DNA of 60,573 bases, taken from the NCBI GenBank assembly GCA_027487315.1, contig JAIYDW010000046.1, forward strand, positions 1 to 60,573, read 5' to 3'. The stretch's first letter is position 1; every line of letters starts with the position of its first letter. The notes beneath the pieces are model-generated. The model was given only the letters and a program-made list of their open reading frames with translations, made no database searches and had not been told where the DNA came from. This DNA comes from Verrucomicrobiaceae bacterium (GTDB lineage Bacteria; Verrucomicrobiota; Verrucomicrobiia; Verrucomicrobiales; Verrucomicrobiaceae). Position numbers and translations under genes: made by a program. Shown here piece by piece: positions 1-60,573 of this stretch.

Positions 1-451
1 CGTGTGGGCCTTTCATCCCTTCAGGTCCTGGACGACCCTCTGGACCTTCCCCTCGGCCCTTCGGCATCTCAGGCTTACCATGCGGCCCTTTGTGCATTTC
101 CGGCTTCCCTTCTGGCCCATCAGGATGCCTTGACTCCCCATGGCCAGGACGCTTTCCGTCACCCCTCCCCTCATGCCTCTGCTCCTCGGGCCCCTTTGGC
201 CCTCTGTCCCGTTCTTCATGGCCCCTTCCCTCCGGCTTCTTCCCAGCATCCCGCGTTGGCTCAGCCTTTCTCACCTCCGTCTCTGGACCGCGTTCACGCG
301 GCTTGTCACGATCCCCGTCTTCACGACGCTCCAGCGGCCTTCCGCCCTCTGGCGGACGCCCCCCTTCAGTCGGACGTCCAGGTTCTTCAGCCGACACAAC
401 ACTCGTCAACGCAAGTGCAAACAAACAAGATAACAGGGTGGTTGGTTTCAT
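1..451 (-). CDS. Secreted Gly/Pro/charged-residue-rich (collagen-like) protein, partial
   Basis: The frame opens at an ATG at 449-451 on the minus strand and stays open for 150 codons to the window edge, so the C-terminus is missing. The first 21 residues (MKPTTLLSCLFALALTSVVSA) read as a cleavable signal peptide with an A-x-A-like end. The mature part is low-complexity and rich in G, P, E, R, K and H, with irregular G-P-E-G / K-P-E-M / G-R-P units that resemble collagen-like or Pro-rich secreted proteins of PVC bacteria. A terminator lies just upstream (490-531), so it should have its own promoter, though I see no convincing one. The ribosome-binding site is weak. Function is unknown; export is the only firm inference. 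Confidence 0.6.
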   Translation of the reverse strand, partial: MKPTTLLSCLFALALTSVVSAEEPGRPTEGGRPPEGGRPLERREDGDRDKPRERGPETEVRKAEPTRDAGKKPEGRGHEERDRGPKGPEEQRHEGRGDGKRPGHGESRHPDGPEGKPEMHKGPHGKPEMPKGRGEGPEGRPGPEGMKGPH

Positions 452-489
452 AGCAGCGAAATCAACCCAACAGCTCACCAAAGGTTGCA

Positions 490-531
490 AAAAAATAAAA
501 GCACCGCCGCGGTTCGCGCCGCGACGGTGCC
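490..531 (-). terminator. Intrinsic terminator of the Cys-rich secreted protein gene
   Basis: Read on the minus strand, a GC-rich hairpin (arms around GCACCG and CGGTGC extended by CCGCG/CGCGG, one mismatch) occupies 502-531 and is followed by a T-rich run at 501-490. It lies 28 bases after the stop of the gene ending at 560. Confidence 0.85.
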
Positions 532-559
532 CCAATTCAATTTTTCAGCCCTCAATCAC

Positions 560-895
560 TCACCGGCCAAACCGGAAGAAAAACCCTCCACTCGATCGTC
601 CAAATCCAACGCCGGGACGGCACGAATCATAGTGATGATGATGCCCCGAATACGACGGACGGCGGGGATTGCAAACTTGGCATCCGCAGTTCTGACGTTG
701 CGTGATCCATTGCCCGACCGGGTTGCCACATCGGTCATAACCAATGATCTGATAAACCGCAAAAATCGGCTGCCCGCAGGACGTGTAACTGACAACGCGA
801 CGTGCGCCATGATTGCAATAATCCGCTTGCGCGGTTGAGGGTATCGACAAGCCCAGCGTGGTAAGGGCAGCGAGGAGAGCGAGTGTTCTTTTCAT
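560..895 (-). CDS. Small Cys-rich secreted protein of unknown function
   Basis: This is 111 residues long. A signal peptide covers residues 1-24 (MKRTLALLAALTTLGLSIPS then TAQA, cut before DYCN). The mature protein of about 87 residues has seven cysteines, several in C-G or C-x-C patterns (SCG, RCGNP, NCGCQVC), then a His cluster (HHHH) and a Gly/Phe-rich tail. The Cys pattern suggests disulfide bonds or metal binding in the periplasm or outside the cell. I do not recognise the family. It sits 83 bases downstream of the PQQ-propeller gene on the same strand and ends in a strong terminator, so it may be the last gene of that unit. Confidence 0.7.
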   Translation of the reverse strand: MKRTLALLAALTTLGLSIPSTAQADYCNHGARRVVSYTSCGQPIFAVYQIIGYDRCGNPVGQWITQRQNCGCQVCNPRRPSYSGHHHHYDSCRPGVGFGRSSGGFFFRFGR

Positions 896-978
896 AGGTG
901 TGTGAATATCGGATTCACTGCATTCGACGCAGCCCCTTCCCCGCTATTCAACACACGCTAAAAAAAATGGATCGCCGC

Positions 979-2340
979 TCATCCCTTCGACTCGATCCGA
1001 TACAAAGCCTCCTCACTCCGCAGCAACAACACACCATCCACCACCACTGGCGAGGCCATCAACTTCCCATCCACCTCGTTCTCACCCGCCACCTGAAAAG
1101 CCGCGCTCGGCTCCAGCAAAGTCACCTTCCCGGACTCGCTCGCAAAGTAGATCTTCCCACCCGCCAAAATCGGCGACGCCGTGAAGTTTCCACCCAAACG
1201 CTCCTGCCAGCGCAATGTCCCTTCCGCTGCATCAAAACAACTCACGATCCCCGCGTCATCCGTCACATACAAATCTGTTCCCACCAGCAGAGGCGACGGC
1301 TTGGCTGGGATCCGCTTGATCTCCTTCCACACCACATGCGTCTCCGTCACATCCCCATCACCATCCACCTTCACCGCCCAAAGTTGCGGCTTCCCATAAC
1401 CCGTGCACACATAGACAATCCCATTGCCATACACCGGCCGCGGCACCACCGAAAACCCCGTGCCATGCCTCACCCGCCAGATCTCCTTCCCCGTTGCAGG
1501 CTCCAATGACACCAACCACTGCGAACTCATGCAAATCAACTGTTCCCGTCCCCGATTGTCCTTGATCGCTATCGGCGTCGAATAGGACTTCTTTCGATCT
1601 CCAGTCTCCGCATCCATCGGCGGCCGCGGTGTGCGCCAAATCTCAGCGCCCGTCTCCTTGTTCAAAGCCACCACAAACTGCGCATCCATCCCATCACAAA
1701 TCAAAATCACCTTGTCCCCATAAACCATCGGCGAACTCCCCGGCCCAACCCCATGCTCAATCGGGATCACCTGCTTCCAAAGAATCTTCCCATCCGCCCG
1801 GTCCAAACAATACGTGCCGAACGCTCCAAAATGACAGATCACCCGGCCGCCATCGATCACCGCCGTCGGAGACGCATAACTGTTGAAGTGATGAATCGGA
1901 CTCGGCGACGCGAGGCTCGCCAGCTCAATCTCGTGCATCAGCTTTCCCGACTTAAAATCCACACACAGCGCCTTCAACGTCACCGCCTTCTTCGTCTGCA
2001 GTTCCTTGAACTTCCGCTCCTCCACCCCGGTCGCCTTCAGCATCGCCAGTTTCTCCTCCTCAGTCGCCTCCACCTCAATCGCAGTCGTCATCCAAACCTG
2101 CCCCTCCACCACCACCGGCGATGACCAACCCTTCCCTGGCAACAAAGTTTTCCAGGTCACATTCTCCGTCTCACTCCACTTCGCCGGAGCATGCCCCTCA
2201 GCTACGATTCCATTGCCCAAAGGCCCTCGAAACTCCGGCCAATACGCCTCGGCATGCAACCCACCCACCGAAACCCAACTCAAAAACACAATCGCTCGCA
2301 ACATCCACCCACAACGCCGCCATTCGACACCCTCATTCAT
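979..2340 (-). CDS. PQQ-type beta-propeller repeat protein, secreted
   Basis: The protein has about 453 residues with WD-like/PQQ blades: repeated motifs of the form 'G-x-V-Y/I-C' and 'D-x-x-x-G-x-x-x-W' (for example ADGKILWKQ, TGAEIWRT, TGKEIWRV, EGTLRWQ) make it a member of the outer-membrane BamB/PQQ-like family common in Planctomycetes and Verrucomicrobia. The N-terminus holds a signal peptide (MLRAIVFLSWVSVGGLHA). The start is uncertain. I chose ATG 2340, which overlaps the LysR stop by a few bases; ATG 2304, directly at the signal peptide, is equally possible, and a start at 2367 would overlap the LysR gene by 35 bases. No quinone-binding or catalytic residues can be assigned, so a structural or sugar-oxidation role is open. 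Confidence 0.8.
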   Translation of the reverse strand: MNEGVEWRRCGWMLRAIVFLSWVSVGGLHAEAYWPEFRGPLGNGIVAEGHAPAKWSETENVTWKTLLPGKGWSSPVVVEGQVWMTTAIEVEATEEEKLAMLKATGVEERKFKELQTKKAVTLKALCVDFKSGKLMHEIELASLASPSPIHHFNSYASPTAVIDGGRVICHFGAFGTYCLDRADGKILWKQVIPIEHGVGPGSSPMVYGDKVILICDGMDAQFVVALNKETGAEIWRTPRPPMDAETGDRKKSYSTPIAIKDNRGREQLICMSSQWLVSLEPATGKEIWRVRHGTGFSVVPRPVYGNGIVYVCTGYGKPQLWAVKVDGDGDVTETHVVWKEIKRIPAKPSPLLVGTDLYVTDDAGIVSCFDAAEGTLRWQERLGGNFTASPILAGGKIYFASESGKVTLLEPSAAFQVAGENEVDGKLMASPVVVDGVLLLRSEEALYRIESKG

Positions 2341-3226
2341 CAAATTGAAGCCCCAGCCCATGCTCAACCAACTCCTTCACCAGCGCATTCGGAAACTTCC
2401 GGCTCGGCGTGATCGCATAGAACCCCTCTCGAATCTCCGGAAATCGATGCTTCTCCACCAACACTCCCGAATCCAACTCATCCAATACCACCACCCTCGG
2501 CACCAACGCCAGTGTCCCGGACTCCCGCGCCAGCAATCGCAGCATCGCCATGTCATCCACCTCCGCCACAATCACCGGCCTCACCCCATACCGCTCCATC
2601 ACCAAATCAAACGCCGTCCGAATGTTACTCTCCATGCTCGGCACCAAAACCGGCTGCCCATCCAAATCCTCCGGAAACCGAAACACTTTCTTCCTCTTGT
2701 CCTTCGCCGCCACCAAACTCACCGACTGCTCCGCCAGCAAATGGCTGAACCAATTCGTCTCCATATCCCGCCTCACCGGCTGGTTCGACAACACCAGGTC
2801 CACCGTATGCGCCTGCATCTGAGTCAATAACTCCCTCAAACTCCCGGACCGCAACACCAACTCCACATCCTCACGTCGCGCCAAGTCCCCCAGCAATCGC
2901 ATCTGGAAGTTCCTCGACAGCGTCGCCACCGCTCCTACCCGCAGCACCTGACGCCGATCCGACCTCCGCTGCTGCAACGTGTCCACCAAATCATCCCCCA
3001 ACCGGAAAATCGACTCCGCATGGTCCAACACCACTTTTCCAGCCTCCGTTAAAACCAGACTCTTATGCTCCCGATCAAACAACGGATGCCCCAACGACTC
3101 CTCCAACTTCCTCAACTGCACACTCAACGCCGACTGCGACAGATTCAAACGCTTCGCCGCCCGCGTCAAACTGCCCTCCCTCGCGATCGCATGAAAATAC
3201 CTCAAGTGATGAAAATTCAGCTGCAT
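2333..3226 (-). CDS. LysR-family transcriptional regulator, NhaR-like
   Basis: The 297-residue length is typical of LysR regulators. A winged helix-turn-helix is at residues 4-62 (GSLTRAAKRLNLSQSALSVQ and L-R-K-L-E-E-S-L-G), followed by a periplasmic-binding-like effector domain from about residue 90. The N-terminus N-F-H-H-L-R-Y-F-H resembles the NhaR subgroup, which senses Na+/H+ in enterobacteria; the signal here is not known. It is transcribed ahead of, and overlaps, the PQQ-propeller gene, so the two are probably co-expressed. A divergent DUF5069 gene lies 342 bases away. Confidence 0.9.
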   Translation of the reverse strand: MQLNFHHLRYFHAIAREGSLTRAAKRLNLSQSALSVQLRKLEESLGHPLFDREHKSLVLTEAGKVVLDHAESIFRLGDDLVDTLQQRRSDRRQVLRVGAVATLSRNFQMRLLGDLARREDVELVLRSGSLRELLTQMQAHTVDLVLSNQPVRRDMETNWFSHLLAEQSVSLVAAKDKRKKVFRFPEDLDGQPVLVPSMESNIRTAFDLVMERYGVRPVIVAEVDDMAMLRLLARESGTLALVPRVVVLDELDSGVLVEKHRFPEIREGFYAITPSRKFPNALVKELVEHGLGLQFDE

Positions 3227-3237
3227 GATTTTTCACA

Positions 3238-3266
3238 TTGATAGAAACGAACAATCTTTGAATCAA
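3238..3266 (-). promoter_or_regulatory. Predicted sigma70-type promoter of the LysR gene
   Basis: On the minus strand, TTGATT (3266-3261) is separated by 17 bases from TATCAA (3243-3238), which ends 11 bases before the LysR ATG. An inverted repeat GAACAAT (3249-3255) / ATTGTTC (3282-3288) overlaps and precedes it and could be the LysR autoregulatory operator. By-eye prediction. Confidence 0.4.
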
Positions 3267-3466
3267 CATGAAATGGAACGAATTGTTCTGATCGAGTATA
3301 AAACAGTCGATATGGTTCCACCGTTTTCTCCTCCGACCCTGAACGCCGCAGTGATCTCCACCACCGCGTCTTCGGTCGGCCCATGTTTCGTCATCCCTTT
3401 CCGCGTGGACTCCACCAAACGCGACCACCCTGTCGGCTAAAGAGCCGCAAAAACAGAGAGACCCAA

Positions 3467-3498
3467 GGCGGGTGAGCGACGGGAGACGCTCACCCGCC
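3467..3498. repeat. Perfect 12-bp inverted repeat (hairpin)
   Basis: GGCGGGTGAGCG at 3467-3478 pairs perfectly with CGCTCACCCGCC at 3487-3498 around an 8-base loop. It lies between the divergent LysR and DUF5069 genes, 70 bases before the DUF5069 ATG. A short T-rich stretch (ACTTTTCT) follows on the plus strand, so it could act as a leader terminator. A dispersed REP-like element is an alternative. The remainder of 3227-3568 shows no convincing gene. Confidence 0.6.
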
Positions 3499-3568
3499 CA
3501 ACTTTTCTCCTCGCAACTCGGATCGCGAATCCCTTTACGAAGCGGTCATCCCTGTTTACCCATCCCCC

Positions 3569-3997
3569 ATGTCCTTCCCCATCCGCTCCCCTCGCGACAC
3601 CATCGGCGGCATCATGGTCCTCGGCCGCATCCTCGACAAAATCCGCCTCCACGCCCAGGGCCTGCTTCCTCCAGGCTACCACGTCGGCGTCATCGAAGGC
3701 AAACGTACCTTCGACGACCGCATCTGCCGCCTCCTCGGAGTCACCTACGAAGCCCTCACCGCCCGCACCCTCGAAGGCGGCACCGACGAGGAAATCCTCC
3801 ACTGGTGCTTTCAAACCGGTCGCCAGCCTGAACCCGAACACATCGAACTCTTCAACGGCTTCATGCAAAAACGTGGCTGGCGCGACCCCGCCACCCCCGG
3901 CCTCGAACAACAACGCGCCGAAGCCGGCCTCGCCCACCGCACCGACCTGGTGACCTTCTTCGATCTCATGGACACCGAAGAAGGCCGCGCCCCCTGA
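3569..3997 (+). CDS. DUF5069 domain-containing protein
   Basis: This is a 142-residue soluble protein without a signal peptide. The start S-F-P-I-R-S-P-R-D-T-I-G-G and the segment LGRILDKIRLHAQGLLPPGY match the conserved N-terminal block of DUF5069, a family frequent in Verrucomicrobiota and without known function. The family also has the later 'LHWCF' segment seen here at about residue 78. It stands alone on the plus strand between two minus-strand units. Biochemical role unknown. Confidence 0.8.
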   Translation: MSFPIRSPRDTIGGIMVLGRILDKIRLHAQGLLPPGYHVGVIEGKRTFDDRICRLLGVTYEALTARTLEGGTDEEILHWCFQTGRQPEPEHIELFNGFMQKRGWRDPATPGLEQQRAEAGLAHRTDLVTFFDLMDTEEGRAP

Positions 3998-4021
3998 ACC
4001 ATCCGGCACTCCCGGGAGGCA

Positions 4022-7000
4022 CTACTCCAGCGGATGCTGCTTCAACAGCTCGTCCGTCATGAAGAACATCACCCGCCCCGCATTCGCGTCCCGCACGCTC
4101 TTCACCTGCTCAGGCGTAACAGCCGAGGCCTTGTTTCCAAAGCTGTTCCTCACAAACGTAAGGACTGCCGCCATCTCATCATCCTTGAGCATTCCGCCAA
4201 ACGGCGTCATCGGCACCTGACCATCGTATTTCTTGCCATTGATCTCCAATGGCCCCATCAGCCCGTACATCGCCAGCTTAATCAGCCGCTCCGGACTTCC
4301 CGCCACCCACGGACTCTTCTCCAGTGAAGGAAACGCAGGATCCAACCCCTTGCCATTGACCTGGTGACAAGTGGCGCAGTGACCTTCGCGGAAATACACC
4401 TTCTGCCCGGCCAAATACTGTGCCTTCTCTGCGGAACTCAAATGCCCCGGTGCCGGGATCTCCGCGAACTCCGGCTTCTCCACCTCAACCACACCATTCA
4501 AGCGGTCCATCGCCGTCTTCACCGCCCCCTGACTCCACACATCCAGCGGCTTGCTGCCCGCCACCTCCACAATCTTCTTCGCCGCCGCCACATTGGGCAA
4601 CCACGACGCCGCCACAGCCGCCTCCAGCCGCACGCGACCATGTTCATCGGCAGCGGCCTTTTCCAAAAGCGCTGCGTGATCAGCAATGACATGATGATTG
4701 TAACGCAACACACGAACGGCAGCAGCACGGGCGTGGAAATCAGGTGAGGCGAGCATCTCCCGTAGCAGACCATCATCGACCTGATTCATACCCCACGTGA
4801 CCCAGAGGGCTTCGAGCTTGGCATGGACATCGGTTTGCTTGGCGGCCCAGGCTTTGACCGCGGGAATCACTTCACTCGCAGGATGGCTGCGCAGTTCGCG
4901 ACGAGTCCGATAGCGGACACGGAGTTCAGGCTCCTTCAGGTTCTCGAGCAAAGCAGCAACTGGCGCGCCCTCGACCTGAACGGGCTTCACCAGCGGGCGT
5001 CCCGGATAGGTGATGCGGTAAATGCGACCATGCACATGGTCACGCAGCGGATCACGTGCGTTGTGCTGCATGTGGCCAATCAAGACGTTGTGCCAATCGA
5101 TGACATAGAGACTGCCATCGGGCGCGAACTCGAGATCAACGGGGCGGAAGTTGCCATCTTTGCTGACCAAAAGATCCTGGCGGAAGCTGGTCTTCCAGCC
5201 GGTGCTATCGTCTTCGATCTTGTGCTGCTTGATGCCCAGGAAACCGATCGCGTTGGCGAGGATGATATCACCCTGCACTTCATCGGGGAAGTGACGTGAG
5301 GAGACGATCTCCAGTCCGCTCGTCGGACGCACTTTGTGTGCCGAAGGAATGAGGTCCGGCGTGCTAGGCGTCTTGCTGCCAAAGGTGGGCTTCACAGACA
5401 CGGGCAATCCCCAGTTCATGCTGGTGCCGGAGGTGTGAAGGAAGAAATCCTGGCCCCACTGGTCAAAAACATAGCCCCAGGGATTTGGGATGCTCATCTG
5501 AATGGTGCGCTCGAGTTGGCCGCGCTGCGGGCTGTAGCGGAAAAAGCCACCATCGACACAACGAACCGGACCGTAAGGCGTCTCAACATTCGAATGCAGG
5601 AAAACGCCCTCACAAAGCATGAACGCACCACTCGGATCAGCGGTGTAGGCGCTGATGGCATGGTGCGTATCGTGCGTGTCAAAGCCACCGAGCACGATCT
5701 CCGTGCGATCCGCTTTGTCGTCGCCGTCGGTGTCGGTCAACAGCACCAGGTTCGGCTCCTGCGAAACATAGACGCCTTCCGGCGCAAACTCGAATCCGAT
5801 GGGCAAATGCAGTTTGTCGGCGAACACAGTTTCTTTATCGGCCTTGCCATCGCCGTTCGTGTCTTCGTAAATGAGCAGCATGTCGTTTGGCATCGGATCG
5901 CCGGGGCGATAGTGTGGATACTTCGGCATGGTGGCGACCCAGAGCCGACCTTTGTCATCAAAGGAAATCTGCATCGGCTTCGCGAGATTGGGGAACTCCT
6001 GCTCGCTGGCGAATAGCTCGACTTTGTAGCCCTCGGGGACGGTGAGCGACTTCACCGCATCCTCGCCGTAAAGATACTTCGTGCTGCCGTTCTTCACGCT
6101 CGGCTGGTAGTTCGTCGGCACCGGCGAAAGCTTCAGCGTCTTGCTATCATCGACGGCGAGGTCATTCTTCTTCGCGGTGGCAACATCGTGAATTAGAGCA
6201 TCACGCAACGCGGCCATCTCGCGGGTCTTCTGCACTTCTTCGGGGTAATTCTGCGGGCCGAAGGGATTGTAGCGCTGACCGTGCGTGTGGACACCGTTGA
6301 GGATGTTGTAGTCGTTGTTCCAGAACCAGTCCTTCTCCTTCACGGCTGCGTGCACGAGTTTCGGGTCCGCCTTCGACTCGCGACTTTGATGCCCATACAT
6401 GCCGGTGGCAAGCAGGTCGGCAATCTTCTCATAACCTTCTTCGTTCGGCACGAAACCGCCTGTCGTCAGCAACTGCTCAGTCTTGTCGTAAAGCGCCTTG
6501 GTGGGCGAGAAGAGGTCGATGAATGTCAATCCACGCTTCTTTGCCACAGTCTCCACAGCGGCGGAATAGAGGATAAGGTTGGCGTTCTCCTTGTCGCCAT
6601 TCGGCAGGTCGCGTTTGGCGCTCAGATTTTCATACGCGATCGGGCTGACAAGCACCAGACGCGGAGCCGTTTTGCCATTGTAAGCCTTGCTCAGCGTGTG
6701 CTGCACCCAGGCGTCCAGTTCGTCTTCAAAGTTCTTCACCTTGCTCGGTCCGTCGAAGGATTCATTGTAGCCAAAGAAGGCCACGATCGTGTCCGCCTTC
6801 AGATGCGTGAGCCACTGGTCAGGCGTGGAGTAGAAGCCCTTGCCATGATGCACCTGCTTGTCAGGATGAAATTTCTCCGCTCCGGGGAAGGCCCACTGAG
6901 AAACGCGTGCTGGATGGGGACGAAAGCCCGGGGTGTCGCCCACATGACCCATGTTGCGGAAGAAGAGTTCTTCATTCGGGTAGCGCAGGTGAAGCTCGGT

Positions 7001-8176
7001 TTCGATGCGGCTATACCAGGTGTCGCGCTCAGCCAGTCCGTTGCCGATGAGCACGATCCGCTCACCCTTGGCCGGAGGAGCCACGGCCTGAGCACGAGCC
7101 GCGGTCGCCGCAGGAGGTTCGGCATTCGGCGCGTGCGGCGGATGATCACTGGCAACAGCTTCCTTCTTCTTGTCACCAGGCAGGCCTGTGGAAGGGCTCT
7201 TGCCCGTTGCAAAGTCGCCGGGTTTCAAATTGATTTGCTTGTAATAGTCGCCCTTGATGGCGGCATACATCGTCGGATTGAAAGGATCGATGAAGTCCAC
7301 CTTCGCCTTCGCAGGCACCTCGATGCCGAGCAGGTGGAACGACGCATTCACAATCAAGCGGCGCAGGTCTTCATCCGCGAAGTCCACTGACGCACCCATC
7401 GTGGTGCAGAAGGACTTGCCTGTGCCCTTGCCATCTGGCGTTGCGTATTCAAACAACCACGCCAGCGCCTGCATCGGGTCGTTTTTCGGACCCTTCACCG
7501 GATACGAGCGATCATTCAGGCTCTCCGTCACCGCTCCCCGCAGCAGAATGGTCGCCTTGCTCAAATCCAAATTCTTCACCGTGTAAACGTCCGTTGTGCC
7601 AAAAATCTCCTCCACGCCGCGCAGCACCGGATGCTTCAAATTCGCCGTTTCATACACACTGCGTGTGCCTTCCTTCTTGTGCGCGCCATGATGCGCCACC
7701 CACTTCTCACCAAGAATCTTCAACCCAAAGTCCGCCCATTTGAACTCACCCGTCTTGGCACTGCCGGAGAAGGCATGCGTTGCCGTGCGCAGACCAATCA
7801 CTGGCTTACCCGCATTCAAGTAACGCGCAAACGGTGCCAACTGGCTCTCAGGCAACTGCCGGAACCGTGTGCCAATGATCATCAGATCAGCATTGTCGAG
7901 CACCTCCGTCCCTCGAATGTTCTTCTGGTTGTTCGGATCAATGTATCCCGCCTTTTCATCCGTCGAGAACAGCACGATGCAGTTGAACCCGTGCGTTTTG
8001 GCCAAAATCTTCGCCAGCATCGGCATCGTCTCCTCAGTGCGGTATTCTTCGTCTCCGGCGACGAGCACAACCGTCTTGCCTTGACCGGCTCCACCAGGGT
8101 TGGCCGCGATTTCAAGGTACTCTTGCGCCGAGGTAAAAGACGCCACGAGGGCGAGGGTGAGAATAAGGATCTTCAT
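4022..8176 (-). CDS. Multidomain ThuA - SGNH hydrolase - PVC heme-binding c-type cytochrome protein
   Basis: This is about 1384 residues. I take ATG 8176 because it gives a clean signal peptide (MKILILTLALVASFTSA); an upstream start at 8266 adds 30 unlikely residues. In order: a ThuA-like (trehalose-utilisation, glutamine-amidotransferase-like) domain at about 18-300, with LRTATHAF and VAHHGAH; an SGNH/GDSL-like domain at about 370-610, beginning IVLIGNGLAER and with GYNES; a PVC-type beta-propeller ('membrane-bound dehydrogenase') domain from about 705 with EF-hand-like D-T-N-G-D-G-K-A-D repeats; HEAT-like helices at about 1090-1230; and a cytochrome c domain with C-A-T-C-H near residue 1266. 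Similar proteins in Planctomycetes and Verrucomicrobia are presumed periplasmic redox enzymes of polysaccharide breakdown; the substrate is unknown. A promoter-like site shared with the sigma-factor gene lies upstream. Confidence 0.85.
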   Translation of the reverse strand: MKILILTLALVASFTSAQEYLEIAANPGGAGQGKTVVLVAGDEEYRTEETMPMLAKILAKTHGFNCIVLFSTDEKAGYIDPNNQKNIRGTEVLDNADLMIIGTRFRQLPESQLAPFARYLNAGKPVIGLRTATHAFSGSAKTGEFKWADFGLKILGEKWVAHHGAHKKEGTRSVYETANLKHPVLRGVEEIFGTTDVYTVKNLDLSKATILLRGAVTESLNDRSYPVKGPKNDPMQALAWLFEYATPDGKGTGKSFCTTMGASVDFADEDLRRLIVNASFHLLGIEVPAKAKVDFIDPFNPTMYAAIKGDYYKQINLKPGDFATGKSPSTGLPGDKKKEAVASDHPPHAPNAEPPAATAARAQAVAPPAKGERIVLIGNGLAERDTWYSRIETELHLRYPNEELFFRNMGHVGDTPGFRPHPARVSQWAFPGAEKFHPDKQVHHGKGFYSTPDQWLTHLKADTIVAFFGYNESFDGPSKVKNFEDELDAWVQHTLSKAYNGKTAPRLVLVSPIAYENLSAKRDLPNGDKENANLILYSAAVETVAKKRGLTFIDLFSPTKALYDKTEQLLTTGGFVPNEEGYEKIADLLATGMYGHQSRESKADPKLVHAAVKEKDWFWNNDYNILNGVHTHGQRYNPFGPQNYPEEVQKTREMAALRDALIHDVATAKKNDLAVDDSKTLKLSPVPTNYQPSVKNGSTKYLYGEDAVKSLTVPEGYKVELFASEQEFPNLAKPMQISFDDKGRLWVATMPKYPHYRPGDPMPNDMLLIYEDTNGDGKADKETVFADKLHLPIGFEFAPEGVYVSQEPNLVLLTDTDGDDKADRTEIVLGGFDTHDTHHAISAYTADPSGAFMLCEGVFLHSNVETPYGPVRCVDGGFFRYSPQRGQLERTIQMSIPNPWGYVFDQWGQDFFLHTSGTSMNWGLPVSVKPTFGSKTPSTPDLIPSAHKVRPTSGLEIVSSRHFPDEVQGDIILANAIGFLGIKQHKIEDDSTGWKTSFRQDLLVSKDGNFRPVDLEFAPDGSLYVIDWHNVLIGHMQHNARDPLRDHVHGRIYRITYPGRPLVKPVQVEGAPVAALLENLKEPELRVRYRTRRELRSHPASEVIPAVKAWAAKQTDVHAKLEALWVTWGMNQVDDGLLREMLASPDFHARAAAVRVLRYNHHVIADHAALLEKAAADEHGRVRLEAAVAASWLPNVAAAKKIVEVAGSKPLDVWSQGAVKTAMDRLNGVVEVEKPEFAEIPAPGHLSSAEKAQYLAGQKVYFREGHCATCHQVNGKGLDPAFPSLEKSPWVAGSPERLIKLAMYGLMGPLEINGKKYDGQVPMTPFGGMLKDDEMAAVLTFVRNSFGNKASAVTPEQVKSVRDANAGRVMFFMTDELLKQHPLE

Positions 8177-8198
8177 GGTTGGAATGACTGGGAGAAAA

Positions 8199-8228
8199 CT
8201 TATACCGCACGAGACAGCAAAACCGGAC
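8199..8228 (-). promoter_or_regulatory. Promoter-like element shared with the sigma-factor gene (copy 1)
   Basis: On the minus strand, GTCCGG (8228-8223), preceded by TGAAATTTTTTT and followed by TTTT, is 18 bases from TATAAG (8204-8199), which is 22 bases before the ATG of the giant heme protein gene. The same block stands before the ECF sigma gene at 10374-10404. Assignment to that sigma factor is inference. Confidence 0.5.
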
Positions 8229-8311
8229 AAAAAAATTTCAAACCAGATCAATTCTCTTTCCAACACCGGAACGGTCCCAAGCTGAGGTCACCCCAGCACA
8301 ACACATCAAAG

Positions 8312-9835
8312 CTATCTCGCCAGCCCTGCAATTTCGTCGTCACGAAGCACTCGGTCCCAAAGGGCAAACTCGTCCATGGCTCCGCTCAGATGCCGAATCG
8401 CTACCCCGCCCTTCTGTCGCGAATCATTCCAGTTCCCCAGTTCCGCAATCCCGATCCTCAGCGGTGTCGCATCCTTCATTGGTAGCCGGGCAATCAGTTC
8501 CCCCTCCGCGTAGTGGCGCACCTCCCTGGCAGTCGGATCAAACACCACTGCGATCTGAATCCACCGTCCAAACCGCTCCGGCGTGAAAAACACAGGGGCG
8601 TCATAATCCACATGTCGATCCCCGCCGCTACCCGCCACCCCCAAGCGAATCAACCCATCGCGGGTGATCTGCCAATGAATCTTGCGGTCCCCCCAACTCT
8701 CAGACATGAAAAGCGAGTTAAACATTCGGTCCAGTCCGTTGATTCGCACACACGCAGCCAACGTCAACGCCCTCGTTTCACCAGGAACGCTCAAGCGCAC
8801 CCGATCACTGACGTTCCGGAACTCCAGCGCCCCCTTCCCTGGCCACCGCCCCTGTGTCCATTCCGCTCCGACAATACTGCCGTCCCCCAGTTCACCTGCG
8901 GCCCCAGCGCGATTCACCAACGATCTCGAACCGAACCGATCTTGAAAATCAAATCTCAACTTCAACGACGCATCCTGCTTAAAGGCCCCGCTCCTCGCCT
9001 TCCACCGTTCCAACTCCATCCGCTGTGAGTCGACTGTCCTCGAATCAATGTCTCCCAACGACGCAAACCCCGACGGATTCGCCGCAAGCGACGTCGGCGC
9101 GCCGGCAAAAGAGACCGCCTGACCTTCCTTCAGCGAGCGCATCGCATCAGAAACGGGGTGCAATTCCACTTCCCCCTTGAAAACATGAACCACAGACGTC
9201 CCTGAACTCACATCCAATCCAAACTCCGTCCCAAGGTCCACAATCGTGCCCTTCGGCGTGTTGATCCGAAATCCTTTTGCCTGCGGTGGCACCTGCGCGC
9301 TCAGCTTTCCTCTCGTGCATGTCGCCTCTCCTGCCGACACCAACTCAAACTCCGCAGGCCCCTCAATAAGCACCCGCGCTCCATGGTAAAATTCAATCTG
9401 CGCCAAGCCAGACTTCATTTTCAAGACCCCAGGCACTAGCGGCGTGCCGGCTGTCATCGCGGGCGATTCCCATTCCAGATTCACCGCCCGCGTCAGCACT
9501 GCCACCGATGCCGTCGTCGCCTCACTTTCGCTCCGAGTTGACTCAATCAGACCCGATCCAATCCATCCCCCCACCAAGGCCACACATGCAGCAAGCGCAG
9601 CCACACCTGCAACCGTCGTCACCGTGAACCGACGTTTCGGCAGCAGCACCGGAGCCCGCATCCCCCCATTTGTCAGCCCTTTGCTCGCTCGCAGCATGGC
9701 ATCCATCTCAAGATGTCGTAAAAGCCGCTTTCCATCCTCAGGATTCGCTTCAATCAAGCCGTGCAAAGCCTCCGCTTCTTCAGCGGATAGCACCCCTTCC
9801 AAATACCTTTGAATCAGCGTATCCACTTCAGGCAT
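8312..9835 (-). CDS. FecR-type regulator with C-terminal LamG (concanavalin A-like) domain
   Basis: The protein has 507 residues. Start ATG 9835 is chosen because GGGGAGG lies 8 bases upstream; it overlaps the stop of the sigma-factor gene (ATGCCTGA), so the two are translationally coupled. The N-terminal 60 residues (ZAS-like, YLEGVLSAEEAEALHGLIEA) are cytoplasmic, a membrane span follows at about 72-95 (VAGVAALAACVALVGGWIGS), then a periplasmic FecR domain at about 110-250 (KGTIVDLGTEFGLDVSSG) and a LamG-like domain at about 315-505. This is the usual cell-surface-signalling partner of PVC sigma factors: it is expected to hold or activate the sigma factor in response to an outside ligand, perhaps a carbohydrate seen by the LamG domain. 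Confidence 0.85.
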   Translation of the reverse strand: MPEVDTLIQRYLEGVLSAEEAEALHGLIEANPEDGKRLLRHLEMDAMLRASKGLTNGGMRAPVLLPKRRFTVTTVAGVAALAACVALVGGWIGSGLIESTRSESEATTASVAVLTRAVNLEWESPAMTAGTPLVPGVLKMKSGLAQIEFYHGARVLIEGPAEFELVSAGEATCTRGKLSAQVPPQAKGFRINTPKGTIVDLGTEFGLDVSSGTSVVHVFKGEVELHPVSDAMRSLKEGQAVSFAGAPTSLAANPSGFASLGDIDSRTVDSQRMELERWKARSGAFKQDASLKLRFDFQDRFGSRSLVNRAGAAGELGDGSIVGAEWTQGRWPGKGALEFRNVSDRVRLSVPGETRALTLAACVRINGLDRMFNSLFMSESWGDRKIHWQITRDGLIRLGVAGSGGDRHVDYDAPVFFTPERFGRWIQIAVVFDPTAREVRHYAEGELIARLPMKDATPLRIGIAELGNWNDSRQKGGVAIRHLSGAMDEFALWDRVLRDDEIAGLAR

Positions 9836-10361
9836 GCGCCGCACCTCCCCGTTCCATCGAGCGCTCGATGCACTCTCTCAATTTTTCCCGAACCCGTGAC
9901 AACGCCCTGCAAACCGTGTCCGTCCTCATGTTGATCTGCTCCGCAATCTCAGGTGTCCCCACCTCATTGTAATAGTAAAGCTCCACCAATTCCCGACTCT
10001 TCTCCGGCAGCTTCTGCAAACAACTCCGCAACACCGCGATCTCCTCTTCATATCGCGGAGGCGCCTCCTGACTCTCAGCCAATTGACGAATGTGCTCGGC
10101 CAGCTTTTGCACCACTTCGGGTTGCTGCCGCGTCCGCTCCCTCCACAATCGCATCGCCACATGCCGGGTCATCGTCGCCAAAAGTGGCCTCAAATCCCGG
10201 CTCATATCCCACCGATCCTCCTTCGCCAAAAACTCAAGAAACACCTGCTGGCAAACATCCTCCACCAAACCCGGCCAAGGCGCATACTTCAGCGCCACAC
10301 CTTTGACAAAGTCATGGTGCGTCAAAAAAGCCTGTGCCGCGTGCGTCTCGTCTGTGTTCAT
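9828..10361 (-). CDS. ECF-type sigma-70 family RNA polymerase sigma factor
   Basis: Its 177 residues match the length of ECF sigma factors of the Rhodopirellula/Verrucomicrobium type. Region 2 spans about residues 10-80 (FVKGVALKYAPWPGLVEDVC then QQVFLEFL), and region 4 about 115-165 (LQKLPEKSRELVELYYYNEV and EIAEQINMRTDTVCRALSRV). The start ATG 10361 has TAGGAG three bases upstream. It is followed by, and overlaps, the FecR-LamG gene, which is probably its regulator. The promoter-like element at 10374-10404 suggests autoregulation. Confidence 0.9.
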   Translation of the reverse strand: MNTDETHAAQAFLTHHDFVKGVALKYAPWPGLVEDVCQQVFLEFLAKEDRWDMSRDLRPLLATMTRHVAMRLWRERTRQQPEVVQKLAEHIRQLAESQEAPPRYEEEIAVLRSCLQKLPEKSRELVELYYYNEVGTPEIAEQINMRTDTVCRALSRVREKLRECIERSMERGGAAHA

Positions 10362-10373
10362 CAGCTCCTACCC

Positions 10374-10404
10374 ATTCTACCCCGTCAAACAAAAAAAACC
10401 GGAC
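10374..10404 (-). promoter_or_regulatory. Promoter-like element shared with the giant heme-protein gene (copy 2)
   Basis: On the minus strand, TGAAATTTTTGTCCGG then a T run, with GTCCGG at 10404-10399, precedes TAGAAT (10379-10374) by 19 bases; the ATG of the sigma gene is 12 bases further. It is nearly identical over about 20 bases to the site at 8199-8228, apart from a 2-base length difference in the T run. Confidence 0.5.
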
Positions 10405-10449
10405 AAAAATTTCATGCTTTTCCCTCATCGTCCGTCGATAACTCATCCC

Positions 10450-10866
10450 ATGGATTTTGAACTCGATCCCCGCTTGGCTGGCTCTTCAATCGAATTAGGC
10501 CGCTTCGGCCGAAGCCGTGTGCTGCTGAAAAACAATGCTCACTTCCTCTGGCTGCTTCTCGTCCCCGAAACGGCAGTCACTGAACTTCATGAACTACCCG
10601 CTGATCAGTTTGAAGAGGTCTCTGGCCAAACTCGGCAGCTCTCGACCTGGGTCAAAGGCGCCTTTCAAGTCGACAAAATCAACGTCGCCGCCATCGGCAA
10701 CATCGTCAGTCAACTCCACGTTCACATCGTTGGGCGCAACCGGGACGATGTGGCTTGGCCAGGAACCGTCTGGGCATGCGATGAGAAAAAACCCTTCTCG
10801 GACGCAGAGTTAATCGACGTCCAGACCCGTTTCACCCTCGCATTCAACTCAGCCCGAAGCAGTTGA
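10450..10866 (+). CDS. HIT-family nucleotide-binding protein
   Basis: This 138-residue protein starts at ATG 10450 (MDFELDPRLAGSS). HIT fold features are L-N-N-like strands early (LLKNNAHFLWLLLVP) and the triad segment N-I-V-S-Q-L-H-V-H-I-V-G-R near residue 90, followed by D-D-x-x-W-P. The usual H-x-H-x-H triad here reads Q-x-H-x-H; this Q variant is common in a bacterial HIT subgroup and keeps the two catalytic-side histidines. Likely a nucleotide hydrolase or transferase; substrate not known. It is convergent with bioD, 37 bases apart. Confidence 0.85.
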   Translation: MDFELDPRLAGSSIELGRFGRSRVLLKNNAHFLWLLLVPETAVTELHELPADQFEEVSGQTRQLSTWVKGAFQVDKINVAAIGNIVSQLHVHIVGRNRDDVAWPGTVWACDEKKPFSDAELIDVQTRFTLAFNSARSS

Positions 10867-10903
10867 AAACTCCAAACCAACGTCAGTCCTTCCCGCCAAC
10901 ACG

Positions 10904-11527
10904 TCACAAAGGCCAATCCATCTCCGTCTCACCGTGCATCACTTCCGCAAGGATCGGCACCTCCAGAAACCGCTCCAGCACCATCCGATTGGAGATCGAC
11001 GCCGCATCCCGCTCCTCGCCGACATGGTTCAAAATCACTCCCGCACACATCAGCCCCCGCGCCTGGATGTTTCGCACCGTGAGAATCGTATGATTGAGCG
11101 CACCCAGGCGATTGTTCACAACCAGCAAAACCGGCACCCCAAGGCTTTGCGCAAAATCTGCCAGCGTCTCACTTTCCGTTAGTGGCACTTCCCAACCTCC
11201 GGCACCCTCAATCAACACATCTTCAAAACGCGCCGCTAAATGGTGAAACCCAGCCCTCGCCACATCGATTGACACAGGTTTGTTCTCCAATAGCCCGGCC
11301 GCATACGGTGCCGCCGAGGACTTCAACCACACTGGATTCACCTCCTCCAGCATCAGCCCGGGCGAGCTGCTGTCCAAAAGCTGATGCGCGTCCGTGCGCG
11401 GCCCGCAAACAAACGGTTTGTACCCGGCCACACTTTGTCCCGCCCGCCGCAATGACTCCAACAACAAACAGGTGACATAGGTCTTCCCCGCATCCGTGTC
11501 CGTACCTGTGATGAAGTAATGCGCCAT
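10904..11527 (-). CDS. bioD: ATP-dependent dethiobiotin synthetase BioD
   Basis: The 207-residue protein matches BioD. It closes the ureido ring of 7,8-diaminopelargonic acid with CO2 and ATP, the penultimate step of biotin synthesis. The P-loop is F-I-T-G-T-D-T-D-A-G-K-T at residues 5-16, the GAGG motif (LIEGAGGWEVPL) at about 108-119, and V-V-N-N-R-L-G-A-L-N-H follows. No other biotin gene is in the window. It lies 9 bases downstream of glmM and could be read through from the cdaA-glmM unit. Confidence 0.95.
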   Translation of the reverse strand: MAHYFITGTDTDAGKTYVTCLLLESLRRAGQSVAGYKPFVCGPRTDAHQLLDSSSPGLMLEEVNPVWLKSSAAPYAAGLLENKPVSIDVARAGFHHLAARFEDVLIEGAGGWEVPLTESETLADFAQSLGVPVLLVVNNRLGALNHTILTVRNIQARGLMCAGVILNHVGEERDAASISNRMVLERFLEVPILAEVMHGETEMDWPL

Positions 11528-11536
11528 TCCAAAAAC

Positions 11537-12907
11537 TTAGCCGATTTGCGCCAACACCGCTGAGGCAATTTTATCCGCTTGGGCTTCAAGGTACTCCACG
11601 TCACGCCCCTCAATCAACAACCGGATCAGCGGCTCAGTACCGGAGTACCTCAAAAGAACCCTCCCATAGTCGCCTAGTTTCTTCTCAGTCTCCTTGATGA
11701 TTTTGTTTGCCTCCTTCAGCTCCTCCATCGGCGGCTTCTGACTGACCCGCAAATTGCGCGTCGACTGAGGAAACTTCTTCAAACACTGGCGCAACACACT
11801 TAGGGGCTCGCCTGTCTCCCTCATTACCCGAAGCAATTGCAATCCCGCCACCAACCCGTCCCCTGTGCTTGCCCAATCCGCAAAAATAATGTGCCCACTC
11901 TGCTCGCCACCCAGGTTCAAACCCCTCTCATGCATTGCCTCCAGCACATACCGATCTCCCACCCCCGTTCGCACCACTCGCCCTCCAAGCCCCGAAACCA
12001 AATCATCCAGCCCAAAATTGCTCATCACCGTAACCGCCAGGGTGTTGTGCTTCATCGTCCCCTTCCGCAACATCGATGCCGCCGCAATCGCCAGCAACTC
12101 ATCACCATCCAGGGCGCTCGCATTCTCATCACATAACAAAATCCGGTCCGCATCCCCGTCATGAGCCAATCCCGCATGAGCACTTGACTGCTTGACGAGT
12201 CGCTCAATTTCCTCCCCATGCGTACACCCGCAGTCTTCATTGATGTTGAATCCATCGGGCTCCGAATGAAAAACCTGCAGGTCCGCTCCCAATCGAGTGA
12301 GCGCCTCCGAACTAGACAAATACGCTGCCCCATGTGCATTGTCCAAGGCGACCCGAATACCGTCAAGCCTCACATTATCCATGCATCCCAGCGCATGCGC
12401 CACATAGCGCTCCAGTCCATCCCCAAAACGAGATACCCGCCCCAGCCCGCGACCCTCGGGCCTTGGCTCCGAATAGTCTCCTCGTCCCAAAATGATGTCT
12501 TCAATGGCTGACTCGGTCTTGTCGTTGAGCTTGCTCCCATCGCCGCGCACGAACTTCACTCCGTTATCGTAAAAAGGGTTGTGCGACGCCGAAACAATGA
12601 TCCCAAAATCCCCTCCCAATTGACGAGTCAAAAACGCAATCGCGGGTGTTGGCAGCACACCAACCAGAATCACATCCACCCCGGCCGAATTCAATCCCGC
12701 ACAAATCGCAGCCTCCAACATCTCCCCTGAAGCCCGCGTATCCCGCCCCATCACACACTTCGGCCTCAACCCAGAATCACCCGTGGCACCACCCAACACA
12801 ACCGCCGCAGCCTGACCGAGTCTCATGACAAACTCGGGACTCATCGGATGACGATTGGCCACCGCACGAATCCCGTCGGTACCGAAAAATTGGCGTTTTG
12901 CTGACAT
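11537..12907 (-). CDS. glmM: Phosphoglucosamine mutase GlmM
   Basis: The 456-residue protein belongs to the alpha-D-phosphohexomutase family and converts glucosamine-6-phosphate to glucosamine-1-phosphate for peptidoglycan and LPS. It has the phosphoserine loop V-S-A-S-H-N-P with Ser108, the metal loop D-G-D-A-D-R near residue 243, and the C-terminal phosphate-binding loop R-Y-S-G-T-E-P-L-I-R. The start G-T-D-G-I-R at 9-14 is typical. It follows cdaA and the mini-cdaR gene, the same order as the Firmicutes cdaA-cdaR-glmM operon, tying c-di-AMP to cell-wall precursor supply. Confidence 0.95.
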   Translation of the reverse strand: MSAKRQFFGTDGIRAVANRHPMSPEFVMRLGQAAAVVLGGATGDSGLRPKCVMGRDTRASGEMLEAAICAGLNSAGVDVILVGVLPTPAIAFLTRQLGGDFGIIVSASHNPFYDNGVKFVRGDGSKLNDKTESAIEDIILGRGDYSEPRPEGRGLGRVSRFGDGLERYVAHALGCMDNVRLDGIRVALDNAHGAAYLSSSEALTRLGADLQVFHSEPDGFNINEDCGCTHGEEIERLVKQSSAHAGLAHDGDADRILLCDENASALDGDELLAIAAASMLRKGTMKHNTLAVTVMSNFGLDDLVSGLGGRVVRTGVGDRYVLEAMHERGLNLGGEQSGHIIFADWASTGDGLVAGLQLLRVMRETGEPLSVLRQCLKKFPQSTRNLRVSQKPPMEELKEANKIIKETEKKLGDYGRVLLRYSGTEPLIRLLIEGRDVEYLEAQADKIASAVLAQIG

Positions 12908-12946
12908 AAATGGAAGCGCGCTGTTTACCGCAATAAAACCGGGAAG

Positions 12947-13126
12947 TCAAAGCTGGCCGCGTCCCGGAAAAGTGGGCGGCTCATACAGGTAACCGCTCCG
13001 AACCACCGCCTGCGACCTGACCAGATACCAAAACAGGAATGCCAGCGCCAGCGCCAGCAGCTTCTCCCGCCAATTCCGGGTCAGCACCTTCAAAATCGAA
13101 GCCCCAACACTAGCGCCCTTTTTCAT
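12947..13126 (-). CDS. Mini CdaR/YbbR-like membrane protein (N-terminal anchor only)
   Basis: This is 59 residues from ATG 13126, which has an excellent GAGGAGGG site 8 bases upstream and overlaps the cdaA stop by 17 bases. It reads N-W-R-E-K-L-L-A-L-A-L-A-F-L-F-W-Y-L-V around residues 19-37, which is the membrane anchor signature of CdaR (YbbR), then ends about 22 residues later. CdaR normally continues with several YbbR domains, and only about 40 bases separate this stop from glmM, so those domains are absent rather than frameshifted. In Firmicutes CdaR modulates CdaA; a role for this short form is inferred from position and the anchor only. Confidence 0.75.
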   Translation of the reverse strand: MKKGASVGASILKVLTRNWREKLLALALAFLFWYLVRSQAVVRSGYLYEPPTFPGRGQL

Positions 13127-13916
13127 GTGTCTTACCCTCCTCAAGTTCGAGTGACCTCTTCCTCAATCCTCCCCCCTGAAGGATGCGTGTGACCGTCTCC
13201 TTAAGCTCTTCCGGCTCCAAATCATGGGCGATTTCCCCTTTAAAACAAACCGAAAGCGCCCCGCTCTCTTCCGAAACCACCAACGCGATCGAATCCGTCT
13301 CTTCAGTGATTCCCAATCCAGCCCGATGTCGGAGTCCAATGGCACGGTCCCTTACCTCTCTCTGACTCACCGGAAAGACGCACCCACCAGCTCGCAGCCG
13401 GCCTTGGTCCACGATTACCCCCCCATCATGCAATGAAGTCTTGGGGTGGAAAATCGTCGTGATCAGTTCGGGTGTGATCGCCGCATCCAGCTCAACCCCC
13501 GACTCCGCGTAAGGCTTCAAATCAATGTGCCGCTGCAACGCAAACAACGCCCCACTCCGCCTCGCAGACAGCAGTTTCATCGCCTCAATCAGTTCATCCA
13601 AAGCCTCATTCTCTTGATTCCCAAAGGAAAACAACCGGTGACTCCCCAATTCAGCCAGCACCCGTCGCAATTCAGGCTGAAAAATAACCACCAAACCCAC
13701 CACCAGGAACACTGAAAACCGTTCCAGCAACCAGTTAATCACCGCCAGTTCCAATAACCGCGAAATGAGCGTCAAACTCAGCAACAGCACCAGCAGCCCC
13801 GTCAAAATCCGTGCCCCACGTGTCGCTCGAAAAAACAGAAACAGGTAATAGGCCAATGCGGCGAGGATGTAAATCTCCACGCCGTCACGCCAATGCATCT
13901 TGAAAAACTCCCACAT
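13110..13916 (-). CDS. cdaA: Diadenylate cyclase CdaA
   Basis: The protein has 268 residues from ATG 13916; the longer reading would need a TTG start and adds 13 unlikely residues. Three membrane helices lie in the first 80 residues. The DAC domain follows with S-L-H-D-G-G at 161-166 (the usual D-G-A is D-G-G here) and G-L-R-H-R-A at 194-199, with the catalytic R-H-R, plus I-T-E-E-T-D. It condenses two ATP to c-di-AMP at the membrane. It is the first gene of a coupled cdaA - mini-cdaR - glmM unit. Confidence 0.93.
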   Translation of the reverse strand: MWEFFKMHWRDGVEIYILAALAYYLFLFFRATRGARILTGLLVLLLSLTLISRLLELAVINWLLERFSVFLVVGLVVIFQPELRRVLAELGSHRLFSFGNQENEALDELIEAMKLLSARRSGALFALQRHIDLKPYAESGVELDAAITPELITTIFHPKTSLHDGGVIVDQGRLRAGGCVFPVSQREVRDRAIGLRHRAGLGITEETDSIALVVSEESGALSVCFKGEIAHDLEPEELKETVTRILQGGGLRKRSLELEEGKTHEKGR

Positions 13917-14026
13917 GCCGCTTCGGAAACCGCCACCATGACAGCTTTTCAACAAGTCTCAAAAAAAACCGCTCTCCCCCCAAAAACCGCCCCCTCGTCC
14001 GTCCCTAAACCTGCCAAACCTGGGCA

Positions 14027-14064
14027 AAAAAAAGCCGTCACAGCCTAGCTGGACGGCTTTAAAT
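14027..14064 (-). terminator. Intrinsic terminator after rpsF
   Basis: Read on the minus strand, AAAGCCGTC (14060-14052) pairs with GACGGCTTT (14039-14031) around a 12-base loop, followed by a run of T. It lies 40-80 bases after the rpsF stop and closes the rplY-pth-rpsF unit. Confidence 0.85.
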
Positions 14065-14106
14065 CTGGATGACTCCAGGTTTTGGGGGTAATAAGTCGGC
14101 TGCCTA

Positions 14107-14394
14107 TCAGTCGCAGCGCTGATAGTACTGTTGGTAAACGTTATCGTTCAATTTCAGCTTGGCGGACACGGTATCCAGCACGGTTGGCTCGGCTTCAAAC
14201 TTCACGTTCACAAAGTAACCGTGAGTCACGTGGCGAGGGCTGAAGGGAAACTCGCGTTTGCCCATTTGATCGACTTGCTCCAGGCGGGCGCCGGAAGTTT
14301 CAAGGGTTTTGCTGATCTGGCCGACGAGTTCCTCAATGGACTGTTCTTTGCCTTTGGTGTCGAGCACGATGGTGGCTTCGTATTTACGGGTCAT
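14107..14394 (-). CDS. rpsF: 30S ribosomal protein bS6
   Basis: This is 95 residues, the usual length. It starts M-T-R-K-Y-E-A-T-I-V-L-D-T and carries the family motif G-Y-F-V-N-V-K-F-E-A; K-R-E-F-P-F-S-P is also typical. bS6 binds the central domain of 16S rRNA with bS18. The usual partners ssb and rpsR are not adjacent; a terminator follows directly. Confidence 0.95.
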   Translation of the reverse strand: MTRKYEATIVLDTKGKEQSIEELVGQISKTLETSGARLEQVDQMGKREFPFSPRHVTHGYFVNVKFEAEPTVLDTVSAKLKLNDNVYQQYYQRCD

Positions 14395-14445
14395 GTGGGT
14401 AGATGCGGTTTGGTTTCGGTTCGGTTTCTGGTGATTGAAAGGCCT

Positions 14446-15066
14446 TTAAGCCCCTTCTTTGCGGTTAAAAAAATTCATGGCGGCACCCAAGCCGCTCTTC
14501 AGAGCCCCCATGACGGCGTCGGCCGCACGGTCCACCGCCTGGGCAACAGCGGCCTTTTCTTCCTCACTAAACTTGCCAAGAACATGCCCAACAAGCCGAT
14601 CCCCTGCTGGACGGCCACTGTCGGCCCCAATACCCACTTTGACTCGCGGAAACTGATCCGTCCCCAATGTCGAGATCAGGGACTTAAGCCCATTGTGACC
14701 CGCAGCCGAGCCCGAGGCCCTCAACCGCAAACGCCCCAACGGCAGATCGACATCATCAAAAACCACCAACGTCTCCTGCGGTGTAATCTTGTAAAACCGC
14801 CCCACACTGCCGACCGCGCGACCACTCAGGTTCATGTAGGTTTGGGGTTTGACCAGAAAGCCTCCGCTAAACTTAGCCACATGACTCTCCCAGCGCTTTT
14901 CCACTTGGAACGCCGTACCGAGCCTTGTTGCCAGAACATCCATGACCATGAAACCGATATTGTGCCGAGTGTCTTGGTAGGAGTTGCCAGGGTTTCCGAG
15001 TCCAACGATGAGGCGGGGAATGATGCTCTCTGGAATCGAAACGCTTTCTGCCGAAGTCTTGTCCAC
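14446..15066 (-). CDS. pth: Peptidyl-tRNA hydrolase
   Basis: This is 206 residues. It releases peptides from prematurely dropped peptidyl-tRNA. Visible motifs are L-I-V-G-L-G-N-P-G, T-R-H-N-I-G-F with the catalytic His, P-Q-T-Y-M-N-L-S-G, V-F-D-D-V-D-L-P-L-G and G-S-A-A-G-H-N-G-L-K-S. The start is GTG 15066; no ATG is available before the conserved L-I-V-G. It lies between rplY and rpsF on the same strand. Confidence 0.95.
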   Translation of the reverse strand: MDKTSAESVSIPESIIPRLIVGLGNPGNSYQDTRHNIGFMVMDVLATRLGTAFQVEKRWESHVAKFSGGFLVKPQTYMNLSGRAVGSVGRFYKITPQETLVVFDDVDLPLGRLRLRASGSAAGHNGLKSLISTLGTDQFPRVKVGIGADSGRPAGDRLVGHVLGKFSEEEKAAVAQAVDRAADAVMGALKSGLGAAMNFFNRKEGA

Positions 15067-15120
15067 TGGGTGGTCAGGTTTCCGGGCGCATCAGCCTCAA
15101 GATAGCAGCCCCGCTCAGAG

Positions 15121-15738
15121 TTACTTTTTCGCTGCCGCCTTCGGGGCCGCCGCAGCAGCCTGGGCAGGAGTCTCAACGACGCGGGGTTCGGTGATCGACA
15201 AAATCAAAACTTCACCGTCAAGGTGCACGGAAACGCCCTCAGGCAATTTCAAGTCCTTCACATGCACGCCTTGGGCTTGGCCGACATGCGTAACATCGAC
15301 AACGATTTTCTCGGGAAGATCCTTCGGAAGGCAATGAACTTCAAGAACGTGAAGCATCAGATCCAGCTGACCACCTGCCTTGACACCCTCGGCGTCACCC
15401 ACCACCTCAACTGGCACCGTCGCGTGAATGGGCTCATTCATGTCCACCGCGTGGAAATCGATGTGTAAAATTCCGCCCTTAAGATGGTCGTGCTGCACCT
15501 TTTGAATCAACGCCAGCTGCGTTTTCGTCCCGTCGATCTGAAGATTGACCAAAACGTTCTCCGAAGCACTCTCCTTCAGCAACTGAGTCACCGTCTTCGT
15601 GCTCACTTTCAAGTTGGCGTTCTTGGTCTTGCTGCCATAGACAACGGCGGGAACAAGCCCCTCCTTGCGCATGCGACGGACGGATGAAGACCCGCTGAGA
15701 TCGCGGGATTGAGCTGTGAGTTCGAGGATATTTGCCAT
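15121..15738 (-). CDS. rplY: 50S ribosomal protein bL25/general stress protein Ctc
   Basis: The 205 residues make this the long Ctc form with two domains. The N-terminal 5S rRNA-binding domain has R-K-E-G-L-V-P-A-V-V-Y-G-S (27-39) and D-F-H-A-V-D-M (93-99). The C-terminal TL5-like domain has H-C-L-P-K-D-L-P-E and ends in an Ala/Lys-rich tail. It is read after prs, but an intrinsic terminator at 15774-15799 lies between them, so it probably has its own promoter or partial read-through. Confidence 0.95.
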   Translation of the reverse strand: MANILELTAQSRDLSGSSSVRRMRKEGLVPAVVYGSKTKNANLKVSTKTVTQLLKESASENVLVNLQIDGTKTQLALIQKVQHDHLKGGILHIDFHAVDMNEPIHATVPVEVVGDAEGVKAGGQLDLMLHVLEVHCLPKDLPEKIVVDVTHVGQAQGVHVKDLKLPEGVSVHLDGEVLILSITEPRVVETPAQAAAAAPKAAAKK

Positions 15739-15773
15739 GGCCGTTGGGTCTCTTGTGAGAATAAGTGGGGATT

Positions 15774-15799
15774 GAAAAAGGGCGTGGAGATTACACGCC
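15774..15799 (-). terminator. Intrinsic terminator overlapping the prs stop codon
   Basis: On the minus strand GGCGTG (15799-15794) pairs with CACGCC (15786-15781) around a 7-base loop and is followed by C-TTTTT. The stem is short (6 bp) and begins in the prs stop codon. Confidence 0.55.
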
Positions 15800-16728
15800 T
15801 AGTCCCGGATGTCAAAGAGAGAAGTGACGGACTCGTTGTCGTGAATTCGAACAATCGCCTTCGCCAGCAGCGGCGAGATGTCCAAAGTCGTTACTTTTGG
15901 GCCCTGCGCCTGGGGAACACTGTTCGTCGCGAAAAGCTCCACAATCGGCGAATTTTCAAGCCGGCTGAGCCCTTTTTCACCCAAAACAGCATGGCTAACC
16001 GCCCCATAAATGGCCTTGGCACCATGTTTGATCAGCAATCCGGTCGCCGCCGTCAAAGTCCCCGCCGTTTCGGTCAAATCATCAACCAGGAGCACATTTT
16101 TGCCATTCACATCCCCAATCACGTTCAAAGCCTCCACTTCTTCCGCACTCACCCGATTTTTCGCCACAATCGCCATCGGAGCACCCAGCGTCTTGGCAAA
16201 GGCATGCGTCATTTTGATACCCCCCACATCCGGCGACACCACCACCAAGTCCTCCAACCCCCGCTCGCGAATCGCCTTGATCAAAACAGGCGCCGCATAA
16301 AGGTGATCCACAGGAATATCAAAGAACCCCTGAATTTGGCCGGCATGCAGGTCAACGGTCAGAACCCGCTGCACTCCGGCTGCAACCAAAAGATTCGCGA
16401 CCAACTTGGCCGTGATTGGAACCCGTGGGCGATCCTTTCGATCCTGGCGCGCATAGCCAAAAAACGGCAGCACCGCAGTAATCCGCTCCGCCGAGGCCCT
16501 CCGCACCGCATCCACCATGATTAGAAGCTCCATCAAGTTTTGGTTAGTCGGAGGACACGAGGGCTGGACAATAAAAACATCCGATCCACGAATGTTTTCA
16601 TTGATCTGAACAAACGATTCCCCGTCCGGAAAACTGGTGACTGTGGCAGCACAGGGCTCGATGCCGATGTTCGCGCAGATTCGGCGTGTGAGTTCGGGGT
16701 GGGCGGTTCCACTGAGGATTTTGAGCAT
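15799..16728 (-). CDS. prs: Ribose-phosphate pyrophosphokinase
   Basis: This is 309 residues from ATG 16728 (M-L-K-I-L-S-G-T-A-H-P), which fits the family start; ATG 16737 is possible, while ATG 16758 falls inside a terminator hairpin and is rejected. It makes PRPP from ribose-5-phosphate and ATP. Motifs: F-P-D-G-E, Y-A-R-Q-D-R-K-D-R, the PRPP loop V-L-L-V-D-D-L-T-E-T-A-G-T, and D-L-H-A-G-Q-I-Q-G-F-F. It leads the housekeeping set prs-rplY-pth-rpsF. Confidence 0.95.
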   Translation of the reverse strand: MLKILSGTAHPELTRRICANIGIEPCAATVTSFPDGESFVQINENIRGSDVFIVQPSCPPTNQNLMELLIMVDAVRRASAERITAVLPFFGYARQDRKDRPRVPITAKLVANLLVAAGVQRVLTVDLHAGQIQGFFDIPVDHLYAAPVLIKAIRERGLEDLVVVSPDVGGIKMTHAFAKTLGAPMAIVAKNRVSAEEVEALNVIGDVNGKNVLLVDDLTETAGTLTAATGLLIKHGAKAIYGAVSHAVLGEKGLSRLENSPIVELFATNSVPQAQGPKVTTLDISPLLAKAIVRIHDNESVTSLFDIRD

Positions 16729-16741
16729 TCCGTGCATGGCA

Positions 16742-16767
16742 AACAAAAAGGCGGGCATGTGCCCGCC
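16742..16767 (-). terminator. Intrinsic terminator ending the polysaccharide operon
   Basis: On the minus strand GGCGGGC (16767-16761, shifted by one either way) pairs with GCCCGCC (16756-16750) around a 4-base loop, followed by TTTTTGTTT. It lies 33 bases after the last gene of the polysaccharide locus and just before prs. Confidence 0.85.
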
Positions 16768-16799
16768 GTCAAATGAGAAGGCCAGGAATCGACAAACAA

Positions 16800-18698
16800 C
16801 TATGGATCGCTTGCTCCCACAGCGGGCAAACTACCGACATCCATTAACAATTGCCGATACGCCGTCAACCATGTCACCGTCCCCTTCGCATTTGCCGCAC
16901 CCGCCTTGGATGCCCACAAATAGGCCTCTTCAGCTTGCCTAAACTCTTGCCTCCGATGATGAAACAAAGCCAATGCAAGCCTCGGTTCTTCATACGCCGG
17001 CGCTAGGCTCAACGCCCGCCGAATCTCCGAAAGCGCCTTCTCAGGTTGCCCAAAAGCCATGTAAACGTCCGAAAGACTTGTCGCCGTCAGAAAATCAAAC
17101 GGATTCCGCACTGCCGCCTGCTCCAAATCTGCCCGTACTTCGTCCAAAAGCCTCCTTCGTTCCCCTCCCGACTCCGTCTGCATCTGGAGTTGAAGCCTGA
17201 CGTCCGCTCGATCCACCGCTTTACCAGCGCTTTGCGGGTCCAATACCCCGGCTCGCTCCATCGAGGCCAACGCGGACTCCAGTTCTCCTTGCTCCGCCTG
17301 AATCAACCCTTTGGCATGAATCCAATCCGCCCGGCCCCAAACAACGCTGCCGACCACCAGGCAGACAGAGTAAGCTAGCCAAGTGAATTTCAATGCCGGC
17401 CTTACCCCGGGGATCCGAATCGGCACCCTTTCTTCTCTTTCAAATCCAGGGTTGGCCAAAATCCCTGCGAGCGCCGCCGTCAAAACAGCTAGCCCCCCCA
17501 CATGCCACTGAAATTCCACAACGGCATGAACCGCCGACGCAAACACCGCCGAAAGCGCCCCAATCACCAAAGCCAGCCTGGCACTCAATAAACTTCCTGT
17601 TCGAGGGAAACATTCCTTCACATACCAGCGGACATAACTCCAACCATTTTTTAGATGCACCCCCAGGGCCACCAAGAGCAACCCAAGGCCAATCCATCCG
17701 TAATCCGCCAAGGCCTGAAGGTATTCATTGTGCACAAACTCAGGCTCACCAATCCACGCCGCCACCCCCGGTTGCCGATACCGAACACCTCCCTCATAGA
17801 ATGAGCGCGCCCCCGTTCCAATCAAAGGCTGTTCACCATGCTGCATCAGCGCCGCCTTCCAGATATCCGCCCGAACGTCCTGGGATGCCGACTGATCCAC
17901 CACCCGCTTTCTCAGATAGTCCTCATTCACCTTCCACAAGACCGCACCCAACACTAACCCAAGAACAACGCAGGCAGAGAGCAACCGCCCCGCTAAATGC
18001 CTGTGGCACTTCCAGACCATCCAAGTCCCCATCCCGGCAAACGCCGCCCCCCCTAAACCCAAGGCCAGCAGGGCGCCACGACTGATCGTCAATGCCATGC
18101 CTAACATGGCCGACACGATCACAAATCCAAGCACCAACCGCCAAGTAGCAGATCCCCGTCCAAAACACAGCTGCCCAAGCCCCGTGAACACCACCAACGA
18201 AAAGAATGCTGCCAAGTGATTCGGATTGTTATAAAATCCGCCGATTCTCCCCGCTTCGAACGAGCGCACGAATTGTGGGACGACATGGAAATCCCAATTC
18301 CCGCCAAAATGAATCAATCCCACGGCCAGATTCCCCACAGCCAACAGCAATAGGACCGTCAAAAAGGCCATTCTTCCCCCTGGGCGGGCCGCCACGGTGG
18401 ACATCACCACGTAGCTTGCCAGCGAAGCTCCAATCACAAAAAAATCTTCTCTCGCATGCTCAATGACAGGGGAACAAAGAGCCCGGATCCCAAAATAACC
18501 GGCCACCAAAAGCGCAGACCCTAAACAAACGTCGCTCGGGGGATACGGCACTCGAACTCGAGGCCCTAGCACGACCCCAAGACCCGCCAACCCCAACAGC
18601 AGGCACGTAGGCCAGAAGAAAAGCAAACGCGTCTCAGTGCCCACCACTCCCGCAAGCAGACTGACGAAGACAAATAGTGCTAGCGCAATGCGTGGCAT
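16800..18698 (-). CDS. O-antigen ligase/polymerase-like membrane protein with C-terminal TPR
   Basis: This is 632 residues. About ten to twelve hydrophobic helices occupy residues 1-450. The large periplasmic loop has G-T-G-A-R-S-F-Y-E-G-G and F-V-H-N-E-Y-L-Q-A-L-A-D-Y-G-W, the conserved block of the Wzy_C (WaaL/Wzy) family. From about 480 there are TPR-like helices (DPQSAGKAVDRADVRLQLQM, LSEIRRALSLAPAYEEPRLA). It transfers or polymerises undecaprenyl-linked glycans at the periplasmic side. It is the last gene of the polysaccharide operon, 20 bases after a glycosyltransferase. Confidence 0.85.
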   Translation of the reverse strand: MPRIALALFVFVSLLAGVVGTETRLLFFWPTCLLLGLAGLGVVLGPRVRVPYPPSDVCLGSALLVAGYFGIRALCSPVIEHAREDFFVIGASLASYVVMSTVAARPGGRMAFLTVLLLLAVGNLAVGLIHFGGNWDFHVVPQFVRSFEAGRIGGFYNNPNHLAAFFSLVVFTGLGQLCFGRGSATWRLVLGFVIVSAMLGMALTISRGALLALGLGGAAFAGMGTWMVWKCHRHLAGRLLSACVVLGLVLGAVLWKVNEDYLRKRVVDQSASQDVRADIWKAALMQHGEQPLIGTGARSFYEGGVRYRQPGVAAWIGEPEFVHNEYLQALADYGWIGLGLLLVALGVHLKNGWSYVRWYVKECFPRTGSLLSARLALVIGALSAVFASAVHAVVEFQWHVGGLAVLTAALAGILANPGFEREERVPIRIPGVRPALKFTWLAYSVCLVVGSVVWGRADWIHAKGLIQAEQGELESALASMERAGVLDPQSAGKAVDRADVRLQLQMQTESGGERRRLLDEVRADLEQAAVRNPFDFLTATSLSDVYMAFGQPEKALSEIRRALSLAPAYEEPRLALALFHHRRQEFRQAEEAYLWASKAGAANAKGTVTWLTAYRQLLMDVGSLPAVGASDP

Positions 18699-18718
18699 AA
18701 ATAAGCGCTCAACTCTCG

Positions 18719-19894
18719 TTAGTCAGCAAGACGATCATAGACCGCCCGAAGATTACTCGTCGATTTTTCCCAGTTGAGTTCCTGGCTTAAACGCGCCAGG
18801 CCAATTTGCCCCATCTTCTCCCGAGATTCTCGATCATCCAAAAGTTCCGCAATCGCATCTCCCAGTTGAGTCGCTGAATTCTCCATCACATACCGGGCAG
18901 ACTCACCCGCCGAAAACTGCCCCTCTCGTGTCCCAAACATGACTTGCGCCTTTCCAAACGCCATATACTCCAGCGTCTTGTTCATGGTGCAATGGTTGTT
19001 GTAATCGTTGATCGGATCGCAGGCCACACCTAGATCCATTGTCTGCAGTCCTGAAAAGAGGAACGCATCACTTACCCTCCCTGGCATGTCCACAAACTCG
19101 GCCAGACCCAGAAAATCTCGCAAACGCACCAAGTTCTCATATTCTGGTCCTGCCCCCATAAGCAAAAACTGAATGTCAGTCCGGCCCCTTGTGCCCACCA
19201 AATGATGCGCGGCCTCAATCAAGAAATGAACCCCATCAGCATCCCCCATGACGCCAATGTATCCCACCAAAAACGAACGCCCCTTTTTTAGCCTTGGCTC
19301 GATCGGCGCTTGCGTATCAAGCAAGTGCGGTGCCGTGCGCACAATGGACACGATCGGCTCGGTCTTCCTCCCTCGTTCTTGAATAACGTTTAGCACACTT
19401 TGATTCGTGGCAATAACCCCATCCACAATCGCCAGCGTCGCTCGTTCTGCTAACCGCACTGCCCAATAGAAAACTCCCCGCCTTTTGAACTTGGCCTCAA
19501 ACATCTCCGGCCAAAGGTCGTGCACATCATAAATCACTTTCACTCCCGCAATCCATTTGAACGGCAGAGCCACCAGAAAAAGCAAATCCGGTGGATTGCA
19601 CAAATGAATCACATCAAAACCCCGTCGACGCCAGACCTTGAGTGCGCAAAGCCACTCCCCAAGAAGAGCACTCGAATACTCGGCAAGAAACCCTCGAATT
19701 CCCGTCGCTTCCCCGCTGATCCAGTGCCGATAAATCGTGATGCGATCGATTTCCTCTTCCGCCACCGTAAATCCCCGCATCCGGGGACAAATCACGGTCA
19801 CTTCATGACCCGCATCCCTCAAAGCACAGGCTTCTTGCCAAACACGGCGGTCCAACGGAACCGGGAGATTTTCAACAATGATGAGAACTCGCAT
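18719..19894 (-). CDS. Glycosyltransferase family 4 (WbuB-like)
   Basis: The 391-residue protein has a GT-B fold. The N-terminal domain starts M-R-V-L-I-I-V-E-N-L-P-V-P-L-D-R-R-V-W and contains Y-D-V-H-D-L-W-P-E; the C-terminal domain has V-G-Y-I-G-V-M-G-D-A-D-G and the nucleotide-sugar site M-N-K-T-L-E-Y-M-A-F-G-K. The D-R-R-V-W and D-L-W-P-E blocks are typical of the WbuB/ExpE-like group. Sugar donor and acceptor unknown. It follows the nucleotide-sugar dehydrogenase by 23 bases. Confidence 0.9.
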   Translation of the reverse strand: MRVLIIVENLPVPLDRRVWQEACALRDAGHEVTVICPRMRGFTVAEEEIDRITIYRHWISGEATGIRGFLAEYSSALLGEWLCALKVWRRRGFDVIHLCNPPDLLFLVALPFKWIAGVKVIYDVHDLWPEMFEAKFKRRGVFYWAVRLAERATLAIVDGVIATNQSVLNVIQERGRKTEPIVSIVRTAPHLLDTQAPIEPRLKKGRSFLVGYIGVMGDADGVHFLIEAAHHLVGTRGRTDIQFLLMGAGPEYENLVRLRDFLGLAEFVDMPGRVSDAFLFSGLQTMDLGVACDPINDYNNHCTMNKTLEYMAFGKAQVMFGTREGQFSAGESARYVMENSATQLGDAIAELLDDRESREKMGQIGLARLSQELNWEKSTSNLRAVYDRLAD

Positions 19895-19917
19895 CGATCA
19901 ACATCCGCTTAACCCTG

Positions 19918-21219
19918 CTACCAGCATAAACCCTCGTAATGACACGGAAGATCTCTGAGTGAGTCCCATCCATTGACATCAATGATCCGTTGATCGGGCC
20001 GGATGTGAGGCAATAACTCATTCGGATCGGCGCATGCCTGCGCGACGACGATCAAATCACTTGCGGCCACAACATCCACCGCAGAGTCACGCAATAAACT
20101 CGCCAAATGAGGCATGCGTCGCTGAATCTCAGCTTCGTTCGCACCCACTAGACGAGTCAGATTTAGCTGAGGATCATAAATCTGGAGCTGATAGCCGCGC
20201 CCCAATAACGTCTCCGCGACTGCCACCATCGGACTGCCTCGAAGGTCGTCCGTGTCTTCCTTGAATGACAAACCAAGAAGCCCTACCCGCCGCGTTTCAT
20301 GCTGGGTGATCTGTTTGATAAGAGCATCCAGATGAGCTTGGTTCGAACTCAAGGTGCTGTCCAGCAATGGCATACTCACCCCTTCCATCCGAGCCAATGA
20401 ACTCAGCGCGCTCACATCTTTCGGCAGGCACGATCCCCCAAAGGGGTTCCCCGGCCGCATGTAATAGCGGGAGATATTCAACTTTGCATCCTGACAAACG
20501 ACGTTCATCACTCGCGAACCGTCCACTCCCAAACTCTTGCTCAATCGCCCAATTTCATTGGCAAAACCAACCTTGATCGCATGAAAAAAGTTGCACGCAT
20601 ACTTGATCATTTCCGCTCCGTCCCAGCTCATAAACTCGGGATCCCCTCCGAGCAACTTGGCTATTTCAACGTCGGTGGGAGCCAGACCATCTTGGGTGCC
20701 GAGAACCGATAGAGAAGGCTCGCGAAAATCGCTCACTGCCGTCCCCTCACGTAGAAATTCAGGGCAATAAAAAACTTTCAACCGTCCCCCCTCAATCAGA
20801 TCCGCCAAAAAATCAGAGACCATTTGCCGGGTGCTCCCCGGTAGCATCGTGCTCCGGAACACCAGTGTGTGGCTCTTTCCCAGATGAACAAGGGCCTCTC
20901 GAATCTGTTGAGTAACCTTGCGAACATAATCGAGATTCAGCCTCCCGGAGGCCAGTGAAGGCGTTCCAACACACACGATGCTTAGCTGAGTTTCAGCAAT
21001 TGCCTCCCTAACATCCACCGTCGCCTTCAGTAAGCCAACCCTGCGCGCATGGCTCAACATCCCGTCCAACTCAGGCTCAATGATGGGCGACTTGCCGGCA
21101 TTGAAAGCTTCAACCTTCACCATCTGAACATCCACTCCAACCACTCGGTGCCCACCCTCAGTCAGACAGCCCGCTGTTACGGCCCCCACATATCCAAGTC
21201 CAAAAATTGAGACATCCAT
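19918..21219 (-). CDS. Nucleotide-sugar 6-dehydrogenase, GDP-mannose dehydrogenase-like
   Basis: The 433-residue protein has an N-terminal Rossmann fold F-G-L-G-Y-V-G at 6-12 and the catalytic Cys264 in F-G-G-S-C-L-P-K-D-V; E-F-L-R-E-G-T is at 154-160. The segment R-P-G-N-P-F-G-G-S-C-L-P-K-D-V resembles AlgD (GDP-mannose 6-dehydrogenase) more than typical UDP-glucose dehydrogenases, but the donor cannot be fixed from this. It oxidises C6 twice with NAD+ to give a uronic acid nucleotide, and so supplies a hexuronic acid to the polysaccharide; the lyase-like gene next to it fits a uronate-containing polymer. Confidence 0.9.
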   Translation of the reverse strand: MDVSIFGLGYVGAVTAGCLTEGGHRVVGVDVQMVKVEAFNAGKSPIIEPELDGMLSHARRVGLLKATVDVREAIAETQLSIVCVGTPSLASGRLNLDYVRKVTQQIREALVHLGKSHTLVFRSTMLPGSTRQMVSDFLADLIEGGRLKVFYCPEFLREGTAVSDFREPSLSVLGTQDGLAPTDVEIAKLLGGDPEFMSWDGAEMIKYACNFFHAIKVGFANEIGRLSKSLGVDGSRVMNVVCQDAKLNISRYYMRPGNPFGGSCLPKDVSALSSLARMEGVSMPLLDSTLSSNQAHLDALIKQITQHETRRVGLLGLSFKEDTDDLRGSPMVAVAETLLGRGYQLQIYDPQLNLTRLVGANEAEIQRRMPHLASLLRDSAVDVVAASDLIVVAQACADPNELLPHIRPDQRIIDVNGWDSLRDLPCHYEGLCW

Positions 21220-21240
21220 TGATCAAAAGAGAATCGACAT

Positions 21241-23088
21241 TCAAAGGGCAGTTTGAACCCGCGTTCTAACCTCGCGAGTAAAGCAAAGCCGAATAGCACG
21301 ACTCGCCCGCACCTCAAGAAAATGCGGCGACACCTCTACGTCAAGACACTCAACCTTGACCGCATCAAGCCCATCAAACTCAAGCATCAACCGGGTCCCA
21401 TCTTCATGAATCAATCGAAACCGACCATCCCCAAAGGGCGCAATCTTCCAATCAGGAGCCAGTATCCAAGTCACGTTGTGCCGCAGACTGTTGCAGACTC
21501 GATCCAGGATCTCTACGCCCCTCTCTTCGGATAAACGAACTTCGCGTTTCACAAATGGCCCATCACAAGCCAAACACGCAACAGCGGCATCCCCTTCCAA
21601 ACGCAACCGCGGAGCCTCATGATGACGAACCCAAAGAAATGGCCCCATTCGCTCGGGACCATGCCGGCCAGTCTCCGGCACCGGACCGTTGTGGGCTTCC
21701 CAGCCCGCCAATCTTGCCCTCAGATTCGCATCGCTGTAGTAAGCACCCGTCCCTGGATCAATCAAAACCGCCTTGCCCCCAATCCAAAGCGACACATGCA
21801 ACGCATCAAGGTGTCCATGGGCCGCCATCTTTCCAAACCCCAACGGTGAAGCGTCAAAGCGCGCTCTCCAAGGGCCTGCCTGTTTGACTGCATGCCCACT
21901 CTCGGGAAAGACATGCCATTCCTGCAGATCTGGAATTTCGACCTTCGGCGGATGCCCAAGCCAAAAAGCAAGACTTTCGCCAACAGGTGAATGCCGAATC
22001 CAGCCCTGCCACTCCGCTACAGAGCGACGGCGATCGCCCGTCAACGGCGTAACCTCAGCGTCATCGCTATCCCCGAAATCCCAAGGCTCGTCAGCCTGTG
22101 CCATGACCGCAAAAAAAACGGCCGCTCGATTGATCACTGCACCAAACTCGGGTCGCCCTCCACCCATCACTCGCTGCGCTTGCCAAGCCATCTCCCATGC
22201 GAACAAATGATAGTGCAAGGCCTGCTCCCGATTGCCACCATCACTCGCAAACTGAATCAGTATCTGCTCTTGCATCTGCTGCCACGCTTTTTCCGCCGAG
22301 CATGCAATCCCGATCAAACTTGGCCATCGACGGGCAGCAAGAATTAATCCCGTGAGTTCACCCAAGAGGTGATTGTTTGCCGAAGACCCAAATGATCGGT
22401 GCCGCCATACCCACCAAGTATGCTCAGGCACAATCTTCAAAGCCAACGCCTCTTGCTCAGCTCGAACCTGTGCATCGTCCGAAACCCGTAGCAACTGATC
22501 AACCCAAGTAAAATTGATCAACCTCAAGGCCACCTCGAGACAACTTGTCCAGTTGATACCCTCTCCAATTGGATTCTTTTCCAACCAGTCCCGCAACCAC
22601 CGCTGCGCCCTTCGCGCATCTTCCACCTCCCCGTTGAGCCAAGCATTTTGCGCGAGAATGACTGGTTCTGACCACCGATTGATCTCCCAGACACATCTGG
22701 GGTCAGCGCCGCCTCTCAATTGGCGATGATCAACGGATGCCGAAGGCTCATCCATTGGGGCGGTGCGGTCATGCACAGCGTCCCAATCCCAGCGCGGCGG
22801 GTCAGACATTTTCACCTCTTTCCACCCAAACAACATCCATCGCCCTTCTCGAATCGCTGTCGCTTTGGCGCGAAGATTTGAGCGCAGCAATTCAGATGCT
22901 TGCTTGGGATCAGGCATGAGTCTTCCGGTCTCAAAACTCACTGGGCCAAGCCGAAAGCCTGACAGTTGATCCCGCGATCTTCGCCCGCCAAGCTCTCTGC
23001 CCTTCTCAACAATTCGACCAGCAATCTCCGAGCCATCCATCGCCCGCAATCGATGCCAATACCAACTCATGCTTTGAGTCCCAATCAT
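21241..23088 (-). CDS. Heparinase II/III-family protein (polysaccharide lyase-like)
   Basis: This is 615 residues. The N-terminal alpha/alpha toroid includes S-S-A-N-N-H-L-L-G-E-L near residue 240; the C-terminal beta-sandwich begins with G-H-L-D-A-L-H-V-S-L-W and D-P-G-T-G-A-Y, the conserved heparinase II/III block. No signal peptide is visible, as in homologues found within exopolysaccharide clusters. Likely role: lyase or editing enzyme on a uronic-acid polymer. The ATG overlaps the previous stop (ATGA), so it is translationally coupled to the bi-domain oxidoreductase. Confidence 0.88.
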   Translation of the reverse strand: MIGTQSMSWYWHRLRAMDGSEIAGRIVEKGRELGGRRSRDQLSGFRLGPVSFETGRLMPDPKQASELLRSNLRAKATAIREGRWMLFGWKEVKMSDPPRWDWDAVHDRTAPMDEPSASVDHRQLRGGADPRCVWEINRWSEPVILAQNAWLNGEVEDARRAQRWLRDWLEKNPIGEGINWTSCLEVALRLINFTWVDQLLRVSDDAQVRAEQEALALKIVPEHTWWVWRHRSFGSSANNHLLGELTGLILAARRWPSLIGIACSAEKAWQQMQEQILIQFASDGGNREQALHYHLFAWEMAWQAQRVMGGGRPEFGAVINRAAVFFAVMAQADEPWDFGDSDDAEVTPLTGDRRRSVAEWQGWIRHSPVGESLAFWLGHPPKVEIPDLQEWHVFPESGHAVKQAGPWRARFDASPLGFGKMAAHGHLDALHVSLWIGGKAVLIDPGTGAYYSDANLRARLAGWEAHNGPVPETGRHGPERMGPFLWVRHHEAPRLRLEGDAAVACLACDGPFVKREVRLSEERGVEILDRVCNSLRHNVTWILAPDWKIAPFGDGRFRLIHEDGTRLMLEFDGLDAVKVECLDVEVSPHFLEVRASRAIRLCFTREVRTRVQTAL

Positions 23089-25235
23089 GGCAAATCGAGG
23101 CCTATCGTTTTGTTTTCCCTAACCGCTCGCAATGCGGCGAAGGTAAGCAGCATGCTTTTGCGAGACTCCGAATAGGGCAAGGGATGCTCGACCTTACCGA
23201 TCAAGAATTCACGCCACGCTTTCATTTCTTCCGCGTGACCCTTTGAGGAGAATCTGTGTTCCTGCTTCTTTCGCCGATGATAGATAGTCAGCTTCTGGAA
23301 GTTGTCGCATTCAACAACCGCATTTCCGCAAAACACACGCCAAGTCTCTTTCGGAAAGGCATGATCTCCTGAAGCAGTGTACAGCAACTGAGCCATTGAT
23401 CCATCTGCAAAGCCCACTTGAGCACACAAGCAGTCTGCGCCATTCCCATTCCCGATCGGAAGTGCCGAAATGGTCATCGGTCGGCTCCCAATCATGTAAG
23501 TGAAAAAGTCAAAGAAGTGACAGGCTTCACCGAGAATGCGACCCCCACTCTCATCGATATTGGCATACCAATGCTCTTTTGGCAGTTCGCCAGCAAACAC
23601 ATGGTAGGTCATCGATTTTGGTCCGGCCTGTAAGCTTAGGAGCTTCTTCGCCGCAACCGTCGCGGGCGCAAATCGGCGATTGAAACCCACCATCACGCTG
23701 CCCCGACTGTTGGTCATGGCCGCGTCAATCTGTTCAAGTTCATCTCGGTCCAGACACAATGGCTTTTCAACAAAGACATGTTGATCGGATTTCAGTCCAT
23801 TCAAAACAAAGGGAGCATGCAGATGATGCCTGGTTGCGATCACCACTGCTGCTCGATTGTCGCCAAAAACCACGCCAGGATCCGTTCCTGCGGTTTCAAA
23901 ACCAAATTTGTCCTTCACGTGGTTTGCACTTAGCCCAGTTCCATTGACGACCGTGCCAAAACGGAGATGCCCTTTTAAATGCGGCAGCAGCATGGTCCGA
24001 GCAAAATTGCCCGCACCAAGAACATGAACTCGGTCGACCTCATTCAAGGTCATCGCAGGTAGTTTCTCCAGAGGTCCACCGATCTGCCGTCCATCACCCA
24101 CCGAGTCATGCACCGAGGAACCATACTCTAGGACTACCCCAACGTCCGTATTCCCAGGTTGAACCAGTTCTTCATAAACCTGCAAAATGGTATCAAAAGA
24201 TGCACGCCGTGTCGTTAATGCCGCCAGGTCCAAATGCCCAGTCTTCATCAATTGCAGGCATGCCTCGAAATTCCGGTTCTCCGTCCATCTGACATGTCCA
24301 ATCGGATAGTCTATTCCACCCCATTCATAACTTGGATCGTATCGTCCTGGCCCGTAACTCTTCGAATACCGAACCTGAATATCCTTCATGTATGCCGTCT
24401 TCCATGAAAGCTCTGCATCATGATTCCCCACAATCACCATCAATCCGCGTTCCCGCACACTCTCGATCGCTGTATCAGCGATGCCATTGCCTTTACCGCT
24501 AACACAGATAACCACCGCATCGACCCCTTCGCCTGCTGTCCACTCCGAAACACAATCCGTGATCGAATTCACGCCTGGATTCACGACCCGCTCAGCACCC
24601 ATTGTTTCGGCGATCCGTAATCGATCGTTGTCATAGTCCGAAGCAAGCACTCGCACGCCCGAGAGTTGCAGCAATCGGGTCACCAACAAACCTACAAGGC
24701 CTTGTCCAATCACGAGAACTCGATCTCCAATCTTGGAATCCGTCTGGCGAACACCCTGCATCGAGATGGCGGCCAAAGTCGTGTAGGCGGCCTGCCAATC
24801 TTCAACGCCCTCCGGAATAGGCGAAGCAAGCAGGTCCGGAACAGAAATGTACTCAGCGTGAAAAGCACATTCGGCGCCGCCGCATGCCACTCTGTCCCCC
24901 ACCCGAAACCGCCTGTTGAGCGGATCGACTGCTTCGACGATGCCCGCAGCAGAGTATCCCAGCGGCGTCGGTGACTCCAATCGGTTTTTCACCTTTTCGT
25001 AGGCCGACTTCCAGCCTAACGTCCGCGCTGTGTCCAAAACCTTCCTGACTTGATCAGGCCGCGCGCGGGCCTTTTGCATCAGTGACATTCGCGCCTGCTC
25101 CAATTTCATTTTCTCTGTGCCTGGAGAAATGATCGAGCATGTGGTTCGAACCAACACACCGCCAGGAACCAACTGAGGAGCAGGTACCTCCTGCAACTCA
25201 AGTCGGCCATCTTGGTATTGCGCAACCTGCTTCAT
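23085..25235 (-). CDS. Bi-domain oxidoreductase: zinc-type alcohol dehydrogenase fused to Gfo/Idh/MocA
   Basis: The protein has 716 residues from ATG 25235, which overlaps the WecG-like stop (ATGA) with G-A-G-G-G-C upstream; the frame remains open 156 bases further upstream but those codons belong to the overlapping gene. Residues 1-350 are a medium-chain dehydrogenase (C-S-I-I-S-P-G-T-E, VGDRVACGG, D-R-V-L-V-I-G-Q-G-L-V-G). Residues 385-716 are a second Rossmann domain (V-H-V-L-G-A-G-N-F-A-R) with the Gfo/Idh/MocA site E-K-P-L-C. This fusion is usually found beside heparinase II/III-like genes in surface polysaccharide clusters. Substrate unknown; a keto-sugar or nucleotide-sugar is plausible. 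Confidence 0.9.
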   Translation of the reverse strand: MKQVAQYQDGRLELQEVPAPQLVPGGVLVRTTCSIISPGTEKMKLEQARMSLMQKARARPDQVRKVLDTARTLGWKSAYEKVKNRLESPTPLGYSAAGIVEAVDPLNRRFRVGDRVACGGAECAFHAEYISVPDLLASPIPEGVEDWQAAYTTLAAISMQGVRQTDSKIGDRVLVIGQGLVGLLVTRLLQLSGVRVLASDYDNDRLRIAETMGAERVVNPGVNSITDCVSEWTAGEGVDAVVICVSGKGNGIADTAIESVRERGLMVIVGNHDAELSWKTAYMKDIQVRYSKSYGPGRYDPSYEWGGIDYPIGHVRWTENRNFEACLQLMKTGHLDLAALTTRRASFDTILQVYEELVQPGNTDVGVVLEYGSSVHDSVGDGRQIGGPLEKLPAMTLNEVDRVHVLGAGNFARTMLLPHLKGHLRFGTVVNGTGLSANHVKDKFGFETAGTDPGVVFGDNRAAVVIATRHHLHAPFVLNGLKSDQHVFVEKPLCLDRDELEQIDAAMTNSRGSVMVGFNRRFAPATVAAKKLLSLQAGPKSMTYHVFAGELPKEHWYANIDESGGRILGEACHFFDFFTYMIGSRPMTISALPIGNGNGADCLCAQVGFADGSMAQLLYTASGDHAFPKETWRVFCGNAVVECDNFQKLTIYHRRKKQEHRFSSKGHAEEMKAWREFLIGKVEHPLPYSESRKSMLLTFAALRAVRENKTIGLDLP

Positions 25236-26014
25236 TTTTTCGCCCTCAATCTCTGACCATGTGCCAACACCCATCGTTCCTTCATGAACGAGATCACAAA
25301 CCGGGCATTGTACTTCAAATACCTGCCCATCAAACGATTCGGTTCCTGCGCCAATCGATACAACCAAGTCATCCCAATTCGTTGCATCCAAGCTGGAGCA
25401 AAAGTCCTCAGACCAGCCAGAAGCACGAATGCGTCACCCACGGCTAGAAAGACACCTGCCTTGAATTCATCTTGATGTGCCGCTAACCACTTTTCCTGCT
25501 TCACTCCACCCAGGGCGACCCAAATCAAATCCGCCCCAGAGCGATTGATTTCTTGGATCAAACGATTCTCTGTTAATGAATCCCACTTTCCAAAAGGCGG
25601 AGATACCATTCCAACAATCTGAAGCCCGGGGCGCAATTTCACCAGTTTGTTTCGCAGCGCCTGCAAGCATTGCTCAGTTCCGCCGAAAAAATAGTGCTTC
25701 AATTCGATTGGCGCGTGCCGAATCACATAGTCCATCAAATACGGTCCGTAGACTCTTTCTCGAATGACATGCCCATCCAACTGTAAGGCCCACACCAAAG
25801 GCATGCCATCCGGCAATACCAAATCAAAACGCTCAAGCACCCTTCCAAATTCCGGATCTTCGTGCGCCTCGCTTACCAAGTGAGTATTCGCCGCTGCCAC
25901 CAAATGCGGCACTCCATCTTGTGTCATCGCCACCAGAAGTTTGGTCGCAGACTCGTAGGATTCAATGTTTAATCCGCAACCCAAGACCTGACCCGTAACC
26001 AACCGCTCTTTCAT
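25232..26014 (-). CDS. WecG/TagA/CpsF-family glycosyltransferase
   Basis: This is 260 residues. ATG 26014 is chosen: GGAGG is 6 bases upstream and it overlaps the preceding stop as ATGA. Family motifs: A-A-A-N-T-H-L-V near 40, L-V-L-P-D-G-M-P-L-V-W-A near 67, Y-F-F-G-G-T near 108, V-A-L-G-G-V-K-Q-E-K-W near 160 and W-M-Q-R-I-G-M-T-W-L-Y-R-L-A-Q-E-P near 210. The family adds N-acetylmannosamine(uronic acid) to lipid-linked GlcNAc or forms similar early linkages, so this may act second in assembling the repeat unit. Confidence 0.92.
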   Translation of the reverse strand: MKERLVTGQVLGCGLNIESYESATKLLVAMTQDGVPHLVAAANTHLVSEAHEDPEFGRVLERFDLVLPDGMPLVWALQLDGHVIRERVYGPYLMDYVIRHAPIELKHYFFGGTEQCLQALRNKLVKLRPGLQIVGMVSPPFGKWDSLTENRLIQEINRSGADLIWVALGGVKQEKWLAAHQDEFKAGVFLAVGDAFVLLAGLRTFAPAWMQRIGMTWLYRLAQEPNRLMGRYLKYNARFVISFMKERWVLAHGQRLRAKK

Positions 26015-27411
26015 CCGATCACCTCCTTTCCCAATCGCGACAACAACCAGCAATGTTTGCCAGCCGCCGTCTTTTCCACCTCCTTCACCTCGACCAACCT
26101 GAGATCAAAATCCTCCCCAAGTTTCGCATTCAACCCATCACGAATACTCACCAACCGCGCCGACCTCCAATGGGCTCCTGGTTGATATCTGAACTCAACT
26201 AAACCCGGAATCGACTGGAAGAACTGGACCGCAAGCAATCCCTCAAAAATGTCGTCATGCATGTTGATCGCCGTCAATGACACTCGTCGGCTATTACTAC
26301 TCACGAGAAACTCGTATTCACGCCCCACGACTTCACCAACTTCAGTCATCGGCAACTCACCCTCAATCTCATCTGGTATCTTGACATAATCGCCCGTCCG
26401 GTAACGAATCAGGGGCATGACATCGTTGTGGAATGAAGTCCCAATGATCTCTCGGTGAGAAGTCTCGTTTGGAGGACCAAACTCGACGTAGCCGTAACCC
26501 GGCCAGAAATACAAATGGTTGGAACGCCGCCCCTGACCCGCTAAAACAACCCTCTCACTATGCCCATACCAATGAAAAACGGGCGCCTCGAAGTGTGCCT
26601 CTAAAAATGTCTGCGATTCGGGACTCAACTTCTCAGACCCACACAAAATCGATGTGAAACGAAATTCCAGTTTCGCATCTCGCTCCAACATTCCTCGAGC
26701 AAGCGCAAGAGCAGCGCTGGGATAGGCATGCAGATGCCTGGGCTTGAATCGGTTCAGCGCACTCAAGTATTCGGGAAATCGCTCCCGAGTAAGGTGATAA
26801 GATGATAGCACCAACCAATTCCGACCGGCATCGTAGTAGCAAACACTCCCATCCGAATCACGGCTCGTCACCGCCCCCCTAATGACTGCCGTCGGATCTC
26901 CCGATTGATAACCTCTTCGCCTCCATTGAGCCTCCAGATAGGCCTGTTCCTTCGCTCGACTGACTCCCTTATGCAAATAGAACCCCACGGGAACACCAGA
27001 CGATCCTCCCGTTGACATGTAAAGCCGGGATGAGGCGGCAATCCGCTGATTGAGCATCGCGTCACGATGAAGAATCAGGTCTTCTTTTGAGAGCATCGGA
27101 TACTCCACCAACTCGGATAGATCTTCAAATCGCAATGGATCAACCCCATGTTCTAAGAATCGGCGTTGATAATATGGGCTCAAGGCTGCGGCACGTAGAG
27201 ATCTCCTGACCGCCTCGGTCTGATACGCAATCCGAGCTTCCATTGACCAGTCTTCTGACTCAGTGGCTTCTTTTGCGAACCTGCCAAAGTTTCTTCCATG
27301 CCTCCATCCAGGAGGTAACTGACGATAGGCCAATCCAATACCCGTCTTGACTATCTGAGGAGCACCCTCATAAAGTCTCCTCAACGGATAGAGCCGATCC
27401 TCAATCGACAT
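26011..27411 (-). CDS. CapK/PaaK-like adenylate-forming enzyme
   Basis: This is 466 residues. Adenylation signature: Y-M-S-T-G-G-S-S-G-V-P at 131-141, and R-Y-R-T-G-D-Y-V near 335, with W-Y-G-H-S-E-R before it. It belongs to the phenylacetate-CoA ligase/coenzyme F390 synthetase superfamily, whose CapK subgroup is found in capsule clusters. It probably activates a carboxylate (an acid substituent or a uronic acid) as an adenylate. It starts 4 bases after the methyltransferase stop and overlaps the WecG-like gene. Confidence 0.85.
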   Translation of the reverse strand: MSIEDRLYPLRRLYEGAPQIVKTGIGLAYRQLPPGWRHGRNFGRFAKEATESEDWSMEARIAYQTEAVRRSLRAAALSPYYQRRFLEHGVDPLRFEDLSELVEYPMLSKEDLILHRDAMLNQRIAASSRLYMSTGGSSGVPVGFYLHKGVSRAKEQAYLEAQWRRRGYQSGDPTAVIRGAVTSRDSDGSVCYYDAGRNWLVLSSYHLTRERFPEYLSALNRFKPRHLHAYPSAALALARGMLERDAKLEFRFTSILCGSEKLSPESQTFLEAHFEAPVFHWYGHSERVVLAGQGRRSNHLYFWPGYGYVEFGPPNETSHREIIGTSFHNDVMPLIRYRTGDYVKIPDEIEGELPMTEVGEVVGREYEFLVSSNSRRVSLTAINMHDDIFEGLLAVQFFQSIPGLVEFRYQPGAHWRSARLVSIRDGLNAKLGEDFDLRLVEVKEVEKTAAGKHCWLLSRLGKEVIG

Positions 27412-27414
27412 GTC

Positions 27415-28041
27415 TCATGCAACGTGTGCTCCCGGCTTTTCGCCCTCAATGTAGATACTGTTTTCTGGACGGTTATCTATCAGCTCCACATCTTCGCAAC
27501 GCCCCTGTCTGTATTCCCACGCTTTGACATGATTAAATCCATTCCGACCCAGCAAGTCGCACATCGATCGTTCAGTGTACATCCATTGATGACGATTCTT
27601 CGCGCTCGATCGACTGCACTCGAATATGCCTTGTAGCATCGCCGAAGGATCTTCCGGGTCGTATAGATTAACACAATACTGAAGACTCGGAACGACGATC
27701 CGGACAACACCTCCTGGCTGCAGGACACGATAGATCTCCTTCACCAACGATTCCGCGTCCCAACTGAACAAATGCTCCATCATGTGTGAACTGAAGACGC
27801 TGCTGCAACTTGCGTCTGGTATCGGAAGTGGCCTGCAAACATTCATGTATTTCAGGTCTTTGAAGACCCCTCGTTGATGTTCTTCAAATCTGTCACTCGT
27901 CATCCGGCCTGCTTTGTAAAGGAGCCAGGCAAGACCCGGAACCTTTGCTACCCAGATATGGGGTGTGATATCGGTATTGATCCACCCGGCTTTTGGGTCG
28001 TTAAACGCCCCCAGATGAAGCTTGATAGGCTTTGCGGTCAT
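27415..28041 (-). CDS. Class I SAM-dependent methyltransferase
   Basis: This is 208 residues from ATG 28041, which has AGGAG 8 bases upstream and leaves a 28-base gap after the DUF362 gene. Motif I is reduced (K-L-H-L-G-A-F), but I-N-T-D-I-T-P, the E-H-L-F-S-W block after S-S-H-M-M, and V-L-Q-P-G-G-V-V-R-I-V-V-P-S are typical of methyltransf_11-like enzymes in surface polysaccharide clusters. Probably methylates a sugar or lipid intermediate; substrate unknown. Confidence 0.82.
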   Translation of the reverse strand: MTAKPIKLHLGAFNDPKAGWINTDITPHIWVAKVPGLAWLLYKAGRMTSDRFEEHQRGVFKDLKYMNVCRPLPIPDASCSSVFSSHMMEHLFSWDAESLVKEIYRVLQPGGVVRIVVPSLQYCVNLYDPEDPSAMLQGIFECSRSSAKNRHQWMYTERSMCDLLGRNGFNHVKAWEYRQGRCEDVELIDNRPENSIYIEGEKPGAHVA

Positions 28042-28069
28042 TTCTTTACTCCTGATACTCCGATCAATA

Positions 28070-29455
28070 CTAGGACGCCTTAATCTCGCCCTTTTCAATT
28101 GCACCTACCCAACCAAAATGGGGCCGGAAGTTAAATCCATCTTCGCGACTAAACGCGCTCAATGGCACGTTCCACGGCGAGTGATTCGATACAATCTGAA
28201 TTGCCTCATAAGCGAAATCAACAATGCGCAGCTTCGTTACAGCGAAACAACCCGTCAAAAGCCGAATCTTCCTCCAATCAAAGCCCATCAAGGCGCAACA
28301 GACTGAATCTACGGCAACGGGATTCGCACCTGCCACAATAACTCCACATGGCTTTCGATCTGGAGACATCGGACCATTGCCTTCCCCTGCAACAATACAG
28401 TCCACCACGGCCAAATACCTTATGGGCTTAGTTCGATACAGCCCCTGTCCGTCGTAGTGGAACAGACATTTGTTCAAATCGACCACCATGCGCCAACACG
28501 TATCATTGCCGTGCCAATTGCCACTTCGCACAACCTTTTGAGTATCGCCAAAAACCAATCGACCCACCTTTTTGATGGGAACGAAAAGCCTGCTTAACAA
28601 TCTCTTGCCAAACAAGAACCGTTTAATGTGTCCCATCCATGAATGCTCAAGTCTCGACTTAAGGGTCCCGGCCGGAAACTGATCCCCCCCTTGCTCGGGG
28701 GTGCCTTCAGTATGATGAGGCAGCCAGTTTTTATTGGCATTGATACCAACGAGATTCTTCAGCGCACAAGTCATGCCCACCTTCTTATGGCACTTCAATT
28801 TGGGAATATTGATAAGCACATCCGCATCCATCGGCGTGCGGCTAAGCATGTATTCGTGAGTCGTTTTATGATGTCGTTCGTTTGTCTCCGCCATGTTATA
28901 GCTAGCCCCATACAACTGGCCTAAACCCTGAAATCCGACGAACTCACTGTCGGAGTCTAATCGAATGTGAGTGGACCCAAGTGGATCACCCGGCAACTCG
29001 GCTTTCGATACAGTAACGCCATCCACCGATTGCCATTCTTCTGGACGAAGATCAAGTATCTCAATCGTCAATGTCGGCCACCGATTGCGGCATCGTTCAA
29101 GCAAGGCATCCAGCTCGCAGTACCTTCTCAACGCTGCAAACGAAGAGTCTGTTTGTGGGGCATCACATATCGTGATGCTTCCTGCTTCCGATAACTTGGG
29201 GGCTACCCAGTGAATCACCCCTTCGATCACATCGGGATGAGTCACCACATGCTCCCACTGATTCGGTCCGGGAAAGCGTTCATCATGCTCCTTCACCCAG
29301 TTGGGTTTAATAACCACCCTGTCCCCACGTTGCACAAAGCCTGCGCCTAGTTGCAGCGCGTCGATCGCCGCCGCCACTTGGCCAACGGTTGCACCCCGAT
29401 CACCATATTCCTTTGCCCCATTCCAAACCGAAACCGTTGAACTTGCAAATGTCAT
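28070..29455 (-). CDS. DUF362 domain-containing protein
   Basis: This is 461 residues from ATG 29455, which overlaps the acyltransferase stop (ATGA). DUF362 signature: V-V-I-K-P-N-W-V (49-56), the central L-I-N-I-P-K-L-K-C-H with K-V-G-M-T-C-A-L-K-N-L-V-G, and C-G-V-I-V-A-G-A-N-P-V-A-V-D-S-V near residue 380. There is no iron-sulfur ferredoxin domain, unlike some members. His-rich spots (N-E-R-H-H-K-T-T-H-E; W-L-P-H-H-T) stand out. Function is unknown in the family. It lies two genes downstream of larC, in the same coupled chain. Confidence 0.85.
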   Translation of the reverse strand: MTFASSTVSVWNGAKEYGDRGATVGQVAAAIDALQLGAGFVQRGDRVVIKPNWVKEHDERFPGPNQWEHVVTHPDVIEGVIHWVAPKLSEAGSITICDAPQTDSSFAALRRYCELDALLERCRNRWPTLTIEILDLRPEEWQSVDGVTVSKAELPGDPLGSTHIRLDSDSEFVGFQGLGQLYGASYNMAETNERHHKTTHEYMLSRTPMDADVLINIPKLKCHKKVGMTCALKNLVGINANKNWLPHHTEGTPEQGGDQFPAGTLKSRLEHSWMGHIKRFLFGKRLLSRLFVPIKKVGRLVFGDTQKVVRSGNWHGNDTCWRMVVDLNKCLFHYDGQGLYRTKPIRYLAVVDCIVAGEGNGPMSPDRKPCGVIVAGANPVAVDSVCCALMGFDWRKIRLLTGCFAVTKLRIVDFAYEAIQIVSNHSPWNVPLSAFSREDGFNFRPHFGWVGAIEKGEIKAS

Positions 29456-30648
29456 GTTGCGGCCTGCAGAGAATTTTGATTTATCTTTTTCAGTAGTCGA
29501 CTTCGCCACGCCATCAATGCGCCCTCTAATGGCGGCCCGATCCACGCCAGAATGGGCAGAAGCACAATCATATAAAAGCCAAATCGAACCAACGGGTGTA
29601 CGCTCCAGGAGCTTGGAAGTAAGGGCATTCCAAATTCATCGAGAAGGTGTAAGAGTTGAAAGTGCAGCAAATAGCATGGATAGCTAAACCGCCCGAGCCA
29701 TCGGCATGTCGTACTGATCGATTTTGAGGCATTTCCAAGACCAACATGCCGGGCTCCCGCAATCGACAAGAAGATCCCTGGAAGAGCCACCCACGAACCC
29801 ATGTGCACAGACCAAGCAGGGTATTGAAGGTATCGAAGTGTGAAGAGAAATGTCATGCCAATTCCAAAGGCAATCAGTCCTCCCACCCAAACACGGCGGC
29901 TCACAGTGGCAGCAAAAGCATCCCAGTTCGTCGCTAGCCAAGCTCCGCAGAGCCATAACGGAAAAAGCGCACTCAATGCCCAAAGGCCGTCCACAAACGC
30001 ACGCTCGTCAATTCGATGGTGCTGAGCCCCTGCCCAAACAATTAGAATCACACCAATTAGGCCAATGCTGCACCACATTCCCACAGAGAATGCACGACTC
30101 AACCGCCTACCAGTCAAAATCAATAACAAGGGCCATGCAGAATAGAAGATCATCTCACAACTCAGGCTCCAGGAAGGATCATACGAAGGATAGGTATTCG
30201 TGAAAATCTGCAAACTGAAAAGACTAGCCCAAAACTGTCGTGTAGGCACATGCCCATCAAATCCCCCAATTGCCGGCGCGACCTTATAAGTGATAACTGC
30301 GAGTGCTAATCCGACTAGAAAAAGGGGATAGATTCGACTCAGCCGGGCCAGCATGTAGGGCCCAATCTTGAAACGTCCCTCTCTGAGACTCCGGCCTATC
30401 GACAACTGAATACAAAAGCCGGAGATCACAAAAAAACACCAAACCCATTGCTCCCCGGTTCCAAAGATAGCCCTCAAAAACCGCCAAATCGGAGGATTCT
30501 CTGAAAAGTCCCATCCATAGATTCGGGATACAGCCAAATCGAACGCATGAGAACCAAACACTAGCAAGGCTGCCACGCCGCGAAGGGCATCAATGAACAA
30601 CTCTGTGCCTTGATCGACTCGATTCAGCCCTGGGTGATTAGTCCTCAA
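29452..30648 (-). CDS. Acyltransferase family 3 (OafA/YrhL-like) membrane protein
   Basis: The protein has 398 residues with about ten membrane helices. The N-terminal motif F-I-D-A-L-R-G-V-A-A-L-L-V-F-G-S-H with the catalytic-type His, F-F-V-I-S-G-F, and R-L-S-R-I-Y-P-L-F are those of the O-acetyltransferase family. It likely acetylates or succinylates a sugar of the repeat unit at the membrane. The only reasonable start is TTG 30648, overlapping the larC stop (TTGA), with no clear ribosome-binding site: it should depend on coupling to larC translation. Confidence 0.85.
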   Translation of the reverse strand: MRTNHPGLNRVDQGTELFIDALRGVAALLVFGSHAFDLAVSRIYGWDFSENPPIWRFLRAIFGTGEQWVWCFFVISGFCIQLSIGRSLREGRFKIGPYMLARLSRIYPLFLVGLALAVITYKVAPAIGGFDGHVPTRQFWASLFSLQIFTNTYPSYDPSWSLSCEMIFYSAWPLLLILTGRRLSRAFSVGMWCSIGLIGVILIVWAGAQHHRIDERAFVDGLWALSALFPLWLCGAWLATNWDAFAATVSRRVWVGGLIAFGIGMTFLFTLRYLQYPAWSVHMGSWVALPGIFLSIAGARHVGLGNASKSISTTCRWLGRFSYPCYLLHFQLLHLLDEFGMPLLPSSWSVHPLVRFGFYMIVLLPILAWIGPPLEGALMAWRSRLLKKINQNSLQAAT

Positions 30649-31844
30649 TGCTTGTGCGGGTGACCGTGTGAATGCTCATGCACATACCGAGCTGCTGTTT
30701 CAGCGGCCACATAGACTTCACGCAGCGGAACGTTGGCAACTCGTGCAAGCCGACGGCAATCTTCAAACTCAGGCGCATACTTGTGGGCCCCACCTGGCAA
30801 ATGCGCCACTTTGACGAAGGTTTTCCCGAAGGGCGTATCCACTTCGATACGGTCCCGATTCAACAGACTCCGCTGAAGGTCCTTCTCTCGAACGCCAAGC
30901 GAGCTTGTTTCGGTCAAGATCAGACTGCGCATGGCTTCCTTATCCTGTGGCTTGGAGATCACACTCAGGACCACGCCCGGACGATTCTTCTTCATGTGCG
31001 TGGGAGTCATCGTCACATCGAGTGCGCCTGCATCAAACATTCGCTCCATCAAGTGCTCATAGTGTTCCGGATTCTGATCATCAATGTTGGTCTCCAGAAT
31101 CGAAACGATATCCGTATCGAAGGTCGCTGTGTCAGCCTGGCCGATGAAAACTCGGAGCAAGTTTGGAATGACCAGATTCCAACTTCCCGCACCGTATCCC
31201 ACCGACTCAAGCAGCATCGATGGTAAATTCCCGAATCGAGACGACAGGTGCTTTAACAATGCCGCCCCAGTCGGCGTGACCAGTTCCGCTTGGATCGGTG
31301 ACCCCGTAATGGGCAATCCCTTCATGATACCCACCGCCGCCGGAGCAGGAAGCGGAATTTGGCCATGAGCGCCATTGATAAATCCCCTCCCAAGCGGAAA
31401 CGGACTGCATTCAATCCTCTCGATTCCGAGATGCTCTACTGCCGCGATGCTGCCGCATATGTCAATGATAGCGTCCTCACCACCCACTTCGTGCAAATGC
31501 ACTTCCTCAATGGGCATTCCATGAATCTTCGCTTCCTCGGCTGCAATGATACGTACTACTTCAAGGGATCGCCGCTTAACCGATTCCGTCAAAGTGCTCT
31601 CTCGAATCACTCTTTCAATTTCAGGCAATGGTCTGGCATGTGGTTGGGGCCCAACCACGACATCTACCTTGATCGCCGTAAATCCATTTTTGTCGACTCG
31701 TTGTGTTTGCAGTTCCCACTCCGATATCGGCAACTTGCCCAATTCACTACGCAGCCATCCGACATCCAGTCCACTGTCGATCAAAGCACCAAGGATCATG
31801 TCTCCACTGGCACCGGCAATGAGGTCAAAATAGGCAGTCTTCAT
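30645..31844 (-). CDS. larC: Nickel-pincer cofactor biosynthesis protein LarC
   Basis: This is 399 residues in one frame; in Lactobacillus plantarum larC is split by a programmed frameshift. It starts M-K-T-A-Y-F-D-L-I-A-G-A-S-G-D-M, contains E-V-H-L-H-E-V-G-G-E-D-A-I-I-D (115-129) and T-N-I-D-D-Q-N-P-E-H-Y. The C-terminal tail H-E-H-S-H-G-H-P-H-K-H is strikingly His-rich and probably binds nickel. LarC is the CTP-dependent cyclometallase that inserts Ni into the pincer nucleotide. It follows larB (134-base gap) and overlaps the acyltransferase. Confidence 0.92.
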   Translation of the reverse strand: MKTAYFDLIAGASGDMILGALIDSGLDVGWLRSELGKLPISEWELQTQRVDKNGFTAIKVDVVVGPQPHARPLPEIERVIRESTLTESVKRRSLEVVRIIAAEEAKIHGMPIEEVHLHEVGGEDAIIDICGSIAAVEHLGIERIECSPFPLGRGFINGAHGQIPLPAPAAVGIMKGLPITGSPIQAELVTPTGAALLKHLSSRFGNLPSMLLESVGYGAGSWNLVIPNLLRVFIGQADTATFDTDIVSILETNIDDQNPEHYEHLMERMFDAGALDVTMTPTHMKKNRPGVVLSVISKPQDKEAMRSLILTETSSLGVREKDLQRSLLNRDRIEVDTPFGKTFVKVAHLPGGAHKYAPEFEDCRRLARVANVPLREVYVAAETAARYVHEHSHGHPHKH

Positions 31845-31978
31845 GTATATCGATAACGAACCTTCACTACACTCAAGAGCAATTGACTTTTCTCACTTGC
31901 CAAAAAACGATACGCACTCTAAACCGCTTCATCCATCGCTCGTTCAAACACGAAAAGATTCGACTATCTCTGCATTCT
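31845..31978. other. Intergenic gap larB-larC
   Basis: At 134 bases this is the longest gap in the locus between larC and the flippase. It is A+T-rich. I see no gene, terminator or clear promoter in it, though a promoter for larC and downstream genes could lie here. Confidence 0.4.
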
Positions 31979-32737
31979 TTACTCTCCGCTAAGGCCATTG
32001 AGAATCCGTTGGGCAGCAACCGCCGCCCCATATCCATTGTCTATATTCATCACACACACCCCAGAAGCGCAGGTGGTCAGCATAGTCAAAAGAGCTGCAT
32101 AACCGTTTTGCCCAACTCCATATCCAACACTCGTCGGAACTGCAATCACTGGGCACCCGACTAGCCCGCCCACTACTCCCGGCAAAGCGCCTTCCATACC
32201 AGCAACGACAATTAAGACAGCGCAGGAACGCAGTTCTTCTAGCTTTCCCAAAATCCGATGCAGGCCTGCAACCCCTACATCTTGGATCCGATTCACAGTC
32301 CAGCCCGAAAACTCAAGAATCCGGGCGGCTTCTTCTGCCACGGGCATATCCGAAGTCCCTGCAGAAATGACTCCAATCTCTAGCTTGGTAGAACGGCTTG
32401 GAAATCGCCCAATCGAGAATACGCGTGATGTTGAGTCATAGACTCCCTCTGGAAAGCGCCCAAATAAAGTTTCACCACAACTTAAATCCACTCGAGTTGC
32501 CACCGCTGCACCTTGCGAATCAAAAAGAACTTTGAGCGCGTCTGCCACCTGTTGATGTGTCTTGCCTTCGGCAAACACAGCCTCTACAAATCCTTGTCTC
32601 AGTAAACGATGTGTGTCTGCCAGTATGCCTGCGGCTTCCCGAAATGGCAGTGTCCTCAGAGTTTCCATCGCTACAAGCGGTGTCAGCCTACCATCGCGAA
32701 CGGATTCAAGTAGACTCTCTATATCCTCAGGTCTCAT
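31979..32737 (-). CDS. larB: Nickel-pincer cofactor biosynthesis protein LarB
   Basis: This is 252 residues from ATG 32737, which overlaps the larE stop as ATGA. The C-terminal two thirds is an AIR-carboxylase (PurE-like) fold: G-V-I-S-A-G-T-S-D-M-P-V-A-E-E-A near 122, V-A-G-M-E-G-A-L-P-G-V-V-G-G-L, and P-T-S-V-G-Y-G-V then G-Y-A-A-L-L-T-M-L. LarB carboxylates and hydrolyses nicotinic acid adenine dinucleotide to the dicarboxylated mononucleotide, the first step of the pincer cofactor. The next steps are LarE and LarC, both adjacent. Confidence 0.93.
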   Translation of the reverse strand: MRPEDIESLLESVRDGRLTPLVAMETLRTLPFREAAGILADTHRLLRQGFVEAVFAEGKTHQQVADALKVLFDSQGAAVATRVDLSCGETLFGRFPEGVYDSTSRVFSIGRFPSRSTKLEIGVISAGTSDMPVAEEAARILEFSGWTVNRIQDVGVAGLHRILGKLEELRSCAVLIVVAGMEGALPGVVGGLVGCPVIAVPTSVGYGVGQNGYAALLTMLTTCASGVCVMNIDNGYGAAVAAQRILNGLSGE

Positions 32738-33537
32738 GGTGTATTCAAGAGCGGGGCATTCATGCTGCCTTGGCGAAGTCCTTCCATATCGAGCGTAACG
32801 TAGAGCCAACCCAATTCCCTTAGTCCCCCTACCAGAGATTGCGAATGCTGGATAACAAAATTGAAATCTGAGGTAGGCACCTCAATTCGAGCCACATCCC
32901 CATGGTGTCGAACTCGTAGAGCGCCAATTCCAAGCGACTTGACAAAAGCTTCAGCATTCTCGATTCTCCGAAGCAACTCAGTAGTTACCTTTGTTCCATA
33001 CGGAATACGCGAGGCTAAACAGGCTGCGGCAGGCTTGTCCCAAACGGTCAATCCTAGAATCAAGGCGGCTTCACGCACCTCAGCTTTGGTAAAACCCAAT
33101 TCATTCAGTGGACTCTTAACTCCGTGTCTTATCGCCGCCGCTCGCCCCGGCCGTAGATCCTGCGTATCCTCAGCATTCATTCCATCTACCAGAACCGAAC
33201 CATTATCCAGTCCTCTGGCCTTTTCCAAAAGCGCGCGGTACACATGATCTTTGCAAAAAAAACACCGGTTGGGCGCATTGGCCTGATAATCAGGATCATC
33301 CGTTTCAGAAGTCTCCATTTCCTGCAATTGCCACCCGCGCACCTTGGCCTGTTGAATGGCCTCATCTCTCTCCACACGTGGCAGACTGGGCGACACCGCC
33401 AACACGCCAATACAGTTCTTCTCAAGTACTTGGTGGGCAACACACATCACTAGGCTGCTATCCACTCCACCGGAGTACGCAACCACCACAGAAGCTTGAA
33501 CCTCAAACCACGCGCGTAACCGACTCAGCTTTTTCAT
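32734..33537 (-). CDS. larE: ATP-dependent sacrificial sulfur transferase LarE
   Basis: This is 267 residues. PP-loop ATPase signature A-Y-S-G-G-V-D-S-S-L at 20-29, and the sulfur-donor segment A-A-A-C-L-A-S-R-I-P-Y-G with Cys173, which corresponds by motif to the sacrificial Cys176 of L. plantarum LarE. N-R-C-F-F-C-K at 90-96 adds two further Cys. LarE adenylates the LarB product and donates sulfur from its own Cys. It lies 11 bases downstream of the EpsI gene. No lactate racemase gene (larA) is in the window. Confidence 0.93.
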   Translation of the reverse strand: MKKLSRLRAWFEVQASVVVAYSGGVDSSLVMCVAHQVLEKNCIGVLAVSPSLPRVERDEAIQQAKVRGWQLQEMETSETDDPDYQANAPNRCFFCKDHVYRALLEKARGLDNGSVLVDGMNAEDTQDLRPGRAAAIRHGVKSPLNELGFTKAEVREAALILGLTVWDKPAAACLASRIPYGTKVTTELLRRIENAEAFVKSLGIGALRVRHHGDVARIEVPTSDFNFVIQHSQSLVGGLRELGWLYVTLDMEGLRQGSMNAPLLNTP

Positions 33538-33548
33538 GCCCTATTGCC

Positions 33549-34277
33549 TCAGACTCCTTTCCGTTCAGCTATCATCCAGTCCTTCTGGATTTTTGGGACC
33601 AACTCTTTGATCAGTCTTACCATGACATCGGTGGTCTCCTGTGATGTTCGGATGCGTTCTCCTGTCTTATCTGGATCAATACCCTCTGTTACCTTAGCCA
33701 AGACACTCACGTAAGCCCATCGATGATTCACATTTCTAGTCACACTATCCCAGGCCGTTAACCAGATTCGTTCGGCGTGACTGGAGGTCGTCACGTCGTC
33801 ACCCACGAACCAATACAGATAATGTGCTCGCAAAGGAACAGCTGGACCAGCATCCACTTGAATCAACCTCTCGATGTAAAGATCCTTCACTTTGAGAAAA
33901 CGTCCCGGACTGATTTCAATCGGCACAGTCGTGCTATTCAGCAAGGTCCAACCCTGGCCAGTCAAACAGACCTCTGGTCGGTGAATACTTCTTCTTTCGG
34001 CCCCTGCCCGCACCAAAGTCACTTCAACTTGGTCGCTTGTCCCAGCACCGTATCTCGCCGTTTGATATCGCATCCTCACCATCTCTGTGTCTTCGGGCAA
34101 CAATCTCTTTTCCTCTTCACTCATCGATCCCGACTCACCCAAGAAGCGATCTACCCCACTAGGCAATCGCATGACCACCCCACTATCCATTTCGGTCTTC
34201 ATCTCGGGTGCCAAGCGGCAAGCCATGACTCCGGCCAGCCCAAGTAGAAATACCACTGCCAATCTCAACCAAATCAT
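33549..34277 (-). CDS. Exosortase-associated protein, EpsI family
   Basis: This is 242 residues. It has one N-terminal membrane segment (IWLRLAVVFLLGLAGVMACR), then the EpsI domain with the hallmark R-S-I-H-R-P-E-V-C-L-T-G-Q-G-W and Y-L-Y-W-F-V-G. EpsI is encoded next to, or fused with, exosortases. ATG 34277 is used; a GTG directly before it is also possible. Role: believed to assist exosortase-dependent sorting or polysaccharide export; the mechanism is unknown. Confidence 0.88.
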   Translation of the reverse strand: MIWLRLAVVFLLGLAGVMACRLAPEMKTEMDSGVVMRLPSGVDRFLGESGSMSEEEKRLLPEDTEMVRMRYQTARYGAGTSDQVEVTLVRAGAERRSIHRPEVCLTGQGWTLLNSTTVPIEISPGRFLKVKDLYIERLIQVDAGPAVPLRAHYLYWFVGDDVTTSSHAERIWLTAWDSVTRNVNHRWAYVSVLAKVTEGIDPDKTGERIRTSQETTDVMVRLIKELVPKIQKDWMIAERKGV

Positions 34278-34287
34278 CACGATTAAC

Positions 34288-35259
34288 CTAGCTTGCTCTC
34301 TTTAGAACTTTCACTGGCCAAACAATCCGCATCAAGCCCGCAATGGCTTGCAGTCCGGCCAGCGCCACAACAAAAACCGCAATCCCCGACAGGAAGTGAA
34401 AAGTTGAGACCTCCTTCTCTTCATTCCCCACTGCGAAATCTTGACCGAAAATCGCTGTCGCAGCCAACAAGATCAGAAGCCTCACAAGATTCGCCAGAAC
34501 AGCCAAGGGTATGCTTGTGGCGAAAAGCGCAATCCGTCGCTGGACTGATGTCTCACGGAAATAGCTAAACAAAGCAGACACCATCATCAGCGCAAAAAGT
34601 GATCTCATTCCGCTGCACGGACCGTCTACATTCAAATTAAACACATCTCCAGGCCCGCTCCCACTCTCCCGATCTGGTGCCGAAATCAATGAGGTTCCTT
34701 CAACGAGAGTATCGACTCCAAGCACATTGAGAACCCAGGAAGCGCACTCCACCATCACAAGACGCAAGCGAAAGGCGATCGTGTCTTCTAGAAAGATGAG
34801 GGGCCAGGAAAAACAAAGAATCAGCCAAGGGAAAAACAGCTTGTGAGCATACTGCCAACCAAACACCCACAAGACCGCACCAGCCAAAAAGAGCTGAATT
34901 GAAGCAACGCCAAAATAGAAACTGTTGGCCTTAAACCCCGCATAGTAGAGGATCGCTGAAACGACCAAAAGGCTCAACCCCCAATAGCTACCGTTCAAAG
35001 GCAACTGAACCAGTTCGCTTCGCTGCCTCCACACCAGCCAAACCGCAATCAACGGCGCCAGCGCTCCGTGTTGCCAGGTCGGATCGCGCCAATAAATCAA
35101 CAATGTTTGAACGATGGTTCGCCGAAAGTCCGCATAGCCAGCATCAAATGGTTGAATCGCCATCATCAAAATGAGCGCGACACTCACAACCCCAACCAAC
35201 GCCCACCCTAAAACCGTCGGGTTCCTTGTGGCGGGTTCATTTTCGATTTTTAGGCTCAC
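34288..35259 (-). CDS. Exosortase (exosortase/archaeosortase family)
   Basis: This is 323 residues with about eight membrane helices, starting at GTG 35259. The catalytic set of the family is complete: Cys215 in D-G-P-C-S-G-M-R-S, Arg260 in L-A-N-L-V-R, and His288 in T-F-H-F-L-S-G. Exosortases cleave and process PEP-CTERM-tagged proteins during export and are always tied to exopolysaccharide loci. No protein in the window ends with an obvious PEP-CTERM anchor, so substrates must be elsewhere. It lies 4 bases after a glycosyltransferase and 7 bases before EpsI. Confidence 0.93.
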
Positions 35260-35263
35260 ACGT

Positions 35264-36145
35264 CTAAAAACTCATTCTTGCCGAGCGCACTGCCCGCCCA
35301 CGTTTGGAAATACCGATCTGTCCGGCCCACAAACACAATCTAATTATGAATGCCGCCATCCCCAAAACCTTCCCACGATAAAGCTGATCCAACTTTTTCT
35401 GGGTGGCCAGCCTAAACTGCGAACGTCTTTCCAAAAAGGTCCGCTTGAATCGGGCCGCTAAATTCAATGTATCAGGACCCCAAAAATGCTCTGCAACGGT
35501 CGGATATGGCTTGAATCCACGTAGCTTCACGACCGCATCTCCATCAAGCCACAGCTCAACTCCCATATTTTGCGCACGGCGGGTATACTCGCTATCCCCT
35601 GCGTAATGCGGATAGCCATCGGCATCGGGCAAACCAATTTTTCTCACCACCTCCACCGAAAAAGCCACCAGGAAGCCAGCTAAAACATCAACCCTCAATC
35701 TCTCACCCGCATTTGCTGCAACTCCTACCCCCCGCAGGCTTGAAAACGCCATCGGACTTTCATCGACCCAGGGAGACGCGCCGACCATTTCATTTGTATT
35801 GGCAGTCACTCGGGAAACTAGACTCCGAAGGCTGCTCTCCGAGGTTTCCGTGTCATCATTTAGCCACACAAAGGCGGTAGCTCCTAACTCAATTCCGCGC
35901 CTCATCCCAGCCAGAATGCCGCCCGTCCAATACAGGTTGCCATTGCCAAAGACCAGATCAACCTCAGGAAAATCTCTCGCAATCTCTTCTGCCGTTCCAT
36001 CTACCGAGCCGTCATCGACAACGACAACTTTCCACTCGGGTGAACCCAAACACCATTTCAGCCCGGCCAGGCAATGCATTGTATGTGCCTTCCGGTTGTG
36101 CACAGGAATCACGACGATGGCTAGTTTCCGCTCACTCATCGGCAT
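35264..36145 (-). CDS. Glycosyltransferase family 2
   Basis: This is 293 residues with a GT-A fold: [11 protein letters not shown] at 11-21, [11 protein letters not shown] near 40, and W-L-N-D-D-T-E (D-x-D-like) near 95. Rhamnosyltransferase-like length. ATG 36145 is preferred to 36139 because GGAGGGG stands 8 bases before it, giving a 10-base overlap with the upstream gene. Confidence 0.9.
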
Positions 36146-37317
36146 GGATTAATCCCCTCCAGAAACTTCGCATACTCTGCCGCCACGGCCTCATGCGAAT
36201 ACTTGGATCGCACACGCACCCCTTGAATGCTGCGTCGGCTTTCCAAAAAGTTCTTTTCATCGACAAACCGCCTCAAAATTGCAGCTAGTTGATCCACATT
36301 CCCTGAATCAAATAAGACCTCCGAATCGTCTATCACCTCCGGTATCGCACCTGAACGCGCTCCGGCAACAACCGTTCCAACAGCCATCGCCTCAACTAAG
36401 ATATGTCCAAATTGCTCCTCCCAACACATGCCACGACGACGCACAGCATGACTTCCTAAGACGAGCAAATCCATAATCGGGAGATGCTCCGCTACTTCAT
36501 CGTGACTTACAGGAGGCAGAATCCTTAACCAAGAGACTTCCGTTTGCCGTCTCCTCATTACGCCCTCTAGGGGACCTCGTCCCATAAGCACCATATAGAT
36601 CGGAACCAAACGGTCTTTGTTCACTTTGCTTAAAGCTTCGAACAAATCCTCAATCCCCTTCTCTGGAACCAATCGACCGGCGAAGCCCGCTACAAATGCA
36701 CCTTCCGGAATGCCTTCACGCGTCCGTAATTCTTTCGAACGTATTTCCCGAACCCCATCAAACGGTTTGGGAATCTCAACACCCACCTGTGTACAGACCA
36801 GAACTCTTTCACTCGGCATCCCGTAGCCACACAAGATCTCTCCTGCCCTCGCATTGCCAGCAATCCAAAAATCAAGCGCCCTCGCTGAGAACCGGTAGAC
36901 CCACTCGAGAATCATCCCTTTGAGTCCCGCCCGTATCATGTTCTCCCATGTGAACTCGCCATAACCCTTCACAGTACCTGCCAACTTCGCCAAGATCAAT
37001 GCCTGCCACTTAACTGGCTGCCAAGGCTCCGACTCAACCAAAAGATAATCCCAATGGCGCGACCGAATCAATTCATTTAGCCCACAAAATACAAATCGCT
37101 GCTTCGTCACCGATCCTAAAACGGGCAGTTCTGTCCGAACCGCAGCTAACCTTTGATCCACCTCCCTTGCTTCTTCAAATCCAGCATTTTGACGACTCAC
37201 AGTTACGCAGGTGACATCAAAATACTCCTCCAGCGCCACCAACTTTAGGGCGTGGGGATTCACCGCATACGTGTGCGATACCACCAATAAACTCTTCCTG
37301 GAAACCTCCTCTGTCAT
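36136..37317 (-). CDS. Glycosyltransferase family 4
   Basis: This is 393 residues with a GT-B fold. ATG 37317 overlaps the preceding stop (ATGA) and has GGAGG upstream. Recognisable C-terminal motifs: V-A-G-F-A-G-R-L-V-P-E-K-G-I-E-D-L and E-E-Q-F-G-H-I-L-V-E-A-M-A-V-G with the E-x7-E-like nucleotide-sugar site. Donor unknown. It sits in the glycosyltransferase group beside the exosortase. Confidence 0.9.
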   Translation of the reverse strand: MTEEVSRKSLLVVSHTYAVNPHALKLVALEEYFDVTCVTVSRQNAGFEEAREVDQRLAAVRTELPVLGSVTKQRFVFCGLNELIRSRHWDYLLVESEPWQPVKWQALILAKLAGTVKGYGEFTWENMIRAGLKGMILEWVYRFSARALDFWIAGNARAGEILCGYGMPSERVLVCTQVGVEIPKPFDGVREIRSKELRTREGIPEGAFVAGFAGRLVPEKGIEDLFEALSKVNKDRLVPIYMVLMGRGPLEGVMRRRQTEVSWLRILPPVSHDEVAEHLPIMDLLVLGSHAVRRRGMCWEEQFGHILVEAMAVGTVVAGARSGAIPEVIDDSEVLFDSGNVDQLAAILRRFVDEKNFLESRRSIQGVRVRSKYSHEAVAAEYAKFLEGINPCR

Positions 37318-38414
37318 GCTTCCTCCTTCCATCCGAGTGTCTCAACCCAGTCTCCAGCTCTTGGAAGAATCCCCCGCCGCTCCCTCAGTCGCATCATCGA
37401 TAGCCGCAACCGATCAAGAAATTCGACCTCTCCAGCGAGGCGTCTTAATCCTGTGATCGCACGAATCCATTCACCGGCCCTCAACCCATCCACCATAGGC
37501 AAAGGATACTCACATTCCCCAAAGAGTTCAGCAATTCCCATGCTCTGATTCGCCAATACGGGGCGCCCACACGCCACCGCTTCCATTGCCGCAGTCAAAC
37601 CCGCCGGCTCATCACAGTCCTCGATCGGCAAGAGAACGGCCTCAGATGCTCTCAAGGCCTCAAGGTACTTCACGTGCGGTGCGTTGATCACCAATTCAAA
37701 GCCTTGATGCTCCTGCAAATGCGCAAATCTCTCCTTCAGCTTTCCATGTCTACCCATTCGGCAGACGCTCACCCCACTCTCCAATAGCGGATCGACCAGC
37801 GACTCACATCGAAACATATTGCCCGGGAGTAGAACCCTTCCCTTCAGCCCAGTGGGCATCTTGCCTTCCGAAGGTCGATACCATTCAACATCTACCTTCC
37901 AGGGATGCAGAAGCACCCGCTCTTCACCCACACGCGCCCGCGCCCGCTCGACCTGCTCCATGGTAATGTAATCCACCTGAAAGCCAACATCCGATCGCCG
38001 CAATAAGGGTGCCATTCTCTCTAGGGCCCGATCGCGGAATGCAAACCGGCGAATGCTTTTCCCTCTCGGACGAAAGACAGGCGTCCTTGCCAAAACCATC
38101 AGAAGATTGAAGTGAATCCCTTCCAAGCAGTATACATGACTGAATTGAACAAGCCTTCGCCGCTGACTCACCAGCCACCTCATCTCTTTCATCATTCTCA
38201 TGATTGGCCCGGGCACCTTTTCATGAAAGGCCGTCTGCACTTCGAGATCGTCTTCAAACCATCTCCCGACCAACAATTCGGAACCGTTTGGCAAATCGTG
38301 CCCATCTAAGTGCCGCCTCGGCGCCAGCACTCGCATCTTCTCGGAGTGAGTCGTCAGCACTCCTAGACGTCGACTTGAATTCATCTTTAAATCCCAACCG
38401 CCAACTGAACTCAT
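37314..38414 (-). CDS. Glycosyltransferase, GT-B fold
   Basis: This is 366 residues from ATG 38414, which overlaps the Wzy-like stop (ATGA). The N-terminal domain is divergent. The C-terminal half shows V-L-L-P-G-N-M-F-R, L-P-I-E-D-C-D-E-P-A-G-L-T-A-A-M-E-A-V-A-C-G-R-P-V, typical for GT4-like donor binding. Sugar specificity unknown; the family call rests on the C-terminal half only. Confidence 0.8.
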   Translation of the reverse strand: MSSVGGWDLKMNSSRRLGVLTTHSEKMRVLAPRRHLDGHDLPNGSELLVGRWFEDDLEVQTAFHEKVPGPIMRMMKEMRWLVSQRRRLVQFSHVYCLEGIHFNLLMVLARTPVFRPRGKSIRRFAFRDRALERMAPLLRRSDVGFQVDYITMEQVERARARVGEERVLLHPWKVDVEWYRPSEGKMPTGLKGRVLLPGNMFRCESLVDPLLESGVSVCRMGRHGKLKERFAHLQEHQGFELVINAPHVKYLEALRASEAVLLPIEDCDEPAGLTAAMEAVACGRPVLANQSMGIAELFGECEYPLPMVDGLRAGEWIRAITGLRRLAGEVEFLDRLRLSMMRLRERRGILPRAGDWVETLGWKEEA

Positions 38415-39955
38415 CCCGCCCTCGCCTGCCCAAGGGATCCAGGCCAACGCGCCTGTTCCGAATGGTTAGGACCACCTGAAGCCTCACGAGTTTGCGGCTG
38501 CGAAACACCGCGCTTGCGCGCATCCCACGCGACACACGCATTGATGCTTCCCATGATAAACCAAACAAAAAAGTTAACAGGGAAGGTTGCTGTCACGTTA
38601 CCTGCAAAGACATTGTGTACCAACAATCCAAACACTGTCGCCAGCATCCACAAGCACATCGGGAAGATCGCCGTTCCTCTCAACTTGAGCACGCTTCCAT
38701 GAACCGCCTTCAGACAGAGTATGGCAAGAATTCCAACACCGATCATCGGTAACCACCCGATCTCCAACAGCATTCCCGAAATCACATCGTGGGATGCCAC
38801 ATCACCACTCTTTTTCATCTGCTCCGCCACGGTTGGCCCGTAACCGAAAAGGGTCCACATCTTGCCATTGTGAGCCAACTCATACATCCCATCCAACCTC
38901 GCGCCAAGTGTCCAGAACCGCGCAAACTGCTCTCCCAGCGCGCTTCCTCCGAACGCGTCCATCGCCCAAAGCGTTGCGCTTGTTACGATCTCCTTGAGGG
39001 GCTTCGCATACACGCATGCCAATCCGAACGAGATCGCAGTGCCCGAATACAAAAACAAGGTGGCCCGGGCGCTCGCAAAGAGAGGCATTAACATAAGCGG
39101 CAGAATCCAGTTTACATTCGCAAACCGAGTCAAACTCGCCACGCAACCCGCGACAAAGATCATCCAAAATACCACCCCCGTTACCTGCCACTTCGACGAA
39201 CCCAGTCCTCGATAATGGCTTCTCACCATCAAGGCCAGACAGGCACAGATGGCACACGATGTTCCGAACGGAGATGAATCCGTCAAAGTCGAGAATGGCC
39301 TCGGGCGAACATCTTCCAAATGCTTGGAAAGCACCGTGAATCCCGACTTCAAGTACTCAATCTCAAAGTCACCCAACCCAAAAAACTGCTGTTTGAGCCC
39401 ATACAGAGCTACTGGAATGAAAACCACCAACAGATACCGGATAAACCGGATGATTTCCCCTGGAGTCTTCAGCAAGAATGGCACCACCGCCATAAGAAAC
39501 AAATAGGATGCTCCATCCGCCAGTGTAGTTACTGTATTCATTAAGCCCCCGGCGCGCAGTGCGGAAACCCCTGCTATACCAAATCCAGCAAAACATATCA
39601 TGAGCGTCACTTGATGCCTTCGCTCATTGAGCATCCCTTCATGGAACGCTCGCGCTAACGTACCGACCATGATCCCAGCAAGAGTCAAAGGGCAAACGCC
39701 TCGCACCCACATCACATCCATCATGCCAAAGCGCCCATCGAGAACCATCAATCTTTTGATGAGATCACTATAAGCCGCAAGAATGACCAGATAGTGCAGC
39801 GCAATCAAAGGTTTCATCAGTCCTAAAACCCCTGACGCGACGGCCACGAAGAATGCTACCTCTCCGATCACATTACCACCGCCCAGTAGCGTCGATATCA
39901 GAATGTAGAGAATTAGCCCAAAGCCGATCCCATACGTTAGTAGCCGTGAATTCAT
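38411..39955 (-). CDS. O-antigen polymerase/ligase-like membrane protein (Wzy candidate)
   Basis: This is 514 residues with about twelve membrane helices. The periplasmic loop near residue 380 has W-T-L-F-G-Y-G-P-T-V-A-E and H-D-V-I-S-G-M-L-L-E-I-G-W-L-P, a divergent version of the Wzy_C/O-antigen ligase block. It is the second such protein in the locus; being amid the glycosyltransferases and flippase it is the better candidate for repeat-unit polymerase, with the one at 16800-18698 as ligase. That split is inference. The last ~40 residues are hydrophilic. Confidence 0.8.
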   Translation of the reverse strand: MNSRLLTYGIGFGLILYILISTLLGGGNVIGEVAFFVAVASGVLGLMKPLIALHYLVILAAYSDLIKRLMVLDGRFGMMDVMWVRGVCPLTLAGIMVGTLARAFHEGMLNERRHQVTLMICFAGFGIAGVSALRAGGLMNTVTTLADGASYLFLMAVVPFLLKTPGEIIRFIRYLLVVFIPVALYGLKQQFFGLGDFEIEYLKSGFTVLSKHLEDVRPRPFSTLTDSSPFGTSCAICACLALMVRSHYRGLGSSKWQVTGVVFWMIFVAGCVASLTRFANVNWILPLMLMPLFASARATLFLYSGTAISFGLACVYAKPLKEIVTSATLWAMDAFGGSALGEQFARFWTLGARLDGMYELAHNGKMWTLFGYGPTVAEQMKKSGDVASHDVISGMLLEIGWLPMIGVGILAILCLKAVHGSVLKLRGTAIFPMCLWMLATVFGLLVHNVFAGNVTATFPVNFFVWFIMGSINACVAWDARKRGVSQPQTREASGGPNHSEQARWPGSLGQARAG

Positions 39956-39984
39956 AGTTGTAAGGCTAGCTCAGCCGTTCCAAT

Positions 39985-40872
39985 TCATCTCCTCGTTTTA
40001 CGATCTAGTTCCTGATAAGGTAGTGATGGTAAATCAGGACTCACCGCAACAATCAAGCCGTCGTGGGAAAAGCTCGCATCCAAGTCAATTTCCTGATGAA
40101 TAAGATAGCCCTTCGTCTTCAACCACTCGCAGCAATCCACATGCAGTTTATTGGAGTGGGTTGAGATGAATACATAATCGATTGCCCGTTTTTCAAAGGC
40201 GTTCGTCGCCCCAAACAGCATCTCTTCCTCATATCCCTGAATGTCACAGTGCAGAACCTCAACGCGCGTCAGACCATGTTCGCTCATCAAGCCGTCGACT
40301 GAAATCTGTGGGATCGGCCCATCAGGACAGTGTTCCTTTCCTACGTAGCCTCGAATAAACCGACCCTTCTTCTCGTTGAGTGCGAAGTTCGCTTTTCCTT
40401 TCTCCATGTTTCCCTCTTCAGGCTCCACCATCCAATTCTTGGCATCAACCACTGCCGTCGCGAACCAAAGCGAATAGAAAGACCAGTAGGCTCCAAGTTC
40501 AATCATGGTTCCGCCCGGCTTCACATGCTCTAGAACTTGTGCAAAGGCGCGTTCTTCCTGAGGCTCATGACAGCCCTTATTCGCTTGGAGGATACGATGC
40601 GATCCCCATCCATAGTAACTTCCTGCATGAATACGAACACCGTTGTGCATGGTCATCACACCCCCGCGCACGACTCCTGCATCAGGATGTCGAGGCAGAT
40701 GCACATTATCTCGACATGACAGGGCATCAGTCAATCGCTGATCCCATAACTCACGCTCCGTCTTTGGCAATAACGTCAAGAATACGATACGGTGAACGCC
40801 GCGCTGCAACCACATGGGCAAACGGTCACGAATGCGCACCAACCGCAACTTCAAAGATATGGGTATGCTCAT
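39985..40872 (-). CDS. FkbM-family methyltransferase
   Basis: This is 295 residues. ATG 40872 is preferred to an in-frame GTG at 40884 because GGAGG lies 6 bases before it. The FkbM core: M-I-E-L-G-A-Y-W-S-F-Y-S-L-W near 122, V-E-P-E-E-G-N-M near 150 and V-L-H-C-D-I-Q-G-Y-E near 205. It likely O-methylates a sugar hydroxyl of the polymer. It lies between the flippase and the polymerase-like gene. Confidence 0.88.
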   Translation of the reverse strand: MSIPISLKLRLVRIRDRLPMWLQRGVHRIVFLTLLPKTERELWDQRLTDALSCRDNVHLPRHPDAGVVRGGVMTMHNGVRIHAGSYYGWGSHRILQANKGCHEPQEERAFAQVLEHVKPGGTMIELGAYWSFYSLWFATAVVDAKNWMVEPEEGNMEKGKANFALNEKKGRFIRGYVGKEHCPDGPIPQISVDGLMSEHGLTRVEVLHCDIQGYEEEMLFGATNAFEKRAIDYVFISTHSNKLHVDCCEWLKTKGYLIHQEIDLDASFSHDGLIVAVSPDLPSLPYQELDRKTRR

Positions 40873-40887
40873 GGAAACCTCCACCTT

Positions 40888-42186
40888 TTATCTCACGGCC
40901 CACACTTGCCGAATCAATAACATCACAAACCGGGGCAATTGCTTCGTCGCTTGAGACAGCATTACCCCGACATCCCGACCAACCGATGGCAGAAAGAAGG
41001 AAGATACCACCCAGGCAAAACCATACGCCACAAGGGTTGCCCATGCCGCTCCCAATCCTCCATAAATCGGGATCCAAAACCAGTTAAGCACAACATTCAG
41101 GATCAGAGCCCCAGCGACCGATGGTAGGTTCACCCACAAGCGATTCTCCACCGTCAGATACTGTGTTCTGGCGATTCCAATCGCATAGGGAATGAATGAC
41201 CATGCATGCACTTCCAGAATGCGGGAACCCTCCTTAAACTCCTCACCAAAAACCCACCCCAAAAGAGGAGATCCAAAAGCCAAAAGCAGTGCGCAAACAC
41301 CCGCAACTAACAGTGAGAGTGAGAAATAGTCTGTCATTCGACTGCGGTACTCTCTCGGATTTGACTGCCTCAACTCGATCATTCGCGGTAGATAGAGACT
41401 TGCTAGTATGTGAGGCACAAAATAGACCAATTCCGAAAGCCTCACAGATGCGCCATACAGCCCGGCTTCACCGGAACCGCAAAGTGCCCCCACCATGATC
41501 GCATCCACTCGGAACAATAAGATCAATGCCAACTGCGAGGCCATTTCATACCAGGACTGCCTCACCAAATTTTTTGCCTCATCAAATCGAAAGGCACTCA
41601 ATTGAATCCGTCCCCCAGAGCAGTGAAACCACCACCAACTCAACCCCAAAAAAGTCCACCCCTCCACCGCATAAGTGATAGCAAAAAAATACAGTGGGGC
41701 ATCATACCAAATCCCCAATCCAATGCATATCGCACTCGCAAAGAAGCCAACAAACTGAGCGGTGGCGACCTCCGCCATCCGTTGCTTTGATTCAAACCAG
41801 CACAATACCTCAGTAATTGGATTGGTCATCAATTGAACGCCGTAGATCAGCAGCAACAACCAACTCGCAGGTCTCACCACCAAGAGCCCAACGCATAGGA
41901 TGCCAAACAAGACACTGGACCAAATAAGCCTGGCCCCGACCGTCATTCCCAGAACCACTTCGTCCGCCCGCTTACTGGTCATCATCAATCTGACCGTATA
42001 GCGTGTGAGTCCCAACTCCCCCAAACAGAGAAGCACGGCGACAGTCGCCATCGCAACGGATAGCTGCCCAAATCCATCGGCTCCCACATGCCTCGCCAAT
42101 TGAGATGCGAGTAGCAACCCAATCAACAGCCGCATCACCCTGAGTCCCGCAGAAAACGAGAACGTTTTAACGAAACGAACGTCCAT
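40888..42186 (-). CDS. Oligosaccharide flippase (Wzx-like, MATE/MVF superfamily)
   Basis: This is 432 residues with about twelve to fourteen membrane helices. The N-terminal segment (L-L-A-S-Q-L-A-R-H-V-G-A-D-G-F-G-Q-L) and P-H-I-L-A-S-L-Y-L-P-R are those of the polysaccharide biosynthesis protein family. It moves lipid-linked repeat units across the inner membrane. The start is ATG 42186, or TTG 42189; an in-frame stop lies just upstream of both. A 113-base gap before it could hold the main promoter of the downstream chain. Confidence 0.88.
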   Translation of the reverse strand: MDVRFVKTFSFSAGLRVMRLLIGLLLASQLARHVGADGFGQLSVAMATVAVLLCLGELGLTRYTVRLMMTSKRADEVVLGMTVGARLIWSSVLFGILCVGLLVVRPASWLLLLIYGVQLMTNPITEVLCWFESKQRMAEVATAQFVGFFASAICIGLGIWYDAPLYFFAITYAVEGWTFLGLSWWWFHCSGGRIQLSAFRFDEAKNLVRQSWYEMASQLALILLFRVDAIMVGALCGSGEAGLYGASVRLSELVYFVPHILASLYLPRMIELRQSNPREYRSRMTDYFSLSLLVAGVCALLLAFGSPLLGWVFGEEFKEGSRILEVHAWSFIPYAIGIARTQYLTVENRLWVNLPSVAGALILNVVLNWFWIPIYGGLGAAWATLVAYGFAWVVSSFFLPSVGRDVGVMLSQATKQLPRFVMLLIRQVWAVR

Positions 42187-42299
42187 CAATCATTTCCCAT
42201 TAACACTCTCCCTCCAACTCCCCGAACCGCTTGCTGCACAACACCAGGTGAGTTTCGCCTAGCACCATAAGTTCGCAGCACGCCAAAGAAAGGCTCCGT

Positions 42300-42881
42300 C
42301 TAGTCAACGCAACAATGCCGCTCCACCCAATCACACAAAACGTGTCCTACAAGCAGGTGACACTCCTGAATCCGCGCCGTAATCGTTGACGGCGCATGGA
42401 AAACCAATTGCGCCACCTTGCCGCAGTCCGCCCCATCCATCCCGGTGAAACAAACCGTCACACAACCCGCTTCATTAGCCGCCTGCAACCCAGCCACAAT
42501 GCTGGCGCTTTTGCCTGAAGTCGAAATCCCGACCACGACATCTCCCGGTCTCGCGAACGCTTCCACTTGCCGTGCAAAGACCTGCTCATAACCAAAATCA
42601 TTGCTGTGAGCCGTCAAGACCGAACTGTCGGTTGTCAACGCCAACCCGGCCATCGCGCTTCGGTTTTTCCGGTACCTCACCACCAACTCGGCAGCCAGAT
42701 GCTGTGCATCGGCCGCGCTGCCGCCATTCCCAAAAAACAAGACCTTACCACCACCCATCAGCGCTTTTTCCCAAGCCTTTGCAATCAATTCCAACGCTCC
42801 GGCCATTGCCGGCAAACCGGAAACGGCGGCCTCATGTTCCTTCACATGATCAGCCAGCAGTGTTGAAAAAGTATCGCTCAT
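42300..42881 (-). CDS. gmhA: D-sedoheptulose-7-phosphate isomerase GmhA
   Basis: This is a 193-residue SIS-fold protein. It converts sedoheptulose-7-phosphate to D-glycero-D-manno-heptose-7-phosphate. Motifs: L-F-F-G-N-G-G-S-A-A-D-A-Q-H-L-A-A-E (48-65), G-I-S-T-S-G-K-S-A-S-I (~118-128) and the C-terminal Q-E-C-H-L-L-V-G-H. It is separated by one glycosyltransferase from the heptose-phosphate kinase, which uses its product. Confidence 0.92.
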   Translation of the reverse strand: MSDTFSTLLADHVKEHEAAVSGLPAMAGALELIAKAWEKALMGGGKVLFFGNGGSAADAQHLAAELVVRYRKNRSAMAGLALTTDSSVLTAHSNDFGYEQVFARQVEAFARPGDVVVGISTSGKSASIVAGLQAANEAGCVTVCFTGMDGADCGKVAQLVFHAPSTITARIQECHLLVGHVLCDWVERHCCVD

Positions 42882-42888
42882 AGGTCCG

Positions 42889-44151
42889 TCACTCTGCTGA
42901 TGGAATGCTCACCTGCAACAACGACCTGTCCATGATCCTTCCTTGCCGATTGGCCATTTCATCTCTCTTCAATGCCACTGTTTTCTGCACCAGTCTGCCA
43001 TACCTTCCCCTCCATCGTTCAACATTCATTTCCTCCCTGACCCATAGCCGACCATTCCGCCCCAACTCCCGCCGCTCCTCCTGGGTGCACTTCATCAAAT
43101 CACTCACGGCCTGCTCCAATCCTTCACCATCGCCAGCCTCGAACTGAAATCCCGTCTTGCCTGCAGTCACGATTTCCCCCAAACCACCTACCCGTGCCGC
43201 TATAACTGGCTTCTCCATTTCATAAGCCTCCACAACCACCAAACCGAATACCTCCCACCATTCCGACGGCACCACCAATCCTGAACAACCCTCCAACAAC
43301 CGCGTCCGTTCCGTTGCATTCACTTCCCCCACATAACTCACATCCTTCATTCCTCCCACCCTTCGCTTCACCTCCTCCTCGAGAGGACCTGCACCAGCAA
43401 TCAGAAGCCGAGGCAACTTCGTCTTGCCGTCTTGCGCCGCCCTTTCCCATCTCTCCAATAAAAATCGAATGCCCTTCTCCGGCACCAACCTTCCAAGAAA
43501 CAACAAATAGCCGTCATCTCTCCAATTCGCAGGAGCCGGCGCCTCTTCACGTGGCGGAGCCAGCACCTCCACTCTCTCCGCAGGAATTCCCGCCTGCACA
43601 TACTTCGCTTTTTGAAACGCTGTTTGCGAAAGCCACATCGTCACCGCATTCACTGCCCCAGTCTTGAAATATCCATGCAGAACAAGAGACATGAACAGAG
43701 TCTGCAACCTTGAGCCACGGTAAGTGCCAGCTTTCACCTCCGGCCAAAACCGCTGCTTGAATCCCCCCTCAAGAAAATGCCCTTCATGCCAAGCCGTGCC
43801 AGCCACCGAAAACGGACGGTAATTATGCAAATACTGGATCACGGGCACCCCGAGTTTTCGCGCCCGATGAAACATGCCCAATGAACCCACTGGAAGCACA
43901 TTGTGAAACAACCACACATCAGCCTCATAATCCCTCTGAACGTCATCCATTTGCCGCAAGGCTGCGCTATTCCAAAAGGTCCTACCCGGCTGACTCAGTT
44001 TGCCCAGAAACGACTCATTCGCCCAAGCCCGACTTTCAAAGAACACATCTCGCCAATCCTCTCCCTCCATCAATCGTGACAGGGTCCTCACCACATTCTC
44101 CTCCCCCCCATACTGCTGGTAGATGTTGAATACTTGCAACGTCTTCATCGC
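42889..44151 (-). CDS. Glycosyltransferase family 4
   Basis: This is 420 residues from ATG 44151 (M-K-T-L-Q-V-F-N-I-Y-Q-Q-Y-G-G-E-E), which lies past the end of the upstream kinase gene. C-terminal GT4 features: L-F-L-G-R-L-V-P-E-K-G-I, V-V-P-S-E-W-W-E-V-F-G-L-V-V-V-E-A-Y. Sandwiched between gmhA and the heptose kinase, it may be a heptosyl-type or core transferase; that is inference from position. Confidence 0.88.
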   Translation of the reverse strand, partial: AMKTLQVFNIYQQYGGEENVVRTLSRLMEGEDWRDVFFESRAWANESFLGKLSQPGRTFWNSAALRQMDDVQRDYEADVWLFHNVLPVGSLGMFHRARKLGVPVIQYLHNYRPFSVAGTAWHEGHFLEGGFKQRFWPEVKAGTYRGSRLQTLFMSLVLHGYFKTGAVNAVTMWLSQTAFQKAKYVQAGIPAERVEVLAPPREEAPAPANWRDDGYLLFLGRLVPEKGIRFLLERWERAAQDGKTKLPRLLIAGAGPLEEEVKRRVGGMKDVSYVGEVNATERTRLLEGCSGLVVPSEWWEVFGLVVVEAYEMEKPVIAARVGGLGEIVTAGKTGFQFEAGDGEGLEQAVSDLMKCTQEERRELGRNGRLWVREEMNVERWRGRYGRLVQKTVALKRDEMANRQGRIMDRSLLQVSIPSAE

Positions 44152-44188
44152 CAAGAACGCCTCCCTCTGACCCGGTTTGGTCCGACAT

Positions 44189-45190
44189 CTAATCCTCAAA
44201 CGCCGCGACCAACTCCTCCGGTGTCAATCTCGCCGTCCCCAACTTGCCCACCACGACACCACTCGCACGATTTGCAATCTCCGCCGCCGCCACCGCATCC
44301 TGCCCCGCCGCCAACGCTAATGTCAGTAGTGCAATAGCTGTATCTCCAGCACCCGAAACATCAAACACCTCTCGCGCTCGTGTCGGAATGTGATGCGGCG
44401 CCTTCTCTCGCTCAAACAGCAGCATCCCCTGTTCCCCAAGCGTGATCAAAATCTTCGGTGTGTCCCACTTCTCCATCAACACTCGCCCAACCTCCAAGAG
44501 CTCCGGATTTTCAACAGGCGCCAACGGCATCAGCGAATCATTTAACCCCGCCGCAGCAAAAGCCTCCAACCGATTCGGCTTCACCAGGCTCACCCCGCGC
44601 CAAGTCAGCGGATTATGCGGCGACGGATCCACCGTCACGATCAATCCCGTCTCTCCCGCCACCTTTGCGATCACCTCCACCAACTCGGCCGTCACAAAAC
44701 CCTTCCCATAGTCCTCAATGATCACCGCATCCAACACCGGCACCAGCGCCCGCAAACGCCGCTCCACTTCCTCCAACTCCACCTCCGTCAACTTCAATAG
44801 TCGCTCCCGATCCACCCGCACGATCTGCTGCTGCCTCGCCGTCACTCGCGCCTTTGAAATCGTCGGCACCTCATCACTCACCAGCAACGGCGCGGGATCC
44901 ACTGTGTCGACCACCAAAAGTTCTCGCAGTTTGTCAGCCGCGCCGTCCCTCCCCACTCGCCCCATCAAATGCACATGTTTCGAGAACGGCGCGATGTTCC
45001 GCGCCACATTCGCCGCGCCCCCAGGATACCACGTCTCCTTCGTCACCTCCACCACGGGCACCGGAGCCTCCGGCGAAATACGCCGCACATTGCCCCAAAT
45101 AAAATGGTCCAGCATCACATCCCCGATCACCAGGATACGACACTTCTCAAACAACTCGTTTGCTCGCGCAGCTTCTTCAGCAGAAAACAT
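44189..45190 (-). CDS. D-glycero-beta-D-manno-heptose-7-phosphate kinase (HldE1/RfaE1 type)
   Basis: This is a 333-residue PfkB-family kinase with ATG 45190 (a TTG directly before is possible). N-terminal I-G-D-V-M-L-D-H-F-I-W-G, R-I-S-P-E-A-P-V-P-V and W-Y-P-G-G-A-A-N-V-A-R are the RfaE domain I signature; the ATP site is D-V-S-G-A-G-D-T-A. The adenylyltransferase domain II of fused HldE is absent, so a separate HldC-like enzyme and the GmhB phosphatase must be elsewhere. It phosphorylates the GmhA product. Confidence 0.9.
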   Translation of the reverse strand: MFSAEEAARANELFEKCRILVIGDVMLDHFIWGNVRRISPEAPVPVVEVTKETWYPGGAANVARNIAPFSKHVHLMGRVGRDGAADKLRELLVVDTVDPAPLLVSDEVPTISKARVTARQQQIVRVDRERLLKLTEVELEEVERRLRALVPVLDAVIIEDYGKGFVTAELVEVIAKVAGETGLIVTVDPSPHNPLTWRGVSLVKPNRLEAFAAAGLNDSLMPLAPVENPELLEVGRVLMEKWDTPKILITLGEQGMLLFEREKAPHHIPTRAREVFDVSGAGDTAIALLTLALAAGQDAVAAAEIANRASGVVVGKLGTARLTPEELVAAFED

Positions 45191-45204
45191 CAATCAAAAA
45201 AGGA

Positions 45205-46278
45205 TCATCCCCGGCGCGCACGCACCGCTTCAGCCATTTCATCCAGCATCGTCACCGTTGTCTCCCAGGACACACACGCATCCGTTATGCTCTGTCCATA
45301 AGCCAACGCCGCACCCGGCTTCGCATCTTGTCGACCCTCCACCAGGTGACTCTCAATCATCACCCCGGTCACCGACTTGCTACCTCCTCGGATTTGCTCC
45401 GAAATCGATTGCGAAACCAGCGGCTGTTTCCGGTAGTCCTTCAAACTATTCCCGTGACTGCAATCGACCATCACCGTCGGCGGCAGCCCGCGAGCTGCCA
45501 ACTGACTCGTCACATTTTGAATCGCCTCTGCATCAAAGTTCGTCCCACCCTTGCCCCCTCGCAAAATCACATGGCACGAATCATTCCCCCGCGTCCGCAC
45601 AATCGCAGCCACACCATCCTTCGTCACCGAAAGAAAACAATGCTGTCCTCTCGCGGCCTCGATGGCATCCAAGGCCGTCTGAATGCTCCCATCCGTCCCA
45701 TTCTTGAACCCCACCGGCATCGACAGTCCCGATGACAGCTGCCGATGCACCTGGCTCTCCGTCGTCCGCGCCCCGATCGCCCCCCACACCACCACATCAG
45801 CAATGTACTGCGGCGTGATTACATCCAAAAATTCCGTCCCCGCTGGCACCCCCATCTCCGCCAGATCGATCAACAACCGCCGCGCCCCGCGCAACCCACT
45901 GTTGATGTCATAGCTCTCGTTCAGGTTCGGATCATTGATGAACCCCTTCCATCCCACCGTCGTGCGTGGCTTCTCGAAATAAACCCGCATCACAATGTCC
46001 AAATCGGCAGCATAGTCAGCCCGCGCCTTCGCAATCAGCCGCCCGTACTCCAGCGCCGACTTCGTATCATGAATCGAACACGGCCCCACGATCACCAACA
46101 AACGATCGTCCTCCCCCACCAAACACCGCTCCGCATCCCGCCGCTCCTTCTCAATGAATGCAGCATCCGTCTCGCGCAACGGCACGTCATGCATAAGCAA
46201 CGCCGGTTGCAACAAAGGCAAAATCTCCGCAACGCGCAAATCGTCGGTGCGGTGGGAAGAACAATCAGGACTAGACAT
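45205..46278 (-). CDS. 3-deoxy-7-phosphoheptulonate (DAHP) synthase, class I AroG-type
   Basis: This is 357 residues. It condenses phosphoenolpyruvate and erythrose-4-phosphate, the first step of aromatic amino acid synthesis. Motifs: V-I-V-G-P-C-S-I-H-D (63-72), R-V-Y-F-E-K-P-R-T-T-V-G-W-K-G, R-T-T-E-S-Q-V-H-R and D-C-S-H-G-N-S. The paralog (AroF/G/H) and its feedback amino acid cannot be read with certainty. It lies 14 bases upstream of the heptose kinase and may supply the promoter for the locus. Confidence 0.93.
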   Translation of the reverse strand: MSSPDCSSHRTDDLRVAEILPLLQPALLMHDVPLRETDAAFIEKERRDAERCLVGEDDRLLVIVGPCSIHDTKSALEYGRLIAKARADYAADLDIVMRVYFEKPRTTVGWKGFINDPNLNESYDINSGLRGARRLLIDLAEMGVPAGTEFLDVITPQYIADVVVWGAIGARTTESQVHRQLSSGLSMPVGFKNGTDGSIQTALDAIEAARGQHCFLSVTKDGVAAIVRTRGNDSCHVILRGGKGGTNFDAEAIQNVTSQLAARGLPPTVMVDCSHGNSLKDYRKQPLVSQSISEQIRGGSKSVTGVMIESHLVEGRQDAKPGAALAYGQSITDACVSWETTVTMLDEMAEAVRARRG

Positions 46279-46668
46279 CGGTTATGAGGGGCAGATTCAA
46301 AAGGGCGGGCAGAATGCAGGGAAACACCCCTTTTGTCGAACCGTCAGTTAAGCTTTTTGCATGCTGCCGCCCTTGGTCAGGCTCAAGTGAACCTTCCATG
46401 TCAAAAAAGAGAGGCCGTAAACCACGTGTCCGAAGGGAAAACGTTGGGGAGCAGGACCAAAAGTGCATCAATGAGACTTTCAGATACCCACAAAAAGTAT
46501 GTCAATTACAGAAATTAGCCCACTGACCGCCTCCGGTAAAGCCATTTATTTAAGGTGTGTGAAATAAAACCCCTCCTTCCAGCAGCCTTTTCGTCCCCCC
46601 TGAACCACTCCCCGCTCGCTCTCGGTTGATCCCCGGCCCCATCCGCATTACCAACCCTCCACCCACCC
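46279..46668. other. Intergenic region between divergent DAHP synthase and ketosynthase genes
   Basis: This 390-base region has no confident gene. An 8-bp inverted repeat (CAAAAGGG near 46301, CCCTTTTG near 46332) lies in the DAHP synthase leader. A 42-codon basic plus-strand frame at 46398-46526 has an AT-hook-like R-G-R-K-P. Promoters for both flanking genes should be here, but I could not fix them. Confidence 0.4.
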
Positions 46669-47847
46669 ATGGCATCGCCCCCCGTCCACATCACCGGCCT
46701 CGCCGCCGCCAGCGCCCTCGGTGACACCCCCGCCGCCCACCTCGCCGCCATCAACGCCGGCCACTCCGCCCTCCGCCCCCTCTCCGAATTCCCCGACGCC
46801 CCCCTCGCCACCAGCCCCTTCCAAAACCTCCCGGCAGGCTGGATCACCGACCGCAAAACCTGGTTCAAAGGCCGCCGCTACGGCGCCGCCTCCAACGCCG
46901 CCGTCCACGCCGCCCGCCTCGCCATCTCCGACGCCGGCTGGACCCCCGCCCAAACCGCCTCCGCCTGGATCTTTGCCGGCAGCAGCCGCGCCAATGTCGG
47001 CGAACTCCTCGGCGCCTGGCCCGCCCGCCGCCCCATCGCCAAATTCCGCGCCAGCAACTCCATGCACAGCGAAGTCGCCGCCGCCGTCAGCATCGAACTC
47101 GGCATCCGCGGCCCCTGGCAAATGCTCGCCAACGGCTGCTCCGCCAGCCTCGACGCCCTCGGCCTCGCTTGGATGGCCCTCCGCTCCGGCGCCACCCGGC
47201 GCGCCCTCGTCCTCGGCGTCGAACTCCCCCTCTGCCCCACGCTCCTCGAAGGCTTCAACGACACCGGCCTCCTCGCCACCCCACCCCACCTCAACAACCC
47301 CTTCCACCCCGAAACCAGCGGCTTCTTCCCTGGCGAAGCCGTCGCCGCCCTCGCCCTCGAAGTCGCCCCCAACCTCACCGGCCCGGAAATTCTCTGGTAC
47401 GGAGCCAACTCCGACGCCTACGACTCCATCGCCCTCCCCCCGGACGGCAGCGCTCTCGCCCAACTCCTCGCCCAAGCTCAAACCGCCATCTCCGATCCCA
47501 TCGTCGCCCTCTGCCCCCACGCCAACGGCACCCCCTCTAACCGCCTCGCCGAAGCCGCCGCTCTCACCACCGCCTTCCCCAACTCCCCGCTCTCCACCCA
47601 TCAATTCAAACCCTTCACCGGCCACTCCCTCGGAGCCAGCGGCGCCTTCGAAACCGCCCTGCTCGCCGCCGCCCTGCGCCAAAACCATCTCCCCTCCAAC
47701 CTCCCCAACACCCTCGCCCCCTCCCCCCATTTCCAGGCCCCCACCCACCCCACCCCCATCGCCCCCGGCTCCGTCATCCTCAAAATCGCCATCGGCATGG
47801 GCGGCCACAACGCCGTCCTCGCCCTCCGCCACAGCAAACCCGCTTGA
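46669..47847 (+). CDS. Beta-ketoacyl-ACP synthase family protein
   Basis: This is 392 residues, near the usual KAS II size. The catalytic triad is complete: Cys157 in L-A-N-G-C-S-A-S-L-D, His284 in C-P-H-A-N-G-T, and His319 in K-P-F-T-G-H-S-L-G-A-S-G. It performs decarboxylative Claisen condensation on acyl chains. It stands alone with no ACP, ketoreductase or acyltransferase nearby, so fatty acid synthesis or a small polyketide/aryl polyene-like role cannot be told apart. Strongly C-rich third codon positions. Confidence 0.88.
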   Translation: MASPPVHITGLAAASALGDTPAAHLAAINAGHSALRPLSEFPDAPLATSPFQNLPAGWITDRKTWFKGRRYGAASNAAVHAARLAISDAGWTPAQTASAWIFAGSSRANVGELLGAWPARRPIAKFRASNSMHSEVAAAVSIELGIRGPWQMLANGCSASLDALGLAWMALRSGATRRALVLGVELPLCPTLLEGFNDTGLLATPPHLNNPFHPETSGFFPGEAVAALALEVAPNLTGPEILWYGANSDAYDSIALPPDGSALAQLLAQAQTAISDPIVALCPHANGTPSNRLAEAAALTTAFPNSPLSTHQFKPFTGHSLGASGAFETALLAAALRQNHLPSNLPNTLAPSPHFQAPTHPTPIAPGSVILKIAIGMGGHNAVLALRHSKPA

Positions 47848-47910
47848 CCTCGGCAAAAAATCACCGTTTTTCTCGCCCCACGGATCGTATTCCATCCAAA
47901 ATCAACCACC

Positions 47911-48327
47911 ATGAACCTAAAAACCACCCTCGCCCCCCTGCTCGGCCTCGCCCTGCTCCTTTCCAACGCCTCCGCCCAGGACGCCAAAGTCAGCTTCGAA
48001 ACCCAGATCCTCCCCATCTTCAAGGAGCGCTGCTTCGAGTGCCATCAAAAAGAGTACACCGATGACACCGGTCGCGTGAAGAAGCCAAAAGGCAAATTCC
48101 GCATGGACAACCCCACCCTCATGCTCAAAGGCGGCTCCGAAGGCGGCGACCTCACCCCCGGAAAGCCCGACGAAAGCACCGTCTACACCTCCACCATGCT
48201 CCCCGAAGACGACGACATGGCCATGCCCCCTAAAGGCGACCGCCTCACCGACGAGCAAAAAAACCTCATCAAACAATGGATCGCCCAGGGTGCCGACTTC
48301 GGTGCTTGGAAAGGTGCTGAGGAATAG
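47911..48327 (+). CDS. Small secreted c-type cytochrome (planctomycete cytochrome-like)
   Basis: This is 138 residues. A signal peptide covers residues 1-22 (M-N-L-K-T-T-L-A-P-L-L-G-L-A-L-L-L-S-N-A). One heme motif C-F-E-C-H lies near residue 42 in I-L-P-I-F-K-E-R-C-F-E-C-H-Q-K, and M-P-P-K-G-D-R-L-T near 108 gives a likely Met ligand. This is the PSCyt1-type domain, here free-standing; it is usually fused to DUF1549/DUF1553 in PVC bacteria. Periplasmic electron carrier. Confidence 0.87.
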   Translation: MNLKTTLAPLLGLALLLSNASAQDAKVSFETQILPIFKERCFECHQKEYTDDTGRVKKPKGKFRMDNPTLMLKGGSEGGDLTPGKPDESTVYTSTMLPEDDDMAMPPKGDRLTDEQKNLIKQWIAQGADFGAWKGAEE

Positions 48328-48351
48328 CCGCCCGAAACAGCCGCTTCTCAC

Positions 48352-48389
48352 AACACGGCACGGAGTCCGCTCCCTGCCGTGTTTTTTTT
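48352..48389 (+). terminator. Intrinsic terminator of the small cytochrome gene
   Basis: AACACGGCA (48352-48360) pairs with TGCCGTGTT (48375-48383) around a 14-base loop and runs into TTTTTT. It is 25 bases after the stop codon. Confidence 0.85.
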
Positions 48390-48422
48390 CGCCCCCTCCC
48401 GTTTCGGACCCCAGAAATCCGT

Positions 48423-48450
48423 TTGACGAAACCCGCTTTGCCCCTACTCT
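48423..48450 (+). promoter_or_regulatory. Predicted sigma70 promoter of rpsU
   Basis: TTGACG (48423-48428), a 16-base spacer, then TACTCT (48445-48450), 38 bases before the rpsU ATG and after the cytochrome terminator. By-eye match to the -35/-10 consensus. Confidence 0.5.
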
Positions 48451-48488
48451 ACCGCCCCAATTTTAACTTAACCCGCACCACCGAAAGT

Positions 48489-48719
48489 ATGCCCGAAGTC
48501 CAAGTCCGCAAAGGAGAGCCCGTCGACCGCGCCCTCAAACGCCTCAAGACCAAGCTCGAAATGGAAGGCATTCTCGAAGAAGTCCGCCGTCTCCGCAGCC
48601 ACGAAACCGCCAAGGAGCGCCTCAAGCGCAAAGCCCGCGCCACCGCTAAGCGCGGCAAAATCCGCTTCCGCTTCATGATGCCCAAGGCCAACGAAAAAGA
48701 CGCCCCCCCAACCGCCTGA
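48489..48719 (+). CDS. rpsU: 30S ribosomal protein bS21
   Basis: This is 76 residues from ATG 48489. It starts M-P-E-V-Q-V-R-K-G-E-P-V-D-R-A-L-K-R-L-K, the hallmark of bS21, with the basic stretch R-L-K-R-K-A-R-A-T-A-K-R-G-K following. It binds near the anti-Shine-Dalgarno end of 16S rRNA. Monocistronic, with its own promoter and terminator. Confidence 0.95.
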   Translation: MPEVQVRKGEPVDRALKRLKTKLEMEGILEEVRRLRSHETAKERLKRKARATAKRGKIRFRFMMPKANEKDAPPTA

Positions 48720-48742
48720 TCCCTCAGCCGGACCCAATTTCC

Positions 48743-48775
48743 AAAAAAGCCGACCCCGAAAAGGTCGGCTTTTTT
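48743..48775 (+). terminator. Intrinsic terminator of rpsU
   Basis: AAAAAAGCCGACC (48743-48755) pairs with GGTCGGCTTTTTT (48763-48775) around a 7-base loop. It is 24 bases after the stop and symmetrical, so it could work both ways. Confidence 0.9.
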
Positions 48776-48845
48776 CGTACAGTAGCCATCACCCTCCGGG
48801 TGATGAGTCATCTAGCTCGCAAAAACAAACCCACGTCCTCCTCCC

Positions 48846-49622
48846 ATGCATCGGTTGTATCAACATCGTATAATCACATTGGTGGCTCTCTTATTGTCTG
48901 GATGCAGCGCGGATGCTGAACGTGAAGCTCCCCTGCCACTAACTGCCGGAGCGTTGTTTTTGAACCGCAGCGTTTCAGATGATGGACAAGTGAAGGTCTG
49001 GGCCGTGGTCTTTTCTGAAAACGAGGTTGAAATGCACGTGATAGAACAAGCCGACCGGAATACCGCATTGTCCATCGCAGACATCTTGACACATGCAAAC
49101 GCTTTGGCCGGCTGCAACGGCGGGTACTATAAGATGCGTGATTTTGGAGTGTACGGCCTCCAAATCAGTCGTGGAGTCCCCAAAGGTGAGATTGGCGACG
49201 TCTCCGAAAGGGAGGGCGCTTTCCTCGTTCGCAACGGAAAGCTTGGCATCGAGCGAGCACGCAATTTGTCCGCCATCAATGAAATCTCGGAGATGGTTCA
49301 GTGCAGTCCCCTCTTGGTGGAACAGGGTCGAGCAGTCCTCCCATCTGCGCCTGATGAGCCAGAAGTGCGCCGCACATTTGTCGCGACTGACGGCAAAGGG
49401 AAATGGATGATTGGCACCTGCAATCGCATCAGCCTGTCAGGCCTAGCTCGTCTGCTTGCGCGGGGTGACGTGATTTCAGAGCTGCGCACAGAGACCGCCA
49501 TGAATCTCGACGGCGGTCCGTCTTCAGGTCTCTGGAGTCACGACGCAAAAGGGCAAGTGTTCGAGTTCAAGGAGGCGTCCAAAGTGAAGAACGTCATCGC
49601 ACTCTTCGCCCGAAAGAATTGA
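48846..49622 (+). CDS. Phosphodiester glycosidase (NAGPA/DUF2233) family lipoprotein
   Basis: This is 258 residues. A lipoprotein signal with lipobox L-S-G-C (Cys20) suggests anchoring to a membrane. The NAGPA domain shows N-A-L-A-G-C-N-G-G-Y-Y near 88, R-R-T-F-V-A-T-D near 174 and M-N-L-D-G-G-P-S-S-G-L-W near 219, the conserved D-G-G-x-S block. Related enzymes split phosphodiester-linked sugars (N-acetylglucosamine-1-phosphodiester). The base composition is more even than its C-rich neighbours. It is convergent with the PVC heme protein. Confidence 0.87.
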   Translation: MHRLYQHRIITLVALLLSGCSADAEREAPLPLTAGALFLNRSVSDDGQVKVWAVVFSENEVEMHVIEQADRNTALSIADILTHANALAGCNGGYYKMRDFGVYGLQISRGVPKGEIGDVSEREGAFLVRNGKLGIERARNLSAINEISEMVQCSPLLVEQGRAVLPSAPDEPEVRRTFVATDGKGKWMIGTCNRISLSGLARLLARGDVISELRTETAMNLDGGPSSGLWSHDAKGQVFEFKEASKVKNVIALFARKN

Positions 49623-49710
49623 CTCGCTTCCACACCGCACCCGCCAGAGTCGCTCACCCCAATTCCGTGCATTCAGTGCGTTCCGTGGGCCAGCAACTCG
49701 CCCACCCCCC

Positions 49711-52194
49711 TCACTCCGTAAACATTGGATCCTTCGCATTCCCCCCGCTCAGCAGATACGCCAGCAAGTCAAGAATATCGTCATCCTTCAGCATATTGAG
49801 CAGCCCCGGCGGCATCATGCTGACCTTGCTCTCCTCCGTCTTCACCAGCTTCGTCGTATTCACCGTCGTGAACGCATGCGGATCCATCATGTTCGTGCTC
49901 ACCTGCAGATTGTCCCCGTTCAGGTTCGCAATCCGCCCCACCACCTGACTGCCGTCCGCCATCGTGAAAATCGAACTCCCATACTGGTCACTGATCTCCT
50001 TGCTCGGCTCCAAAAGGCTCTCCAGCAAATCCCGCGGACTGAACTTCCCGCGCACACTCGTCAGATCCGGCCCCACCGCGCCTCCTTGCGCACCAAACCG
50101 GTGACACGCAAAGCACGTCGCCGCACCAAACATGTTCTTCCCATTCTCGAAATCCCGATTCCCCTCCAGCCCAGCCCCCAGCAACCCCTCCAAATCCGCC
50201 ATCGTCCACGCCTTCACGAAGGTCATCGGCTTCAGCGTAAACGTCGGCACCGCTGACTCCGGCTTCAGCTCGATCACCCCCTTCAGCTCCGCCTTCTCCG
50301 CCTCACTCATCGTCGCCACTGCGTTGGCCTTGATCTCGTCAATGAACAGGTTAAACGACGCCCCACCCTTGTAGTTCGCTGCCCGGGGAAACCACCGGAA
50401 ATAGCTCTCCCGCAGCGCCTTCGTCCACCCCACCTTCGCAAACCCCAAAATCCGCGCGTAATCGATCTGCTCCTCCTGGGTCGGCGACTCATTCACCAGC
50501 GGCACCGCCTTCGCCACCACCCCCGCATCCCCCAGATACACCAAAATCTCCGTCAGATCTCGGTTCAAGCCCGTGTCCGCCACCGGGAACCACGCCCCCA
50601 ACCGCTGCGCCAGCGCCGCCTTCACCCCCGCCTCCGGCTCACCGAACCGCGTAAACGCCAGCATGTACGCCCGCAGCAGCGCCCCCTGATCCGCCAGCTC
50701 CAGCGCTTTCCAATCGATCCGCCCCAACACCTCCAGCACCTTCGGCTGCAGCTCCTTATTCCCGCGCCCCACCCGGCTCAGCGCCATCATCGCCTGAATC
50801 ACCCGCCGCGCCTCCGTCTCCGCCAGCGCCTTGTCCTGCCAAAGTCCCACCGGCTGGTGCTCCACCGCCACCCGCGCAGCCGCCCGGATCAACCGATCCG
50901 CATGCCCCAGCTGCGGCCACGCCTTGTCCAGCACCGCCCCGTCCATCGCACCATGCAGCGCCTCCAACTCATACCGCAGCTTCTGCTCCGCCGTCACCGC
51001 CGCACTCGCCGCCGCCACCGTCGCCTCATCCCCCGCGTAAGTCACCCGATAAAGCCCCGACTGCACCTTCCGCCCCCCCACCGTCACATACATCGCCCCA
51101 TCCTTCCGACTCACCTCCATATCGGTCAGCGGCAGCGGCGCCGCACTCATGAAATCCTCAAACACCGCCGAATACCCCGCCCCCTCCGGCTTCAAATGCA
51201 CCGCATACAGCTTCCCATAGCTCCAGTCCGCCACATACAGCGCCTCCTGATACTTCGCCGGAAACTTCGCCCCATAACCAAACACCACCCCCGTCGGCGA
51301 CCCCGGACCGATGTCCACCACCGGTGCCAGACTGTCCTCCCACCGCACCGGCCACTTCTTGCTGCACGTCCGCCAGCCCAGATCCCCCCCGCTCGCCATC
51401 AAAGACACCCGCGTCGGCCTGTACCACGGCATCCCGAAATCCCACTCCATGTCCGCATCAAAACCAAAAAGATCCCCCTGCTTGTTGAACGCAATATCAT
51501 ACGTGTTCCGGTTCCCCACATTGATCAGCTCCCAGTTCTTCCCCTCCGGATCCGTTTTCGCCACCCAGCCCCCCGGCGCCGTCACATCCCTCATAAAGCC
51601 CCGACCCAGCAGCATCGGAAAAAGCTGGTCCTCATCCCAAATCCTCGGCACCCGGCTACTCTGCATCTCAGGCAGGGGCGTCTGGTTCCCGCTCACCACA
51701 TAAATCGACTTCCCATCCGGCCCCACCACCAGCCCATGCGGCCCGTGCTCACCCCCCTTGTTCGGAAACGCCTTCAACTGCTCCACCGCATCGAACTGAT
51801 CATCCCCGTTCGTATCCTTCACCCGATACAGCCCCCGCCCCTGCGCCGTATCCGCATTCACCACCCCATACAGCGCCCCAAACGCATAAAGCAACCCCTG
51901 GCACGACCCAAACTCCACCGGAATCTTCTCCACCTTCGTCTCCCCGCTCGCCCCACCCAGCCCCGGCGGCGTCACCCGATACAAGCTCCCATACTGATCA
52001 CTCACAATCAGCCGCCCCTTGTCATCCTGCGTCATCGCCACCCAAGACCCCTGGTCCGCCTTCGGCACCGAATACAGCAACTCCACCTGAAACCCCTCCT
52101 TCAGCTTGATCGCCTCCACCGGCGTCGCCTGCTGCGCGCAGACACTCACCGACAAACAAACAAACACCGAAACAGCACAGCAAAAAGATTTCAT
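49711..52194 (-). CDS. PVC-type heme-binding beta-propeller/c-type cytochrome protein
   Basis: This is about 827 residues. ATG 52194 starts a signal peptide (M-K-S-F-C-C-A-V-S-V-F-V-C-L-S-V-S-V); ATG 52218 is an alternative, and the frame upstream of that is not credible. A six-bladed-type propeller covers about 30-400 (V-A-M-T-Q-D-D-K-G-R-L-I-V-S-D-Q, D-T-N-G-D-D-Q-F-D), HEAT-like helices 400-640, and a cytochrome c domain with A-T-C-F-A-C-H-R-F-G-A near 691 and D-L-T-S-V-R-G-K-F-S. The C-terminus has the domain seen in PVC proteins with L-S-G-G-N-A. Secreted redox protein of unknown substrate. Confidence 0.88.
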   Translation of the reverse strand: MKSFCCAVSVFVCLSVSVCAQQATPVEAIKLKEGFQVELLYSVPKADQGSWVAMTQDDKGRLIVSDQYGSLYRVTPPGLGGASGETKVEKIPVEFGSCQGLLYAFGALYGVVNADTAQGRGLYRVKDTNGDDQFDAVEQLKAFPNKGGEHGPHGLVVGPDGKSIYVVSGNQTPLPEMQSSRVPRIWDEDQLFPMLLGRGFMRDVTAPGGWVAKTDPEGKNWELINVGNRNTYDIAFNKQGDLFGFDADMEWDFGMPWYRPTRVSLMASGGDLGWRTCSKKWPVRWEDSLAPVVDIGPGSPTGVVFGYGAKFPAKYQEALYVADWSYGKLYAVHLKPEGAGYSAVFEDFMSAAPLPLTDMEVSRKDGAMYVTVGGRKVQSGLYRVTYAGDEATVAAASAAVTAEQKLRYELEALHGAMDGAVLDKAWPQLGHADRLIRAAARVAVEHQPVGLWQDKALAETEARRVIQAMMALSRVGRGNKELQPKVLEVLGRIDWKALELADQGALLRAYMLAFTRFGEPEAGVKAALAQRLGAWFPVADTGLNRDLTEILVYLGDAGVVAKAVPLVNESPTQEEQIDYARILGFAKVGWTKALRESYFRWFPRAANYKGGASFNLFIDEIKANAVATMSEAEKAELKGVIELKPESAVPTFTLKPMTFVKAWTMADLEGLLGAGLEGNRDFENGKNMFGAATCFACHRFGAQGGAVGPDLTSVRGKFSPRDLLESLLEPSKEISDQYGSSIFTMADGSQVVGRIANLNGDNLQVSTNMMDPHAFTTVNTTKLVKTEESKVSMMPPGLLNMLKDDDILDLLAYLLSGGNAKDPMFTE

Positions 52195-52295
52195 AGAGCA
52201 GCAAAAGGTTGGCTTCATCCCATACCAACGCCCCTCACCCCCCCTCCCCATCAGCAAATCCTGTGTCCAATCCCGCAACCCCACCCCCCAAGGAG

Positions 52296-52341
52296 GACAG
52301 GTCTTCCGACCTGTCAACGGCCAGCAGGTCTCCCGACCTGC
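52296..52341. repeat. Two adjacent palindromic hairpins of related sequence
   Basis: GACAGGTC-TTCC-GACCTGTC (52296-52315) and GCAGGTC-TCCC-GACCTGC (52324-52341) are perfect inverted repeats sharing the AGGTC/GACCT core, 8 bases apart. They look like members of one dispersed palindromic element family. Confidence 0.75.
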
Positions 52342-52458
52342 CCCCCTTCCCCCTCCACAAATCCACCTCCCTCCTCATTCATCTGTCCCCATTCCCCTGT
52401 CGACTCCCCCCAAAACCCAAAAAACCAAACGCACAGCCCCACCAGCAGCGCGTCCCAG

Positions 52459-52563
52459 TCGTACGACTCCCCCACCCTGTCGTACCACAACCCCGCAATG
52501 TCGTACCCCAACGCCACCCTGTCGTCCCACAACCCCGCAAACTCGTCCCAGAAACCTCTCCCC
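52459..52563. repeat. Tandem array of five 21-base repeats
   Basis: Each unit begins TCGT at 52459, 52480, 52501, 52522 and 52543. Units two and four agree almost fully (TCGTACCACAACCCCGCAA and TCGTCCCACAACCCCGCAA). The first unit begins with the palindrome GTCGTACGAC. The period is a multiple of three and both strands stay open through it. Confidence 0.8.
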
Positions 52564-52720
52564 CCTCTGCGGCCATCCAATCTCTCGCGGTGCCAAACCC
52601 TCATCCCCCCCCTCCAACACTAATCCCTTTCAAAGTTCAGCGTTCAACTCTCAACGTTCAACCTCCCCTTCCCATTCGTTCCATCCGTGCCATTCGTGGT
52701 CCCCCATTCCGCAATCCCCA

Positions 52721-54193
52721 ATGAGCCACCTCCTCACCGCCCTCCTCCTCCTCACCTCAACCCTCACCGCCGCCCCCACCCAAAACATCCTCTTCATCGC
52801 CATCGACGACCTCGGCAACGTCCTCGACCGCACCCGCCCCCCAGGCCTCGCCACCCCCAACCTCGACCGCCTCCACGCCCGCGGCCTCTTCTTCGAGCGC
52901 GCCTACTGCCAGATCCCCCTCTGCAACCCCTCCCGCGCCTCCGTCCTCACCGGCCTCCGCCCCGACACCACCCAGGTTTACGACCTCGACCGCCACTTCC
53001 GCGACACCCTCCCCAACGCCATCACCCTCCCCCAACTCTACCGCCAATCCGGCGGCACCGCCCACCGCATCGGCAAAATCTACCACTACGACGTCCCCAA
53101 CGGCATCGGCACCAACGGCCTCGACGATCCCCCCTCCTGGGACACCGTCCTCAACCCCAAAGGCCGCGACGTCACCGACGAACCCCTCATCACCAACCCC
53201 ACCCCCGAAAAACCCATCTCCGCCGCCCTCAGTTGGCTCGCCGCCGACGGCACCGACGCCGAACAAACCGACGGCCTGATCGCCCGCGAATCCGCCCAAC
53301 GCCTCACCACCCTCTCCAAACAAAAGCGGCCCTTCTTCCTCGCCACCGGCTTCTTCCGCCCCCACACCCCCTTCGTCGCCCCCAAAGCCTATTTCAAAAC
53401 CCATCCCCTCAACCAAATCCACCTCCCAAAATTTCCCCACACCAGCCGCAACGACATTCCCACCGCCGCCCTCCCCCACAACTGCTTCACCCCCGGCTAC
53501 GACCTCCCCGAAACCACCCTCCGCGAAGCCCTCCAAGCCTACCACGCCAGCGTCGCCTTCGTCGATGCCCAACTCGGCCTCCTCCTCGACGCCCTCGACC
53601 AAAACCAACTCTGGCCCACCACCACCGTCGTCCTCTGGAGCGACCACGGCTACCACCTCGGCGAGCACGGCCTCTGGCAAAAACGCACCCTCTTTGACGA
53701 ATCCGCCCGCGCCCCCCTCCTCATCGCCGCCCCTCAAATCCCCGCCGCCCAGCGCGGCAAAACCTGCCAACGCATCGTCGAATTCATCGATCTCTTCCCC
53801 ACCCTCTGCCACCTCACCGGCCTCACCCCACCCCCCGCCCTCGAAGGCACCTCCCTCCATCCCCTCCTCGAAAATCCCGAAGCCACCTGGACCCGCCCCG
53901 CCTTCACCCAAATCCTCCGCCTCGCCCGCACCCCCGAAACCGCCACCACCCCGCTCGACAAACTCCCCCAAATCATGGGCCGCGCCATCACCACCGAACG
54001 CCACCGCTACATCGAGTGGAATCAAGGAGAGAAAGGTCGCGAACTCTACGATCACTCCACCGACCCCAACGAACACCTCAACCTCGCCGACAACCCAGCA
54101 CACAACGCCCTCATCCAAAACCTCCGCGCCCGCTTCCCCCAAACCGTCAGCCCCCTCCCCCCCACCACCCCAGTCAATCCCAAACGCCTCTGA
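52721..54193 (+). CDS. Type I sulfatase, iduronate-2-sulfatase-like
   Basis: This is 490 residues from ATG 52721 with signal peptide M-S-H-L-L-T-A-L-L-L-L-T-S-T-L-T-A-A. Metal site I-A-I-D-D-L (26-31) and formylglycine motif C-N-P-S-R (Cys68), which needs an anaerobic or FGE-type maturase elsewhere. F-F-R-P-H-T-P-F near 220 and S-D-H-G-Y-H-L-G-E-H-G-L-W near 303 place it in the iduronate-2-sulfatase-like S1 group. Secreted or periplasmic hydrolysis of sulfate esters on polysaccharide. Very C-rich codon third positions. Confidence 0.92.
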   Translation: MSHLLTALLLLTSTLTAAPTQNILFIAIDDLGNVLDRTRPPGLATPNLDRLHARGLFFERAYCQIPLCNPSRASVLTGLRPDTTQVYDLDRHFRDTLPNAITLPQLYRQSGGTAHRIGKIYHYDVPNGIGTNGLDDPPSWDTVLNPKGRDVTDEPLITNPTPEKPISAALSWLAADGTDAEQTDGLIARESAQRLTTLSKQKRPFFLATGFFRPHTPFVAPKAYFKTHPLNQIHLPKFPHTSRNDIPTAALPHNCFTPGYDLPETTLREALQAYHASVAFVDAQLGLLLDALDQNQLWPTTTVVLWSDHGYHLGEHGLWQKRTLFDESARAPLLIAAPQIPAAQRGKTCQRIVEFIDLFPTLCHLTGLTPPPALEGTSLHPLLENPEATWTRPAFTQILRLARTPETATTPLDKLPQIMGRAITTERHRYIEWNQGEKGRELYDHSTDPNEHLNLADNPAHNALIQNLRARFPQTVSPLPPTTPVNPKRL

Positions 54194-54203
54194 CTCGCTC
54201 CCA

Positions 54204-55100
54204 ATGAGATGGTTCCTCTTTATCAGCACCTGCCTTCTCCAGGCTTGCACTCCCTCCGCGCCCACTTCCCCTCCCCAGATCGCCCTCGTCCTCAAATCCC
54301 TCACCACCGAACCCACAGCCACCCTCGTCCAAAAAGCCATCGCCCACCAAGCCGAGCATCCCACCGACTACACCCTCATCATCAAAGGCATCGATAACAC
54401 CACCGACCTCGCCGCCCAGGTTCATCACATCGACCAGCTCGCCACCAACGGCATCCAAGCCCTCATCATCTCCCCAGCCGACCCTAGTGCTCTCATCCCC
54501 GCCCTCACACGCGCCGCCGCCCAAGGCATCCGCATCCTCACCATCGACACCCCCCTAACCGCCTCCGACTTGCCATCCGCCTTCATCGGCCCGGACAACC
54601 AAACCGCAGCCCATCAAATCGGTCTCGCCCTCGCCAAAAAACGCCAGCCTGGCGACCCCGTCGCCATCATCCACGGCCCGCCCGCCGACCTCACGAGCCA
54701 GCAACGCCGCACCGGCCTCGAAACCGCCCTCCGACAGTCCCAACTCCAAATCGTCGCCACCGAAACCGCCAACAACAACCTCGAACAAGCCAACGCCCTC
54801 ACCCAATCCCTCATCAGCCAGCACCCCAACCTAAAAGCCATCCTCTGCACCAGCGACACCATGGCCCTCGGCGCCGCCTCCGCCATCCAAGCCGCCCGCA
54901 AAACCAGTCAAATCCTCGTCACCGGCTTCGATCACATCCCCGCCATCCAACCTCTCATCGCCAACGGTCAAGTCACCGCCACAGCCGACCCCCACACCAC
55001 TCAACTCGCCGTCACCGCCATCGAAGCCGCCCTCAAAAGCCTCCAAACCCAAACCCCACCCACCCCCCAAACCACCCCCGTCGACCTCATCACCAAGTAA
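54204..55100 (+). CDS. Sugar-binding periplasmic lipoprotein (RbsB-like substrate-binding protein)
   Basis: This is 298 residues from ATG 54204. Lipobox L-L-Q-A-C gives a lipoprotein. The periplasmic-binding type 1 fold has V-H-H-I-D-Q-L-A-T-N-G-I-Q-A-L-I, T-I-D-T-P-L, F-I-G-P-D-N-Q and A-I-L-C-T-S-D-T-M-A-L-G-A. Related proteins bind ribose and similar sugars for ABC import or sensing. No ABC ATPase or permease is adjacent; it sits 10 bases after the sulfatase and about 850 bases before a ribokinase. Confidence 0.87.
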   Translation: MRWFLFISTCLLQACTPSAPTSPPQIALVLKSLTTEPTATLVQKAIAHQAEHPTDYTLIIKGIDNTTDLAAQVHHIDQLATNGIQALIISPADPSALIPALTRAAAQGIRILTIDTPLTASDLPSAFIGPDNQTAAHQIGLALAKKRQPGDPVAIIHGPPADLTSQQRRTGLETALRQSQLQIVATETANNNLEQANALTQSLISQHPNLKAILCTSDTMALGAASAIQAARKTSQILVTGFDHIPAIQPLIANGQVTATADPHTTQLAVTAIEAALKSLQTQTPPTPQTTPVDLITK

Positions 55101-55106
55101 GAGAAT

Positions 55107-55631
55107 TCAACCCAAACCCTCCCCAAAAATCTCCGCTCCATAGTGCTGCTTGAGAAACACCAAATCCGCTTTGTCCTTCTCGCGGTGCGTGTTCACCTTC
55201 ATCCTCCAAAGTAGCTTCGGCGAGGCAAACGGGATTGCCACCCCGTCAATTACCCGCACCACCGTCTCCAAACTCGCCTCCGCGTACCCGATCCCCGACG
55301 CCGACGCCATCAAATCCACCACTATCTCATCACAGACCCGCACCACCACATACTGCGACACCTCCCCCGCCTTCAACTCCCGCACCGCCTTGTCCGGCAG
55401 CACCTCCAGCGCTTTGAACATCCGCGACTCATTCTCAGCACTCGTCTCCATCAAAAGATCCACATCCCCCGTGGATCGAGGATAGCCTGAATGGATGATT
55501 GCAAACCCGCCCACGACCAAATACTTCACCCCCATCTCGTTGAGGGTTCGGCACAAATTCACCACATCCTCCTGAGTCGGTGCGCGAGAAATCAATTCCC
55601 CTTCGCCGGCCTCAACATCTTCATCGTCCAT
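55107..55631 (-). CDS. Nucleotidyltransferase-fold protein (AbiEii/MNT-like)
   Basis: This is 174 residues. ATG 55631 has GAGGAGG 7 bases upstream, within the end of the small upstream gene, so coupled translation is likely. The nucleotidyltransferase signature is V-V-G-G-F-A-I-I-H-S-G-Y-P-R-S-T-G-D-V-D (39-58) with the D-V-D-L metal pair, and the third acidic residue may be in I-V-V-D-L-M. Such minimal transferases act as toxin or antitoxin parts or in RNA modification. Target unknown. Confidence 0.82.
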   Translation of the reverse strand: MDDEDVEAGEGELISRAPTQEDVVNLCRTLNEMGVKYLVVGGFAIIHSGYPRSTGDVDLLMETSAENESRMFKALEVLPDKAVRELKAGEVSQYVVVRVCDEIVVDLMASASGIGYAEASLETVVRVIDGVAIPFASPKLLWRMKVNTHREKDKADLVFLKQHYGAEIFGEGLG

Positions 55632-55822
55632 GCATTTGCCTCCTCATGTGAGCGAAATCGAAACACCCCGCGTGGTGCCAATCGATGGCCGGAGCTTTTT
55701 AAAAACTCATTCAACGTCTCCTGCATCGCGAACCCCGCCGCCAAGGCATCCACCGGCGGTCGCCTACGCCCCACCGTCTTCCCAATCGTTTCCTCCACGT
55801 TAATGATCCTCGGCGTTTCCAT
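55592..55822 (-). CDS. Small protein upstream of the nucleotidyltransferase
   Basis: This is 76 residues from ATG 55822. Sequence M-E-T-P-R-I-I-N-V-E-E-T-I-G-K-T-V-G-R-R then a helical middle with basic spots and a C-terminal R-F-R-S-H-E-E-A-N-A-W. No signal peptide or recognised domain. It overlaps the nucleotidyltransferase start by 40 bases, the layout of a two-gene toxin-antitoxin-like cassette, although I cannot show toxicity or which partner is which. Confidence 0.7.
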   Translation of the reverse strand: METPRIINVEETIGKTVGRRRPPVDALAAGFAMQETLNEFLKSSGHRLAPRGVFRFRSHEEANAWTMKMLRPAKGN

Positions 55823-55947
55823 CACAAATCCGACCCTACCACAATACCCCCGTTTCCGCTACCCCAACTTGTATCTCCCCGCTGCCCCCTCCCACTTCGA
55901 CCCGCCCTTGACGAATCCCCCACCACGACGACCCTTACCCCCCAACC

Positions 55948-56886
55948 ATGAGTCGAGCCACCAACGCCGTCATCGCCGTCGTCGGCTCGCTGAACGTCGA
56001 CATCCTTGCCGACGTCCAGCGACTGCCCCGCCCCGGTGAAACCGTGGTCGCCACCCAACTCACCCGTCGCTTCGGCGGCAAAGGCGCCAACCAGGCCCTC
56101 GCCGCCGCCCGCCAGGGCGCCCGCGTCACCATGATCGGCTGTGTCGGCGACGACCCAGAGGGCCGCACCTACATGGATCAGCTCCGCCGCGAAGGCATCA
56201 CCGTCAGCACCATGAAAACCGCCCGGGCCACCAGCACCGGCACCGCCTTCATCACCGTCGCCGGCGAAAACGCCGAAAACCAAATCATCGTCTATCCAGG
56301 TGCCAACAGCCAACTCACCGCCGCCGCCGTCCGCAACCAGCGCGCCCGCATCGCCGTCGCCAGCGCCCTGCTCGTCCAACTCGAAATCCCCCTCGAAGCC
56401 GCCGTCGCCGCCATCGAAATCGCCAACGAATCCCGCATCCCCGTCGTCCTAAACCCCTCCCCCATCAACCCCGATTTCCCCTGGGGCACCTGCAAAATCG
56501 ACTTCCTCATCGTCAATCAAACCGAAGCCGAGTCCCTCTTCAACCTCTCCTCCGACACCCTCGAGTCGGAGACCGCCGCCTGGACCTCCGCCCTCGCCGA
56601 GAAGAAAATCCACACCCTCATTGTCACACGCGGCAATCAGCCAACGCAAACCCTCACCCAGGGCACCTGCCAAACCGTCCCCGTTCACCCCGTCACCCCC
56701 ATCGACACCGTCGGCGCGGGCGACACCTTCGCCGGCGTTTTCGCCGCCCAGCATCACGCCGGCAAGCCCCTCCTCGAAGCCATCGCATGGGCCAACGTCG
56801 CCGGCGCCCTCGCCACCCTCAAACCCGGTGCTCAAGAAGGCATCCCTATGGCCGGCGACATCACCCAGGCCCTCGCCGCGCAATAA
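55948..56886 (+). CDS. rbsK: Ribokinase
   Basis: This is 312 residues, PfkB family. Signature 1: R-R-F-G-G-K-G-A-N-Q-A-L-A-A-A-R at about 40-55; signature 2 with the catalytic base: D-T-V-G-A-G-D-T-F-A-G near 252-262; N-x-N-D-equivalent V-G-S-L-N-V-D at 12-18. It phosphorylates ribose to ribose-5-phosphate with ATP. The nearby sugar-binding lipoprotein fits ribose, but ribose specificity is not proved by sequence. Confidence 0.9.
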   Translation: MSRATNAVIAVVGSLNVDILADVQRLPRPGETVVATQLTRRFGGKGANQALAAARQGARVTMIGCVGDDPEGRTYMDQLRREGITVSTMKTARATSTGTAFITVAGENAENQIIVYPGANSQLTAAAVRNQRARIAVASALLVQLEIPLEAAVAAIEIANESRIPVVLNPSPINPDFPWGTCKIDFLIVNQTEAESLFNLSSDTLESETAAWTSALAEKKIHTLIVTRGNQPTQTLTQGTCQTVPVHPVTPIDTVGAGDTFAGVFAAQHHAGKPLLEAIAWANVAGALATLKPGAQEGIPMAGDITQALAAQ

Positions 56887-56977
56887 CTTCGCCGCCTCCC
56901 AATCAGGAAAAGACCTTGCCGGATCGCTGCAAAGGTTTCAATCCTAGCCGCGTTCTACTTCCTCACCTTTCACCTCC

Positions 56978-58012
56978 ATGAAAAAATACAACGTCGGCAT
57001 TATCGGATACGGATGGGCAGCCACAGCGCACATCGACGCCATCAACGCCTCCAAGCAGGCTCAAGTCACCGCCATCTTCTCCTCCCGCCCCCTCGATAGC
57101 GCCGAACTCAGCGCCAAACACGGCGGCACCATCACCGCCTACCAAAACCTCGACGACATGCTCGCCGATCCGAGCATTCACATCGTCGACATCACCTCCT
57201 ATCCCAGCCAGCACCGCGACCAGGCTATCGCCGCCGCGAATGCCAAGAAACACATCATCCTGGAAAAACCCATGGCCAACTCCCTCCAGGAAGTCCGCGA
57301 CATCACTGCAGCCGCCAAAGCCAACGGCGTCAAAGGCTGCGTCTGCTTCGAATGCCGCTTCTCCGGCCAGTTCATCACCACCAAAGCCATGATCGACGAG
57401 GGCCTCCTCGGCTCCATTCACTACGGAGAAGTCGACTACTACCACGGCATCGGCCCTTGGTATGGGCAGTTCCGCTGGAACACCGGCAAAAAAGACGGCG
57501 GCAGCGCCCTCCTCACCGCTGGTTGCCACGCCATGGACGCCCTCCTCCTTTGCATGGGCAACGACGTCGAATCCGTCTCCAGCTTCTCCTCCAAATCCAA
57601 GAGCGAGATCTTCGCCCCCTACGAGTACGACACCTCCAGCGTCACCATCATCAAGTTCAAAAACGGCAGCGTTGGCAAATGCGCCGCCATCGTCGACTGC
57701 CTCCAACCCTACTACTTCCACACCCACCTCGTCGGCAGCCAAGGCAGCCTCCTCGACAACAAATTCCACTCCAACAAACTCCAAACAAACAAAGCCGCCT
57801 GGAGTGACCTCTCCATGAAGATGCTCGATAGCGGCGACGTCAGCGACCACCCCTACCAAACCCAGTTCCAGGAGTTCTTCGACGCCCTCGACGAAAACCG
57901 CGACATGAAGTGGACCAGCTTCCCGGAGTCCCTCAAATCCTTCGAAGTCATCTTCGCCGCCGACCGCAGCGCCGAACTCGGTGGCCAACCCGTCCGCCCC
58001 TCGGACCTCTAA
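56978..58012 (+). CDS. Gfo/Idh/MocA-family oxidoreductase
   Basis: This is 344 residues. The N-terminal NAD(P) fold has V-G-I-I-G-Y-G-W-A-A-T-A-H (5-17) and the catalytic block E-K-P-M-A-N-S near 100. The C-terminal domain has Y-H-G-I-G-P-W-Y-G-Q-F-R-W-N-T-G-K-K-D-G and the conserved T-A-G-C-H-A-M-D-A-L-L. It oxidises or epimerises a sugar or inositol. It has no Tat signal, unlike many PVC paralogs, so it is cytoplasmic. The PIG-L gene follows at 28 bases. Confidence 0.9.
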   Translation: MKKYNVGIIGYGWAATAHIDAINASKQAQVTAIFSSRPLDSAELSAKHGGTITAYQNLDDMLADPSIHIVDITSYPSQHRDQAIAAANAKKHIILEKPMANSLQEVRDITAAAKANGVKGCVCFECRFSGQFITTKAMIDEGLLGSIHYGEVDYYHGIGPWYGQFRWNTGKKDGGSALLTAGCHAMDALLLCMGNDVESVSSFSSKSKSEIFAPYEYDTSSVTIIKFKNGSVGKCAAIVDCLQPYYFHTHLVGSQGSLLDNKFHSNKLQTNKAAWSDLSMKMLDSGDVSDHPYQTQFQEFFDALDENRDMKWTSFPESLKSFEVIFAADRSAELGGQPVRPSDL

Positions 58013-58040
58013 TCTCAATCCCAAAAAGAGCGTTCCAAAA

Positions 58041-58832
58041 GTGCCCTCCGTCCTCGCCCTCTTCGCCCACCCCGACGATATCGAATTCGTCGCCGCAGGC
58101 ACCATGTTGCTCTTGGCAGCCAAAGGCTGGGACCTTCACTACATGAACCTCTGCACCGGCAATGGCGGCTCGGTCGAAATGGACAGCACTACCACCGCCC
58201 GCACCCGCTTAGCGGAGGCCCGCGAAGCCGCCCGCATTCTCGGCGCCAAATTCTATCCCCCCATCTGTGACGACCTCGAACTGACCTACTCGATCCCATT
58301 GCTCAAAAAGGTCGCTTCGGTCGTCCGTCAGGCCAAACCCTCCATCGTCCTCACCCACTCCCCGGCCGACTACATGGAGGATCACATGACCACCTCCCGC
58401 CTCGCCGTCACCGCCGCCTTCGCCCACGGGATCCCCAATTTTCAGACCGATCCACCCGCCCCCTCTTTCGGCCACGATGTCACCGTCTATCACGCCATGC
58501 CGCACGGCCTATGCGATCCGCTCCGAAAGGCCATCCACGCCGGCCTCTACGTGAACACCACCTCAGTCCACGCCCAAAAGCGCATGGCCCTCGCCGCCCA
58601 CGTGAGCCAAAAACATTGGCTGGACGTTTCCCAAGGCATGGACTCCTATCTCGTGTCAATGGATCAAGCCTCCGCCGCCGTTGCCAAACGGGCAGGACGC
58701 TTTAACCTCGCTGAAGGCTGGCGCCGCCACCTCCATCTTGGCTTGAGCACCTCAGACATCGATCCCCTCACCAACGCTCTCGGTGACCTCGCTTGGGTCA
58801 ATCCCGACTACGAAGCCTCATTGACTCTTTAA
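58041..58832 (+). CDS. PIG-L family deacetylase
   Basis: This is 263 residues from GTG 58041; an earlier GTG at 57981 would overlap the previous gene by 32 bases. The zinc motif A-H-P-D-D-I-E-F near residue 10 and the second site T-H-S-P-A-D-Y-M-E-D-H with M-T-T-S-R-L are those of PIG-L/LmbE N-acetylglucosamine-type deacetylases. It likely deacetylates an N-acetyl sugar conjugate. Typical partner of Gfo/Idh/MocA genes in PVC bacteria. Confidence 0.87.
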   Translation: MPSVLALFAHPDDIEFVAAGTMLLLAAKGWDLHYMNLCTGNGGSVEMDSTTTARTRLAEAREAARILGAKFYPPICDDLELTYSIPLLKKVASVVRQAKPSIVLTHSPADYMEDHMTTSRLAVTAAFAHGIPNFQTDPPAPSFGHDVTVYHAMPHGLCDPLRKAIHAGLYVNTTSVHAQKRMALAAHVSQKHWLDVSQGMDSYLVSMDQASAAVAKRAGRFNLAEGWRRHLHLGLSTSDIDPLTNALGDLAWVNPDYEASLTL

Positions 58833-58850
58833 CCCTCCCTGCCTCCTCCC

Positions 58851-59750
58851 ATGCCACTCATCATCAACGGCGAAGAAATCGACGAAGACATCGTCGAAGC
58901 CGAATTTCGCCAAGTCAAAGCCCACTACGAACGCACCCTCCAAGTCGCTTGCTGCGAGCGTGATCCGGAATTCCGCGGCTACGCCAAGGACAATATCATT
59001 TCCCGCACGCTCCTCACTCAAGCCGCCAGGAATCGCTTTCCAGAAGTGTCCGAAGAGGAAGTCACCGACAGACTACAAAAACTCATCGCCGAAGCCGGAG
59101 GCGAGTCTCAGTTCTACATGAACATCGGCCTCGTCGCCAAAGACGAAGCCGCGATCCGCCCGAACATCGCCAACGGCGTTCGCTTGGACAAAACACTCGG
59201 AGAAGTCTACCAGCCTGAGCCCGAATACACAGAGTCCGAACTTCGCGCCTGGTTCGAAGCTCACCTCGAACTCTTCATGACGGATGAGCAGGTACGGGCC
59301 GCTCACATCACCAAGAATCTGCAAGGGGCACAGAGTCGTGAGGCCATCTTCAAACAACTGCGGGACATTCGTCAGGAGATCCTCAATGGCGCCGACTTCA
59401 TGACGCTCGCCGAACGTGATCGGGCGGATGAGCAACAGCAAATCGACCTAGGATGGTTCAAGCGTGGCGAGTTCATGGAGGAATTTGAAGTCATCGCTTT
59501 TTCGATGAACGAAGGCGAAATCAGTCCCGTCTTCACCACCCAATTGGGTCTGCACCTTTGCACGGTCCTGGGCCGCAATCCTCCCAAGCCGATGCTCTTC
59601 GAAGACGCTCGATCCGCCGTCCTTCAAAGGATGCTGGACGAATACCGCGACCAAAAATTCAACGTCTTCCTCGAGGAACTCAAGGCGTCAGCCGATATTG
59701 TGAATACGGATCCACCAGATCAGTGGTCTCCGCACGACGAAGCACATTGA
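58851..59750 (+). CDS. Parvulin-type peptidyl-prolyl isomerase (PpiC/NifM-like)
   Basis: This is 299 residues. An N-terminal SurA/NifM-like helical part (1-130) is followed by a rotamase domain at about 140-245 with V-R-A-A-H-I-T-K-N, A-D-F-M-T-L-A, D-L-G-W-F-K-R-G-E-F and F-T-T-Q-L-G-L-H-L-C-T-V. There is no signal peptide, so it looks cytosolic, as for NifM-type folding helpers. Client proteins unknown. Confidence 0.87.
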   Translation: MPLIINGEEIDEDIVEAEFRQVKAHYERTLQVACCERDPEFRGYAKDNIISRTLLTQAARNRFPEVSEEEVTDRLQKLIAEAGGESQFYMNIGLVAKDEAAIRPNIANGVRLDKTLGEVYQPEPEYTESELRAWFEAHLELFMTDEQVRAAHITKNLQGAQSREAIFKQLRDIRQEILNGADFMTLAERDRADEQQQIDLGWFKRGEFMEEFEVIAFSMNEGEISPVFTTQLGLHLCTVLGRNPPKPMLFEDARSAVLQRMLDEYRDQKFNVFLEELKASADIVNTDPPDQWSPHDEAH

Positions 59751-59838
59751 TCAGAAGCGCACCATCCATTGGATCCGCCCTGAATGATACCCGGGACAAG
59801 CTTCCTTTTTAGAGCCATGACGCATCTTTGATAATCCC

Positions 59839-60573
59839 ATGCGCTCTCTCTGTCTTCGCCAACCTGGACTCTTCGAGTTTCAAGAAGACCCTGAGCCATC
59901 ACCACCGGGCGATAACGAGGCGCTAGTCGCCGTTCACGCTATCGGCGTTTGCGGTACGGATCTCAGTGGCTACTTGGGCAAAATGCCCTTCATTCAATAC
60001 CCGCGAATTCTCGGACACGAACTTGGGGTTGAAGTGCTTCAAATTGGCAGAGACGTATCAAATGTCCGAGTGGGTTACCGCTGCAGCATCGAGCCCTATT
60101 TGAATTGTGGTTCATGTGCCCCGTGCATCAACGGAAAGCCCAACTGCTGCGAACAGCTCAAGGTGCTCGGCGTTCATGTTAATGGAGGCATGACCGAACG
60201 GCTCGTGGTTCCAGCACACAAGCTTCATCCTTCGCGGCAGCTCACCTTTCCCCAACTCGCTCTCGTTGAAACGTTGGCCATCGGTTGCCACGCCGTTCAT
60301 CGAGCCCAAATATCCGATGGTGATAAGGTCCTCATCCTCGGCGCAGGTCCGATCGGCCTCGCCACCCTCGAATTCGCCCGACTCCACTCGAAAGACGTGA
60401 CGGTGGTCGAACCCAACGAAGACAGGCGCAGATTCATTGCCAAACATTATCCAGATGTCCAAGTAGCCAGTCTGCCTCCTGTTGGATCATCGTTTTCGGT
60501 TGTTTTCGACTCGACCGGGAACGCCCCATCCATGTCGTGTTCAATTTCATTGGCGGCCTTTGGTGGCAAAATC
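59839..60573 (+). CDS. Zinc-dependent alcohol (sugar) dehydrogenase, partial
   Basis: The frame is open from ATG 59839 to the window edge (245 codons), so the C-terminus is missing. Catalytic zinc ligands: Cys in G-V-C-G-T-D (36-41) and G-H-E-L-G near 58; structural zinc cluster C-G-S-C-A-P-C-I-N-G-K-P-N-C-C near 90-104. Rossmann V-L-I-L-G-A-G-P-I-G-L-A near 165. It resembles threonine/sorbitol dehydrogenase-type medium-chain enzymes. Substrate not known. Confidence 0.85.
   Translation, partial: MRSLCLRQPGLFEFQEDPEPSPPGDNEALVAVHAIGVCGTDLSGYLGKMPFIQYPRILGHELGVEVLQIGRDVSNVRVGYRCSIEPYLNCGSCAPCINGKPNCCEQLKVLGVHVNGGMTERLVVPAHKLHPSRQLTFPQLALVETLAIGCHAVHRAQISDGDKVLILGAGPIGLATLEFARLHSKDVTVVEPNEDRRRFIAKHYPDVQVASLPPVGSSFSVVFDSTGNAPSMSCSISLAAFGGKI

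Follow-up and report, generated by a model that had tools for sequence, protein, structure and literature searches.

The window analysed here, a 60,573-nucleotide stretch from the genome of a Verrucomicrobiaceae bacterium (contig JAIYDW010000046.1), carries genes for an ECF sigma factor, a FecR-LamG putative anti-sigma factor and a secreted multidomain protein, the target gene, together with two promoter blocks (Table 1). The sigma factor scored 36.5 bits against PF04542 (cut-off 24) and 42.5 bits against PF08281 (cut-off 25.7), and regions 2 and 4 are its only promoter-binding parts, as in ECF sigma factors. The nearest named NCBIfam subfamily was TIGR02989 (Sig-70_gvs1), a Rhodopirellula/Verrucomicrobium sigma subfamily; because the best score, 89.9 bits, falls below the curated cut-off of 124.55, the sigma factor is a relative and not a member of that group. 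Its FecR-LamG partner consists of a short N-terminal part, a hydrophobic segment, a FecR domain (PF04773, 35.6 bits; cut-off 24) and a LamG (concanavalin-like) domain (PF13385 at residues 356-506, above the curated cut-off). One membrane helix is predicted at about residues 73-98, within the segment that is also hydrophobic in orthologs; mean column identity among orthologs was 60% over the whole alignment, and the LamG half is strongly conserved. The target protein scored 209.1 bits against TIGR02604 (PVC-type heme-binding CxxCH; cut-off 122.2) and has a C-terminal cytochrome c domain (PF00034, 36.4 bits) with the heme-binding motif CATCH in its translation, so that both its score and its CxxCH cytochrome domain place it in TIGR02604. 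DUF7133/PVC-type heme proteins are present in many copies, the genome containing 28 matches to this protein. We know of no established function for DUF7133/PVC-type heme proteins.

Table 1. Genes and promoter elements of the sigma/FecR-LamG locus; positions are those of the window.
Feature	Coordinates	Strand	Evidence
Target gene: secreted 1384-aa protein with ThuA, SGNH/GDSL, DUF7133, HEAT and cytochrome c domains	4022..8176	-	profile searches
Heme-gene promoter, -10 element GCGGTATA	8201..8208	-	same octamer in 26/29 ortholog sites
Heme-gene promoter, A/T tract and -35 element (GTCCGG 8223-8228)	8223..8240	-	genome scan; orthologous leaders
FecR-LamG putative anti-sigma gene, overlapping the end of the sigma gene	8312..9844	-	Pfam profiles; ortholog alignment
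ECF sigma factor gene, 177 aa, regions 2 and 4	9828..10361	-	Pfam profiles
Sigma promoter, -10 element GGGGTAGA	10376..10383	-	orthologous leader comparison
Sigma promoter, A/T tract and -35 element (GTCCGG 10399-10404)	10399..10414	-	genome scan; orthologous leaders

The minus-strand leaders of the sigma gene (TGAAATTTTTGTCCGGTTTTTTTTGTTTGACGGGGTAGAATGGGTAGGAGCTGATG) and of the heme gene (TGAAATTTTTTTGTCCGGTTTTGCTGTCTCGTGCGGTATAAG...ATG) had been read from the letters alone as sharing the word TGAAATTTTT(TT)GTCCGG, followed by TAGAAT 19 bases and TATAAG 18 bases beyond GTCCGG, respectively; the word and both spacings were confirmed. A scan of the 5.87-Mb genome (assembly completeness 98.67%) with the pattern TGAAATTTTTN{0,3}GTCCGG returned two matches, against none for the reversed pattern used as control. 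Thus TGAAATTTTT(TT)GTCCGG occurs exactly twice, once 5' of the ECF sigma gene and once 5' of the ThuA-SGNH-heme gene.

The sequence-only reading had named absence of the block from orthologous leaders as a refuting observation. Comparison of 34 sigma leaders (the window plus 33 loci) found the block in every one: GTCCGG, extended to GTCCGGT, was invariant in 34/34, with T as the preceding base in 88% and C in leaders of the Brevifollis type; an A/T tract lies 5' of it, and at a near-fixed distance 3' comes a further block that is usually GYGAGATA. The flanks are close to random, with about 0.1 bit per column further upstream. From this comparative work the shared block is identified as the predicted -35 half of a bipartite promoter, and the TGAAATTTTT stretch as a generic A/T tract that holds no conserved word. 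The conserved promoter comprises an A/T tract, the -35 element TGTCCGGTTT, a spacer of 16-17 bp (hexamer to hexamer) and the -10 element G(Y)GRKATA, which begins 14-15 bases 3' of GTCCGG. The sigma promoter in the window departs from this consensus in its -10 element, GGGGTAGA, which TAGAAT (10374-10379) overlaps, and in a spacer longer by one base. The motif is placed like -35 and -10 elements, about 40 nt 5' of the sigma start codon. In most relatives only about 11 bases separate the -10 block from the sigma ATG, which may leave the sigma mRNA with almost no leader there. Sigma genes of 24-31% identity located beside other FecR genes (L156-L161) have different leaders. These other sigma/FecR-LamG pairs carry common leader words of their own, TTTCGGTAAA...GTACAACACTA and GTCCAAAACTCG...GAAGTA, which suggests that each sigma lineage may have its own autoregulatory promoter.

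A search of 115 genomes, that of the window included, detected FecR-LamG orthologs (E < 1e-140) in 48. Sites matching the strict pattern TGTCCGGTTN{12,13}GNGRKNT numbered 138 in these 48 genomes (control, 13) and 15 in the 67 genomes without the ortholog (control, 16), counts that come from related genomes and do not represent independent events. At least one strict site was present in 47/48 ortholog-bearing genomes and in 10/67 of the others. Since the controls gave 13 and 16, the 15 sites in genomes without the ortholog are at background level. Among 103 distinct sites of the sigma-bearing set, which includes four from the incomplete genomes G058 and G067 where the ortholog went undetected, 89 lie directly 5' of sigma, DUF7133/ThuA/SGNH genes or L-ribulokinase; none of nine sites from sigma-less genomes does. 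Of the 89, 29 precede orthologs of the ThuA-SGNH-DUF7133-cytochrome gene, 14 other ThuA-DUF7133 genes, 24 SGNH-DUF7133 genes that carry a cytochrome or an azurin domain, 5 ThuA genes truncated at a contig end (one duplicate having been removed), 16 L-ribulokinase (L101, L109 and 14 further loci) and one a sigma gene; most sigma sites were previously known and omitted from this classification.

Leaders of the heme-gene orthologs carry the motif even when the gene lies 4-7 kb away or on another contig. The -10 octamer varies characteristically by target class: GCGGTATA precedes 26/29 cytochrome orthologs, GCGGGATG 9/16 ribulokinases and GCGAGATA 10/14 ThuA-azurin genes. In domain scans, an azurin/plastocyanin-like C-terminal domain replaces the cytochrome in many targets. 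Such C-termini occur in DUF7133 proteins named for heme (L103:2367-5564, L103:5689-10176, L106:537-3674 and L356:836-4024), and the DUF7133 proteins of L103 and L106 lack CxxCH. Because of these azurin-like ends, some without CxxCH, heme and copper carriers seem interchangeable in DUF7133 proteins. A single sulfatase gene (L307:98-1708, G060) has a perfect-looking site 5' of its start.

No third copy of the block had been noticed in the sequence-only reading, which holds for the window and fails for the genome. A one-mismatch scan with the right spacing located a third, slightly different promoter outside the window (TGTCCGGTTTTCACGAGACGATTGGGATAAG, G000:C235:6535-6562), 63 bases 5' of the start codon (ATG) of a gene encoding an SGNH-DUF7133-HEAT-azurin protein of about 1055 aa. 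This site is conserved in all three sigma-bearing members of the genus (the window's genome, G001 and G003; L203, L334 and L356). In G002, a member without the sigma ortholog, a 56% homolog of the azurin gene was found, with no motif in the DNA examined. One site that fits the strict pattern exactly, G000:C21:14846-14873, was judged a chance occurrence because a continuous coding frame runs through it. Within the window's genome, allowing mismatches to TTTTTGTCCGGTTTT yielded 20 matches (control, 19), and allowing one mismatch at an inner spacing of 13 bases yielded 10 (control, 8), both at background; exactness and context therefore count, since looser versions of the motif drown in background. 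The genome's own ribulokinase has a leader without the motif, unlike that of Prosthecobacter-type genomes. An arabinose operon was sought beside the ribulokinase in G036 and was not recognised.

In named records, FecR-LamG orthologs occur in Verrucomicrobiaceae, Prosthecobacter, Brevifollis gellanilyticus and two metagenome-assembled genomes (MAGs) labelled Planctomycetota; close relatives of the sigma factor (E up to 1e-40) are confined to Verrucomicrobiaceae in a 388-genome sample of the phylum. The two Planctomycetota-labelled MAGs (L152, L153) bear both a sigma ortholog of 62-66% identity and the motif, pointing to either transfer between phyla or misbinning. Three MAGs titled Akkermansia muciniphila (L133, L141, L151) also bear the Verrucomicrobiaceae sigma/FecR-LamG system, and their titles are probably wrong. 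Verrucomicrobium sp. BvORR106 and BvORR034 (L154, L155) have a FecR-LamG relative of 51% identity; neither an adjacent sigma ortholog was recognised nor a motif found in the DNA examined.

All of this evidence is comparative and drawn from the sequences of related genomes, of which many are metagenome assemblies. On that basis the ECF sigma factor whose gene lies between the two blocks very probably reads both as promoters, driving the sigma-fecR genes and a small regulon of secreted DUF7133 proteins. The comparisons support the motif, its linkage to the sigma/FecR lineage, the identity of the target genes, and the presence of one predicted sigma-type promoter, co-inherited with the sigma/FecR pair, 5' of sigma and of a small number of secreted DUF7133 genes. 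The proposal of a small autoregulated regulon with the heme protein as target is likewise well supported by these alignments, except that the predicted regulon extends beyond the two promoters originally proposed: it has three in the window's genome and about three to six in Prosthecobacter-type genomes, and it takes in blue-copper versions of DUF7133 proteins and, in relatives, L-ribulokinase. The Verrucomicrobiaceae system thus appears to be a switch that turns on its own gene and a few giant secreted heme or copper proteins. We infer that this sigma factor, and not another, reads the promoter, with FecR-LamG acting as its membrane-anchored anti-sigma factor, and the domain layout makes it plausible that FecR-LamG senses a ligand. 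In the proposed mechanism, FecR-LamG would hold the sigma factor at the membrane until its periplasmic LamG domain binds a ligand, a glycan or similar, whereupon sigma would be released. It would then drive its own sigma-fecR operon (positive autoregulation), the adjacent ThuA-SGNH-cytochrome c gene and the distant SGNH-DUF7133-azurin gene, with autoregulation amplifying the response. A glycan is the simplest candidate ligand given the LamG domain and the ribulokinase in the regulon of relatives.

The sensing step is the only part of this explanation contested by the best-surviving alternative, in which the motif is the sigma promoter and the LamG domain is structural or binds a partner, the signal arriving through another protein. 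In the classical case an outer-membrane transducer, FecA, controls FecR, and LamG domains bind proteins too, so the idea has precedent; against it, conservation of the LamG half across orthologs is strong, and no TonB-dependent outer-membrane transducer gene was recognised when neighbouring ORFs were inspected by eye, which was not exhaustive. We regard this alternative as a serious possibility, though less likely than not. It is far less probable that some separate DNA-binding regulator uses the block as its operator and controls both genes, the sigma gene being merely one of its targets. A conserved word 5' of several genes would look alike in that case, and CCGG is a short palindrome; the element, however, is asymmetric and bipartite, has a fixed spacing of 16-17 bp and -35/-10-like placement, and tracks the presence of the sigma/FecR pair across genomes, and an unsystematic look revealed no other conserved regulator gene beside it. 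Ordinary housekeeping promoters, their common upstream words being a duplication remnant or chance, can hardly be credited: TAGAAT and TATAAG do resemble TATAAT, but the full word occurs only twice genome-wide, the motif is kept in relatives despite divergent flanks, and the same bipartite word precedes many different target genes.

DUF7133 proteins may, as a guess from their domains, pass substrate electrons to heme or copper. It is possible, if not the likelier case, that a lectin-gated, Verrucomicrobiaceae-specific ECF sigma factor controls periplasmic carbohydrate oxidation by giant secreted DUF7133 enzymes, whose cytochrome c and blue-copper domains would serve interchangeably as electron outlets, together with pentose phosphorylation by L-ribulokinase in Prosthecobacter-type genomes. 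The small conserved regulon gives DUF7133 proteins a testable regulator, a promoter signature for which genomes can be scanned and a set of co-regulated partners. The target gene fits TIGR02604/DUF7133; in several members of the regulon the DUF7133 core is retained but followed at the C-terminus by an azurin/plastocyanin-like domain.

Positive autoregulation is usual, not universal, for ECF sigma factors. Systems of this kind are already known, and what looks new is the promoter, the regulon and the layout of the sensor: literature searches, with the main ECF classification and planctomycete ECF papers outside their coverage, returned no description of the motif, of an ECF/FecR/LamG regulon or of Prosthecobacter sigma factors. 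The original description of ECF factors had them autoregulated, save a few such as the FecI-like factors (PMC8103513). The SigI/RsgI systems of Clostridium thermocellum have an autoregulated sigma operon with a membrane anti-sigma factor bearing an extracytoplasmic sensory module, and each sigma factor recognises a stringent promoter of its own and controls a small set of secreted proteins (PMC6056542). The Verrucomicrobiaceae system would resemble them in logic, with a sigma and anti-sigma operon, apparent autoregulation and a small secreted-protein regulon. It differs in sigma family, in a FecR partner with a LamG domain and in its targets, which are DUF7133 heme/copper proteins in place of cellulosomal and other saccharolytic enzymes. 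With FecI/FecR it shares an ECF sigma factor whose FecR-domain partner is encoded directly downstream. The fecIR genes, however, are not autoregulated (PMC9249621), whereas the Verrucomicrobiaceae sigma leader bears the regulon motif, no transducer gene was recognised by eye among neighbouring ORFs, and FecR is fused to LamG; the locus pairs a FecR-type partner carrying a lectin-type domain with a sigma operon that, unlike fecIR, is apparently autoregulated.
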